The notes under the pieces: generated by a model | Seen by the model: only the letters and a program-made list of their open reading frames with translations | Told to the model about the DNA's origin: nothing | Database searches by the model: none | Part shown: positions 1-49,097 of the stretch, piece after piece | Layout: each line of letters opens with the position of its first letter | How positions within the stretch are numbered: the stretch's first letter is position 1 | Translations under genes and position numbers: made by a program | IMG/VR virus record: IMGVR_UViG_3300033145_001073 | Span: 1-49,097 of that record | Origin: a virus | Reading direction: 5' to 3' (one strand) | DNA length: 49,097 bases

Positions 1-297
1 AAACCACGTTATAGTCATATCGCTATAATGATATATCGGTAAAACAAGATACATAAAAATATCTATATCTGTATATTGGAATATTACGAAGGGGTATATA
101 AGGGTCATAGGAAAAGAAAGTATAGTACTATATATATATAATAATTAATCTTCATACACAAGCACGAACTCTTTTCTATTTTTGAATTTTTTTTCTGGAA
201 TTTTTTTACCAAAAACAACACAATAGTTATATTAATATATTTTTATATAGTGGTTTTCTTTTAAACTATGGATTCGTATTTATATGACAGTTTTCTA
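1..297. other. AT-rich intergenic left end, no gene seen
   Basis: No ORF with a ribosome-binding site is visible. The stretch is very AT-rich, with T-runs near 178-210 downstream of the leftward operon, but I find no stem next to them that would make a convincing terminator. A short piece near 246-275 resembles the end of the neighbouring Cys-rich gene around 582-600 and may be a worn duplication. Confidence 0.5.
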
Positions 298-570
298 TTA
301 TTCATAACAATCCCCCGATGTTAAATTTTCGTTAGCCGCATTACCCTTATCATCGGCTTTCCTATTCCATGCTTTTATTATCATATCAATACTATAATTC
401 CGATATTCAGGAAACCTTCCTATTATTGCATGACAAATATCGCATTCGGCATAATATTCACCATAAAAATTATGGAAATAAATTCTAGCTTTCCCCCCAC
501 AAAATGGACATGGTTTTAATTCATCTGGACTACAAACAATTGTCCCATTCAATACTGTTTTTTTTTTCAT
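298..570 (-). CDS. Lar-like restriction alleviation zinc protein
   Basis: A 90-aa protein with the pattern of the Lar/restriction-alleviation family: LKPCPFCGGKA near residues 18-28, then YYAECDICHA near 39-48, and a closing KAWNRKA. The two CxxC pairs should bind one zinc. Family members are small phage or prophage proteins linked to easing host type I restriction; that role is inferred here from the motif only. The ATG lies 3 nt past the TAG stop of the upstream gene, with GAGGT as ribosome-binding site, so the two are translationally coupled. Confidence 0.7.
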   Translation of the reverse strand: MKKKTVLNGTIVCSPDELKPCPFCGGKARIYFHNFYGEYYAECDICHAIIGRFPEYRNYSIDMIIKAWNRKADDKGNAANENLTSGDCYE

Positions 571-573
571 TTT

Positions 574-1044
574 CTACCTCATAGTGTTTTCTTTTAAAAT
601 ACGGCACCAGCACAACGTTGGTGCATAATATAATTTATAATGCTTACACCCTATAATAAAAAACACACCCTGCGATTTAGGCAACCACAAATTTTCCACC
701 CCAGATTTATTTTTAGGTAAATAGATAATTGTATCATCATCTAATATGCTTGGTTGACTATCTGGGGATATGAATAGAAATTTAAAGTTTTCAGCATACT
801 CACAATTAAAATATTTTCTACTACTATTATGCACACACGATTCACAGATACATGCTGGTCGTTCTACCGCCAACTGTTCTGTGTCTTTTCGATGTATCCC
901 ATCATCCCCAAAACAACCACACACATATATTACTATACCATTATCTTCACACACATTATATAATTTTTTATAAATACTACATTCTTTTTTCATGTCACAT
1001 TCTTTACAAACACCGGCGATATAATTAATTGCTTCTTCCTTCAT
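574..1044 (-). CDS. Cys-rich small protein, family A (copy 1)
   Basis: About 156 aa. I chose the ATG at 1044 because GGGAG sits just upstream; an in-frame ATG at 1071 lacks this. Cysteines are arranged as CKECDMKKEC near the N-terminus, CICESC in the middle and GCKHYK near the C-terminus. The same layout recurs in the genes at 1441-1947 and 1919-2299, so the three look like diverged paralogs. A zinc-binding role is plausible. The function is unknown. The stop is TAG, directly before the Lar-like gene. Confidence 0.6.
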   Translation of the reverse strand: MKEEAINYIAGVCKECDMKKECSIYKKLYNVCEDNGIVIYVCGCFGDDGIHRKDTEQLAVERPACICESCVHNSSRKYFNCEYAENFKFLFISPDSQPSILDDDTIIYLPKNKSGVENLWLPKSQGVFFIIGCKHYKLYYAPTLCWCRILKENTMR

Positions 1045-1080
1045 TTTTAATCTCCCGTATTTATTTATCACTATATTTTA

Positions 1081-1239
1081 CTAATCCTTCTTACTTTTCT
1101 TTACAACTTCTGTATATAATACACCGCAATGTTTACATATATAAATATATATAATTTCATTCAGTGTTTCTGCCCTATAAAATACTTTAGTTTTATCACA
1201 TAGAAAATTAGTATATTCTAATGGTTCGTGTTTACACAT
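1081..1239 (-). CDS. Small zinc-ribbon-like protein, 52 aa
   Basis: A short ORF beginning MCKHEPLEY and carrying CKHCG near residue 35, so it has four Cys in two groups (C2, C14, C35, C38) that could bind zinc. Its ATG overlaps the TGA of the preceding gene (ATGA), which is typical of a coupled operon gene. It ends in TAG followed directly by TAA. No function is recognised. Confidence 0.55.
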   Translation of the reverse strand: MCKHEPLEYTNFLCDKTKVFYRAETLNEIIYIYICKHCGVLYTEVVKKSKKD

Positions 1240-1421
1240 CATTTTTTCCTTTCCCGTTTTGGATACAAATAATCCAACATTTCTTCTGGATAGTTGGTTT
1301 TAATATACCTATCAATTGCATTGATTTTATACTCTATTGCATTTAACTTAGCAATTATTTCCACACGGTTGTTATAGTATTGGCTTTTATTACCTTTTTG
1401 TAAAATATCATTTTTTTTCAT
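1239..1421 (-). CDS. Small hypothetical protein, 60 aa
   Basis: The start is the ATG at 1421, preceded by AGGGGAAA. The product is a short, Lys/Asn/Tyr-rich, probably helical polypeptide ending KRERKK. It overlaps the next gene by ATGA and lies in the same leftward operon as the Cys-rich proteins. I do not recognise it. Confidence 0.5.
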   Translation of the reverse strand: MKKNDILQKGNKSQYYNNRVEIIAKLNAIEYKINAIDRYIKTNYPEEMLDYLYPKRERKK

Positions 1422-1440
1422 AATCAAATTTCCCCTTATA

Positions 1441-1947
1441 CTATGTAGTGCTGGATATGACATCAGATTTCCTTTCTCGTATATTAGAATTATTTAAACT
1501 ATTTTCTTGTAAATCGGTTTTTTGTTTTGGTTTATAATGTTTACAATCAACAAGAAATACCGAATCTGGATATTTACCCGATAACAACCGAAAAAGTTTT
1601 ATACTATTAGTATATTTACAATCAATTAGCATATTATTATCAATAGAAACAAAGCTTAGTAAATAACTTTTTTCAGTATGCCTATACCCAATATTATGTT
1701 CGCAAAAATAACATTTATTAAAGTCCCAGCGATAGAGCATACCTCCACCATCGCAATTCCCAATAAATATCCTTATACCATTTTTCTTACATAGTTTACG
1801 CAATGCTTTTTTTAACGTACATGTTTTAGATATTGTGCAATAATCACATACTCCCAATATGGTTCTTGTGTTGCAATTTCCTTTTTTTCTATCACAAAAT
1901 TCTTTTAACCCACATTTGTCACACAATCCCTGTATGGTTTTCATCAC
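1441..1947 (-). CDS. Cys-rich small protein, family A (copy 2)
   Basis: 168 aa. It starts CDKCGLKEFC, followed by CDYCTISKTC, then CYFCEHN, and near the C-terminus DCKY...IKLFRLL and VDCKHYK. These match the spacing in the genes at 574-1044 and 1919-2299. Repeated CxxC...C units suggest zinc binding. It overlaps the upstream gene by 29 nt, and the stop is TAG. The function is unknown. Two adjacent ATG codons can serve as start, and I cannot choose between them. Confidence 0.6.
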   Translation of the reverse strand: MMKTIQGLCDKCGLKEFCDRKKGNCNTRTILGVCDYCTISKTCTLKKALRKLCKKNGIRIFIGNCDGGGMLYRWDFNKCYFCEHNIGYRHTEKSYLLSFVSIDNNMLIDCKYTNSIKLFRLLSGKYPDSVFLVDCKHYKPKQKTDLQENSLNNSNIRERKSDVISSTT

Positions 1948-2299
1948 TAACAGTTTCCTTTTTTCTTGTTACAAAATGTTTACAATCAACTACATACATA
2001 TCTCTTATATCCGTATTGGTCAACATACATAACAACTTTATTTTTTTCATATATTTACAGTCTATATTACCCATTAAATACAAACAGTCTTGTAATGTGG
2101 AATTATTATTACACTCATTACATAAAATTTTTAATTGATGAACATTATATTCGGGTATATTATCTTTATCAACATATTTATTGCACCACGCCATATTAAT
2201 TTTTACACCATATCTACTATATATTGTATCAATAATCTTATTTATATAACACTGTTTATTTATACCACAATAAAAACAGCTCCTTTTTTCTACCGACAT
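1919..2299 (-). CDS. Cys-rich small protein, family A (copy 3)
   Basis: 126 aa. It begins with CFYCGINKQC, has CNECNNN in the middle, and ends with DCKYMKKIKLLCML and VDCKHF. The CxxC-x6-C opening and the DCK[YH] close are shared with its two downstream neighbours. The IKL.CML segment also recurs in two rightward genes (5215-5487 and 5491-5811). AAGGAATT precedes the ATG. Probably a zinc protein of unknown function. Confidence 0.6.
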   Translation of the reverse strand: MSVEKRSCFYCGINKQCYINKIIDTIYSRYGVKINMAWCNKYVDKDNIPEYNVHQLKILCNECNNNSTLQDCLYLMGNIDCKYMKKIKLLCMLTNTDIRDMYVVDCKHFVTRKKETVSDENHTGIV

Positions 2300-2331
2300 T
2301 ATAATTCCTTAATATAAGTAACCGTTTTAAT

Positions 2332-2982
2332 TTATTCCCAACTCTCGGTTTCATCGGCGTCTGATTTTAAATTAGCGTTTGTAATATTATCAACACTTGG
2401 TTGTGGCTTAACGCTGAGATTATTATCAGAAATTTTTCCTACTTTAATTTTTTGCACGGTTTCTCGCCTGCTGATTTCAGCTTTAAGCTTACCGGCAGTT
2501 TTACCTTTATCTAAATCATCCAAATTTTTGTCCTTATCGGTATTGGGTTCTGCAATAAGTTCACCAGAAGTATCACGTATTGATTTAAAATATTCGCCAA
2601 GAATTTTCATATACGCTTCTTCGGTATCAGGTATTTTACCAACTTTTTTACCCTGGCGTTTCATTTCCAGAGCATATAGTTGTTTGGCATAAGACTGGCA
2701 ATAACCTATAATGGCTTCCAACACGATTTCGTATTTTTCTATTTTTGTAACACGAGCCAATTCGCCGATAAAGTAATCACACCATAACGGTACTTCTTTT
2801 TCCATAGGCATACTCAATGCCCAATATTTTAGTATATCACCATTACTGGTTTTATTCCTAAATTGTCGCATTTTCAGATAGGCATATAAATCTTCAGGCA
2901 CATTATTTACACGGAAATAAACACGATTGTCTGCCTGTGTAACAAATGTTTTAGTTTTGGATTGAGTTTTTTTGAAATTCAT
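2332..2982 (-). CDS. Hypothetical protein, first gene of leftward operon
   Basis: 216 aa. The first ~130 residues look helical and mildly basic (VPEDLYAYLKMRQFRNKTSNGD), while the C-terminal third is polar and low-complexity (rich in K, D, S, N). AAAGGA lies upstream of the ATG. It is the promoter-proximal gene of the leftward block, a common place for a regulator or host-takeover factor, but no domain is recognised. Confidence 0.55.
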   Translation of the reverse strand: MNFKKTQSKTKTFVTQADNRVYFRVNNVPEDLYAYLKMRQFRNKTSNGDILKYWALSMPMEKEVPLWCDYFIGELARVTKIEKYEIVLEAIIGYCQSYAKQLYALEMKRQGKKVGKIPDTEEAYMKILGEYFKSIRDTSGELIAEPNTDKDKNLDDLDKGKTAGKLKAEISRRETVQKIKVGKISDNNLSVKPQPSVDNITNANLKSDADETESWE

Positions 2983-3077
2983 TTTTGGCTAATCCTTTCG
3001 GTTTTGGGATAATTGATATAAATATTTATATGTATTATATTCTATATTCCTATTTGTTTTGCGTTGCGAAACCATTA

Positions 3078-3086
3078 TGGTATAAT
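3078..3086 (+). promoter_or_regulatory. Possible extended -10 promoter
   Basis: TGG followed by TATAAT matches the extended -10 consensus TGnTATAAT; no good -35 is seen. It would drive a short basic ORF (MKKARRKYKKL) starting near 3100, or simply the control-region transcript. Confidence 0.3.
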
Positions 3087-3330
3087 ATAACGCTTCAGAA
3101 TGAAAAAAGCAAGAAGAAAATATAAAAAACTTTAATATATTAAAGTATTAAATACATTCTAACTATTTATTTTGTGTCACGAGACCTTATAGAAGAAAAT
3201 ATAAAGAATGTGAAAGAGTTTAAACCGTTGTTTTATATGGAACAATTACATTATCACTATATGAAAGATACTTTAATATAGTTATATATAAGCATATTAG
3301 GAACAAATAGTTGGGTGGTGTTTTTGGTGC

Positions 3331-3447
3331 TGTATGACGATATGACATGGCGTCTTAATAACTACCTTTATTCAGTATTTCATAAAATAAACTACACTAT
3401 TAGTGAAGAAATGTAGTTATTAAAGGGTAGCGTCATATCGTATGACA
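3331..3447. repeat. Long imperfect inverted repeat
   Basis: The left arm (3331-3366) and right arm (3412-3447) are imperfect reverse complements; both contain CGATATGAC and TAATAACTAC or their complements. The arms are about 45 nt apart. The element TCATATCG also appears near position 15. A binding site array or an origin structure are both possible. Confidence 0.5.
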
Positions 3448-3599
3448 GAGGTAAATATAGGGTTTAAAGCATTGGAAAATATATGGATAGTGAAAACTAT
3501 ATTAGAGTATCTTCTATATAATGATAAACAGATAAACAAGTAAATACGGTAAGTTACATGTATAATAGAAAAAAAGTTTCATATATTAAAAGAAATATC

Positions 3600-3628
3600 T
3601 TGACAAGCTTGAGCTTTTTGATTATATT
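3600..3628 (+). promoter_or_regulatory. Sigma70-type promoter P1
   Basis: TTGACA (3600-3605), exactly 17 nt, then TATATT (3623-3628). Unlike its relatives, the -35 is preceded by TATC rather than CAAC. The downstream sequence GGGAACCGC resembles GGGAACGCC after P2. Confidence 0.7.
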
Positions 3629-3677
3629 AAAGGGAACCGCAAAAGATATATATAATTAAAAGTTTTTCAGAAATAAC

Positions 3678-3706
3678 TTGACAGGATGCTATTTAAGTAT
3701 TATCTT
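3678..3706 (+). promoter_or_regulatory. Sigma70-type promoter P2
   Basis: TTGACA (3678-3683), 17 nt, TATCTT (3701-3706), with AACTTG across the -35. It lies about 30 nt upstream of the HNH endonuclease start at 3737 and would drive it. Confidence 0.7.
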
Positions 3707-3736
3707 TACAGGGAACGCCGAAAAGAAGGTGGTGCT

Positions 3737-4207
3737 ATGAAGAGATTTTAGGATAAAGTTGTTAAAAAGGAAAATGGTTGTTGGGAATGGATTGGTGCAA
3801 AGCAAAATAAGGGCTATGGCAGAATAAAAGTAAATAAAAAATTAGTTAGTGCACACAGATTATCTTGGGAGTTATATTATGGCGAAATTCCCAATGGGAT
3901 GTTTATTTGCCATCATTGTGATAATCCATCGTGTGTAAACCCAGAACATTTATTTATTGGTACTCGTTCTGAAAATATGAAAGATGCTTATAAGGAAGGT
4001 AGGGTTCATATGCCAACAAATGGTCACGTTTTCCAAAATGGTCACATACCAAGTAATAGAAAATTAAGTACAGATAGAGCCAAAGAAATAAAAGAAATTA
4101 TAAGAAATAGGTGTAAGAAAAGTTTATATGTATTGTCTAATGAGTTAAATGTTAGTATAGGTATTTTAAAAAGAATAAGTTGTGGGGTAAGTTATAGAAA
4201 CGTGTAA
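3737..4207 (+). pseudogene. HNH endonuclease with amber codon 5
   Basis: From the ATG at 3737 (AAGAAGGT ribosome-binding site) the frame reads MKRF, TAG, DKVVKKENGCWEWIGAK, and then runs open to TAA. It contains an HNH_3-type core, CHHCDNPSCVNPEHLFIGT, followed by SENMKDAYKEGR and a C-terminal helix-turn-helix-like stretch. Related phage endonucleases read RFW-x-KV here, so the amber sits where Trp (TGG) is expected: probably a point mutation, or a codon read through at low level. Initiation at the next in-frame ATG (3899) would lose the N-terminal CWEW/AHRLSWE part. Probably a free-standing homing endonuclease. Confidence 0.7.
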
Positions 4208-4274
4208 TTTTGCTATCCAGACCAATTATTAACCACTATTATAAAGTTGTGTGTACCAATTATAAAAAAACAAC

Positions 4275-4303
4275 TTGACAGGATTGTGTTGATATATTAT
4301 ATT
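4275..4303 (+). promoter_or_regulatory. Sigma70-type promoter P3 for a small RNA
   Basis: AAACAACTTGACA with TTGACA at 4275-4280, 17-nt spacer, TATATT at 4298-4303. The next feature downstream is a terminator near 4387, so the product would be a short RNA. Confidence 0.7.
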
Positions 4304-4309
4304 AATTAT

Positions 4310-4387
4310 TAGGTCAATTTGCGACATTCAGCCCTATGCAGTACACATTGCCAATCATTCAGGTAATGTCGAGCCATAGGGTTTTTG
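4310..4387 (+). ncRNA. Candidate small RNA with own promoter and terminator
   Basis: A transcript from P3 would run about 75 nt to a stem CCCTATG (4332-4338) / CATAGGG (4375-4381) followed by TTTTT. Inside it are an inner hairpin CATTGCC/GGTAATG and a second pairing option, CGACATT (4322-4328) with AATGTCG (4365-4371), which crosses the terminator stem to give pseudoknot topology. There is no ORF with a ribosome-binding site. It could be a regulatory RNA or a leader that attenuates transcription into the main operon. Confidence 0.5.
4332..4387 (+). terminator. Rho-independent terminator upstream of P4
   Basis: A 7-bp stem CCCTATG/CATAGGG enclosing a smaller 7-bp hairpin, followed by TTTTTG. 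It separates P3 from P4. Confidence 0.65.
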
Positions 4388-4407
4388 TATTTTGCAAAAA
4401 AAACAAC

Positions 4408-4436
4408 TTGACAAAAGCGTTTTTATTTCTTATGTT
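4408..4436 (+). promoter_or_regulatory. Sigma70-type promoter P4 for main rightward operon
   Basis: AAACAACTTGACA with TTGACA at 4408-4413, 17 nt, TATGTT at 4431-4436. It is the last promoter before the long gene run that begins at 4514. Confidence 0.7.
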
Positions 4437-4513
4437 GGTTAGCAGTAAAATGAAATATGAAAACAGCGGGGGAACAGGGAAACTCAAAAAACACACAAAA
4501 AGGGGGTTTTAAA

Positions 4514-4738
4514 ATGTCACTGATTGAAATAGTATTAAGGGGTTTGGGCAGTTTTTGTTTAGCATCATTTTGCTTTGGTCTTTCATTTGATATATGGTTG
4601 AAAGTTCATTATTATTGGGATAACCCATTATTATTCAGTATGGCAAAACGTATTGTGCGTACATTGCTATATGTGCCGGTAGGGTTTTTACCATTAGTTA
4701 TTGGTGTAATTGCTATTTTACAAATTTGGGGAATATAA
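4514..4738 (+). CDS. Small membrane protein, 74 aa
   Basis: The start is the ATG at 4514 because AAAGGGGG stands directly upstream; an earlier in-frame ATG (4457) has no such site. Two hydrophobic segments are visible, around residues 8-28 and 50-72 (LLYVPVGFLPLVIGVIAIL), so it is probably a two-span inner-membrane protein. It is the first gene of the rightward operon. The function is unknown. Confidence 0.55.
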   Translation: MSLIEIVLRGLGSFCLASFCFGLSFDIWLKVHYYWDNPLLFSMAKRIVRTLLYVPVGFLPLVIGVIAILQIWGI

Positions 4739-4757
4739 AGACAGTAGGGGATAAAAA

Positions 4758-5213
4758 ATGGAGAGTGTATTTGATTTTGCCGAGAAATTGTCCGCAGGTG
4801 AAATGGCAAATAACCCAATGACATTCAGCGAGTTCCAGAAAAATACCATAAAGAATTTATCAAATTTGTCTGGTGGTTTATCCATCGAACCAATAGATAT
4901 TGCGATACGATTTGCGTGTGAAGTTGGCATTATATTCAATATTGTCAATGAGCGGAATAATCCCAATGTGGAGGCAACGCCAATGGCTAATTTAAATATG
5001 GCTAAATCGCTGGGTAATATGCTAAGGGATATTTGTATTATGGCGGGTAATTATGGATATACGCTAGGGTATGTGAGTAATAAGGCTGGAAAAATAGAAT
5101 TAAAGGAATTTGTGTATCCGAAGGGATTGGATAAAAGCGCTGATGTAAAAGAAGCGAACGCTGAAATTATAGAATCTGTTAAAAAGAAAAAACCGAAAGA
5201 AGAGGATTGGTAA
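4758..5213 (+). CDS. Hypothetical protein, 151 aa
   Basis: AGGGGAT precedes the ATG. The protein is soluble, mixed alpha-type, with a lysine-rich tail (KKKKPKEEDW). No domain is recognised. It is closely packed with the genes on both sides (1-2 nt gaps), so it is part of the early operon. Confidence 0.6.
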   Translation: MESVFDFAEKLSAGEMANNPMTFSEFQKNTIKNLSNLSGGLSIEPIDIAIRFACEVGIIFNIVNERNNPNVEATPMANLNMAKSLGNMLRDICIMAGNYGYTLGYVSNKAGKIELKEFVYPKGLDKSADVKEANAEIIESVKKKKPKEEDW

Positions 5214-5214
5214 G

Positions 5215-5487
5215 ATGGTTGATACTACTGGTTTTGTAACATATGATACGGGCATAACAACTACTTTCATTTCTGATAATCCAAATATTGTTTATGAACC
5301 GTATGATTGTAGGGATTGGTCTGTACCAGCAATTACAACCACATTATATCCTTTTGTTCCTATACATCTTTGTGAAAGTTGTAAAAACAGAAATAATTGC
5401 GTTGTGATGAAATCTATTAAACTACGATGTATGTTGGCTGGTGATATAGAATTTACGATAACGAAATGTAAGGAGTATAAAGGATAA
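5215..5487 (+). CDS. Small Cys protein, family B (copy 1)
   Basis: 90 aa. The C-terminal half has CESCKNRNNC followed by KSIKLRCML and a final KCKEYK. This block recurs in the next gene and echoes the C-terminal part of the leftward Cys-rich genes (IKLLCML...DCKHF). It is probably a zinc-binding module. The first ~50 residues are not conserved. The function is unknown. Confidence 0.6.
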   Translation: MVDTTGFVTYDTGITTTFISDNPNIVYEPYDCRDWSVPAITTTLYPFVPIHLCESCKNRNNCVVMKSIKLRCMLAGDIEFTITKCKEYKG

Positions 5488-5490
5488 AGA

Positions 5491-5811
5491 ATGGCTGCTA
5501 CTTGGAATATACCATATAATGGGTATGGTACAAGATTGTCGTGCTGTGAATATTGCAAACAACGAGATTGTTGTGCTTTTTTAAAATCTATCAAATTGCG
5601 ATGTATATTATTCGGCGATGTAGAATTTAATATTACTAAATGTGAACATTGTAAATTTGATAAAAAGAGTTATGATGTGGTATTACAGGAACAAATGCAG
5701 ATGGCATTTGAAAGGTTACAAAAACAAGATGTTGAAGAACCGTATCGGTTGATTACTAGCGATGAATATGCAAAATATTTGAATGAATATAATAAGGATA
5801 AGACAAAATGA
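5491..5811 (+). CDS. Small Cys protein, family B (copy 2)
   Basis: 106 aa, AAAGGA before the ATG. It carries CEYCKQRDCC, KSIKLRCILFGD and KCEHCKFD, clearly a tandem paralog of the preceding gene, with an extra polar C-terminal tail. Its TGA overlaps the ATG of the HAD gene (ATGA), indicating translational coupling. Confidence 0.6.
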   Translation: MAATWNIPYNGYGTRLSCCEYCKQRDCCAFLKSIKLRCILFGDVEFNITKCEHCKFDKKSYDVVLQEQMQMAFERLQKQDVEEPYRLITSDEYAKYLNEYNKDKTK

Positions 5812-6305
5812 ACCCAATAGAGCAATCATTACAGCAATTGCCGTATGTGGCATTTGACCTTGATGGTACGCTTGCCGAATTTGATTTTGAGAAATGGTCG
5901 AAAGATACAGGCTATATAGGTAAACCGATACAGCGTGTTATGGATATGATAAAGGGATATATAGCTAAGGGTGTTGATGTGAAAATATTTACAGCACGGG
6001 CGGAATTTGAGGCAGATAGGGCTAATATTGCAAAATGGTTGGTGGATAATGGATTGCCAGAGCTTGAGATAACGAATGTGAAAACATATGCGATGGTGAA
6101 GTTATATGATGATAATTGCGTGCAGATATTTAGTAATCAGGGAATTGGATATAACGATATATTTACTACTATTGTTCAGCCGATTGTAAAAATGAATAAG
6201 GCGGATGTGATGAAAAGAATGGATAAGATTGCCAAGAGCAGTGCTGAGGGCAGAGCGTTAGCAAAAGTGTTAGAACGGTTATTTAAATTCGTGGAATGGA
6301 TATAA
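5808..6305 (+). CDS. HAD-superfamily hydrolase
   Basis: 165 aa. Motif I is FDLDGT at residues 16-21 with the nucleophile and acid/base Asp pair (D17, D19). IFTARA further on fits motif II (Thr), and KLYDDN near residue 100 fits motif IV with acidic residues. This points to a Mg-dependent phosphohydrolase of the haloacid dehalogenase fold, short and without an obvious large cap. The substrate is unknown; phage relatives include nucleotide and polynucleotide phosphatases. The start overlaps the preceding stop. Confidence 0.75.
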   Translation: MNPIEQSLQQLPYVAFDLDGTLAEFDFEKWSKDTGYIGKPIQRVMDMIKGYIAKGVDVKIFTARAEFEADRANIAKWLVDNGLPELEITNVKTYAMVKLYDDNCVQIFSNQGIGYNDIFTTIVQPIVKMNKADVMKRMDKIAKSSAEGRALAKVLERLFKFVEWI

Positions 6306-6323
6306 TAGAATGGGGGGTTTGAT

Positions 6324-6758
6324 ATGAAAATTGTAATTAACAGATGTTATGGTGGTTATGGTTTAAGCCATAAGGCGGTAATAGAGTATGCTAAATTGGT
6401 TGATATTAAGTTATATGCATATATTTCTGATGGTGAAATTACTGCAAGTTCCGATAAAAATAAATATAGATTATTTGTGGGTGGCAAAAGAGATGGGTGG
6501 GCTGTAATTCATTATGTGAAGAGAAAATTAAAAGATGGGGAAGATATAGACGATGTTGGCGATAATGATTATTTTTCAGAAGGAGATATACCGAGAAATG
6601 ATTTATATTTAGTAAAAGTTGTTGAGGAATTGGGTGTAAAAGCAAATGGTAATTATGCTAAATTAAAGATTGTTGAAATTCCAGATAATGTTGAATGGCA
6701 AATAGAGAAATATGATGGTATGGAATGGGTTGCCGAAAAGCATAGAAAATGGTTATAG
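6324..6758 (+). CDS. Conserved phage protein (INRCYGGYGLS type)
   Basis: 144 aa. It begins MKIVINRCYGGYGLS and ends with LKIVEIPDNVEW...YDGMEWVAEKHRKW, a sequence signature I recognise from many unrelated phage genomes, where it is annotated as hypothetical. A strong GGGGGG-type ribosome-binding site precedes the ATG. The biochemical role is unknown. The stop is TAG, in frame with the next gene. Confidence 0.65.
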   Translation: MKIVINRCYGGYGLSHKAVIEYAKLVDIKLYAYISDGEITASSDKNKYRLFVGGKRDGWAVIHYVKRKLKDGEDIDDVGDNDYFSEGDIPRNDLYLVKVVEELGVKANGNYAKLKIVEIPDNVEWQIEKYDGMEWVAEKHRKWL

Positions 6759-6776
6759 CAAAACAGGGGGGTGGAT

Positions 6777-7094
6777 ATGGGGATATATGAAAAATTAAAT
6801 GATATTATGAAAGAATCTTATCCAGAGATATATAAAAAAATAATCAGCAATGATTATATATATGGAATTGTATTTACAGATGAGTATAAGTTTATACAGC
6901 ATGTAATTAATTATTTTTCTAATATTTCTCAAATGAAGAATTATGGTGTTTTTGAGTTAGAAAAAATTATTGTAGATGATGGTAGGTGTCGTGTTTTGGT
7001 TATTATAGATAATTGGAATAAGGATGAATTTGTGTTAGAACAAGAAAAGTGTTTTAAGTTTGCACTTCAAGAATATCTAAAGGTTTATGGATAA
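6777..7094 (+). CDS. Hypothetical protein, 105 aa
   Basis: I took the ATG at 6777, since AGGGGGGTGG lies just upstream; a GTG at 6771 is the alternative. The protein is acidic and aromatic-rich (many Y, F), with no motif I know. It is in the early operon. Confidence 0.5.
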   Translation: MGIYEKLNDIMKESYPEIYKKIISNDYIYGIVFTDEYKFIQHVINYFSNISQMKNYGVFELEKIIVDDGRCRVLVIIDNWNKDEFVLEQEKCFKFALQEYLKVYG

Positions 7095-7154
7095 TGGTAC
7101 TGATAATAGTTATATAAATTATATTATAATAATAAAACAGGAGGGGGTTTCAAA

Positions 7155-7508
7155 ATGAATGATGGAATTATGGTTGATGTACATCAGACAGGTTATACTG
7201 ATGGTTATGATATTTTTTTTTATTACAAATCTTATGATGGTATGTATATTGCACAAAAATCGCAAAATGGTGTGTTGCGTTACAAAAAGTATGAGCGTGG
7301 TGCTAAGTTAGAGCATCCCACTATAATATTAACACACGATGAGATAAATGCATTTGCCGAAGCATTAGATAAAATCAATGTAAAAATTGAAAGCGATTCT
7401 GTTTTAAAGGGCAAGTATGAGTCAACATTTTTGCATTTAAATGATATGAGAAAAATAGTCAGTAAAAATTTAAATGTAATATTAGATGATATAAAGAAAC
7501 CAGAATAA
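7155..7508 (+). CDS. Hypothetical protein, 117 aa
   Basis: A strong site ACAGGAGGGGG precedes the ATG. The N-terminal half is Tyr-rich and beta-like (SYDGMYIAQKSQNGVLRYKK) and the C-terminal half is helical. It is preceded by a ~28-nt AT-rich leader that recurs before the next genes. The function is unknown. Confidence 0.6.
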   Translation: MNDGIMVDVHQTGYTDGYDIFFYYKSYDGMYIAQKSQNGVLRYKKYERGAKLEHPTIILTHDEINAFAEALDKINVKIESDSVLKGKYESTFLHLNDMRKIVSKNLNVILDDIKKPE

Positions 7509-7542
7509 TTATAATATAACAATAAAACAGGAGGGGGTCAAA

Positions 7543-7659
7543 ATGAAATTAGAAAAAGTTATTAAAAAGATGAAAATTGAGGTTGAGAGGAATGCTGAGA
7601 AGAATGCTGGTCATTCTAAACGTGTTGGGTTTTTAAGGAGAATTTTCGGTAATGGTTAA
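7543..7659 (+). CDS. Small basic protein, 38 aa
   Basis: A short ORF (MKLEKVIKKMKIEVERN...) with a near-perfect ACAGGAGGGGG site 5 nt before its ATG and the same leader as 7155. It is helical and strongly basic, ending RRIFGNG. The stop overlaps the next start by 8 nt. The strong translation signal is the main reason to believe it. Confidence 0.6.
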   Translation: MKLEKVIKKMKIEVERNAEKNAGHSKRVGFLRRIFGNG

Positions 7660-8053
7660 ACCGATACATATAAAACCATATGATACGTTAGAAGAATGTT
7701 TTTGTGAATTTTTAGAAATTAATTCTGTAGACGAAATAGGTGATAAAGATTATTGGTCTGGGTATAATGGTTCTAAACCATTTAGAATTAATATAAAAAA
7801 ATGGTTAACAAGCACTAATTATAAATGTTGGGGATGGGTTGAATATAAAACAAAAACCGTACATTTATGGATAGATAATGATTGTGGAATGGATGAATTG
7901 GTTTCTACGATAGCACACGAGGTTGCACATTTAAACAAACCGCGATTTAAGGATAAAAAAGAAGAAGAAAAAAAGGCAAATAAATATGCTGAGGTTGCTA
8001 ACATGGCATATAATTTTGCGAAAACTTATATAGAGTTACGGGAAGTTACTTAA
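7652..8053 (+). CDS. SprT-like zincin metallopeptidase-fold protein
   Basis: 133 aa. HEVAH at residues 89-93 is a classic HExxH zinc site, followed by NKPRFKDKKEEEKKANKYAEVANM, a helix that could give the third ligand. The preceding WGWVEYKTKTVHLWID strand pairs as in SprT/WSS1-like or ImmA-like zincins. Size and layout fit a minimal intracellular metallopeptidase. Small phage zincins of this kind sometimes cut repressors or host regulators; the target is unknown here. Confidence 0.65.
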   Translation: MVKPIHIKPYDTLEECFCEFLEINSVDEIGDKDYWSGYNGSKPFRINIKKWLTSTNYKCWGWVEYKTKTVHLWIDNDCGMDELVSTIAHEVAHLNKPRFKDKKEEEKKANKYAEVANMAYNFAKTYIELREVT

Positions 8054-8106
8054 AAATGTCATTAATGGCAAAACATAATATAACAATTAAACAGGAGAGT
8101 AGTAAA

Positions 8107-8625
8107 ATGACAGATACGTTATTTATTAGCCGAACAAAAAAATTTTATGATTCTAAATATATAATGACAAGAAAAGAATATATAGATATGGCGAAAGACG
8201 CCATGGCAGTTTCATTACAATTGTTTGATGACAATTTATTGGCTAGTGATATATGTTTTGAGAAAGGTCGGATGGTGGATAGTTTGTTTTGTTATTATTT
8301 TGAGGGTATAAATAATGGTAGTTGTTTTAATCCAGTATGGGGGGGTAGGTATAGCGATGCTATGTGTGGGATGTGTCCATTAGGGTCAGATATTGGATGT
8401 TGTGATGGATTGTTGTATAAATCTAATAAAGGCAAAAAAACAAGAGATGATATTAGAAAAGATATTTATAGATATATTAAAAATATTAATATAGAAAAAA
8501 TGGCTGATGAATTGGTTGCAAAAAAAATATTAATAAAGAGAAGGGGTATTGTGAAAACAATATCTAGAGCAATATCCGTATGGATAGAAGATAAAGTAAG
8601 GGAGTGCGTATGTTGTTTTTCCTGA
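8107..8625 (+). CDS. Cys-rich hypothetical protein, 172 aa
   Basis: The ATG at 8107 is chosen because ACAGGAGAG precedes it; an ATG at 8056 in frame belongs to the leader. Middle section: CFNPVWGGRYSDAMCGMCPLG then GCCDG, a Cys cluster that could bind zinc or an Fe-S centre. The C-terminus ends in CVCCFS. No family is recognised. It overlaps the next gene's start. Confidence 0.55.
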   Translation: MTDTLFISRTKKFYDSKYIMTRKEYIDMAKDAMAVSLQLFDDNLLASDICFEKGRMVDSLFCYYFEGINNGSCFNPVWGGRYSDAMCGMCPLGSDIGCCDGLLYKSNKGKKTRDDIRKDIYRYIKNINIEKMADELVAKKILIKRRGIVKTISRAISVWIEDKVRECVCCFS

Positions 8626-8915
8626 TAGTATTATTGATAATTACTAATATTGCTACGTTGGTATGGGGTTTTTTATTAGTTCCTAAAGTTTGCAAATATA
8701 AAAGGAAGGCTTTTGCCGAATTAGTAGTTTTAATATCTACTAAGGCTTTAAAGGATTACGGTTCCCTATATTTATTGTCAAGAGCAAAAACAAAGGATAA
8801 GGATGATTTATACAAAGATACTCTGAGCCATCTTCATCTTGTTCTTTATACACTTAAACACAATGCATTGAGTTATCTTGGTAAAATTGATAAAGAAAAG
8901 AAATTGGTGAAATAG
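8610..8915 (+). CDS. Small single-span membrane protein (copy 1)
   Basis: 101 aa with an N-terminal membrane segment (FFLIVLLIITNIATLVWGF) and a basic cytoplasmic helical tail. It aligns in layout with the gene at 8965-9303 (LIITNI..LV..F.LV....YK.K), so the two are tandem paralogs. AAGGGAG precedes the ATG at 8610. It ends TAG followed by TAA. Confidence 0.55.
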   Translation: MLFFLIVLLIITNIATLVWGFLLVPKVCKYKRKAFAELVVLISTKALKDYGSLYLLSRAKTKDKDDLYKDTLSHLHLVLYTLKHNALSYLGKIDKEKKLVK

Positions 8916-8964
8916 TAAATTGGCTAATATATGAGATAAATTAATCCAAACAGGAGGGTTTGAA

Positions 8965-9303
8965 ATGACGATTGCGTTAATAGTTATTGGTATATTGATA
9001 ATTACCAATATTGTGATTTTGGTATATTGTTTTTCTTTGGTTCGTAGATATGAGGAATACAAAGCGAAATCAAATTCAATGTTTAGTGCAATAGTGAGAA
9101 ATGCCAATATTGCTTCTAATGAATGTGCTTCTGTACGTTCGTTACCAAGAACAAGAGGTAGGAATATGATACAGAGGAGGGCAATTGGCAGAATTAAGCT
9201 ACATCTTGATATGATTAGGGCTGATGCAATATATTGGGATGGCAAGAAAAATGATGATGGCGAAAAGGGATTTATTGCGAGGGAATTAGGTAAGGATGAA
9301 TGA
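8965..9303 (+). CDS. Small single-span membrane protein (copy 2)
   Basis: 112 aa. An N-terminal membrane segment (IALIVIGILIITNIVILVYCF) is followed by an Arg-rich helical tail (SLPRTRGRNMIQRRAIGR). Paralogous to the preceding gene. ACAGGAGGG lies before the ATG. Candidates would be a membrane-bound superinfection or lysis-timing factor, but nothing in the sequence decides this. Confidence 0.55.
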   Translation: MTIALIVIGILIITNIVILVYCFSLVRRYEEYKAKSNSMFSAIVRNANIASNECASVRSLPRTRGRNMIQRRAIGRIKLHLDMIRADAIYWDGKKNDDGEKGFIARELGKDE

Positions 9304-9457
9304 CAAAAATATTGACAAAAAGATTAGTATAGGTAATCGCAAACATTACAAACATCGGATGGCGAACCCGAAAGTTGGTTGGACAAAAACATACCAGGAA
9401 GCGTGGGAAGAAATTTTTGAAACCGATAAAGAGATAAGCGATGAAAAAAAGACCTAA
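9296..9457 (+). CDS. Small hypothetical protein, 53 aa
   Basis: An ORF overlapping both neighbours, starting ATGAATGAC at 9296 (ATG inside the end of the previous gene, after GGTAAGG). It reads MNDKNIDKKISIGNRKHYKHR... and ends with a helix TYQEAWEEIFETDKEISDE. Both overlaps and the gene-dense context favour a real gene. The function is unknown. Confidence 0.45.
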   Translation: MNDKNIDKKISIGNRKHYKHRMANPKVGWTKTYQEAWEEIFETDKEISDEKKT

Positions 9458-10067
9458 ATCAAAATCATACCATAAATTAACCGACCTTGAGAAGAACAGA
9501 TTTAATATTGCACTTCATTTAAATAAATTAAAGAAGTCGCAGTTCTGTTATCGGCTCAGTATTAATTATGGTAGCTTCCGTGTTTACTGGACTAAAGATT
9601 CGAATCGCAGTTTTCCGGAAGATATATATAAAGCAATATTGGATTATACAAATAAGGTGTATCAAATGGCAATTGATGGTATTAGCCCAGCCAAGTACGA
9701 AATATTGCCGAAAGTGGAAAAACCAGAACCTGGTAAGATAAAATATTTGTCGCAGAAAGAGATTCTGCAAATTGTGGCTGAGAATGTACCGGAATTATTT
9801 GAATATATCGAGAATAACGATGTGATATATATGGGTATACAGTGTCGAAACCATAACCACGCGCGTCACATTTTTAAAATGTTTAGGAAGAGAAGGCGTA
9901 GTGTTGTAAAGAAAGTCGCGTATTTGAAAAGACCACGCAAGAATGTTGTTGTGCTAGTTACCGAGTCATACAATGTAAATGTATTGAAAGAAGAGTACAT
10001 TGATGTTATGGAGAGTCTATTTGGAAACAAAAGGCATCAGTATGGCATAAGGCGGGATTTGATATAA
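9441..10067 (+). CDS. Hypothetical basic protein, 208 aa
   Basis: The N-terminus is basic (MKKRPKSKSYHKL) with an HTH-like stretch (LHLNKLKKSQFCYRLSINYGSFRVYW), and there is a later Arg/Lys patch (FRKRRRSVVKKVAYLKRPRK). This suggests nucleic-acid binding, perhaps a transcription or replication factor. No named family is recognised. It sits just before the methyltransferase/DnaB-like genes. Confidence 0.5.
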   Translation: MKKRPKSKSYHKLTDLEKNRFNIALHLNKLKKSQFCYRLSINYGSFRVYWTKDSNRSFPEDIYKAILDYTNKVYQMAIDGISPAKYEILPKVEKPEPGKIKYLSQKEILQIVAENVPELFEYIENNDVIYMGIQCRNHNHARHIFKMFRKRRRSVVKKVAYLKRPRKNVVVLVTESYNVNVLKEEYIDVMESLFGNKRHQYGIRRDLI

Positions 10068-10092
10068 TAAAATATAGAGGATGGGTTAAATA

Positions 10093-10860
10093 ATGCTTGA
10101 AACAAATAAAATATATTGTGGTGATTGTTTAGAATTGATGCCAGATATTCCAGATGGTTCTATTGATATGATTTTAACTGATGTTCCTTATGGAACGACT
10201 GCCTGTAGTTGGGATACTATTATTCCTTTAGAACCGATGTGGGAACAGATAAAAAGGGTTATTAAACCGAATGGTGCTATTGTTATGACAGCAAGCCAAC
10301 CATTTACTACTACATTGATAAGTAGCAATATGAAGATGTTTAAGTATGAGTGGATTTGGGAAAAGAGTGTAGCATCATGTCCTTTTGATGCAAAAAATAA
10401 GCCAATGAAAATACATGATAATATAGTTATTTTCTCTCTCGGAGATGTTCCTACAAATTCAAGAAATAAAATGAAATATTTTCCACAAGAACTATGCAAA
10501 ATTAATAGAGTATGCAAAAATTTAAAAACAAATAGAGTTAGTTATGGTGGTAATAGACCCGGATTAAATAATACTTATGTTCAGAGTTTTACAGGTTACC
10601 CAACATCAATATTAAAATTTAGGAATGATAAAAGATTACACCCAACTCAAAAACCAGTAGCGTTATTTGAATATCTGATTAAAACTTATACCAATGAGGG
10701 TGATACAGTTTTAGATTTTGTAATTGGTTCAGGCACAACTGCAGTAGCCTGCATTCGTACAGGCAGGCGATATATCGGTATGGAAATCAGCCAAGAGTAT
10801 TGTGATATAGCTAATAAGCGTATAGAGCGAGAACTTTCACAATTAAAATTGGATTTATAA
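10093..10860 (+). CDS. N6/N4 DNA methyltransferase
   Basis: 255 aa. The catalytic motif IV appears as DVPYG at residues 30-34 (usual DPPY/DLPY), in the context LTDVPYGTTACSWD typical of phage N6-adenine or N4-cytosine enzymes. The SAM-binding motif I, DFVIGSGTT at about 208-216, comes after it, the order of the beta class. HPTQKP just before it is also characteristic. It transfers methyl from SAM to DNA, probably against host restriction. Its stop is immediately followed by the ATG of the next gene. Confidence 0.85.
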   Translation: MLETNKIYCGDCLELMPDIPDGSIDMILTDVPYGTTACSWDTIIPLEPMWEQIKRVIKPNGAIVMTASQPFTTTLISSNMKMFKYEWIWEKSVASCPFDAKNKPMKIHDNIVIFSLGDVPTNSRNKMKYFPQELCKINRVCKNLKTNRVSYGGNRPGLNNTYVQSFTGYPTSILKFRNDKRLHPTQKPVALFEYLIKTYTNEGDTVLDFVIGSGTTAVACIRTGRRYIGMEISQEYCDIANKRIERELSQLKLDL

Positions 10861-11346
10861 ATGACTGAATTATTACCGCCTAATGCCGCTGATATTGAAA
10901 GAGTGGTTCTCTGCGAAATGCTGATAGAACCAGAAGCGTGTGCTACCGCAATAAGTTTATTAAATGAAGATTGTTTTTACAGGCAAAATTATAGCATAAT
11001 ATTTTCTGCAATAAAAAAATTATATCGCCGTGACGGTGCTGTTGATATATATTTGCTAGTAAATTTTATTTCTGACGCCGGAAAGCTTAATGCTGTTGGT
11101 GGCGAAGCTAGTATCTTGGGAATATACAACGAGACGGCTTCAGCGGCGAATATCCACCAACATTGTCGAATATTAACAGAAAAATGGAAGTTACGTAGCC
11201 TAGTTAATCTCGCAACGCTGATAGAAACTAGATGTAACGAATCTGGGCAGAACAGCAGGTTGATTATAGCAGAAATAGAGAATAATCTCAGTGCGATTTT
11301 AAAGAACGAAGTTGTTAAACAGAAGGAAGAAATTGAATCGTGGTAG
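10861..11346 (+). CDS. DnaB-type helicase N-terminal domain, stand-alone
   Basis: 161 aa matching the DnaB N-terminal domain: AADIERVVLCEMLIEPEACATAI, then FYRQNYSIIFSAIKKLY, and LNAVGGEASILGIYNETASAANI. In DnaB this domain binds primase and loader and is followed by a RecA-like ATPase. Here the frame ends in TAG and no Walker motif follows. It may be a remnant or a dominant partner that captures host DnaB. The stop is in the same frame as the downstream methyltransferase, whose site AGGAGGT overlaps it. Confidence 0.75.
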   Translation: MTELLPPNAADIERVVLCEMLIEPEACATAISLLNEDCFYRQNYSIIFSAIKKLYRRDGAVDIYLLVNFISDAGKLNAVGGEASILGIYNETASAANIHQHCRILTEKWKLRSLVNLATLIETRCNESGQNSRLIIAEIENNLSAILKNEVVKQKEEIESW

Positions 11347-11361
11347 GAGGTGGTGCAAAGA

Positions 11362-14300
11362 GTGGAATGGATAAATAAAATTCATCAGGGTCATACCCTC
11401 GATTTGTTGCGACAAATACCAAGTGAATATGTTTCGTGTATCGTAACGTCGCCACCCTATTAGTTCTGGGGACTTCGGGACTACGGGCTTGAGCCGTTGA
11501 TATGGGATGGGGATGAAAATTGCGAACATGAGTGGGGGGATTTACAATCTTGCTCTCAACTTCTTTCGTTCAAGGCAGAAGGAATTACTTTTATAAAGCA
11601 TACTGGCAAAGATAGTACTATCTCCAACATTCAGGTGGACACACCAACTGCGTGTAGCTTTATAGAGATTAGGAGAGAGACCCAATTGGATGAGAATAGC
11701 TTTCAAACCAATAGCAAAGGATTTACTTCCAGTAGAAAAACTAATCCGTCCAATTTTGTCGATTGTCCCATCGCCATCGAGTATTCCAAGAAGATGAGAA
11801 ATAAGGTGTTCGGGGGGGATAAACAAGAAATTAACAGTTTTGCTTTTACGGGGGAAAATACCAAAACCACCAAACATATTGAGCAACTTGATAGACCAGA
11901 TACTCCACCGATAAACAATATTGTTATTTCTTGTCCTCTCCTCTCTAATGGGCTGTGCAGGTGTAATCTGGTTTCTAATAAACTCAGCGAGTTTCTTATC
12001 TTTAGAAACGAAGGAGATAGCTCCTTTATCCATAACATTCCCGTCAGTAATCATGAGACCCAAGAGGTAGGCAAGTTCATTTGTCCACTCAATAAAAAAG
12101 GAAAAATTTACATCCCACTTTCCTTTAGTCCTGTGTTCAATAAAAAATTCGCTCATACATTCTCTACTACAAAAGGAATGTTTGTATCCCATTTTGGTAT
12201 GCCATCGAGGGCGTTTCATTTCTTTACCGCAGTAATCACAAATAACAATAGTTCTATAATCTCGGCACTTTTTAGAGCAATGTCGTCTTTTATTGAAATG
12301 GGAAGGTTTGACATTGAAGGGTTTCCCGCATCTTTCACAAATCTTAAGCATACTAATAATATATGTAAAAAGTGTGGTGCTGTCAAGACAAATCTTGGAC
12401 TTGAACCATTTTTTGATGATAAAATTTATTTACTGCCCAATGGAAATATTTTTAAGGTTGGTGGTTATATTTCTCATCTCATGCAGATAATGGCAGAATG
12501 TAAACGGGTGTTGAAAAAGACGGGGACTATGTGGATTAATTTAGGGGATAGCTATAATACTCAGCATGCTCCCGGCACAACAGATAAAAAAACAGGGTGG
12601 AAATCACCGGGTAATATAATAAACCCAAGACAGAAAGAACACGGTAGAACAGGTGTTAAAAATTATCCTATCAAATCCCTTATCGGTATCCCTGAACGCT
12701 TTGCTATTCGTATGACAGATGAACTTGGTATGATAAGACGGAACACTATAATTTGGAAAAAACCGAATTGTATGCCGAGCAGTGCAAAAGATAGGTACAC
12801 GGTGGATTTTGAGTATATTTATTTTTTTACAAAGTCAGGGAAGTATTGGTTTGAGCAACAGTTTGAACCACATTTGAGAAATTTTAGCAATGAAGGTGGT
12901 GGATGGCAAGATGGCAAGTACAAACCAAAAGAAAATACTGCGTGGAAAAATGACCCATCTATGAACAGAGGTGCAGAACAAATCTTCAATTATAATCCAC
13001 AAGGACGTAACAAGCGGTGTGTATGGGACGTTACAACAAAGCCATTTCCTGATGCCCACTTTGCCTGTGTTGATATTGATACTGAAATTCTTACAATAAA
13101 GGGTTGGAAAAAGTATACAGAAATAAAGAAATATGATAAATATAATCACGAACACATTAAAGTGGCTACATATAATCTTGATAAAAAATTAATCGAATAC
13201 CAACCACTTAGCTATATAAAAGAGTATGATTTTAATGGGGAATTAATACATATAGGCAATAGGGATTTAGATATTTTAGTAACTTCCAATCATAGAAATA
13301 TAATTAAAAAAAGAAATCAAAATGAACAGATTGTATTAACATCTAATATTACGTATTCAGACAAAATAAGGGTAAATGCTCCGGTATCATATCCAGAAAA
13401 TACTGGTATAGGGAAAACATTTGCAGAATTAATAGGATGGATTATATCTGAAGGTCATTATAAAAAGGGTGGTTGGATTGAAATTTACCAAAATTTAGGT
13501 AAAAAATCAGAACGTATAGATTATTTGTTAAAAAAACTTGAAATACCACATACTAAAAGAATTAGAAACAGGTATTATAAGGATAAAATAAAAAACCAAA
13601 TCACATGGTTTCTTAAAAAGTCGCCATTAGTCGAATGGTGTTTAACGAATATTCCAGATAAAGAGCTTAATCAATTTCTCATATCTTTGCCACAAAAAGA
13701 AATAAAATCGTTATTCAATGGCATTGTGGGTGGTGATGGACATATAAGAAGGGATGATGGTAGAATTTCTTTTATACAGAAAAGTCAAAAAACAAGGGAT
13801 TGGTTTCAAGTACTTGCATTACGTCTTGGATATCATTCTACAGAGGGAAGAGATATTTATTTAACAAAAAAAGATTTTATTGGAATTAGGGGAACAAATG
13901 GCAATGGTAAAAATATCTTTAGGGAAAAATATAATGGCAAGATATGGTGTCCCAAAACTCCAAATGGTACATGGGTTGCAAGAAGAAATGGTAAAATATT
14001 TATAACTGGTAATACATTCCCAGAAGCCCTTGTCGAGCCGATGATACTGGCTGGATGTCCTGAATTTGTATGCAAGAGGTGTGGGAAGGCGAGGGAAAAA
14101 ATATATAAGAAATTAGTAAAAAAAGATTATTCTGATTTTAGAAGACAGATTCCCAAAGAGCAGTCTGTAAATAATTATAGAAATACAACAGATAAGGAGT
14201 CTATTCCGCGCGAAGAACTCGGCTATACTGATTGTGGATGCAATGCTGGTTTCGATGGCGGTATTGTTCTTGACCCCTTCATTGGTTCAGGAACTGTTGG

Positions 14301-14424
14301 TGTTGTGGCTGTGAAACATAACCGTAAATACATTGGAATTGAGCTTAGCCAATCATATATAAAAATGGCAGAGAAGCGTATAGCACCATATGCACAACAA
14401 ACAAAATTGGATTTAATATGGTAA
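11362..14424 (+). CDS. DNA methyltransferase gene broken by amber, antisense HEG and intein
   Basis: The start is GTG at 11362 after AGGAGGT. It reads VEWINKIHQGHTLDLLRQ, then TSPPY (motif IV), TAG (11461-11463), TTC, and WGLRDYG...CEHEWGD. Relatives read TSPPYWGLRDYG, so there is a 6-nt insertion carrying a stop. From 11464 the frame stays open to 14424, including ~270 codons antisense to a LAGLIDADG gene (11542-12351). The enzyme resumes with NICKKCGAVKTNLGLEP, RVLKKTGTMWINLGDSY and DAHFA, is split by an intein (13066-14013), then continues TFPEALVEPMILAGCPE and motif I DPFIGSGTVG. Whether active protein is made is doubtful; readthrough and protein splicing would both be needed, and the antisense stretch would remain in it. 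Confidence 0.8.
11542..12351 (-). CDS. LAGLIDADG homing endonuclease, antisense inside methyltransferase
   Basis: 269 aa. The N-terminus has Cys zinc fingers (CERCGKPF, CSKKCRDY, CDYCGKEM, CSREC), followed by two LAGLIDADG motifs, AYLLGLMITDGNV near residue 95 and HLLGILDGDGTI near 190, each supplying an acidic catalytic residue. It is a site-specific double-strand endonuclease that would spread its own gene into empty alleles. The insert exactly spans the variable gap of the methyltransferase between CEHEWGD and ICKKCGA. Codon usage (CTT, CTC, TTG for Leu; never TTA or CTA) differs from the phage. I see no strong ribosome-binding site before the ATG. Confidence 0.8.
   Translation of the reverse strand: MLKICERCGKPFNVKPSHFNKRRHCSKKCRDYRTIVICDYCGKEMKRPRWHTKMGYKHSFCSRECMSEFFIEHRTKGKWDVNFSFFIEWTNELAYLLGLMITDGNVMDKGAISFVSKDKKLAEFIRNQITPAQPIREERTRNNNIVYRWSIWSIKLLNMFGGFGIFPRKSKTVNFLFIPPEHLISHLLGILDGDGTIDKIGRISFSTGSKSFAIGLKAILIQLGLSPNLYKATRSWCVHLNVGDSTIFASMLYKSNSFCLERKKLRARL
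13066..14013 (+). mobile_element. Intein with LAGLIDADG (DOD) endonuclease, 316 aa
   Basis: It starts at Cys in CVDIDTEILTIKGWKK (block A), with VTSNH as block B (TxxH). Two DOD endonuclease motifs follow, AELIGWIISEGH (block C) and SLFNGIVGGDGH (block E), and it closes NGKIFITGN (blocks F/G) followed by extein Thr. Removal joins AHFA to TFPEALVEP, the uninterrupted sequence of this methyltransferase family, which fixes the boundaries. The penultimate residue is Gly instead of His, known in some inteins and sometimes linked to slow splicing. Confidence 0.9.
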
Positions 14425-14582
14425 AACTAACAGTTACCAAAAAGGGAAAAATAAACAAAGAGCATGGGCATGATTGGGATAAATTTGTCGGTAAAATTTC
14501 TAGTATATTAGCAAAAAATGATAATGCATTTCATAATATTGCGTATAAAGAAAAATTTCCAATCTATGAGGAGACAAAATGA
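14418..14582 (+). CDS. Small hypothetical protein, 54 aa
   Basis: The ATG overlaps the end of the methyltransferase gene (ATGGTAA) and the TGA overlaps the next ATG (ATGA). It reads MVKLTVTKKGKINKEHGHDWDKF and ends in PIYEETK. Tight overlap on both sides supports it. There is no known domain. Confidence 0.5.
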   Translation: MVKLTVTKKGKINKEHGHDWDKFVGKISSILAKNDNAFHNIAYKEKFPIYEETK

Positions 14583-14773
14583 TGAAAACGGTGGAAGTGG
14601 TTGTTAGTTTTAAGTGTGATTACGATGTCCAAAGTGATGATGTGCTGAGTTGGTTGTCTGATATGCTGGAATTTAATGCGGACTACGATGCGTTTGAAGA
14701 AATAACCGGATATAAATTAGAGGAATTGCCAGAAGTATGTGATTTTGAATGTTACGAGGAGGTTGGCAGATGA
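14579..14773 (+). CDS. Small acidic hypothetical protein, 64 aa
   Basis: Strongly acidic (MMKTVEVVVSFKCDYDVQSDD..., EEITGYKLEELPEVCDFECYEE). GAGGAG lies about 8 nt before the ATG. Acidic phage proteins of this size can be DNA mimics, but there is no direct evidence. It overlaps the next gene by ATGA. Confidence 0.5.
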   Translation: MMKTVEVVVSFKCDYDVQSDDVLSWLSDMLEFNADYDAFEEITGYKLEELPEVCDFECYEEVGR

Positions 14774-15198
14774 GCGAAAATACTGATTGTATTGAGCATC
14801 CGAAAAAACATTGGGATTTGTTTGTGAAAGAGTGTAAATTTTGGTTGGATTATTATGGATTAAAGGGTTGGGATGTAAGATATGTCCATGATGAAGATAA
14901 TGATAATGCCGGTAGTTATTGGATAAGTGTTGAAGCACGGAAAATAACAATAAATCTTAGTAGAGAAACACAAGAATGGTTATGCAATACTCACGAGGTT
15001 CAACTTACTGCTTTCCATGAAGTAACAGAGGCAGGGTTGCTTGGTAGGTTAAAGGAATATGCGAAACATAGATATATTCAAGAACGCGAGATAGATGAAT
15101 CTACGCACGAAATTGTTGCGGTATTGGAAAATACTATATTTGAAGAATTACGAGGAAATAAGAAACTAAAAAAGAAAAAGGCAAAAATCAACTTGTAA
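14770..15198 (+). CDS. Zincin-like protein with HExxE
   Basis: 142 aa. The ATG at 14770 is chosen since GAGGAGG precedes it. TAFHEVTEAGLLGRL carries H83, E84 and E87, an HExxE zinc-type site typical of a conserved phage protein annotated as a putative metallopeptidase; a later HEIVAVLEN could provide more ligands. FWLDYYGLKGWDVRY near residue 24 is the family's N-terminal signature. The substrate is unknown. The gene's last codons overlap the promoter at 15193. Confidence 0.6.
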   Translation: MSENTDCIEHPKKHWDLFVKECKFWLDYYGLKGWDVRYVHDEDNDNAGSYWISVEARKITINLSRETQEWLCNTHEVQLTAFHEVTEAGLLGRLKEYAKHRYIQEREIDESTHEIVAVLENTIFEELRGNKKLKKKKAKINL

Positions 15199-15221
15199 TG
15201 GTTGCCGTATAGTACTATATT
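15193..15221 (+). promoter_or_regulatory. Internal promoter of the CAACTTG class
   Basis: ATCAACTTGTAA with TTGTAA at 15193-15198, 17 nt, TATATT at 15216-15221. It overlaps the stop codon of the preceding gene and would drive the last two genes of the operon. Confidence 0.5.
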
Positions 15222-15271
15222 GTATTATACTGAAGAGACATAGAGTGTTTATTAAAAAGAAAGAGGAACCG

Positions 15272-15484
15272 ATGGATAACCAGAGAACGATGGCTTATGT
15301 TATAGACACGCTTGAGACTGTGAATGATTATGATGATTTTTCGTCATATGAGTTGCAGCAGGTGATGATTTCTGACTGTATCGGATTACTCAAAGAATAT
15401 TACATAAAGGAGTTTTTAGGCATGGTGCCAGCTAGCGATATTGTTGGTTTAACATATAGTGATGTTGATGAAATTGGCAATTAG
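15272..15484 (+). CDS. Hypothetical acidic protein, 70 aa
   Basis: The start is ATG 15272, after AAAGAGGAA. It is a compact acidic helical protein (MDNQRTMAYVIDTLETVNDYDDF). The stop is TAG. No family is known. Confidence 0.55.
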   Translation: MDNQRTMAYVIDTLETVNDYDDFSSYELQQVMISDCIGLLKEYYIKEFLGMVPASDIVGLTYSDVDEIGN

Positions 15485-15517
15485 TATATTTAATTATATT
15501 GGATAAGGAATATTCTA

Positions 15518-15808
15518 ATGTTCAATGTTAGTTTTATGGGCATACAGGAATTGATAAGCGATTTGTATTGTAGCGAAAAAGAAAAGAATAAGTTGCGTGT
15601 CGAAATAAATCGTATGGAAGAAAATGGAATTAGCAAATTGGGCTATAACGTTTCATTTGCCAAATGTTCCGAATGCGGTCGTGAAATGATAGTATTTCAT
15701 GTTCCTCAGCATAGGTTCCCCTATGAATGTTCGGTGTGTGGGAATATGGCGATGTATATTGATACCAAAGCGGAAGATAAGTTTGAAAAGGAATTAGAGG
15801 GATTGTAA
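15518..15808 (+). CDS. Zinc-ribbon protein, 96 aa
   Basis: The C-terminal half has CSECGREMIVFHVPQHRF then YECSVCGNMAMY, two CxxC pairs about 20 residues apart that form a zinc ribbon. The N-terminal half is helical. AAGGAA precedes the ATG. It is the last gene before the terminator at 15839. The role is unknown. Confidence 0.6.
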   Translation: MFNVSFMGIQELISDLYCSEKEKNKLRVEINRMEENGISKLGYNVSFAKCSECGREMIVFHVPQHRFPYECSVCGNMAMYIDTKAEDKFEKELEGL

Positions 15809-15838
15809 ATTTGGCAAAGCGTGTAAGGTATTGTGTCT

Positions 15839-15871
15839 AGGGTGGTTGCAAATTGTGATTACCCTTTTTTT
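15839..15871 (+). terminator. Rho-independent terminator of the early operon
   Basis: AGGGTGGT (15839-15846) pairs with ATTACCCT (15858-15865), with two G-U pairs, followed by a T-run. It closes the rightward operon. Confidence 0.75.
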
Positions 15872-16057
15872 ATTATAGGCATATTAGGTTATTGGTAGGA
15901 TAATTGTAGATTTAGCTTAATAGTAATATTTAAAGATTATAAATTATGAAATTAAAATACTTACAAAAACTACGCTTATTATCCAGATTTAAAAGAGCAA
16001 AGTGGTTCTATGATACCACCAAACAGGATTATTGAAACGCTAATATGCCTATTATTT
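15872..16057. other. Convergent intergenic stretch
   Basis: This lies between the rightward terminator and the end of the leftward operon. A 12-nt inverted repeat (ATAGGCATATTA near 15876 and its complement near 16042) brackets a possible 29-aa rightward ORF at 15946 without a ribosome-binding site, which I do not call. No leftward terminator with a T-run is evident. Confidence 0.4.
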
Positions 16058-16231
16058 TTATCTTTTTTTGTTAAACTCATAACTTATTGCAAATTGGTTT
16101 TCCATTCTTGTGCCTTCGGCATAGCCGTTCTTTTTAAATATATCCAATATATCGGTAAGTATTGTGCTTTCGATTGCATCTGATTCGATTGTTATTTTGA
16201 CATCATAGCGTGTGAGGTCAAATTTTCTCAT
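16058..16231 (-). CDS. Small hypothetical protein, 57 aa
   Basis: It reads MRKFDLTRYDVKITIESDAI, then ILTDILDIFKKNG, and ends EFNKKR. The ATG overlaps the TGA of the YodC-like gene (ATGA), so it is coupled to it. It is a small alternating beta/alpha protein of unknown function. Confidence 0.55.
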   Translation of the reverse strand: MRKFDLTRYDVKITIESDAIESTILTDILDIFKKNGYAEGTRMENQFAISYEFNKKR

Positions 16232-16380
16232 GTGATGTTTACTCCTTTTTCTTCATTAAGAATGGAATTTTTATCAAACCATTGGCATGTGACAATTCCA
16301 TTAGTGTTTTCTACCTCAACTGTCATTGGCAATCCACCCGATTTTAATTGTACTACGTCACCAGCTTTAAATGTACTCAT
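16228..16380 (-). CDS. YodC-like DUF2158 protein, 50 aa
   Basis: FKAGDVVQLKSGGLPMTVE followed by NGIVTCQWFD is the signature of DUF2158 (YodC), a small beta-barrel protein common in Gram-negative bacteria and their phages. I start at the ATG at 16380 because AGAGGAG precedes it; the frame upstream is open but lies in an RNA-like leader. The function is not established. It lies directly downstream of the tmRNA-like gene. Confidence 0.75.
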   Translation of the reverse strand: MSTFKAGDVVQLKSGGLPMTVEVENTNGIVTCQWFDKNSILNEEKGVNIT

Positions 16381-16407
16381 TTTATTACTCCTCTTTGTTG
16401 TTAATTT

Positions 16408-16468
16408 GTAGGTTGGCAGGAGTCCCGATTCTCCACCTACTCTGACTTGTGGTGACCCATATATCACC
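16408..16468 (-). promoter_or_regulatory. Two-hairpin leader upstream of YodC gene
   Basis: Read leftward, GGTGA...TCACC (16451-16468) and then GTAGGT-GGAG...CTCC-bulge-ACCTAC (16408-16440) form two stems between the tmRNA-like RNA and the YodC start. They may mark processing or translational control. Confidence 0.35.
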
Positions 16469-16531
16469 TTTGGGTAACTGATAAGTCTGTGCTATTTTAT
16501 TTATCTCTGTTACACTACAACCCACCTTTTT

Positions 16532-16670
16532 TGGTGGAGGTGACCGGAATCGAACCGGTGTCCAGACGTTCTTTATTATCCCCAGTACTTTGGTGGGGTC
16601 TCGCTGTACTGACGAGAGCTGCCTTTATAGCATGCCTTCAATACTTGCCTGTCGAATTCCTTTCACCCCC
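16532..16670 (-). ncRNA. Short tmRNA-like RNA (ssrA-like), 139 nt
   Basis: The 5' end GGGGGUG pairs with CACCUCC at the 3' end (7 bp) followed by discriminator A and an encoded CCA. The third pair is G-U, the alanine-charging signal. GGAAUUCGACAGG matches the tmRNA D-loop region, and CUGGAC plus an ACCGGUUCGAUUCCGGU T-arm match the 3' tRNA-like part. CAGGC/GUCUG forms the base of helix P2. UCUCG/CGAGA together with CAGUAC/GUACUG makes one H-type pseudoknot, followed by UAAUAA. Usual tmRNAs are roughly 300-400 nt with four pseudoknots and an Ala-rich tag; here no such tag is evident. It starts 1 nt after a coding gene's stop, so it must be processed from the operon transcript. Confidence 0.8.
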
Positions 16671-16671
16671 A

Positions 16672-17013
16672 TTATTTATTCTTCTCTTTAATATGTTTTA
16701 TGCCTTCATGTAGAGCATCTATGAAATCTTGTATATGTTGTTCATCTCTAAATAAAAATTCATCTTCGTATTCTATCGGATAACCCATAAATAATTTTAT
16801 AGAATTAAAAAATCTGTAAAATAAACGCGAATACCAAGGTTCCCCATAATATCTATAGTGATATGGTGTAGCCATATTTGAATATAAAGTAAGCCATGGT
16901 AAATTTTTTTCAAACTCAAGAATAAATGTTAATACATGGTCGCCACATTCACAATTTGTTTCGTAAATTACTAAATCATCAAATTCTTTTACTTTTTCTA
17001 TGGTTGTTGTCAA
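16672..17013 (-). CDS. Hypothetical protein with CxCGD motif, 113 aa
   Basis: It starts with TTG at 17013 after AAGGAATT (no suitable ATG). NCECGDH lies near residue 20; the middle is aromatic-rich (PYHYRYYGEPWYSRLFYRFFNSIKL) and the C-terminus is a helix (DEQHIQDFIDALHEGIKHI). No family is recognised. Its TAA is followed by 1 nt and then the tmRNA-like gene. Confidence 0.55.
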   Translation of the reverse strand: MTTTIEKVKEFDDLVIYETNCECGDHVLTFILEFEKNLPWLTLYSNMATPYHYRYYGEPWYSRLFYRFFNSIKLFMGYPIEYEDEFLFRDEQHIQDFIDALHEGIKHIKEKNK

Positions 17014-17173
17014 AGTCTAATTCCTTCAATACTTCATCAAATGGTTTTACGTTTTCCATTTCTTTAGTGAAACATTCGTTACAAAAATAATCACCCAAAA
17101 AATCGGTAGCACCCAATTTGCCACAAATGTCACATATAGCATTTTCCTCAAATTCAAGTTCCCTGTTGCCCAT
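16979..17173 (-). CDS. Small zinc-ribbon protein, 64 aa
   Basis: CDICGKLGATDFLGDYFCNECF places two CxxC pairs 16 residues apart, a compact zinc ribbon, followed by an acidic helix and a basic tail. AGAGGTT precedes the ATG, which lies inside the end of the transglycosylase gene. The role is unknown. Confidence 0.6.
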   Translation of the reverse strand: MGNRELEFEENAICDICGKLGATDFLGDYFCNECFTKEMENVKPFDEVLKELDFDNNHRKSKRI

Positions 17174-17819
17174 TATTATCTATAACCTCTTTTACTGTTA
17201 ATACTTTACTTATAAATTCTCTAGTTTCTTTTGGCATAATACCCATATAATATAATTTTAACCCCGCGTTCCACGCCCATAATAATTGTACATCATTTGT
17301 AATATTACTATAGTTATTTAATTTTACGATATATTTGCACCCGCCAGCAATGTTTTCTTCTGGGTCGTATATATTTTTTACACCGACCATGTTTGCCGTA
17401 AGTGGCATTAATTGCATAAGACCTCTTGCACCCATATATGATTTTGCATTTGGCTTACCAGCACTTTCTGCATATATAATTGCATATATAAATGATGGTT
17501 CGATGTAATATCTGTGCGAATATTCTTCAACATATTCATACCAATCATCCATTACTTCGAGCAAAACATCGTTATCGATGGTATTGGTATTAATTATAAC
17601 CCATGATGGTCTTGGTTCTGCTGGTTCTATCTGTAAAACTTTTTCCTTGATTGTGATGTTCGGTATTGCAATTTTTTCATTTGGTATATAATCCTCATAT
17701 TTTTGACCTGGTTGAATGTTTTTTGTGGTTAGTGTTATTAATGTTGCGATAAGTACGAGTACGCGTGTGGCATATAGTTGCTTATCTATTCTACCCCCCG
17801 TTCGTTCGGCATTTACCAT
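17154..17819 (-). CDS. Membrane-anchored lytic transglycosylase (SLT)
   Basis: 221 aa. A basic N-terminus and a hydrophobic segment at about residues 16-31 suggest a signal anchor, with the rest in the periplasm. The SLT domain shows FIYAIIYAESAG with catalytic Glu118-Ser119, then GARGLMQLMP at 130-139 and the NIAGGCKYI helix. It cleaves the MurNAc-GlcNAc bond of peptidoglycan to a 1,6-anhydro product. The most likely role is cell lysis, since no other endolysin is seen. A virion-associated role is less likely given its distance from the tail genes. GGAGGAG precedes the ATG. Confidence 0.85.
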   Translation of the reverse strand: MVNAERTGGRIDKQLYATRVLVLIATLITLTTKNIQPGQKYEDYIPNEKIAIPNITIKEKVLQIEPAEPRPSWVIINTNTIDNDVLLEVMDDWYEYVEEYSHRYYIEPSFIYAIIYAESAGKPNAKSYMGARGLMQLMPLTANMVGVKNIYDPEENIAGGCKYIVKLNNYSNITNDVQLLWAWNAGLKLYYMGIMPKETREFISKVLTVKEVIDNNGQQGT

Positions 17820-17823
17820 ATAG

Positions 17824-18102
17824 TTACTCCTCCGTGGGTTTTAGGTTATTAATGCATTCAAAATATTTTTCTATTAATGTCATTCTTCCATCAGTATCGC
17901 TTTCTGCAAATGTTTTATCTAAACGTGCCATATGTACTATAAACTCAAAATCACTTATAGAGTAGTCACAACGATTTTTACCATAAAGTAGTGTGGAAAA
18001 ATAATTATAATATTTTTCTATTAATGCTATTCTTCCGTCAGTATTACTTTCTGCAAATGCATTATCTGTTTTTACACTTTCCATTGTTTCTCTAATTAAC
18101 AT
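17824..18102 (-). CDS. Duplicated-repeat hypothetical protein, 92 aa
   Basis: Two copies of a ~20-residue unit are present: NAFAESNTDGRIALIEKYYN near 14-33 and KTFAESDTDGRMTLIEKYFE near 63-82. AAAGGAGA precedes the ATG. It is the first gene of the leftward operon from the promoter at 18175-18203. No known family. Confidence 0.55.
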   Translation of the reverse strand: MLIRETMESVKTDNAFAESNTDGRIALIEKYYNYFSTLLYGKNRCDYSISDFEFIVHMARLDKTFAESDTDGRMTLIEKYFECINNLKPTEE

Positions 18103-18174
18103 TTTGGTTCTCCTTTATTTAATGTTATGTAATGCAAATTCCATAGTTACCTTCAGAATCCCCAATTAGTTACT

Positions 18175-18203
18175 AATATAATAAAATAGTCAGGTCTTGT
18201 CAA
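18175..18203 (-). promoter_or_regulatory. Leftward promoter for lysis/tmRNA operon
   Basis: Read leftward, TTGACA (18203-18198), 17 nt, TATATT (18180-18175). It drives the genes from 18102 down to 16058, including the transglycosylase and the tmRNA-like RNA. Confidence 0.7.
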
Positions 18204-18250
18204 GAGGAAAGTTCAGCTTGTTAGCAAATTGTGTATTTTTGTTAAGCACA

Positions 18251-18290
18251 TAAAAAACCAGTATGCAGTTTTGGGGAACCACATACTGGT
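18251..18290 (-). terminator. Rho-independent terminator of small RNA
   Basis: Read leftward, a perfect 9-bp stem ACCAGTATG (18290-18282) / CATACTGGT (18265-18257) followed by six T. It is about 45 nt upstream of the next leftward promoter. Confidence 0.8.
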
Positions 18291-18337
18291 ATCACAACAC
18301 ACACAGGAGATTTGTAAACCCTGAAGAAGAGCTTACA
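18251..18337 (-). ncRNA. Candidate small regulatory RNA, about 87 nt
   Basis: It lies between the promoter at 18344-18373 and the terminator at 18251-18290. Predicted layout: a 5' hairpin TGTAA/TTACA, then an unpaired stretch containing TCTCCTGT (18310-18303), then the terminator stem, as in many bacterial trans-acting sRNAs. The unpaired octamer is complementary to the ACAGGAG leader shared by several middle genes (7137, 7527, 8091, 8950). There is no ORF with a start and ribosome-binding site. Confidence 0.6.
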
Positions 18338-18343
18338 CTTAAT

Positions 18344-18373
18344 ATTATAATATATTGACTATCCGTAAGTCAA
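18344..18373 (-). promoter_or_regulatory. Leftward promoter of the small RNA
   Basis: Read leftward, AACAACTTGACT with TTGACT at 18373-18368, 18 nt, TATAAT at 18349-18344 (or TTATAA with 17 nt). Confidence 0.65.
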
Positions 18374-18681
18374 GTTGTTTTTATAGAAAAATTCATATAA
18401 TGCTATAATGGTATATTCTGTATTATGTTATGGCATTATTTATTTTTTTTATAGATGTTGAATAATTTCTTTCGCCATCATTAATATCTTTTTCTGAATA
18501 ATAGTAGCGTTCATTAAATTCACTTATTTTGCCTATATTAAAGGCACTTGTTGGTCTGTAACTAATAGTAACCCATCACTCTCGATTTGGGCTACGTCCA
18601 TACTTCGCAGAGTATAGTTGTCATTGGCATCACCTCTCTTTCTATTGCTAAGAAACATATAAATTTCCCCATAGATAATTT

Positions 18682-18718
18682 GCGGACGGTGAATATTGGT
18701 ATCCATCCGTCCGCTTTT
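18682..18718 (+). terminator. Rightward hairpin terminator
   Basis: GCGGACGG (18682-18689) pairs perfectly with CCGTCCGC (18707-18714), followed by TTTT. No rightward gene precedes it closely, so it may insulate the late region. Confidence 0.6.
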
Positions 18719-18865
18719 CAAGGAGACAAACTGTTTTGGAATGAAATTGAATGAAACATGAATGGGGTGAATGTTCCCTGTCCTTACGGACGGGCTTTTA
18801 AAATCAAAGACTTAAAGACTGCATCCCCAGTCTCAGTATATTAAAATCCTCATTCACTAAAAAAT

Positions 18866-18894
18866 AAAATACAAAATAAAACATAACAAGTCAA
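18866..18894 (-). promoter_or_regulatory. Leftward promoter, CAACTTG class
   Basis: Read leftward, AAACAACTTGACT with TTGACT at 18894-18889, 17 nt, TATTTT at 18871-18866. It points into the gene-poor stretch and would produce another short or non-coding transcript. Confidence 0.5.
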
Positions 18895-19048
18895 GTTGTT
18901 TATTGTGCTGTATTTGTAATGTGTTGTGTTGTAATGTGTTAAATGAATAAATAATTTTTAAGCAGTGTTGTTTGGTGGTTTTATCATAATATTGGGATAT
19001 ACAAAAAGTGAATATTGATATTTTTATTAGATTATTTTAAAAAACAAC

Positions 19049-19077
19049 TTGCATGATTTGCGGATAAGTGTTATATT
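19049..19077 (+). promoter_or_regulatory. Late promoter upstream of terminase
   Basis: AAACAACTTGCAT with TTGCAT at 19049-19054, 17 nt, TATATT at 19072-19077. It shares TTGCATRATYTG with the promoter at 26277, unlike the TTGACA early set. Confidence 0.65.
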
Positions 19078-19133
19078 ACAAAAAAGTAATTTATAATTAT
19101 AGCTATTAAACTATATGTGCGGGGTTATTTATA

Positions 19134-19739
19134 GTGACTGATGGAAAAAAGCTGATTAGTAAAAAAGTCGACAAACGTAAAAAAACCAAGGTAGATTATG
19201 ATATAAACACCGAGGTTATGCTAGTAACAAAACACGATACATTCTATGTGAGTAAGGATGGCGAATTTGTTAATTATGCAAAAAATCAGGAATACGACCC
19301 CCGATACTGCCAAAAACTAATAAATTATTTTAATATTTCTCCATATGATGAGAGATATATACTTGATGAAAAAAAGGGCAAGATATTCGCGGGTCGTGTT
19401 CCTAGAGAAATGCCGATATTGGCTAAGTTTTGTGCTGATATTGGTGTATCGCAGGATTTGGTTAGGGAGTGGGCGAAAGCTCATGTTGAATTTAACGAAG
19501 CATTGAATCAGGCGCGTGATATACAGGAATATATACTTGTTACGAATAGTTTATTAGGTTTATATACTTCAAACGTTGCTATATTTTCAATGAAAAATCT
19601 TATTGGATGGAAAAATGAGCAAGATATATTCCTTGGTGGCAAGTTATCAATAGAAGGATTAATGAATCAGATAGCACAGGAAAATTCTAATGTAGACCTT
19701 TTGGAGCAGAAGAAAAAAGGATTGAAACTAATTGCCTAA
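19134..19739 (+). CDS. Terminase small subunit
   Basis: 201 aa, GTG start. Residues ~95-170 show a helix-turn-helix region (LAKFCADIGVSQDLVREWAK) followed by FNEALNQARDIQEY...FSMKNLIGWKNEQD, the pattern of phage small terminase/packaging-recognition proteins that bind the pac or cos site and feed DNA to the large subunit. Position directly before TerL, with an 8-nt overlap, confirms the assignment. Confidence 0.8.
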   Translation: MTDGKKLISKKVDKRKKTKVDYDINTEVMLVTKHDTFYVSKDGEFVNYAKNQEYDPRYCQKLINYFNISPYDERYILDEKKGKIFAGRVPREMPILAKFCADIGVSQDLVREWAKAHVEFNEALNQARDIQEYILVTNSLLGLYTSNVAIFSMKNLIGWKNEQDIFLGGKLSIEGLMNQIAQENSNVDLLEQKKKGLKLIA

Positions 19740-21315
19740 AACATCGCCATACAAAAAGTACAGACATAAATCTGTAATGAAAAATAAAGTTACCAAAGAT
19801 ACGGCTGAAAGTGTATTTAAGTCTAAGGAAATTTTGAATAGTCAATATTGGCGGTTGAATAATTTATATTACATAATAGATAAAAATAATCGCAAAGTAC
19901 TTTTTAGAATGAATAAACCACAGGAAAAATTCTACAAAGACATGCATTATTGGAATATAATTTTGAAAGCAAGGCAGTTGGGGTTTAGTACTCTTATAGA
20001 TTTAATGGCACTTGATACGGCATTGTTTAATGATAATGTATCTGTGATGATTATTGCTGATGTTCTTGAGAATGCCGAAAAGATTTTTAAGACTAAAGTA
20101 AAATATCCATATGATAATTTACCGGATGCTATAAAAGAAGCTAGAAAAGCAAAATTGGATAGTGCAAGGCATTTACAGTTTACGAATAATAGTGATATTT
20201 CGGTTGGTATTTCTGGTAGGACTAGTACAATTGGGTTTTTGCATTTATCAGAATATGCTAAAGTCTGTTGTGAGCATCCCGAAAGAAGTCGTGAGATAAA
20301 GCTTGGTTCATTCCCAGCAGTACATCCTGGCAATCTTTTATTTATAGAATCAACAGCACGTGGTGCTTCTGGTGATTTTTATGATTTATGCAAGGAATCA
20401 CAGGATATGGGAATAAGGGGAGTGCCATTAAATAAGCGACAATTTAAGTTTCATTTTTTCCCGTGGTATGATTCAGAAACCAATAGGCTTAGCCCAGAGA
20501 GCGTTATCATAGAACCGTGGCTTAAAGAATATTTTGCCGATTTAGCTATTAAACATAACATTTTTTTAGACAAAGAACAGCAGGCATGGTATGCTATTGA
20601 ATCATCATATTATGGAAGTGATGTACGTTCAGAACATCCGTCATATGCAGACGAAGCATTCCATGTTCCGCTTGAGGGTGCATATTATGCTGTTCAGTTT
20701 AGAAAAATGCGTGAAGATATACCATGCCGTATAACACGAGTTCCATATATGCCGGCATATAATGTTGATACTTTCTGGGATATAGGTGTCGGTGATAGTA
20801 CTGCGATATGGTTTACGCAAACCGTTGGTAGAGAACTTCATTTTATAGATTGTTATGAAAATAGTGGTGAAGGTATTCAGCATTATGTAAATATTTTGCA
20901 TGATAAAGCTGATGCTGGTAATTGGCGATATGGCAGACATATTGCACCGCACGATATAAATAAACGTGAATTTAGCAATAATGCCGATACGATTTTATAT
21001 ACTGCAAGACGACTTGGTATTAAATTTGAAATAGCTGATAATATAAGAATTGAAGATGGTATTGAGGCTACCAGGCAAATGCTTGGTGTATCATGGTTTG
21101 ATGAGGAAAAATGTGCGGATGGTATAGCAAAACTCGAAGCATATCGTAAAGAATGGGATAATAAAAAAGGTATGTGGAAAGATAGACCACTCCATAATTT
21201 TTGCTCACATTTTGCTGATGCAGTTCGTATGGGTGCTGTATCATGGAAAAAGGAATCATATAGAAGGATAATAAAGGTTACACCAAAAGAAGTTTCTGCT
21301 GTTGGATGGACGTAA
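19732..21315 (+). CDS. Terminase large subunit (packaging ATPase/nuclease)
   Basis: 527 aa, TTG start after AAAGGA. The N-terminal ATPase has an adenine-binding/Walker A region KARQLGFST at 79-87, a Walker B-like strand GFLHLSEYA near 168-176 and coupling motif ESTARG at 206-211. The C-terminal RNase H-like nuclease begins FWDIGVGDSTAIWF near 350, with a later conserved HDIN and a terminal CSHFADAVR. It pumps DNA into the prohead through the portal and cuts the concatemer. Length is normal. Confidence 0.92.
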   Translation: MPKTSPYKKYRHKSVMKNKVTKDTAESVFKSKEILNSQYWRLNNLYYIIDKNNRKVLFRMNKPQEKFYKDMHYWNIILKARQLGFSTLIDLMALDTALFNDNVSVMIIADVLENAEKIFKTKVKYPYDNLPDAIKEARKAKLDSARHLQFTNNSDISVGISGRTSTIGFLHLSEYAKVCCEHPERSREIKLGSFPAVHPGNLLFIESTARGASGDFYDLCKESQDMGIRGVPLNKRQFKFHFFPWYDSETNRLSPESVIIEPWLKEYFADLAIKHNIFLDKEQQAWYAIESSYYGSDVRSEHPSYADEAFHVPLEGAYYAVQFRKMREDIPCRITRVPYMPAYNVDTFWDIGVGDSTAIWFTQTVGRELHFIDCYENSGEGIQHYVNILHDKADAGNWRYGRHIAPHDINKREFSNNADTILYTARRLGIKFEIADNIRIEDGIEATRQMLGVSWFDEEKCADGIAKLEAYRKEWDNKKGMWKDRPLHNFCSHFADAVRMGAVSWKKESYRRIIKVTPKEVSAVGWT

Positions 21316-21316
21316 A

Positions 21317-21520
21317 ATGATTAACGAAAAAGAATTTAGAACCAAATTATATATGTTAGCGCGTGAATATAATATACCGCCCGATAACGTTTCCCGTGAT
21401 GGTAATACAAAAACTTTTTATATAGATATCCCTGGGCATATATCAACAAAACAGGCATGTGAAATACAGATGAAATTAAATATATTGTCATATAATTACG
21501 GCGGATTACAGACCGATTAA
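21317..21520 (+). CDS. Small hypothetical protein between TerL and portal
   Basis: 67 aa starting at the ATG at 21317 (a TTG at 21302 is possible). Compact alpha/beta (KEFRTKLYMLAREYNIPP, KTFYIDIPGHIS). A gene of this size often sits here in podoviruses, but no function is recognised. Confidence 0.55.
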   Translation: MINEKEFRTKLYMLAREYNIPPDNVSRDGNTKTFYIDIPGHISTKQACEIQMKLNILSYNYGGLQTD

Positions 21521-21534
21521 TAAAGGAAAATAAT

Positions 21535-23718
21535 GTGAATACGGCCAATCCAGTTGGTGCTGAAAATAAAAACGAGATGAGAGATAAGTTCGACCGTGGA
21601 GTTGTTAAAGAAAAACTCGACAAAATTATTGAGCAAAACGCACGTATTACTCAATCCAAACCAGAATTTGTTCATCTGGCATCTTATATAGACAAATGCT
21701 GGTCTGCCGCACGGTCTGCTAAAAGCGAGATTCAGAAGGAATTATATGAAGCTAAACTTCAACGGCGTGGTGAATATAGTCCTGAAAAACTAAAAGAAAT
21801 ACAAGCATTTAGTGGTTCGGCTATTTTTATGAATCTTACGGCAGTGAAATGCAGGGCACTTGAGGCGTGGATACATGATGCGTTATCACCAGTTGGTAGT
21901 GAAATATGGGATATAGAACCAACACCAATGCCTGATTTACCTCCACATTTACAGACGTATATACAAGAATTAGTATATTCAAAAGAAGTGTCTAATTCAC
22001 TTGTAATGAATGGTATAGATGACCCGAAAGAATTATATGATTATTTAATGGAAAAAACGCAGGGTGAACTTGAAGCGCAGGCGAAATATGCTGCTGAACG
22101 TATGAAACTAAAAATAAGTGACCAGTTAGAGGAAGCGGATTGGCGCGGTACTCTTTTGGAAGTGTTATCGGATATTGCTACCTATAAAGCTGGATTTCTC
22201 AAAGGACCGATTGTTAGGCGAAAACCTGCATTATCATGGAAACAGGATGAGCAGGATGGTTCGTGGAGTGCCGTAACGGAAAATAAGATTGTTGTTGAGT
22301 ATGATAGAGTCGACCCGTTTGATATATATCCGTCACCGTCATCGACTACAATAAATGATGGTTATCTTATAGAACATCATAGAATGACCCGACAGATGCT
22401 TAATGAGCTTTTAAATGTGCCTGGATATGATGAAGAATCTATACGGCTTGTATTAAAAGAATATGGCGAGGGTGGATTACATGATTGGATTTGGACAGTC
22501 AATTTAAATGAGGAAGCGAGCGATACCGAACAATCTGATTTACAATCTTCACCCGATAATACCATAGATGCACTTGAATTTTGGGGTGATGTGCAAGGTA
22601 AAATGCTTTTAGAATGGGGTATGACAGATGATTTAATAAAAGACCCCGATAAAGAATACCATATTAATGCATGGAAAATTGGTAATTACATCATAAAAGC
22701 CGTTATAAATCAGAATCCAACTGGTAAAAAACCATATTATAAAACGTCATTTGAAAGAACGCCGGGCATGTTCTGGGGTAAAGGTGTACCAGAAGTAATG
22801 AAAGACATACAGGACATATGCAATGCAACCGCAAGAGATTTAATAAATAATGAGGCTATTTCAAGTGGCCCACAGGTGGGTATTGATATGAATCAATTAA
22901 ATATGGACCAGAATTATAAAGAGATGTATCCATGGAAACTCTGGTATTTTGATTCAGAGACTGGTCAAACAAGGAATACAAAAGCAATTGAATTTTTCCA
23001 ACCAAATTCAAATGCAGCCGAGTTATTGACAGTCTATGATTCATTCGCAAAGCGTGGGGATGAAGTTACTGGAATCCCGGCATATACATACGGTGGGGCT
23101 GATGTTGGGGGAGGAGGCAAGACTGCGACCGGGTTGAGTATGTTAATGAGTTCAGCTTATAAAAATATAAAGTTTGTGCTTTCAAATATTGATGCACAAG
23201 TTGTTAGACCATCTGTTCAGGAATTATTCAATTTCAATATGGAATATTCTACAGACGAGTCCATAAAGGGAGACCTTAGGGTTATAGCAAAAGGTGTTAT
23301 GTCTGTCGTCGCAAAAGAACAAACAGTAATTCGCCGCAATGAATTTCTATCTGCTGTTGCTGGAAATCCAGTATTATTGCAGGTTGTTGGGATGAGGGGT
23401 ATTGCGAACCTCTTGAGAGAAAGCGCTAGGTCGTTAGATATGCCTGCTGGGGATATAGTCATGTCTGAGCAAGAACTTGAGGCATTAGATACGCAAAAAC
23501 AATTAATACAACAAATCCAGCAAATGCTGATAGCTATACAAGAAGGACAGGCAAATTCAGACCAATTAGTACAAATGTTGATGCAGGTTCTTGGTTCTCA
23601 GGAGCAAGGAGGGGTTATGAACAAGGGGACTCCAGAACGCCCTAGTACATTAATGCCTGATGGTGCGAAGGCAGGTGGTGTGGAAGTAAATACTTTTTTA
23701 AATAAACCAAAGGTTTAA
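21535..23718 (+). CDS. Portal protein
   Basis: 727 aa, GTG start after AAAGGAA. Length matches P22-type portals (about 725 aa). The middle contains DPFDIYPSPSSTTINDGYLIEH and the KGVPEVMKDIQDICNATARDLINN segment found in podovirus portals, and the C-terminus is a Gln-rich helical barrel (QLIQQIQQMLIAIQEGQ). It would form the dodecameric ring for DNA entry and tail attachment. Position after TerL supports the call. Confidence 0.88.
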   Translation: MNTANPVGAENKNEMRDKFDRGVVKEKLDKIIEQNARITQSKPEFVHLASYIDKCWSAARSAKSEIQKELYEAKLQRRGEYSPEKLKEIQAFSGSAIFMNLTAVKCRALEAWIHDALSPVGSEIWDIEPTPMPDLPPHLQTYIQELVYSKEVSNSLVMNGIDDPKELYDYLMEKTQGELEAQAKYAAERMKLKISDQLEEADWRGTLLEVLSDIATYKAGFLKGPIVRRKPALSWKQDEQDGSWSAVTENKIVVEYDRVDPFDIYPSPSSTTINDGYLIEHHRMTRQMLNELLNVPGYDEESIRLVLKEYGEGGLHDWIWTVNLNEEASDTEQSDLQSSPDNTIDALEFWGDVQGKMLLEWGMTDDLIKDPDKEYHINAWKIGNYIIKAVINQNPTGKKPYYKTSFERTPGMFWGKGVPEVMKDIQDICNATARDLINNEAISSGPQVGIDMNQLNMDQNYKEMYPWKLWYFDSETGQTRNTKAIEFFQPNSNAAELLTVYDSFAKRGDEVTGIPAYTYGGADVGGGGKTATGLSMLMSSAYKNIKFVLSNIDAQVVRPSVQELFNFNMEYSTDESIKGDLRVIAKGVMSVVAKEQTVIRRNEFLSAVAGNPVLLQVVGMRGIANLLRESARSLDMPAGDIVMSEQELEALDTQKQLIQQIQQMLIAIQEGQANSDQLVQMLMQVLGSQEQGGVMNKGTPERPSTLMPDGAKAGGVEVNTFLNKPKV

Positions 23719-23726
23719 ATAGTATT

Positions 23727-24614
23727 ATGATTAAAGTATGTACTAGGTGTGGTATTAAAAAGGATATTAGCTGTTTTTATAAAGGTAATTGTCCCAAAGA
23801 TGGATTGTCTTATACTTGTAAAGATTGTGAAAAAATATGGGTAGAGGGGAATAAAGAAAAATTAAAAAAATATTATGAGGAATATTATAAACAAAATAGA
23901 GAAAAAGCAAGAGAGTTGGCAAAAGAATATTATATATGCAATGCAGATATAATTAAAGCTAAATCAAGGCAATATTATAGTAATAATAAAGAAAAAGTAT
24001 TTGAGAGTGCAAAAAAATACTATAAAAAAAATAAAGATAAAATACTTATTGCAAAAAGGGAATATCATAAAAAAAATAAAGACAAAATAAAGAAATACTA
24101 TGAAAAAAATAAAGAAAAGATACGTGAAAAACACAAAATATATCTCAAAAAACATTATAGGGAAAATTTAGATAAATACAAAGAATGGAGTAAAAATTGG
24201 CGTATTAACAATAGGGATAGAAAAAATGAGGCTGAGTATAATCGTAGGCATAATAATCCAGAAGTTGCATTATCACATTTAATATCTGGGGATATATTGC
24301 GTTCTTTAAAAGGCAATAAAAATAGGATACACTGGGAAACTTTGGTTGGTTATACTTTGCAAGACCTAATGAATCATTTAGAATCTAAATTTCAAGATGG
24401 TATGACATGGGAAAATCGTGGGCTTTGTGGTTGGCACATTGACCATTTTCGACCCATAAGTTCCTTTAATTTCACATCTTATGAGGATGAGCAATTTAAA
24501 AAATGTTGGGCATTATCCAACTTACAACCACTTTGGGCTTTTGATAACTTATCTAAAGGTGCAAAAATATTACCACAGCCATCACGGGAGGGGGAAAAAA
24601 GTGCTAAAACCTAA
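23727..24614 (+). CDS. Free-standing HNH homing endonuclease
   Basis: 295 aa. It has an N-terminal zinc finger (CTRCGIKKDISCFYKGN...CKDC), a long Lys/Tyr/Glu coiled stretch of repeated YYKKNKDK-type units at about 50-150, then a C-terminal HNH-like nuclease (GWHIDHFRPISSFNFTSYED...CWALSNLQPLWAFDN). It interrupts the otherwise continuous head module. The gene at 29259-30026 has the same plan. Typical mobile endonuclease that cuts intergenic DNA of competing phages. Confidence 0.85.
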   Translation: MIKVCTRCGIKKDISCFYKGNCPKDGLSYTCKDCEKIWVEGNKEKLKKYYEEYYKQNREKARELAKEYYICNADIIKAKSRQYYSNNKEKVFESAKKYYKKNKDKILIAKREYHKKNKDKIKKYYEKNKEKIREKHKIYLKKHYRENLDKYKEWSKNWRINNRDRKNEAEYNRRHNNPEVALSHLISGDILRSLKGNKNRIHWETLVGYTLQDLMNHLESKFQDGMTWENRGLCGWHIDHFRPISSFNFTSYEDEQFKKCWALSNLQPLWAFDNLSKGAKILPQPSREGEKSAKT

Positions 24615-24861
24615 TGAGGAAGTTTTGCGTGCAATAACCAATCTCAAGGGCGGTACACAATTTGGAATGTTTGAAATTTTAGAATCATGGATTAAAGCTT
24701 TATATGATAATGAAATAAAAGTAGCAATATTTGAGCCTGACATAATTGAGCGTAATTTCGCAGCGGGCAGAGTGCAAATATTAACACATGTTATGAATGC
24801 CTTTGGAAATGCCGAATCAGAGCTTATTAAAATTGAAAATGGTAAGAAATTAAATAAATGA
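24601..24861 (+). CDS. Hypothetical protein between portal and scaffold
   Basis: 86 aa. I start at GTG 24601 because GGGAGGGGG lies just upstream; it overlaps the end of the HNH gene. Helical (EEVLRAITNLKGGTQFGMFE..., NAFGNAESELIKIENGKK). Position suggests a head-assembly accessory protein, otherwise unknown. Confidence 0.6.
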   Translation: MLKPNEEVLRAITNLKGGTQFGMFEILESWIKALYDNEIKVAIFEPDIIERNFAAGRVQILTHVMNAFGNAESELIKIENGKKLNK

Positions 24862-24866
24862 ATATT

Positions 24867-25036
24867 TTGATATATTTTTGATATATAAAGTACAATAGAA
24901 TAGCTGGTCGGGTATTCTATTGTAAAAATCACATTTACACAGAAGATACCGACTAAAGGGTGCGTACTCGTTGCATTCCAGAGGTTAGTCGTAATTTTAT
25001 TCTAACAAGCGAGATTTATTTTGAAAGGGTTTTAAA
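24867..25036 (+). promoter_or_regulatory. Structured leader upstream of 25037 gene
   Basis: It contains a perfect 11-bp hairpin (24892-24902 with 24913-24923), a stem CGACTAA/TTAGTCG (24950-24956 with 24985-24991), and a competing pairing GTCGGGTAT (24907-24915) with ATACCGAC (24946-24953) that would disrupt both. A weak TTGATA-N18-TACAAT promoter lies at 24867-24896. Confidence 0.45.
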
Positions 25037-25768
25037 ATGGCAAGATTTGAGAATTTAAATGTAACAACATTGAATGTTGGTACTATTTCTGCGTTACCTG
25101 GGTTATCTGATGCAACAGACAATATTACTATAAATAGGGGTCTTATATTAACTGGTGTTGATACTGGACTTACTACTGGTGGTGTAATACAGGCTGGTAC
25201 TAATGCTGCGAACATTACCGCTGATGTTGCCGACATGAAATTTGTGTCGATGTATTTTGATAATGGTGCATCAAGTGGTGATAACCGTGGTGTGTATGTG
25301 CGGTTAAATTTAACAGGTGGTGGTGGTGGTGAATCTTTAAGAGCATATACTGTTCTTAGCGTAGCTACTGGTACAGCACACGGCGGACACATTAGTTTAG
25401 ATTTAGGTACTGCTGGTTCTATTACTGGGTTGGGTGTTGGTGTGAGAAGTACATTAATGTTTCCTAACGATGTAACTTTATCTGGCGGTACATATTCTGG
25501 CGGAATGTCTGAACTGTATTTTTGGGGCGATAATTCCAGTACTACAGATATAACTGGGGTTACAGAACATTCAATTCACAGATTTGTTATTGATGGGGAT
25601 ACAACTGCTAAGGCTAAAGTTCAGAATGCATTTTCCATACCGTATGCTCCATCTGGTTCAGGCACTACGAATATGCTTGATACTAATCAAGATTCTACTG
25701 CATCTACAGATGGGTTGCGTATTCTTATAAATGGTTCGGCATATTATATTCTTTTAAAATCTGTATAA
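25037..25768 (+). CDS. Putative structural (head decoration/fibre) protein
   Basis: 243 aa, AAAGGG before the ATG. Gly/Thr/Ser-rich with beta-strand character (MARFENLNVTTLNVGTIS, LNLTGGGGGESLRAYTVLS, YFWGDNSSTTDI), ending SAYYILLKSV. Such composition and the position in the head module suggest a surface decoration or head-fibre protein. No named family is recognised. Confidence 0.5.
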   Translation: MARFENLNVTTLNVGTISALPGLSDATDNITINRGLILTGVDTGLTTGGVIQAGTNAANITADVADMKFVSMYFDNGASSGDNRGVYVRLNLTGGGGGESLRAYTVLSVATGTAHGGHISLDLGTAGSITGLGVGVRSTLMFPNDVTLSGGTYSGGMSELYFWGDNSSTTDITGVTEHSIHRFVIDGDTTAKAKVQNAFSIPYAPSGSGTTNMLDTNQDSTASTDGLRILINGSAYYILLKSV

Positions 25769-25787
25769 TTTATAATAATGGTTTATC

Positions 25788-25811
25788 GGGGCTGAGCCAT
25801 TAATCAGCCCC
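25788..25811 (+). terminator. GC-rich hairpin after 25037 gene
   Basis: Perfect 8-bp stem GGGGCTGA/TCAGCCCC, loop GCCATTAA, followed by TTACAAAAA. The weak T-tract makes it a partial terminator or an mRNA-stabilising stem. Confidence 0.5.
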
Positions 25812-25849
25812 TTACAAAAATTCAAAACCCATAGAGGAGTGTATGTAAA

Positions 25850-26263
25850 ATGAAACTAAGTGTTTATAGTAGAATTGTGTTGCTAAACAACCTTCCGCCA
25901 CAAGGCGATATAACATCAATTCGTATTGTGCGTGTTTTACGTGAAGAATTAAGTTTAAGCGAAGATGAACATAAATTAGTTAATCTTCAAATTGATGAAG
26001 AAACTCAAAACTTGACATGGAACCCTCAACTTGACCCAATGAAAGATATTGAAATCGGTGAACGTGCGATGGAAATTATAAAAGAAACGGTTAAAAAATT
26101 CACCAAGTTCTCGGAAGAGCGCGAAACGATGAACTCACAGAATCTTGAGGTTATTGAGCAGTTTTTATCAGTTGAAGAAATAGATAAAATTGTTGTAGAA
26201 GTTAAGGAAGCAAAAGCCAAAGAAAGGGATAAGGAAAAAGCTGAAAAGGAGAAACAAAAATAA
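25850..26263 (+). CDS. Hypothetical head-module protein, 137 aa
   Basis: GAGGAG precedes the ATG. It shows MKLSVYSRIVLLNNLPPQGD, then charged helices and a Lys/Glu-rich tail (KEAKAKERDKEKAEKEKQK). It may bind other head or scaffold proteins. No family is recognised. Confidence 0.5.
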   Translation: MKLSVYSRIVLLNNLPPQGDITSIRIVRVLREELSLSEDEHKLVNLQIDEETQNLTWNPQLDPMKDIEIGERAMEIIKETVKKFTKFSEERETMNSQNLEVIEQFLSVEEIDKIVVEVKEAKAKERDKEKAEKEKQK

Positions 26264-26276
26264 TTTTAAAAACAAC

Positions 26277-26305
26277 TTGCATAATCTGTATGCAAATATT
26301 ATATT
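26277..26305 (+). promoter_or_regulatory. Late promoter upstream of scaffold/coat
   Basis: AAACAACTTGCAT with TTGCAT at 26277-26282, 17 nt, TATATT at 26300-26305. It gives scaffold and coat genes their own strong start, in line with the high demand for these proteins. Confidence 0.65.
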
Positions 26306-26311
26306 ATAAAA

Positions 26312-26480
26312 TAATAGCAATAATGCTACTATATTGTGGGTGAGGTTTTATCCCATAAGAGAATAAAATCACAAGTTCAAATCTGTATGAATACTTTATC
26401 GATAAGGCTCACAACGCTGGAATGTCCAGCGGTATGTAAACCGTGAACACCTTATATGAAAAGCTCGAATGGAGAATAAA
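26312..26480 (+). promoter_or_regulatory. Structured 5' leader of scaffold/coat transcript
   Basis: A roughly 170-nt untranslated leader. Visible stems are GGTTTTAT/ATAAAATC, and a nested set TAAGG/CCTTA, CAC/GTG and CGCTGG/CCAGCG. It ends at GGAG before the ATG at 26481. It may stabilise the mRNA or control translation. Confidence 0.45.
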
Positions 26481-27743
26481 ATGAATAAGAAAATACAGGA
26501 AGAAGAAGCGTTAGCCAAGGTTGAAAAAAGCAATGAAATCCATGCTCAAATTTATAGTAAGGATGGAAAGGTTTTGGAAAATCAGGATAGTTCTGATGTA
26601 AAAACAAATGTATCGCCTGTTGATGCCGATGTTAAGGATAAACAGCCAGAACCAGTAAAACAAGATAGTAATATTGTTGAACCGGCAAAAGTTGATGATT
26701 CCAAAAAATCTAAAAAACAGGTTGACAAAAAAACAAAACAGAGCAGTGACTTTGAACAAAAGTATAGTGTGTTGCAAAACAAGTACAATGCTGAGGTGCC
26801 ACGCTATGCCTCGCAACTAAAAGAAAAAGAAGATGAAATCAAGAAGCTTAAAGACTTAATAGTTGATATAAGTAAAGAACAGCCAAAGGGAGAACCTAAA
26901 AAAATACCTGAAAAGGCTTTTGACGTTCAACCTGCTTCTACTACGGCAACGGAAGTGGAAGTAAAACCGTTCGATATAGAGGTCGCTAAACAGCTTAAGC
27001 CAGAAGATAAATCTGATTTTGGTGACGAATGGGTTGACCTTGTCATCAGAGGTGCGAACGAAGTTGTAGACCTTAAATTAAAGGAATACAATCCTAAGAT
27101 TATAGATTATATAAATAGCAGAATCCGTCAGATAGAACAGAAGCTTGCTTCTATAAATCTTGACGATATTAAAAATGAGCTAAAAGTTGTTAAAACAGAG
27201 CAAGCTCAAACTGCCGAAGAAAAATATATTTCATATCTTAATGAACATTGTTCTGGTTGGGATACTGTTAGAGATACAAATGAATTTGCGGAATGGCTAG
27301 GGCGGCCATCGCCAGAATCAGGATATTTAAGGAAAGATTTGTTACTTGATGCCCATAGCCGTTTGGATGCGGGCAGAGTTGCACTTCTTTATAACGCTTT
27401 TATGAAAACCCTAGAGAACAGCAATATTAGTAATGAAAATTTTAATAAGCCTGTTGAGTCGAATATTGCTGAAAATGTTGTGGCTACTGAAGTTACTGAA
27501 GAACCAACTATACCTGTAAAAACTGTACAAGAACCGCAGTTTAAAGCAGAGATAGGGAATTATATTGAACCAAGCAGGTCTGTTGCTGGCAATGTTTCTG
27601 TTGGCAATAATGAACCTGTGCCAAGTTATGATGAAATTGCAAAAGCACAAAAACAACTTCGTGCTGGGACAATAACTATTGACCAGTTCAATAATGTGGT
27701 TCGTAAAGTTACAAATCTTATGTCACAGAATGCAAAGCGGTAA
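26481..27743 (+). CDS. Scaffolding protein (predicted)
   Basis: 420 aa from the ATG at 26481 (GGAG just upstream; an ATG at 26469 also possible). Highly charged, low-complexity N-terminus, a coiled-coil region near 90-130 (YASQLKEKEDEIKKLKDLIVD), another helix (NSRIRQIEQKLASINLDDIKNELK) and a basic C-terminal helix (RAGTITIDQFNNVVRKVTNLM). This is typical of phage scaffolds and lies directly before the coat gene. It guides coat assembly and leaves the mature head. Confidence 0.75.
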   Translation: MNKKIQEEEALAKVEKSNEIHAQIYSKDGKVLENQDSSDVKTNVSPVDADVKDKQPEPVKQDSNIVEPAKVDDSKKSKKQVDKKTKQSSDFEQKYSVLQNKYNAEVPRYASQLKEKEDEIKKLKDLIVDISKEQPKGEPKKIPEKAFDVQPASTTATEVEVKPFDIEVAKQLKPEDKSDFGDEWVDLVIRGANEVVDLKLKEYNPKIIDYINSRIRQIEQKLASINLDDIKNELKVVKTEQAQTAEEKYISYLNEHCSGWDTVRDTNEFAEWLGRPSPESGYLRKDLLLDAHSRLDAGRVALLYNAFMKTLENSNISNENFNKPVESNIAENVVATEVTEEPTIPVKTVQEPQFKAEIGNYIEPSRSVAGNVSVGNNEPVPSYDEIAKAQKQLRAGTITIDQFNNVVRKVTNLMSQNAKR

Positions 27744-27771
27744 GATGGGATAACTTAAGGGAGTTTATAAA

Positions 27772-28713
27772 ATGGCTGTTTATAATCGTGCAGCTGGTAT
27801 GCCTGACTATTCATCTAGTTCAGGTGGTTATTTTATTCCCGAATTATGGTCTCCTCGTATTCAGGTAAGGTTTTATGCCAAAAGTGTATTCAGAGATATT
27901 TCAAATACGATGTATGAAGGCGAAATCAAGAAATTCGGTGATGTAGTTAATATTCGTACATATCCTGATATTACAATTGGTAATTATGTCAAAGGTCAGA
28001 CACTTGATATTCAGGTGCCTAGTTCCACACCGACTTCATTGACAATCAATAGCGGTAAATATTTCAATGTTCTTGTTGATGATGTTGATGAAGCTCAGTC
28101 AGACATAACTTTACTTGACGAGTTTTCCAAAACTGCTGGTGAGCAGATAGCAGAAGCAATTGATAAAGATGTTCTTCAGAATATCTATTCAGATGCGGAT
28201 GATAATAATGTTGGTGCATCCGCTGGTGTAGAAACCAGTGGATTTGATTTGGGTGCTGCGGATGCCCCCGAATCTCTTACAAGTGCGAATATTCTTGATT
28301 ATATCGTTGACTGTGGTACAGTTCTCGATGAACAGAATGTTCCTGAAGATGAGAGATGGATGGTAATGCCGCCCCTTTTCACCAATCTTATAAAGAAATC
28401 GGATTTGAAAGATGCTTCTCTCACTGGTGACAAGGAATCTATAATTCGGAACGGTCGTATTGGTATGATAGACAGTATGACTATTTACAAATCAAACCAT
28501 CTATATTCCGTGACAGACAGTACAACAAGTACAACTTGTTTCTATTGTTTGTTCGGACATCCGATGGGGGTTTCGTTCGCTGAACAGTTGGTTGAAACAT
28601 TTACTATCCGTGCAAATAATACATTCGGTCAGTTCGTTAGAGGGTTGCATGTATATGGATATGATGTTACAAAAGCCTCTGCTCTTGGTTACTTATATGC
28701 TGATAAAGGTTAA
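27772..28713 (+). CDS. Major capsid protein
   Basis: 313 aa. It begins with a flexible N-arm and GGYFIPELWSPRIQVRFYAKSVFRDISN, then FGDVVNIRTYPDITIGNYVKG and a long helix-rich middle (EQIAEAIDKDVLQ). The beta/alpha order and position after the scaffold fit an HK97-fold coat of the compact podovirus type; it is shorter than P22 coat (430 aa), so it probably lacks an inserted domain. GGGAG precedes the ATG. Confidence 0.85.
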   Translation: MAVYNRAAGMPDYSSSSGGYFIPELWSPRIQVRFYAKSVFRDISNTMYEGEIKKFGDVVNIRTYPDITIGNYVKGQTLDIQVPSSTPTSLTINSGKYFNVLVDDVDEAQSDITLLDEFSKTAGEQIAEAIDKDVLQNIYSDADDNNVGASAGVETSGFDLGAADAPESLTSANILDYIVDCGTVLDEQNVPEDERWMVMPPLFTNLIKKSDLKDASLTGDKESIIRNGRIGMIDSMTIYKSNHLYSVTDSTTSTTCFYCLFGHPMGVSFAEQLVETFTIRANNTFGQFVRGLHVYGYDVTKASALGYLYADKG

Positions 28714-28730
28714 AGGAAAGGTGATATAAA

Positions 28731-29207
28731 ATGTCTACAACTTATGATTATATCGAAACCACCTCTGACCAACATTATGGTGCAGGATTTCCTGCTGCTG
28801 GTAGCGACAAATTCTATGTGCTTAGCCGTACATTTGATGCGGCTCAGGCACTTACTGATGTTGGTGCTAGTGCTTGGGTTGCCAATGACGTTGTGAAACT
28901 TATTAATATTCCAGCGAGAACATTAGTTGTTGGTGTTTCATGCTATATGGCAACGGCTGGTGCAGAATCTACTAGTTCTGCTACGCTAGATATAGGTGAT
29001 GGGGACGACCCAAACGGTTGGGAAGATGGTATTGATGCTACCGCTGCGTTTGATATTTTTAGTCTGACGTATGCGAATGGTGGCTCTGTTACCGATAAAG
29101 ATAACGGATTTTACGCGGATGCCGATACTATTGATGTCGTTCTAGCAGACCAAATTTGGACAGATGGTGTATTCACTATAAATGTTGCATGTGTGGATAT
29201 GTCATAA
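28731..29207 (+). CDS. Capsid decoration or minor head protein (predicted)
   Basis: 158 aa, rich in A, T, D, V with beta-strand pattern (VVKLINIPARTLVVGVSCYMA, SATLDIGDGDDPNGWEDGID). It directly follows the coat gene with a good ribosome-binding site and precedes a hairpin. Composition and place suggest a surface protein present in many copies. Not assigned to a named family. Confidence 0.6.
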   Translation: MSTTYDYIETTSDQHYGAGFPAAGSDKFYVLSRTFDAAQALTDVGASAWVANDVVKLINIPARTLVVGVSCYMATAGAESTSSATLDIGDGDDPNGWEDGIDATAAFDIFSLTYANGGSVTDKDNGFYADADTIDVVLADQIWTDGVFTINVACVDMS

Positions 29208-29217
29208 AAAGTAATGG

Positions 29218-29254
29218 TAAGAGGGGATTGGGATATATTCCCTCTTATCTAAAT
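29218..29254 (+). terminator. Hairpin after coat/decoration genes
   Basis: TAAGAGGG (29218-29225) pairs with CCCTCTTA (29240-29247), followed by TCTAAATTTTT. Probably a moderate terminator that limits transcription beyond the coat genes. Confidence 0.55.
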
Positions 29255-29258
29255 TTTT

Positions 29259-30026
29259 ATGGTAATGTTTATGATAGATTTAGTTAAGAAAAAGTGTATG
29301 AAGTGTGGTATTGAAAAAAATATCAATGAATTTTATAGGAATAAATCTACGAAAGATGGATTGTGTTCATATTGTAAAAATTGTACAAAAAAACATAACA
29401 AAAAATATCATTGTGAAAATAGAGATGCATTGAATAAGCAAAAAAGAGAGCATTACCAAAGAAATAAAATTGAAGCTCTTATAAAAGCAAAAGATTATTA
29501 CCGAAAGAATAAAGAAAAAGTACGTGAAAAAAATAGAAAATATAATTTAGAAAACCGTCGTGAGTATTATTACCAAAATAAAGAAAGGATACGTGGGCGA
29601 GAAAGATTATATCGTAAGGAAAATCCTGAAAAAATACATAAGAAAGATGGTAAATATAGTAAAAAGAGAAGGCAAAATCCACAATATAGAGTTTCTATGA
29701 ATATATCGAGGGGTATATCTCGTTCGCTCATAAAAGGTAAAAATAAACAACATTGGGAAGATATTGTGGAGTATACCATTTTTGATTTAAAAGAACATTT
29801 AGAGTCTCGATTTAGTGAAGGTATGTCTTGGGACAATTATGGATTTTATGGTTGGACAATTGACCATATTATCCCTATATCGCTCTGGGAGTTTACATCT
29901 TATCAGGACCACGAATTTAAGCAATGTTGGGCTTTGGCAAATTTACAACCGATGTGGTCCAGTAAAAACTATAGCAAAGGAAATAGATTAAAACCACAAC
30001 TAAAACAACAAAGGAGAGAAGGATAA
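29259..30026 (+). CDS. Free-standing HNH homing endonuclease, second copy
   Basis: 255 aa. Zinc finger CMKCGIEKNINEFYRN...CKNCTKK, a Lys/Arg/Tyr-rich coiled region, then GWTIDHIIPISLWEFTSYQDHEF and CWALANLQPMWSSKNYSKGN. It has the same layout as the gene at 23727-24614 and is clearly related, but diverged. It sits between the coat-region terminator and the next head gene. No clear ribosome-binding site, and several ATGs are possible (29259, 29265, 29271). Confidence 0.8.
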   Translation: MVMFMIDLVKKKCMKCGIEKNINEFYRNKSTKDGLCSYCKNCTKKHNKKYHCENRDALNKQKREHYQRNKIEALIKAKDYYRKNKEKVREKNRKYNLENRREYYYQNKERIRGRERLYRKENPEKIHKKDGKYSKKRRQNPQYRVSMNISRGISRSLIKGKNKQHWEDIVEYTIFDLKEHLESRFSEGMSWDNYGFYGWTIDHIIPISLWEFTSYQDHEFKQCWALANLQPMWSSKNYSKGNRLKPQLKQQRREG

Positions 30027-30027
30027 A

Positions 30028-30564
30028 ATGAATAAGAAGCCGAAATATTTTCTTAAAGGGAACTCGCCCCATGTCTTGTCCTATAACCCAGCCTTTTTAA
30101 ATGACCCAGACTTCATGCCTCTATTTGATGATTTTCAAATAGATTTATATCAGGCACACATGCGTGAAACAAAAGGAAAACCTACAAAAAAGGTAACAGA
30201 CTTCATAAAATCCACCAACTCATCGCCCGTGCCAGAGAAATTGGCTGCCGAACAGAAGGATACTGATAACAAAGCAAACGAAACGGTTGTTACATCGGCA
30301 ACATTAAGTATGGTAGAAAGTGAAGTTATTGACATTGACAAGATAGCCGAGCAACCTCAGGTAAGACAAATTACACCAAAATTACCAAATCTGATTGTTA
30401 TGAAAAAATCTGATATAATAAAAATTGGTGAAGATATCGGTGTTAAGCTTAATAATGATATGCTTCGGCGCGATATGATTGCTAAAGTAAAGACGTTTTT
30501 TGATGAGAAGGAAAAAATTAGACGTATGGAAGAAATTGAAAAGCAGAGATTTCCACGTGCGTAA
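30028..30564 (+). CDS. Hypothetical protein, 178 aa, head-tail region
   Basis: AAGGAGAGAAGG precedes the ATG. The N-terminus is FLKGNSPHVLSYNPAFLNDPDF; the middle is low-complexity and polar; the C-terminal third forms a helix-extended unit MKKSDIIKIGEDIGVKLNND with MIAKVKTFFDEKEKIRRMEE, like small connector-binding domains. The function is unknown. Confidence 0.5.
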   Translation: MNKKPKYFLKGNSPHVLSYNPAFLNDPDFMPLFDDFQIDLYQAHMRETKGKPTKKVTDFIKSTNSSPVPEKLAAEQKDTDNKANETVVTSATLSMVESEVIDIDKIAEQPQVRQITPKLPNLIVMKKSDIIKIGEDIGVKLNNDMLRRDMIAKVKTFFDEKEKIRRMEEIEKQRFPRA

Positions 30565-30581
30565 AAAGAAAGTAATAAACT

Positions 30582-31553
30582 ATGACTCTTGCTGGACTCA
30601 AAACTGCTATTAATTATAAACTTCGCAATTATGGATATGTTGAATGGGAAGAACCTGAAATAACTTTTCTAATTAATGAAGGTTATAACGAATTTAACAA
30701 CATGACTCATTGTCTCAGGAAACGTGGGCAAATTATTATAGTACCAGATACTTCATTGTATGCTGTACCATCTGATAATATTGTAATTACACGTGCCACA
30801 TGGGACGGTACACCGCTGGTTGTTAGAACTGTTGCCGAAATAGATTCAATATATGAAACAAATTGGCGGGCAACAGAAAGCACTCAATTGCGTGCTATAA
30901 TGCAAGACTCAGAAGGATATGGATATGTACGTACGTATCCAATTATAACTAGTCAAAACAATATTGGGCATTTAGTAGCAGGAACTGATTCTAATAATTA
31001 TAGATGTATATTAAATCATACATCAGCAAGTAGTAATAAACCAATAACTGGTGATGATTATGCAACATATTGGGAGGCATATAGCAGGGCTGGCACTTGG
31101 GCTAATGACACATTATATGGTGTTGGAGATGTTGTAGTCGGTACGGATAGTAAGGATTATAAGTGTATAGTGGCACATACTTCTGCTACAGCAACAAATA
31201 AACCGATTACTGGTTCAGCATATAGTACTTATTGGGAAGTTATTACAGGAACATGGGCAACAGCAACCGATTATTATAAATATTTAGAGCTTGAGTTGGA
31301 TTATGTGTATAAACCGACCGATTTATCCGTTTCGACAGATTCACCGTCAATACCGGCACAGTATCATCAAGCGTTGGTTCATTATGTGGTATCGCAATCC
31401 AAAACAGACGAAGTTCAATCAAATCAAAGTTCTGGCTGGGCAAGTATACATTGGAATAGATTTATACAATATGTAAGACGGTGCAAAAATGAAATGGGAC
31501 GTGGGATAATTGCTGGGAAAAACGATAGGATAATACCGCAAAAATTTATATAG
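30582..31553 (+). CDS. Head-tail adaptor with carbohydrate-binding-like insert
   Basis: 323 aa. The N-terminus (LKTAINYKLRNYGYVEWEEPEITFLINEGYNEFNN) and C-terminus (PAQYHQALVHYVVSQSKTDE) look like the helical adaptor that sits on the portal in podoviruses. In between, around 130-225, are two copies of a chitin-binding-like unit: WANDTLYGVGDVVVGTDS...CIVAHTSA...NKPITG..YSTYWE, similar to CBM5/12 modules. Such an insert may decorate the neck. The stop is TAG. Confidence 0.65.
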   Translation: MTLAGLKTAINYKLRNYGYVEWEEPEITFLINEGYNEFNNMTHCLRKRGQIIIVPDTSLYAVPSDNIVITRATWDGTPLVVRTVAEIDSIYETNWRATESTQLRAIMQDSEGYGYVRTYPIITSQNNIGHLVAGTDSNNYRCILNHTSASSNKPITGDDYATYWEAYSRAGTWANDTLYGVGDVVVGTDSKDYKCIVAHTSATATNKPITGSAYSTYWEVITGTWATATDYYKYLELELDYVYKPTDLSVSTDSPSIPAQYHQALVHYVVSQSKTDEVQSNQSSGWASIHWNRFIQYVRRCKNEMGRGIIAGKNDRIIPQKFI

Positions 31554-31599
31554 AAACAAAAGAATGAAGTAATATGAAAATTTTAGAATGGAGTAAATT

Positions 31600-32274
31600 A
31601 TGGCGGCAATGACAGATAAAACAAAAGCCAATCTTGTAACCGAGGTGCGTGCTTTAATTAATGAGCCGAATGCTGTGTTGTTTTCCGATGCTGATATTGA
31701 GGCGGAAATAGATTTTGCTGCTAATGAAATGACAAAAGCTGGGCTGACTGGTGAAACTTTTACAAGCCAAGTTATAAGTGATAGTACGCAGGAATATGCT
31801 TATACTACGAATTTACCACGACCAGAGGCGGTTATTTATTATGGTGCATCTGAAACAGCACCGGGTGCGACAGCAAAAACACTTATTAAAACACATCCAC
31901 GGCAAATGGGTAGAATTGCTAGTAGAACTGTTGCTGGTCCACCGGTTGAATGGTGGTTTGTGGATGAGAAAATATGGTTATATCCGATACCTAGTTCGAG
32001 TGAAGATGGGCATTATATAAAAATAATTGCACATAATTACCAATCTTATGTTGAGGGGGTTGTGCCTGATTATTTGCAGGAATATATAATATGGTATGTG
32101 TTGGCAAAATGTATGGAAAAAAAGAAAAATTATGCTGCTGCACAGCAATATATGGCAATATTTGATTCATTTATTATGTTTCATCGGCTTGATGGTATAT
32201 ATCCAAAACCTGTTGATAGTAAGGATATGATGGTTCAGCAAGATAGAACACGTGTAATTCAGGAAAGTAGGTGA
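31600..32274 (+). CDS. Head completion/adaptor protein 1
   Basis: 224 aa. It shows TKANLVTEVRALINEPNAVLFSDADIEAEIDFAANEM, then mixed strands and PDYLQEYIIWYVLAKCMEKKKNYAAAQQYMAIF. It is a paralog of the following gene (KANALAEVRRLLNEPTELVFNDTEIDEWLDRGA). These fit gp4-like adaptors that close the portal. Confidence 0.65.
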   Translation: MAAMTDKTKANLVTEVRALINEPNAVLFSDADIEAEIDFAANEMTKAGLTGETFTSQVISDSTQEYAYTTNLPRPEAVIYYGASETAPGATAKTLIKTHPRQMGRIASRTVAGPPVEWWFVDEKIWLYPIPSSSEDGHYIKIIAHNYQSYVEGVVPDYLQEYIIWYVLAKCMEKKKNYAAAQQYMAIFDSFIMFHRLDGIYPKPVDSKDMMVQQDRTRVIQESR

Positions 32275-32280
32275 TATTAA

Positions 32281-32946
32281 ATGGCAGCATTAACAAAAGC
32301 AAACGCATTAGCAGAAGTAAGACGATTATTAAATGAACCTACCGAACTTGTATTTAATGATACTGAAATAGACGAGTGGCTAGATAGGGGTGCAAGATGT
32401 ACATCGGCGTTGACATTATGTGAACCAGCTACAGAGTTTGAGAATTTTGAGGTGAATACTATACATTATACACTAAGCACACATTTTATTAAAGTTAGGT
32501 CTGTTATGTATTCATCAGCAACGGGTGTACCAATTAATGGATTACAGAGAATGGATATAAGGTGGTTGGGCAATGCATATTCATCGACTTTATCAACACC
32601 GAAATTTTGGTATTTACATGGTGACACGTTAATAATATATCCATGCCCCACATCTGCATTGGCTGCGAGTGATGCTGGTGTTGAAGTTTATGGTTATGTT
32701 GTAGTAGAGGATTATGGTACAAATGGAACAAATTTACCAGATTATTTAAACTATTTTGCTGTTAACTATGCGGTTGCACAGGCATATATTAAGGATGGGA
32801 AACATAGCAAAGCTGCATTAGAAATGCAAAAATTCATGCGTGGTTGTATGTTCCATCGCAGAGACAAAATAGACCAGATTGAGAATGTTGATACTGTTGA
32901 TATGAGGAAAATTCCAGATGTGACATTACCTGCTCAGCAACGATAA
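32281..32946 (+). CDS. Head completion/adaptor protein 2
   Basis: 221 aa, tandem paralog of the preceding gene. The shared N-terminal adaptor helices are KANALAEVRRLLNEPTEL, and the shared C-terminal part is LPDYLNYFAVNYAVAQAYIKDGKHSKAALEMQ. It probably stacks on the portal as a second ring or a heteromeric ring. A ribosome-binding site is present in GTAGGTG. Confidence 0.65.
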   Translation: MAALTKANALAEVRRLLNEPTELVFNDTEIDEWLDRGARCTSALTLCEPATEFENFEVNTIHYTLSTHFIKVRSVMYSSATGVPINGLQRMDIRWLGNAYSSTLSTPKFWYLHGDTLIIYPCPTSALAASDAGVEVYGYVVVEDYGTNGTNLPDYLNYFAVNYAVAQAYIKDGKHSKAALEMQKFMRGCMFHRRDKIDQIENVDTVDMRKIPDVTLPAQQR

Positions 32947-32955
32947 GGAATTAAT

Positions 32956-35900
32956 ATGCCTCCCAAAAAAATAATTGTAGATACAAAAATTAATGCTGAG
33001 CTTAATTCTGAAATACCTATAGCATCGGATGAAATTACTTCTATTACGGGATTAGGTACACCAAATATCAATACTGATATACCTATTGCTGGTACTGAGG
33101 AAACGGCTCGTATTGAACAACCAATAGTAAATATCAATACTGATATACCTATTGCTGGCGATACATATGGTTCTGCGACAAAAATAAATACAAATCTTTC
33201 CACAGAATTTCCCATTGCTCCTGATACATTAGTTCAGGCTATAGAAACACGTGCCGAATTGGTAAGTGATTTTCCTGTAGCTGAATCTGTTCCATTAGAG
33301 CGGTTTGAATTATCAACTGCTAAGGGACGATGGTTGCCAAAAGGCGATGCTATTGCCATTGGTGCTGAAAATTTCAGTGAATTGGAAAATTTCAGATACA
33401 CTGATTTTGGATTGGAGGGTGTTGGTGGATTTACTGAAATAAATACTAGTGAGCATTTAGGAACAACCGATTTTACCAATGGCATACAGTTAAAAACGAA
33501 TTATGATACTAATGGTGATGGTATAAATGATAGCCATGTTTTAATGCAAGGTACTTATAGTGGTACAAGATATATTATTACACACGATGGGAATGTACCC
33601 GATGCTAGTAATTTTAATTTTTATATCACCGCTGATGTAAATGATACGTTGAATTTTACAAGTAATGAAGGCGGTCCATCAGATATAACAATTACACCTA
33701 AAGCTTATACTGGCATTACATTAGCTGCAGAAATAGAAACACGGTTAAATGATAATAATACATTAACTGGTACTGGTACAATTACATTTGAGGTTACTTT
33801 TTCTGGTGGTAGATTTACAATAGATGCTTCTGATGGTGGTACGGCGATAAAAATAAATGATTCTGAAAGTAATGCAGCAGATAGTATTGGGTTTACAGAA
33901 GACCAGGGCGGTGTTGGTATTGATAAAATATATAGTGATACGTTGGTTAGTAATATTTTATATACCGAGAATGCTTCCGCAGGTGTTGCAAGAATGTCGC
34001 AGTTGCCAAACAAGAATATTGGTATATGCGATGGTGTTGATGATTTGATATGGGCTGGCGATGAAATGCCAATTAGTGCATTTTTGGAAAGTGTGAATAA
34101 TACATATGCAAATACAGAGGATTTACCTGATTATACTAATATTGTAACTAACAACAATACCACAAGTTATGTTACGGTAAAGGCTTTGGCAGACAGTAGC
34201 TATCTTATTGGGGCAATACGACCATTATCTGGTATATATATAAATGTTGGGACAGTAAATACTGGTACTCCATCAACAATGACCGTATATTATTATACTG
34301 GTGCAGATACAATATCAACTGAATTAATGAAAGTTGACGGGACATCGGATGGTACTGTCACTCTTGCTCATGATGGATGGGTTACATGGACTCCTCCGCC
34401 TGGAGATAAACCATATTATATATCAGGATATTATCTTTATTTTTACCGAATTTTAATAAGTAAAATTGCTAATTCTCCCACAATAATTAACATAACAGCA
34501 AGGTCTGAAATGCGTAATATAGTTGATTTATGGGATGGTATATATAGAACATGCATATATGCATTAAGACATGATGATAGTCTTGAGGCGCCAGCACCTA
34601 AAAATATAGAATATACATTAGAAGTTTCAGATGTATCATATTCATATCTTGATGAAGATTTTGCTAACAGTTCCAGTGTACAGGGTATACCATTAACATC
34701 TGGTGGTGCTTCCGGCGATTTTACAACGAGTGATTATTTATATTTTATGTTTGATGAACCAATTATAGGATTAAAATTTGTTTTAAAAGGCAATAGTGGC
34801 AGTAACCAGCACGTTAAGGTTTATTATACGAGTGGAGTAACTGGAACGTGGGCGCAGGTTGATGTAAGAAGAGATTCTACAAAACAAATTGGTGGTTCAG
34901 CATCATTCAATAGGTCTGGTTTTGTTGTATGGGATGATGATATAACAGATGAAAGAAAAGTTACAATAAATAGTATTACTGGATATGCATATAAGATAAT
35001 GACATCTAATGATATTAAAAATACATATTTATATATAGATGCTGTATATGGTATTCCCAAGGGGCGTGTTGTAAACAACAATTACGTATTCCCGTTCCAG
35101 TATAAAAACCGTGCAATGTGGTGTGGTTCACAAGCCGATAAGGAATATAATCGAGTAGATTACAGTAAAGCAAACGCACCTGATGTGTATAATGGTGAAG
35201 ATGCAAGTGGATATTTTAATGAACGTTCTCTTTATTTTGGCGGTAGTGGGGCATTAACGTGTGCCGTTGAATTATTTAATCAGTATGGACAAGATGTGTT
35301 TACCGCCGCACTATTTTTTAAGAACACTGAAGCATATATGTTGACTGGCGATATGCCAGAAGATTTCAGGATATTGCCGATTTCACATAGTATCGGATGC
35401 CCAGCGCCATTAACAATAACATCTGCCGAAGTATCATATAAAGCATTGGATGCACCCGCACAAAATGTTGCAATATGGTTATCTGATAAAGGCCCAATGA
35501 TGTTTATTAGTAATACAATTCATGCAATTCCTGGTGTGGAAGACCCAACATATCAAGAATGGAATTTATTAGTACCAATAAAAGTAAATGGTGCAGCACA
35601 ATCCATAAACAATACATGGCTTGTTTATGATTTAAGGCGGTCGAAATGGTATCAAAAAACACTAGATGATAAATTCCCGCAGGGTGCATTCCCAGTTCAA
35701 GACCAATATGGTATAAACTATATATATGGATTTGATAATGGTGGGTTTTTATTAAGAATGGAAGATGGATTAGCGTGGGGAACCGGTGGTAGCACAATTC
35801 AAAATAAGGTAACAACCAGCGATTTTTTTTTCACAAACAGCACGTGGGATAGAACGCGTATAAGACGGTTAACAAGTATGTTTAAAACCGATACCGCTGG

Positions 35901-36465
35901 TGATGTTACGGTAAAATATTATAGAAATACAAAAACAGACTATGAAACCGTATCGGCGTTACCAGATACTAATGTTATGAGTTTAACGTATCACCGCGTG
36001 CGGCATTTAATATCGTACCTAAATTTAACAGCGTGGACGCACAGATTAAGTTATTTATTTAATAATTGTTCATCATTAAAACCAGTATTTCTTGGATTAT
36101 CGTTGATGTGGGAACGTGATACAGAAGAACTTACAAATATGATTGAAATAGGCGATGATAATGATGTAATGAAATTTATCAGTGACCAAGGTTCTGCCGA
36201 TATAGATGTTGGGGATGGATTATATTCGATAGATGTTGCGGTTCAAGTATTACAAGATGCTATGAATGCCGATAATACATTAACTGGTACTGGTACTATT
36301 TCTTTTGTGTGTAGTATAAATTCTGATAGAAAATTAGTAATAGATGCGGGAACTGACCATACAATTGACTATACACATACTGGCAGTACTGGTGGAACTA
36401 CTTGGGGATTTACTGGTAATGCAGATGAAGCACAAACTATAACAGCTAATAATCCAATAGCGTAG
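32956..36465 (+). CDS. Large tail-tube/stabilisation protein (gp10-like), 1169 aa
   Basis: It has an N-terminal extension of five degenerate ~23-residue repeats ending IPIAG/FPIAP/FPVAE. LPKGDAIAIGAENFSELENFRYT starts the body, as in packaged-DNA stabilisation or tail-hub proteins of P22-like phages, and the later GINYIYGFDNGGFLLRMEDGLAW with WDRTRIRRLTSMFK also fits. Two copies of a small domain with NTLTGTGTI[ST]F are inserted (about 275 and at the C-terminus). Probably the short tail stem. Stop TAG. Confidence 0.65.
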   Translation: MPPKKIIVDTKINAELNSEIPIASDEITSITGLGTPNINTDIPIAGTEETARIEQPIVNINTDIPIAGDTYGSATKINTNLSTEFPIAPDTLVQAIETRAELVSDFPVAESVPLERFELSTAKGRWLPKGDAIAIGAENFSELENFRYTDFGLEGVGGFTEINTSEHLGTTDFTNGIQLKTNYDTNGDGINDSHVLMQGTYSGTRYIITHDGNVPDASNFNFYITADVNDTLNFTSNEGGPSDITITPKAYTGITLAAEIETRLNDNNTLTGTGTITFEVTFSGGRFTIDASDGGTAIKINDSESNAADSIGFTEDQGGVGIDKIYSDTLVSNILYTENASAGVARMSQLPNKNIGICDGVDDLIWAGDEMPISAFLESVNNTYANTEDLPDYTNIVTNNNTTSYVTVKALADSSYLIGAIRPLSGIYINVGTVNTGTPSTMTVYYYTGADTISTELMKVDGTSDGTVTLAHDGWVTWTPPPGDKPYYISGYYLYFYRILISKIANSPTIINITARSEMRNIVDLWDGIYRTCIYALRHDDSLEAPAPKNIEYTLEVSDVSYSYLDEDFANSSSVQGIPLTSGGASGDFTTSDYLYFMFDEPIIGLKFVLKGNSGSNQHVKVYYTSGVTGTWAQVDVRRDSTKQIGGSASFNRSGFVVWDDDITDERKVTINSITGYAYKIMTSNDIKNTYLYIDAVYGIPKGRVVNNNYVFPFQYKNRAMWCGSQADKEYNRVDYSKANAPDVYNGEDASGYFNERSLYFGGSGALTCAVELFNQYGQDVFTAALFFKNTEAYMLTGDMPEDFRILPISHSIGCPAPLTITSAEVSYKALDAPAQNVAIWLSDKGPMMFISNTIHAIPGVEDPTYQEWNLLVPIKVNGAAQSINNTWLVYDLRRSKWYQKTLDDKFPQGAFPVQDQYGINYIYGFDNGGFLLRMEDGLAWGTGGSTIQNKVTTSDFFFTNSTWDRTRIRRLTSMFKTDTAGDVTVKYYRNTKTDYETVSALPDTNVMSLTYHRVRHLISYLNLTAWTHRLSYLFNNCSSLKPVFLGLSLMWERDTEELTNMIEIGDDNDVMKFISDQGSADIDVGDGLYSIDVAVQVLQDAMNADNTLTGTGTISFVCSINSDRKLVIDAGTDHTIDYTHTGSTGGTTWGFTGNADEAQTITANNPIA
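33066..33158 (+). repeat. Direct repeat coding IPIAG units
   Basis: ATCAATACTGATATACCTAT and flanks occur twice, near 33066 and 33132, coding INTDIPIAG. Recent duplication within a longer, degenerate repeat array. Confidence 0.6.
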
Positions 36466-36472
36466 GCATCTC

Positions 36473-36868
36473 ATGGATATAAACTGGTTAAGGTATTTAA
36501 GATTATTATTACATAGTGATGATAGTGGTGATATTGATATTGGACATTTTAAGAATACAAGAACTATACAATCTGACCAATATCGTGTAACGGATGATAT
36601 ATATACGGCAAAAGAACAGAATATAAAGAATAAGATATTATCTGGTAAAATAGATGGTAGAAGCCATAAGGTATTTATAAGAACTGATAATTATACACAG
36701 AAACCGAAATTGTATAATATCGGGATTGGATTACAATATGAACGTGAGGCTGACCTTGATGCATCTAATTTATGGACAGAGGATATAACGGTATTTGCAC
36801 TTTTGATAGATAATGCTGGCCATTATTTATTGATAGATAATGCTAACAATAAACTTTTAATTTCTTAA
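36473..36868 (+). CDS. Hypothetical tail-region protein, 131 aa
   Basis: It reads MDINWLRYLRLLLHSDDSGDI; beta-rich middle (QKPKLYNIGIGLQYERE); and a C-terminal internal repeat LLIDNAGHYLLIDNANNKLLI. Seven nt after the previous stop. Likely a small tail component or fibre anchor; not a known family. Confidence 0.5.
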   Translation: MDINWLRYLRLLLHSDDSGDIDIGHFKNTRTIQSDQYRVTDDIYTAKEQNIKNKILSGKIDGRSHKVFIRTDNYTQKPKLYNIGIGLQYEREADLDASNLWTEDITVFALLIDNAGHYLLIDNANNKLLIS

Positions 36869-36877
36869 TAAAATAAA

Positions 36878-39139
36878 ATGGCTTATAACGAAGATAAAAT
36901 ACTTGGTAGTTTAAATGAAATATCGGATATAGCTGATGTTGATAAATTAGTTATTGAAGATGCTGATATACCAACAGAAATTAAACGTGTTTCAATGTCT
37001 GATATAAAGATATATTGTATGCGTGGAATTGATGATTCACCGGTTGATGGTGTTACAACTAAATCAATATCGTCAAATTGGGCTTATGACCACGCGGCAA
37101 ATATAACGACTATTCATTTACCAGACCAGTCTGGAAAATCAGATGGGTCGGTATTAAAAACTGATGGTTTAGTAGCTTCTTGGACAACAAGTATAGGCAC
37201 AGTGCCTATTGATGATATTGAGCATGGTACTGACCCGACTGCATGTGATGTACCAACTAATCTTTCGTTATCCGAAACCGGGGATAATGCTTCTATTGAT
37301 GGTACTCAAACTGCATGGGTTATTCTTACATGGTTTGCAATATCAGATGATAAATTAAGCCATTACTTGATAAGATATAAGCAACATTCGTTTACATATT
37401 ATACATATACTACTTCTAAGGTAAATATAGTAACCATTGATGGACTTATACCTAAAGTTTCTTATGATTTTGGTGTGGCATCTGTAAATAAAGCAGGGGT
37501 AGCTTCAGATTTTTGCACAAATATTACAGAAACGACTTCAGATGACGATTCTCCACCCGCTACCGTTACAGGCGTTTCTGCTACTGGTGGTATACAATAT
37601 GCTATTATTGAATGGGATGAAAATTCTGAGGCTGATTTGGCTGCTTATTATATTTACCGTAATACAGTAGATGATTCTGGTACAGCATCGATTGCGGGTG
37701 GTTCAAGAACGAATTATTTTATAGATGGGAATAGAACGGGTGGAACGGAAGTTTTTTATTGGGTAAAAGCGATGGATACATCTGGCAATAAATCCGCAGC
37801 ATTTTCTACAGTTGCGAGTTGTATTCCACATAATGTAACATCTGATGATGTGGTTACTTTAGCTGGGAGCAAGGTACTAATAGATGGTGCTGTATATCTT
37901 TCAAATTGGCGGCATAGTTTTGATTTAACTAAAATAGATGGTGGTAAGATATATACAAGTTCGATTACTACTTCACAATTAAATTTTACACCAGTACAGA
38001 GTACCGATGTTATTGCAAGTATAAATGCGAGTGCTGAAGGGATAACGATAGAAGCTGATAATATTACCATATCGGGAGCATCCACATTTTCTTCTGGATA
38101 TGACCCTACCACAAAAGTAGCTACTCTTGGTGGTTCATATAGCAGTACGTCATCTGGTGCAAGAGTAAGGATATTCCCTGACGCAAATACAGGTATTCAG
38201 GTTATTGATGATGTTACCAATGATGTATTTAAAGCATTGGTAGGTGGTACTGATGTTGGGGATGTTATAATAGGTGATTATACGGGGGCTAACGGTGCTA
38301 AATTTGATAAGAGTGCAGGGACGTTTGATGTTAGAGGGAAATTGACTGCCAATGATATCCAGGCTGGGGGAACAATAACAGGAAGTACAGTACAGACAGC
38401 AGCAAGTGGGGTAAAAAGAGCAGTTATAAGTGGGGTAAACAACAATATACAATTATTAGATGCTGCTGATGCAGTGCTTATTAATATAGACGATACGATA
38501 AATCCTGGACCGGGAGCAGCGCCGGGTATACAAATAAATAATGGATATTACTATGCGTATGGTGGTACCAATAGGTATACTTTTATGACAAACAGCAGAG
38601 TACAGGTAAGAGGGGATTATGGCTCATCTTTATTTGTTGGTCATAGCCATGAAACTATCAACGCCGAGGATGGTGTTTTCGAGGCTAATATTGCCTCTGG
38701 AAAAACTGGGAATTTATTCCTTGGTACATTAAATCTTATAAAACAATTTTCAGTTGACCAAGCTGGAAATATGTATGTGAAGGGCGCTATAACGTGCGAT
38801 TCAACGGTTGATGGAGTAAATATTTCAGCTCATGCTGGAAACAAAACATCCTTTCATGACCATGATACAAATCCCCATACAATGACAATAGATGGTGTAG
38901 ATGTATCAGCTCATGCAAATAATGTAAATGCTCATCATGCTCAAAATCATAATAATACAGCTCATACGACAAATTATACTCCTCAATCCATATTTGATTC
39001 TCATAAAAACGATAATGATGCTCATCATAACGAATCGCATACGCTCGGTTCGCATAGCGATGTATATGATGGGTCGCCCAATGATGGGCAATATCTTAGG
39101 TGGGATGCATATCATAGTAGATGGCAACCCTCAAATTAA
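36878..39139 (+). CDS. Tail fibre/receptor-binding protein with FN3 domains
   Basis: 753 aa. Residues ~124-225 and ~226-316 are two fibronectin-III domains (WVILTWFAISDDKLSHYLIRYK, YAIIEWDENSEADLAAYYIYR). They are followed by a beta-helical or fibre shaft (LTANDIQAGGTITGSTVQTAA) as in lambda J-like tip proteins. The last ~120 residues are His/Asn-rich, with repeated AHxxN and HxH (NAHHAQNHNNTAH), which could bind metal ions and lock a trimer. It is the likely host-recognition protein. Confidence 0.7.
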   Translation: MAYNEDKILGSLNEISDIADVDKLVIEDADIPTEIKRVSMSDIKIYCMRGIDDSPVDGVTTKSISSNWAYDHAANITTIHLPDQSGKSDGSVLKTDGLVASWTTSIGTVPIDDIEHGTDPTACDVPTNLSLSETGDNASIDGTQTAWVILTWFAISDDKLSHYLIRYKQHSFTYYTYTTSKVNIVTIDGLIPKVSYDFGVASVNKAGVASDFCTNITETTSDDDSPPATVTGVSATGGIQYAIIEWDENSEADLAAYYIYRNTVDDSGTASIAGGSRTNYFIDGNRTGGTEVFYWVKAMDTSGNKSAAFSTVASCIPHNVTSDDVVTLAGSKVLIDGAVYLSNWRHSFDLTKIDGGKIYTSSITTSQLNFTPVQSTDVIASINASAEGITIEADNITISGASTFSSGYDPTTKVATLGGSYSSTSSGARVRIFPDANTGIQVIDDVTNDVFKALVGGTDVGDVIIGDYTGANGAKFDKSAGTFDVRGKLTANDIQAGGTITGSTVQTAASGVKRAVISGVNNNIQLLDAADAVLINIDDTINPGPGAAPGIQINNGYYYAYGGTNRYTFMTNSRVQVRGDYGSSLFVGHSHETINAEDGVFEANIASGKTGNLFLGTLNLIKQFSVDQAGNMYVKGAITCDSTVDGVNISAHAGNKTSFHDHDTNPHTMTIDGVDVSAHANNVNAHHAQNHNNTAHTTNYTPQSIFDSHKNDNDAHHNESHTLGSHSDVYDGSPNDGQYLRWDAYHSRWQPSN

Positions 39140-39160
39140 TAGAAAAAGAGAGGTGTAAAT

Positions 39161-39688
39161 ATGAACATATATGATTATCAAAGAGCGGGTGCTAATATAC
39201 CAGCCGTATCTGGTTACGCTGGTGCAAAACGTGCGGTGCCACAAACTCTTATGCGACAACCAACTGCCGAGATGGGCGAATTTAGTGCGCGTGAAGCAAT
39301 AGATGCAATGAACAGATTAAGTAATATTGAACAAGCACAACACGAACTAAATATGGAAAAACAAATGTTGGGAACAATGGGTAAGGAAAATATAAAAGGT
39401 AGTATACTCACTGCTGGTGGAATAGGATTAAAAGGATTGCAGGCATGGGAAACGGGGAAAGAGCAGGAAAAACAGGATATACGAGCTAAATTACGATTGG
39501 ATGCTCAAGATGCCATAATGAAATCAGTGCAAAAATATCCTGATTTATATGCACAAGCATATTTAGCGAATTTAAAATCTATTTATATGAAACCAATTCC
39601 AAAAACATTCAGACAAGAATTGCTTTCACCGATACCTAGTAAATATACTCAGCCACAATTAGGACAATTTGGGGGAGGGATGCAATAA
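39161..39688 (+). CDS. Hypothetical small virion/ejection protein, 175 aa
   Basis: GAGAGG precedes the ATG. Helical centre (AREAIDAMNRLSNIEQAQHELNMEKQM), then a Gly-rich patch and proline-rich C-terminus. Position just before the ejection-type proteins suggests an internal virion protein comparable to P22 gp7, but no sequence match is claimed. It abuts the next gene (TAATG). Confidence 0.5.
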   Translation: MNIYDYQRAGANIPAVSGYAGAKRAVPQTLMRQPTAEMGEFSAREAIDAMNRLSNIEQAQHELNMEKQMLGTMGKENIKGSILTAGGIGLKGLQAWETGKEQEKQDIRAKLRLDAQDAIMKSVQKYPDLYAQAYLANLKSIYMKPIPKTFRQELLSPIPSKYTQPQLGQFGGGMQ

Positions 39689-40836
39689 TGCCATATGATA
39701 ATTATTCATATATGTCACCAATACCAATAATGTATTCACCGCAGGCACAAGCGGTAACTGGACTTAGAACACCAGTACCATATGGTGAGTATATTCGGTC
39801 GCAGGCACAATATTTACCAGCTATGTATAAACAGCGTAGAATGGCTGGTATAGAGCGAGAAAGAATGGAAGAAGAAAAAAAACGTGCAAAAATAATGGAA
39901 CAGCAAGCAAGCAGAGAATTTGGTTTAGGTGTAACTAGTGTTACTGGACAAACATTACTAAGTCCAACTGTATATGAAAAATTCACAAAACCAGTTTCAT
40001 ATGAACTATATGAACGTGGTATTAAAAAACCATATAGTATGTTCATGCCAGAATCACCAGTGCCTGCTATAACTGAAAGAACGCTATCACCATTGCCTAC
40101 TATAACCGAAACGACATTATCTCCAGTGCCTACTGCAACTGAAACAACATTAACACCAGTACCTAGCGTGGGTACAACAACACCTACTACAGCAACACCG
40201 GGTATAGGTAGTAAAGCATTAAAATATACTGGTAAAGCATTTCAGCTTGCAAAACCTGTATCTGCTGGGGCAACCACTGGTTCGTTAGTAAGACAAACTA
40301 ATATTGGTGAATATATGCATAAAAGGGTTGGCGGTGGTGAACGTGAATGGGATGTTGGGTTAGGTGCGGCTACTGGTATGGCTGCTGGTGCGGCTACTGG
40401 TGCAGCGTGGGGTTCGGTTGTTCCTGGTCTTGGTAATATTGTCGGTGCTGGATTAGGTGTGGCAGCAGGTGCATTTTATGGATATAAACAACGTGGTGGC
40501 TGTATAATAGTAACTGCATGTACAAGTCCAGACTCAAAAGAAGTGGAAATTTGCCGTAAATTTAAAGATATGTTTTTGGGTAAAGATGAACTCCGTGGTT
40601 ACTATATGCTTGCCGAACAAATAGTGCCAATAATAAAACACAATGATGAATTAAAAGATGCGGTCAAGAAACATCTTGTTGATAGATTAGTTGATTATGC
40701 TGAAATAACGCTTGGGCATAAAACAGAGTTTAAATATAAAGATTCGGCTGAAATATCAACTAAGTTTATCAATATATGTAGAAACATTGGCAAAACAATA
40801 CCAAGATATGTAAGAGAAAACGGGGAGGTAATATAA
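39688..40836 (+). CDS. Ejection-type protein with glycine zipper and CFI-like box
   Basis: 382 aa. The centre has three units like SPVPTxTETTL (near 128-160), then a Gly/Ala-rich hydrophobic segment GAATGMAAGAATGAAWGSVVPGLGNIVGAG near 228-258, probably membrane-inserting. After CIIVTACTSPDSKEV (272-286) comes a helical domain (RKFKDMFLGKDELRGYYMLAEQ). CIIVTAC resembles the CFIATA box of bacterial membrane-associated domains. Likely part of the DNA ejection channel. Confidence 0.55.
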   Translation: MPYDNYSYMSPIPIMYSPQAQAVTGLRTPVPYGEYIRSQAQYLPAMYKQRRMAGIERERMEEEKKRAKIMEQQASREFGLGVTSVTGQTLLSPTVYEKFTKPVSYELYERGIKKPYSMFMPESPVPAITERTLSPLPTITETTLSPVPTATETTLTPVPSVGTTTPTTATPGIGSKALKYTGKAFQLAKPVSAGATTGSLVRQTNIGEYMHKRVGGGEREWDVGLGAATGMAAGAATGAAWGSVVPGLGNIVGAGLGVAAGAFYGYKQRGGCIIVTACTSPDSKEVEICRKFKDMFLGKDELRGYYMLAEQIVPIIKHNDELKDAVKKHLVDRLVDYAEITLGHKTEFKYKDSAEISTKFINICRNIGKTIPRYVRENGEVI

Positions 40837-42054
40837 ATGGCAACATTTCCTAATCCTTACGGCGGAACGATGCGCGGGCTTGAGAATATTCAAGCAGCAA
40901 TAAGCGGGCTTTCTGAACAGTATGCACAAAGAAAACGTGATGAACGTGCATCACAGTTGGAATTAAAGCAATTAGAGATAGATAAAGCTAGAGTAGAAGC
41001 TGAGCAGGAAATGGGATTGATTGGAGCTAAGCGGCAAAGATATATAGATGAAATGGCTGCTTATGAATCTTATGCGGATAGACTTGAGAGAGCACAGGAA
41101 GCAAGCCGAAGAGCATGGGAAACAGAGCAACAACTTGATATACAAGGGAAACAGCTTGATTTACAAGGGAAACAGCTTGATTTAGCACAAGAACGAGACC
41201 CTATATTGACTATTGAAGATTTAACTAATTTAAAAGAAGCTAAGCCTTTTGGCGGTTCATTTGGTGGTTCTATAGATATGCATATAAAAATGTTAGAAGC
41301 AGGTATACCAGTAAGGAAAAGTGATTTAATGAGTGGGTTACAATCGGCTATAAATCAAATATATCCTGCTGATGCAACTGAAGCAGAAGCAATGATATAT
41401 AATTTAAACCGAGATATAGACCTTGCTGGATTAGCTGGTGAACTCCCTAATTCAGAGAAAGTCATGGATTATTGGCAAAAAGATTATCTAAAAAAACCTG
41501 CTGCTGCAAAAGCCAGAATGGTAATTATTCCATATGATATGGTGGAAGTTGAAGATAAAATGGATAAATATAGGGAATCTATTGATTATGATGCATCCAA
41601 AGAAAAGGATATGTATAATACATATTTTGAGCAATCAAGAAAACCATCAGTTAGATTGGATGATACTGAAGAGAAAAACAAACTTATAAGTGAAATGCCA
41701 TTACATAATTACTATTTTGATTATAAAACTGAGCTTGCACCTGGTGGAAGAAGAGAAATGGTACAATCAGAGGTACTAGGCGAAGAAGCAAACAGAAAAA
41801 CTGCTTTAAATAATTTACTTAAAGCATATCCACAATTAGAAAAATTATCACCAGAAAATATGGGGAGTTTGTTTGGTAGATATATGAATGGTGAAAATAT
41901 TACTGATTTAATTAAAGAATATGGTGTGATTACAGGGGAACATATTTCTTCTATATCAAGATTGGTAGTACCAACTTTTATGCAAAAAGAATATCCTAAA
42001 ATAAAATATCCTACTATTACAAAAACAAAACCAGCAGGTTATTATTGGGAATAA
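40837..42054 (+). CDS. Hypothetical internal virion protein, coiled-coil N-terminus
   Basis: 405 aa. Residues ~25-125 form a long charged coiled coil (ASQLELKQLEIDKARVEAEQ), with a tandem repeat QLDLQGKQLDL encoded by a 21-nt duplication near 41130-41180. The rest is helical, with no enzymatic motif. Between the glycine-zipper protein and the giant protein it fits a structural ejection protein. Confidence 0.55.
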   Translation: MATFPNPYGGTMRGLENIQAAISGLSEQYAQRKRDERASQLELKQLEIDKARVEAEQEMGLIGAKRQRYIDEMAAYESYADRLERAQEASRRAWETEQQLDIQGKQLDLQGKQLDLAQERDPILTIEDLTNLKEAKPFGGSFGGSIDMHIKMLEAGIPVRKSDLMSGLQSAINQIYPADATEAEAMIYNLNRDIDLAGLAGELPNSEKVMDYWQKDYLKKPAAAKARMVIIPYDMVEVEDKMDKYRESIDYDASKEKDMYNTYFEQSRKPSVRLDDTEEKNKLISEMPLHNYYFDYKTELAPGGRREMVQSEVLGEEANRKTALNNLLKAYPQLEKLSPENMGSLFGRYMNGENITDLIKEYGVITGEHISSISRLVVPTFMQKEYPKIKYPTITKTKPAGYYWE

Positions 42055-42072
42055 AAAAGGATTTATTTATTA

Positions 42073-45000
42073 ATGCCATATACAGATGAACAAATAAATA
42101 GAATATTATCATATTCAGAACAGCCTACTACACGGGCATATCCAACCACACGTCCGACATATGCCGAATTTATCCCTGAATCATTAAAAGAAATAGGGCG
42201 TGGTGCAGAAAAGTTTTATTTAAGTGCCACATTGCCTATGATTGACCCGGATATTGCCGAACAAAATAGACGTGAAGCTGAACTTGCACGTATTCAATCA
42301 GCATCTGAACAATACGAAAAGCGGTTTACTTCGCCAAAAGCACCAGGTACAATGCGTTTATTAGCCAAAGATGTTATACCAAATATTGGATATAGTGTTG
42401 GTATGTCTGGACCTGTTGTTGCTGCTAGTGTAGCAGGTTCACCATTACTTGGTCTTATTACTGCTGCTGGAATGTTGCATCCTGCATTACGTTCTTTAAG
42501 ACGGCAAAAAATGGATGACCTTGAAAGAACAACACGGCAACGCATAGAGCCTATTCTTGGTAGAAAAATAACAGATGATGAGTGGAACCGTGAAATAGAA
42601 CGGCACGATTACGCAACGCTTGCGAAAAAATCTGCCGCGTATGAGGTCTATCCAGAATTAATCGGTAGTGTTGCATTAGGTCTTATATTCAAAGCAGGTG
42701 GACCATTTGCCAGAAAAGCGGTAACAAAAGTTGTGGGTCGTATAGCACCAAAAGCTGGTCAAGAGGTTGGTGAAATATTAGCTAAGCCAGGCATTATTTC
42801 TGCTTTTGCTGGTGGTGTTGGTGTATTTACTGAAACACAACTTGAGGAACAAATTACAGAATTATATACAAATTACAATCAGGCAAGATTGGATTGGGAA
42901 CATGGATTAGCTGGCGAACCAGCAGACGAAAATCCATATAGTGCAGTATCATTTATTATGCCAGGTATACCAACTAGTATCCCTAAATTAGCTGAAACAT
43001 TAAAACAACAGGCAATTCCTGTTGGGCTTACAACAATTACGATGGGTGCAGTGCTTGGTGGTGGTGCAACTGCTGTCGATATACATAATGTTAATAAAAT
43101 GAGGCGTGATTTTAAGTTTGATAACGCCGATATGCGTAAATCTGTTATTAATAAAATCTGGAACGGATTAAACGAAACCAAAAATTCAGATGTGGCGATA
43201 AAATCAGCTGAAGCATTAAGGGATAAATATGGTAAGGAACAAAATCCGGAGTTATGGACTGCGTTAGATAATATTATTTCAGCGTTTAGAGATTACGATG
43301 CCACCGCAAAAACTGGCGATAGTATGATGCGTGAACGTGCGTTTAATAGATTTGAGTTGTTACGCAGTGATGAAGCGTTAAGTAAATACGGTAATCTTGG
43401 TGATACAACAGAAACTAAACATGATATATCAAGAATATTAACTAAACTTAAAGAACTTGCACAAGCCGATGGTGTAAATGTTGCTATTGAAAATGCAAAT
43501 ATATTAAGGGAAAATGCAAGCGAACTCGGATTAACAGATACGGTAAATTCTATTGATAGATTTATAAATTCATCGCGTGGGATTGAAAAACAGCGTGTGA
43601 AAGCTGTTGAAAAAGAAATAATAAAACAGCAAACATCAGAACAAAATATAGCGGCGGCTATTCAAGATGCCGCACAAAGAATTAATCAAGGTGAGGATGT
43701 ATGGGATGTTATTGCTGAAACAAATAAGAAAAAGAATATAGAGAAAGCTAGGAAAAATAAAGCCGACCGCGCAAGAATTGAAGCTGAACGTGTGCAAATT
43801 GTAGGTGCTATTCAGGATGTAGCTAATAGAATGAAAGCCGAAGAAGAAATTGGTGCTGAAATACCATTAGGTGAAGGATATGCACCACCAGTTGCCGAAG
43901 CTGTTGTACCTGCTATTCAGCCAGAGGCGGGAATTGTTGAGCCGACCGTTACTATCCCTGAAGTCGAGAAAGTTGTTCCTGAGGCACAGAAACCTACCAG
44001 AGAGGCAATTCCTGTTGAACCTACAGCAGAAAAAATCCTATCGAGAATAAAATATCGTGGTAAAATGTATAATGTTGTTAAAACACCAGAAGGTAATTTA
44101 TTCTTAAAAAGCAAAACAGCGACAATACCATATTCTTATGAGCAATATGATAAGTATATTAGTAGGGTTGAGGCTGGTAGAAAAGCTATTGGTACAAGAC
44201 TTGAGGATAAAACATTATTCCATCCTGACGAATTTGATGATAAACCAGCATTATCAGTATTATTAGGTGCGGGTTTAAACATTAAATCTGGTACAAGCGA
44301 AGGATATAAAGTTAGTGGTGAATTACGAGATTTATTTGATGGTGTTATGGTGGGTACTTCTGGGGTAAATGCAAAACTACCTTATGACCCGAAAGGTAAG
44401 TCTAATACCGATGACTTAGTTTATGCTTATAATACTGCAATAAGAGAATCTGGCGAAGCTGGTAGAGAATTTACATTATCTACATTTAATGAGTTGATAC
44501 AAGAAGCCCATAGGGAAATGGGTGAATTATATGCCCAACATAAAAGTTTTGAGAAATATGGAGCTGACCAATTAACTTACGATGAGAGTGTTGAATATGA
44601 ACAGTTGAATAAATATTTAGGGATTGATGAAGATTTTTACAGAGAAAAATTAAGAAATGCAATACCAGAAGAAGCAAATAAAATAATAGATGAAATTGTA
44701 TTGGCAAATGAGCAAGAACTTAATAATTTACATAAAGAGGTAAGGGAAAATGAACAAGCAGAAACGGAAGAAATACGGAGAAACATACAGGAAAGCGTTA
44801 AAGGCGAGGCTGATGAAAGTGGTATTACAGAAGAAGATGTTAATCAAGCAATAAGGGAACTTGATGAATATTTTACAACAGGTGTGTCTACGGAAACATT
44901 CATTGAAACAGCGGTAGAACAAATTCCCCGTGAAAAACTTAAAGAAGTAGCGTATAGAAAACCAAAAGAACTTAATGAAATTGTAAACAATAAACCACTA

Positions 45001-48000
45001 CTTTCTGACGAAGATTGGAATAGTGTTCCTGATGTAGAAAAAAAAGCTATTATGGGTAATTTACCAGATTTTATAGAAATGGCAAAAGCGTGGAATAGAA
45101 ATAGTCCTGCTATGATAAGGGATATGAATGATGGTTCTAGTTTCTCAATAAAAATTACTGGCGATACTAATCCAGTAAAATCAATAGGTGGGGAATTATA
45201 TCAACGTAGGCAGGATACACCGATTCCAGACCATACAACCGCGATGTTTAATACATTTGATTCCGTAACTGGCACACCAATAAAAGAAGGTGATTCTGTA
45301 TGGTTTTTTGAGGACGGTCGTATACTTTTAGAAGATACATTTACTTTTTTACCCGATGTTGTTAAACAAGGTACGCTGTTTGATATGCAGGTATATTTAC
45401 AAAGTAAAGGTAAAAAAGCGAACGATACGGTTAATAAAGTTACACCTGATGATACTAATTTAGTCGAACAATCTCAAAATCCTGATACACAATCTAATAT
45501 ATTTACTGATGAAGAATTGCAGGCAATGACTAAAGACCCAAATCAAACAGAATTGTTTAGTGAATATACCAAACTTTCTGGTGATTATATACCATTGCCG
45601 ATGGAAATGGTTAATGATATTGTGAATAAAGTAACTAAAGTATTTGCCAATAAGCCAAATATAAAAGTTATTGATAATATATACCAACCAACCAAAAAAG
45701 AAAATTTGGAAAAACTAAAATCAATCGGTACGCTTGGCAATCCCAATTCCACAATAGTTGGATTATTCGACCCTATTGACGATACGGTTTATTTGTCCAC
45801 CAGGGCTATGCGTAACGAAACTGATGTTGTTGAAGCTATATTGCATGAAACAATTGGACATTATGGTTTACGCAATGTTATTGGTAAACAATTAGAACCA
45901 GTGTTAAAGCAAGCATATAATTACTATAAAACGAATAATCCTGACAAATTAAATAAAATAGCCGATTTATATGGATTTGACTTAGAAAAAAATTCAAAGC
46001 ATAGAATGCAAACAGCGGAAGAACTATTAGTTGACGCTGTTATTAATCCACAAGAAGCACCTATTATTCATAACCGCGTTATAACCGTGATAAAGAATTT
46101 TATAAACCGTATACTGCGAGCTATTGGTATTTCACCGACAGAAAAAACCATTACAATAAATTCAGAAAAAGATATAATTAACCTAGCAGAACGTGCACGC
46201 GATTATGTTCTCGGGCAATCAAGACTTATTGGTGCACCAAAAAACATAACTGGTCGGAATACTGTGCTTATGCCAGAAACCATATTAAATAATTCTGATA
46301 TTTTTATAAATGAATTTAATGATATTGTTGCATCCATACGCGATAACAACGAACACCATGATATTGAAAAAATTAAAGGCGAAGTTATAGTACGTGGTAT
46401 AGAAAAACTATATCAGCAAGGAAAGAAAAAGCCGACTATCAAACAAAATAAACAAATATTTGAAGCGCGTGACCGTATTAAATGGTTTGATAAAAAGTAT
46501 GATAATGATATGTTGAACGAAATGTATAAAACGCTTAATGCTATTGCAAATCGCAAGTTTGGTGATTCACGCAAAAAAGATATACCGCTTATTCAGTGGA
46601 TTGCAGGTTCCCCAGAGTATGTTAAGAATATACCATCATTTGAAGCGTTTATAAAATTGGCTTATAATAGTTCAAATGTTAAGCGGTTATTACATAACCA
46701 AATGTTAGGCGAAGAATTAGGCGAAGGAAATGCTTTGACACGTTTGGTTAAATGGGGACATAAAAAAGGGAATGAAAAAGAATATGCCCAAATGGGCGAA
46801 GTATGGTTTGAGAATGACAGAAATAAAACCGATTATGCTAGAGAAGAAACTAAAAAAACCACACAGCTTATGTTGGACATAATAGATGAAAATCTAAAGG
46901 AAATGCCTGATTTAAATAAAATAGATAGAATGAATACTGAACGGCAATTATTGGAAAATCAGCGTAAGGATAAAACAAAAACAGAATTACAACGACAAGG
47001 ATTTTCTGAATCAGCAATACAAATATGGTTGGATATACGTGATTCGTACGATAGAGCATTGGAAACATTCATAAGATTAGGTAAAATTACAATCAAAAAT
47101 GCCAAAAAAGAAAATATGGCTATACCAACCATCTTGTTTGATGATAGCATAACAGGCACATCGTATAAAGTAAATCTTATGGATAGTGTTCGTGAAATGG
47201 CTGAAATGCGTGGATGGTATGCACCACGTTTAAGGCAACCAGGTAGATTTGGATTACGTGCAGATGCTGAGGGATTATCACCAGTACTAAAATATTTTAC
47301 TACAAAAATACAGCGTGAAAAATTCAAGTTGGATTTAATAGAACAGGGATATGATAAACAGCATAATGCTAAATTTGAATATAGGGAAAGTGAGGAATTG
47401 CCCGATACATTCAATGTATATGAAAATATATTGGGTATAGAAAAAACTATTGAAGAAGTTTTAGGACGTATGGATTTTACATTCTACGAAAGTCTTGATA
47501 AAATAAAAGGATTAGATACACGCACTGTTGATTATGTAAAAGTAGATGGTACAAAAGAACAGCATTTTATAGTTGATATGGATGGTGATAAATATTCCGA
47601 AGTGTTTAAGAATATCGGTGGTAAAAGATATGAAGAACAATCTGGTTCTGGTAATTTAGTATGGCATTTTACCGATACAAAAAATATAAAAGATAGGGTG
47701 CTTAATGGAATAAATACTGATTATAAAGCAAGACGAACAGTAAGTGATGATTTCGCGATACGGTTACTTAGCAATACCGCCAACCTTATTAAATCTGGTA
47801 GTTGGCGTGCTACAACAATAAAACGTGGAAAAGAAGTTGGTGCAGAAGTTGTACGTGGTTATGAAGAGGATTTAATTAAATCTTCTGGTACATATTTTAG
47901 TAGAACATCGGCTGGTTTAGCGAAGTCTGAGGTTGCGCAACAATTAATGGAAGCTATTTCTGGATTTTATGATAGAAGTGGCAAAAAATACGAACGTGCC

Positions 48001-49097
48001 GATTTTCACAGTGATGAAGAATTTGTTGATTTTATAAGAGAAAACCGTATTAATCCTATAATACAAAGAAGAGCATATAATCATGCACATAAAACACTTG
48101 AGTCGCTTTTATCGTCAAATACATTTGTAGAAAATGCAATGAGTTTTGCAAAATCCATGATGATTATAAAATATCTTGCTGGTACTATTGCTTCACCGTT
48201 TGTTAATGTTACTTCAATGGTTACATCGGTAGCACCGTCAATGAATCAATATGCCAAAGTTCCGTGGAAACAAATTCCTATGCAACTTATGAAAGGTGCA
48301 AAATATTATATTGAGTATCGTTTTGGCAGATTAAAAAATATTCCAGATGATGTTATTAAACTATTAAAAAAATTAGACGAAGCAAGTCTTGATAGAGCAC
48401 AATATTATAATGACCAATTGGCATGGCTTAAATCAAAAGAAGGTGCATGGGCTGCCAATATGGCAAATAAACTCATGTGGATATTTGAACAATCCGAACG
48501 GTTTAATCGTGGTGCAACCATTATTGGAACATACGATTATATTAATAAACATAATACAAAGAAATTAAGTTTTGATGAATTAGTGGAACAATCAGAAGAA
48601 ATATCAAATAAAGCACATGGTATATATGATAAAAGCACTGCACCATTTTGGGCACAGGGTAAAACCACATTACCTGTTGTATCGCGTGGTATGTATACAT
48701 TTATGAAATTTTCACATAACTATATGCAGAATATGGCAGAAATGTTTTTATCTAGTGAAACCACAAAAAAAGAAAAGATGATGAATGTAGGATGGATGAT
48801 GTTCGCACCAATGGTTCTTGGCGGAATTGGTGCTATACCACTTGCTGGCGCAGTCGATGATTTAGATGAAATGGTTGGTAATCCATTAGAAAAATCACTT
48901 AATAAAATATTCAACACTGACGATTATATGGGCGACTTTTACAGAGCGGTAGAGGAAAACTTTGGCACTACCGCTGACAGAATCGCACATGATGGTGTTA
49001 TAGGTGCGGTTACACCAGTAACTGTACGTGGTTCGCTAGCTGTTGAAGTTCCTGACCCAACCGAAACTGCACCGTGGTCGTTGGTAAAAGATATTGG
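42073..49097 (+). CDS. Giant ejection/polyvalent protein (incomplete at window end)
   Basis: Open frame of at least 2341 residues from ATG 42073, without a stop before the window ends. Early hydrophobic segments (GMSGPVVAASVAGSPLLGLITAAG; ELIGSVALGLIF; GLTTITMGAVLGGGA) may insert in membranes. A zincin site, LHETIGHYGLRNVIG near residue 1258, with TAEELLVDA further on, matches the metallopeptidase of large phage polyvalent proteins. A C-terminal LPD-type region contains AHGIYDKSTAPFWAQGK and FMKFSHNYMQNM. Such proteins travel in the virion, enter with the DNA and may cut host targets or peptidoglycan-linked proteins. Confidence 0.7.
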   Translation, partial: MPYTDEQINRILSYSEQPTTRAYPTTRPTYAEFIPESLKEIGRGAEKFYLSATLPMIDPDIAEQNRREAELARIQSASEQYEKRFTSPKAPGTMRLLAKDVIPNIGYSVGMSGPVVAASVAGSPLLGLITAAGMLHPALRSLRRQKMDDLERTTRQRIEPILGRKITDDEWNREIERHDYATLAKKSAAYEVYPELIGSVALGLIFKAGGPFARKAVTKVVGRIAPKAGQEVGEILAKPGIISAFAGGVGVFTETQLEEQITELYTNYNQARLDWEHGLAGEPADENPYSAVSFIMPGIPTSIPKLAETLKQQAIPVGLTTITMGAVLGGGATAVDIHNVNKMRRDFKFDNADMRKSVINKIWNGLNETKNSDVAIKSAEALRDKYGKEQNPELWTALDNIISAFRDYDATAKTGDSMMRERAFNRFELLRSDEALSKYGNLGDTTETKHDISRILTKLKELAQADGVNVAIENANILRENASELGLTDTVNSIDRFINSSRGIEKQRVKAVEKEIIKQQTSEQNIAAAIQDAAQRINQGEDVWDVIAETNKKKNIEKARKNKADRARIEAERVQIVGAIQDVANRMKAEEEIGAEIPLGEGYAPPVAEAVVPAIQPEAGIVEPTVTIPEVEKVVPEAQKPTREAIPVEPTAEKILSRIKYRGKMYNVVKTPEGNLFLKSKTATIPYSYEQYDKYISRVEAGRKAIGTRLEDKTLFHPDEFDDKPALSVLLGAGLNIKSGTSEGYKVSGELRDLFDGVMVGTSGVNAKLPYDPKGKSNTDDLVYAYNTAIRESGEAGREFTLSTFNELIQEAHREMGELYAQHKSFEKYGADQLTYDESVEYEQLNKYLGIDEDFYREKLRNAIPEEANKIIDEIVLANEQELNNLHKEVRENEQAETEEIRRNIQESVKGEADESGITEEDVNQAIRELDEYFTTGVSTETFIETAVEQIPREKLKEVAYRKPKELNEIVNNKPLLSDEDWNSVPDVEKKAIMGNLPDFIEMAKAWNRNSPAMIRDMNDGSSFSIKITGDTNPVKSIGGELYQRRQDTPIPDHTTAMFNTFDSVTGTPIKEGDSVWFFEDGRILLEDTFTFLPDVVKQGTLFDMQVYLQSKGKKANDTVNKVTPDDTNLVEQSQNPDTQSNIFTDEELQAMTKDPNQTELFSEYTKLSGDYIPLPMEMVNDIVNKVTKVFANKPNIKVIDNIYQPTKKENLEKLKSIGTLGNPNSTIVGLFDPIDDTVYLSTRAMRNETDVVEAILHETIGHYGLRNVIGKQLEPVLKQAYNYYKTNNPDKLNKIADLYGFDLEKNSKHRMQTAEELLVDAVINPQEAPIIHNRVITVIKNFINRILRAIGISPTEKTITINSEKDIINLAERARDYVLGQSRLIGAPKNITGRNTVLMPETILNNSDIFINEFNDIVASIRDNNEHHDIEKIKGEVIVRGIEKLYQQGKKKPTIKQNKQIFEARDRIKWFDKKYDNDMLNEMYKTLNAIANRKFGDSRKKDIPLIQWIAGSPEYVKNIPSFEAFIKLAYNSSNVKRLLHNQMLGEELGEGNALTRLVKWGHKKGNEKEYAQMGEVWFENDRNKTDYAREETKKTTQLMLDIIDENLKEMPDLNKIDRMNTERQLLENQRKDKTKTELQRQGFSESAIQIWLDIRDSYDRALETFIRLGKITIKNAKKENMAIPTILFDDSITGTSYKVNLMDSVREMAEMRGWYAPRLRQPGRFGLRADAEGLSPVLKYFTTKIQREKFKLDLIEQGYDKQHNAKFEYRESEELPDTFNVYENILGIEKTIEEVLGRMDFTFYESLDKIKGLDTRTVDYVKVDGTKEQHFIVDMDGDKYSEVFKNIGGKRYEEQSGSGNLVWHFTDTKNIKDRVLNGINTDYKARRTVSDDFAIRLLSNTANLIKSGSWRATTIKRGKEVGAEVVRGYEEDLIKSSGTYFSRTSAGLAKSEVAQQLMEAISGFYDRSGKKYERADFHSDEEFVDFIRENRINPIIQRRAYNHAHKTLESLLSSNTFVENAMSFAKSMMIIKYLAGTIASPFVNVTSMVTSVAPSMNQYAKVPWKQIPMQLMKGAKYYIEYRFGRLKNIPDDVIKLLKKLDEASLDRAQYYNDQLAWLKSKEGAWAANMANKLMWIFEQSERFNRGATIIGTYDYINKHNTKKLSFDELVEQSEEISNKAHGIYDKSTAPFWAQGKTTLPVVSRGMYTFMKFSHNYMQNMAEMFLSSETTKKEKMMNVGWMMFAPMVLGGIGAIPLAGAVDDLDEMVGNPLEKSLNKIFNTDDYMGDFYRAVEENFGTTADRIAHDGVIGAVTPVTVRGSLAVEVPDPTETAPWSLVKDI

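Follow-up and report, generated by a model that had tools for sequence, protein, structure and literature searches.

The window analysed here is the complete 49,097-base viral record IMGVR_UViG_3300033145_001073, and it ends in a giant gene. An ATG at position 42073 opens a frame of 2341 codons that runs to the very last base, confirming the coordinates of a preliminary description that had reported a protein of at least 2341 residues covering about 14% of the window. The frame is interrupted by the end of the contig, not by a stop codon. We found the missing 3' end on contig IMGVR_UViG_3300033388_004136 (locus L002), which is 99.99–100% identical to the window across the overlap, except for one 69-base insertion in an upstream gene, and which contains the stop codon. 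Since L002 extends past the end of the window, the giant proved to be 181 residues longer than the window alone shows. The complete protein has 2522 aa (about 286 kDa), and smaller genes come after it on L002. In the window itself, the gene order is SU10-type portal, major head protein, structural genes, three genes for proteins of 175, 382 and 405 aa, and the giant (Table 1).

Table 1. Features of the giant gene and of the genes upstream of it (residue numbers refer to the giant)
Feature	Position	Strand	Basis and remarks
SU10-type portal protein	21535..23718	+	PF23899, 62.2 bits
Major head protein	27772..28713	+	phrog_267, E 4.9e-58
175-aa gene, possible small ejection protein	39161..39688	+	position only; no family match
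382-aa gene, possible ejection/channel protein	39688..40836	+	weak glycine-zipper match, 18.4 bits (cut-off 25)
405-aa gene, possible ejection protein, directly upstream of the giant	40837..42054	+	position
Giant ORF	42073..49097	+	2341 aa in the window; 2522 aa at L002:10001-17569
Hydrophobic segment, residues 115-133	42415..42471	+	hydropathy only; weaker ones at 235-253 and 314-332
Probable cargo region, residues 341-1136	43093..45480	+	no recognised domain or relative
Zincin-like domain, residues 1177-1379	45601..46209	+	profile match, alignments, structure model, structural neighbours
HETIGH (HExxxH), residues 1258-1263	45844..45861	+	presumed metal ligands H1258 and H1263, presumed general base E1259; conservation
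E1317, presumed third metal ligand	46021..46023	+	invariant in 100 of 100 domains; on a later helix in the model
PRLRQPGRFG, degenerate PLxRFG-like motif, residues 1718-1727	47224..47253	+	aligned region of relatives, consensus YxPLxRFG
Tail-700/PLxRFG-related region, residues 1910-2341 (to 2477 in L002)	47800..49095	+	NCBIfam, relatives
Hydrophobic segment in the C-terminal region, residues 2237-2257	48781..48843	+	hydropathy only

Hydropathy exceeds 1.6 in two 19-residue spans of the giant (residues 115–133 and 2239–2257) and 1.3 in two further ones (235–253 and 314–332). The support that hydropathy gives to the membrane segments claimed in the preliminary description is weak. When the whole window protein was compared with Pfam, PHROGs and PDB sequences, nothing useful was found; the entire giant gave three weak matches among plasmids, all to the zincin-like domain and two of them annotated as LPD38. 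The domain search along the full length that had been proposed as a check recognised two parts, the zincin-like domain and a tail-700-related C-terminus, and left the presumed cargo between them and the N-terminus without a domain.

Some other features of the window may be mentioned here. The 69 extra bases of L002 are located at window position 35541 within a gene for 1169 aa (32956–36465) that has no family match and that also harbors a 30-base exact direct repeat (33063–33158). An endonuclease VII-like gene (29259–30026; phrog_1035, E 2.8e-19) is situated between the head and the structural genes. On the minus strand, a 139-nt RNA (16532–16670) matches the Rfam tmRNA family with 59.3 bits (gathering threshold 47). 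The match reaches both ends of the model but lacks most of its central part, and ARAGORN did not call a tmRNA for this RNA. By eye, we could recognise a G3:U70-like acceptor-stem pair and an internal frame ending in TAATAA, and the RNA folds more strongly than shuffled sequences (z -3.0). It appears to be a reduced phage tmRNA. A pattern scan of viral contigs found it only in IMGVR_UViG_3300033388_004813, whose portal gene is identical to that of the window.

The HExxxH site and the zincin-like domain

A zincin site, HETIGH, had been placed near residue 1258. The position is correct and the site is real, but its designation as HExxH is not correct: the motif is HExxxH, which has one residue more than the HExxH site that had been proposed for mutation. 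HETIGH is the sole HE...H in the giant, and a motif scan of the complete protein sequence revealed no HExxH. Taken alone, the motif is only suggestive, since 2.7% of 5000 sequences shuffled at constant composition contain an HE...H (and 0.2% an HE...H.G); it is the conservation that establishes the site. In 100 non-redundant domains, including that of the window (below 60% identity, drawn from 163 aligned domains), H1258, E1259, H1263, G1265 and E1317 are all invariant. The search patterns favour the first four of these residues. A fairer test of conservation is E1317, which comes 59 residues after the first histidine, because the query, residues 1214–1310, ended before it. At position 1316, 86 domains have E and 12 have D, and position 1320 is A in 91 and V in the window protein. 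The general-base glutamate of zincins is not a metal ligand; E1317 is the likely third ligand.

Relatives that were reached without the motif, by protein similarity or family search, gave the same picture. In all 12 places, from 11 records (L015; the phage loci L018, L019, L021, L022 and L023; the unannotated L020; and the phage loci L181–L185, which were read by eye), the primary copy keeps all five of these residues; these places are the records that were opened from among those listed by the searches. Loss of the zinc site in relatives had been named in advance as an observation that would refute the preliminary description. Such losses were seen in two second copies of the domain, in L076 (residues 1535–1724) and L099 (residues 1815–1989), and both giants keep an intact copy as well. 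The domain can thus also persist as a non-catalytic fold, and we abandoned the statement that the site is never lost. How often losses occur cannot be read from the loci of the broad searches, because the patterns that selected them contained the motif or sequence close to it.

The spacing of the motif was examined in the 176 profile matches that cover at least 100 model positions. HExxxHxG was found in 169 of them and HExxxH without that glycine in one, while four have HExxH and two have lost the site. The four HExxH domains have weak scores (13–27 bits). They and both dead domains are extra copies beside an intact HExxxH copy in the same protein, as is to be expected from the way the loci were chosen. 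On these weak scores, HExxH and HExxxH may be one-residue variants of a single family.

The HExxxH domain is common. One search each yielded 197 relatives on viral contigs (80 kept) and 77 loci in bacterial genomes, and the family is found in phages of Bacteroides, Vibrio and cyanobacteria. The stop-to-stop frames that contain it are mostly very long (at least 1500 aa in 139 of 157, many being cut by the ends of the loci). Even at E 0.1, each of the 25 Pfam families listed (out of 71) matches 5 of 95 members at most, the best being DUF6782 (5 of 95, best E 0.0043). The family phrog_14770, of unknown function, matches 88 of the 95 members and the domain of the window with 21.6 bits.

A structure model of residues 1138–1389, based on an alignment of 95 sequences, reached a pLDDT of 78 and a pTM of 0.72. 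The order of its elements is helix (40–51 in model numbering), strand (59–63), helix (72–80), two strands (91–96 and 101–105), the long helix with HETIGH (112–151), a short helix (153–163) and the helix with E1317 (171–187). Foldseek alone found no match to this model in the PDB at E 0.001; lethal factor was at the top of the list and MATCAP present, with globins and other unrelated chains filling much of it. When the Foldseek-preselected chains were aligned with VIA-align, 53 of 994 reached a Z of at least 2. Metallopeptidases and lethal factor make up 39 of the 42 entries listed. Lethal factor accounts for 22 of these 39, and in 5 of its 22 rows the aligned part is not the catalytic one but the N-terminal one (residues of about 50–260 of the chain). 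The matches include lethal factor (Z 6.2, rmsd 5.3, 170 aligned), MATCAP (Z 5.2, rmsd 5.0, 145 aligned), IrrE (Z 4.9, rmsd 3.3, 91 aligned), lugdulysin (Z 4.2, rmsd 4.2, 108 aligned), TTHA0227 (Z 4.1, rmsd 2.5, 78 aligned), jannalysin (Z 3.7, rmsd 3.9, 81 aligned) and Wss1 (Z 3.4, rmsd 4.0, 86 aligned). Several of these neighbours are zincins, and MATCAP and TMCP1 are two names of the same protein. The individual Z values are middling, and it is the consistency of the list that carries the argument for the modelled fold. Among predicted viral structures, several Foldseek matches bear the annotation of a large polyvalent protein associated domain. A search of PDB sequences with the zincin profile gave nothing credible.

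Zincin-like peptidases have been described as the commonest domain of the so-called polyvalent proteins, one set of them having HEXXXH, and the zincin region of the N4 type has been tied to the lethal-factor superfamily (Iyer et al. 2017, PMC5512222). The HEXXXH set, which occurs in giant phage proteins, resembles our model in having an N-terminal helix and a three-stranded sheet, to which the giant adds a helix (72–80), followed by the motif on the active-site helix and a glutamate on a second C-terminal helix, the place of E1317, with an extra short helix in between here (153–163). This likeness is drawn from the published description. The cargo of the giant, in contrast, is of no recognised kind. 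As to the other criterion of polyvalent proteins, several unrelated domains in one polypeptide, the giant displays the zincin and the C-terminus only, while its relatives carry more enzymatic domains. We regard the giant as a further member of this described class of phage delivery proteins, not as a new system.

An HExxxH site is compatible with peptidase activity, as is known from TMCP1 and DPP III (PMC10499314), and the literature at hand on this topic gave no assay of an HExxxH phage domain. Like the giant, MATCAP/TMCP1 and DPP III (M49) combine HExxxH with a later glutamate, and MATCAP is also a structural neighbour, but they are cellular exopeptidases of a different build that have no sequence match to the zincin. 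DPP III is not among the 42 entries listed from the Foldseek-preselected chains, a preselection that could miss its fold. The motifs HExxGH and EExx[A/V]D, the latter being the second motif of MEROPS family M49, led us to consider membership in that family, but the giant was not filed there. From sequence and model, the middle of the giant is predicted to be a gluzincin-like metallopeptidase with an HExxxH...E site, which would bind metal and be catalytic.

The C-terminal region and the changing cargo

NCBIfam NF032893 (tail-700/PLxRFG) matches residues 1910–2477 with 91.2 bits (E 5.7e-26), which is below its curated cut-off of 100 bits even with the full giant. Judged by sequence, the C-terminus is thus related to the PLxRFG/tail-700 region but divergent from it. 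The PLxRFG giants of this family (F116, Lastavirus and others) have the homologous region at their C-terminal end as well; in contrast to the cut-off that defines them, the giant stays at its lower score, and its motif is degenerate (PRLRQPGRFG). Among eight aligned relatives, PLxRFG is present in L057, L036, L045, L064 and L098 and absent in L061, L065 and L081. A model of the C-terminal region is mostly helical and of low confidence (pLDDT 54). We judged it too poor to interpret: the 50 PDB neighbours listed are short helical pieces, and the N4 structure 9PNR is not among them. Compared with predicted viral structures by Foldseek, this low-confidence model matches several proteins annotated as large polyvalent protein associated domain. 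Together with the match below the cut-off, these annotations support the LPD-like C-terminal region that had been claimed before. A search of PDB sequences with the C-terminal profile gave nothing credible.

This profile was built from the giant and nine relatives and finds two proteins outside its build set. One, from Vibrio phage douglas 12A4, has the HExxxH zincin and the C-terminal region together. The other, F116 gp60, differs from the giant in that it contains HExxH motifs and has no match to the HExxxH domain. Both the zincin and the C-terminal region of the giant are matched by L061, L065, L081 and L057. The curated tail-700 family is above its cut-off in 8 of 47 viral records that hold the zincin, a count in which regions as divergent as that of the giant could be missed; the pairing thus recurs but is not the rule. 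We did not use the count of 12 of 173 proteins with both parts, because ten of them had built the profile and the eleventh is the same protein on L024, leaving douglas as the only independent case. In 28 complete viral frames, the length of the C-terminal part has a coefficient of variation of 0.32 and that of the N-terminal part one of 0.39; the values for 23 complete bacterial frames are 0.53 and 0.63. This trend is weak, and a strong claim of a constant C-terminus and a variable N-terminus was dropped. Single-linkage clusters of the C-terminal regions (72 in one) were also left unused, since shared extra domains can chain clusters.

The probable cargo region of the giant resembles nothing that we could recognise. 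Residues 341–1136 have no match in phages at E up to 1 and contain no credible domain by Pfam, PHROGs or NCBIfam, and a search of viral contigs with residues 530–976 returned the near-identical contig only. The relatives with both parts carry a variety of domains. In the L061 giant (L061:6607-12687), residues 493–599 form a 2H domain with HVT and HIT motifs that is over the cut-off for both the 2'-5' RNA ligase (39.3 bits) and the Acb1 (31.9 bits) family; from its sequence, it is a possible virion-delivered anti-CBASS enzyme. A phosphoribosyltransferase is found in the L065 giant, GGDEF, PBECR1 and ADP-ribosyltransferase domains in that of L081, and an ADP-ribosyltransferase together with LPD39 in that of L036. 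By kind, the cargo of these four relatives comprises 2H/Acb1-like, phosphoribosyltransferase, GGDEF, ADP-ribosyltransferase and RNase domains. As far as sequence comparison can tell, zincin and C-terminus are a common chassis that is reused with changing cargo in the relatives.

Probable ejection and possible role of the peptidase

The gene order upstream of the giant is reminiscent of N4, where portal and head protein are followed by gp53, gp52, gp51 and the giant gp50, with other genes interspersed. In the published description of N4 gp50, the virion RNA polymerase, membrane helices are predicted at the N-terminus, and the polymerase, a zincin called C1 and a helical C2 make up the remainder (PMC12633501, preprint). 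It shares with the giant the gene order, putative N-terminal membrane segments, the cargo, the zincin and an end of about 1,100 residues (1272 residues from the motif to the C-terminus in gp50, 1264 in the giant). Unlike the giant, gp50 has HExxH and an RNA polymerase. Pfam, PHROGs and NCBIfam detect no polymerase family in the giant, and a very divergent polymerase could be missed in this way. The alignment of N4 C1 with the zincin profile is limited to 38 columns (probability 71), and C2 has no detectable sequence relation to the C-terminal profile (probability 0.2).

A second point of comparison is gp69 of the Burkholderia phage JC1, a DarB-like giant of the Bcep22/JC1 type. Its zincin aligns to the HExxxH family with an hhalign probability of 95.8. 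The default search missed it, and it emerged only when two sequences were searched with the filters off (31.5 bits), which makes it a distant relative. Unlike the giant, gp69 carries the shorter HExxH, so that the alignment has a gap of one residue within the motif, and its C-terminal region is unmatched. It is the last gene of the morphogenesis module, and 51 unique peptides of it were found in CsCl-purified virions (PMC9144972, Table 6). Given the gene order, the N4-like layout and the presence of gp69 in virions, the giant is likely located in the virion, too. The earlier claim that it is ejected with the DNA gains support from the same three lines, which make it a reading by analogy.

We favour, with a probability of roughly 0.5, the interpretation that the giant is a phage-type large polyvalent protein that is packaged in the head, ejected with the DNA and processed by its own peptidase, which would free the cargo. 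Among the ejection proteins that are pushed into the host, it would be the largest and the last in order. Its N-terminal part would comprise the weak hydrophobic segments and a cargo of no recognised kind, and the last 1,100 or so residues, which form a mostly helical, PLxRFG-related region, would probably serve packaging and ejection. The peptidase would most likely cut its own polypeptide or sister copies, either at head maturation or after entry, and so release the cargo parts. Self-processing has been proposed for the peptidases of polyvalent proteins, and processing of P1 DdrB has been reported (Iyer et al. 2017, PMC5512222). This report and the spread of the zincin across hosts and cargo favour a general processing role. 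In the giant, we identified no cleavage site. Furthermore, the N4 polymerase is packaged unprocessed although it has a zincin in the same place (PMC5512222), so that the same position need not mean self-cleavage.

The N4 case also brings up a structural role, in which the zincin would be a metal-stabilised C-terminal module that helps in packaging or holds the cargo inactive, without cleaving peptides. N4 C1 may be such a module, as it is part of a C-terminal domain with an inhibitory effect on the polymerase (PMC12633501, preprint), and the two second copies in L076 and L099 that lost the metal site would suit it. However, a purely structural metal site leaves unexplained why E1259, the presumed general base, is invariant, both in 100 of 100 domains, where the search pattern favoured it, and in all 12 places that were found independently of the pattern. 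We regard this explanation as unlikely, and about as unlikely as that of an injected effector which cuts a host protein, for example part of a defence system, ahead of all phage gene expression. The retained catalytic residues would be needed for the latter as well, related giants carry other effector domains, including the 2H domain over the Acb1 cut-off, and proteolysis of host proteins is listed as a possibility by Iyer et al. (PMC5512222). On the other hand, no host target is indicated, and an anti-defence domain is possible in one relative (the 2H/Acb1-like one) while none is recognised in the giant. One and the same family occurs in phages of very different hosts and in bacterial genomes while the cargo around it changes, a pattern more in keeping with a general role than with a single, specific target in the host. 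Catalytic residues that are kept beside changing effector cargo seem to fit self-processing better than an anti-defence protease, and a host-directed anti-defence protease is less likely than a processing module.

It seems more improbable still that the giant opens the cell envelope at DNA entry, as T7 gp16 does, with the metallopeptidase acting on envelope peptides or proteins. Its place as the last gene of a likely ejection-protein set and its weak hydrophobic segments would agree with such a function, but Pfam, PHROGs and NCBIfam reveal no transglycosylase or other wall-lytic domain in it, and L002 has a separate M15-like gene downstream (18.0 bits, below the cut-off of 25).

The giant makes a useful test case, because it has a single intact site and relatives with the same chassis and changing cargo. 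The possible variation between HExxH and HExxxH within one family would also be useful for understanding how zincin sites tolerate insertions. A bolder, tentative extension of the self-processing interpretation, to which we give less credence than to the interpretation itself, is that zincin and PLxRFG-type C-terminus constitute a self-processing delivery chassis for injected anti-host cargo with exchangeable effectors. Here, this chassis would carry an orphan cargo of a new kind (residues of about 341–1136), which the HExxxH peptidase would free after entry. If this is true, 2H/Acb1-like cargo as in L061 could pre-empt CBASS before any phage gene is expressed.
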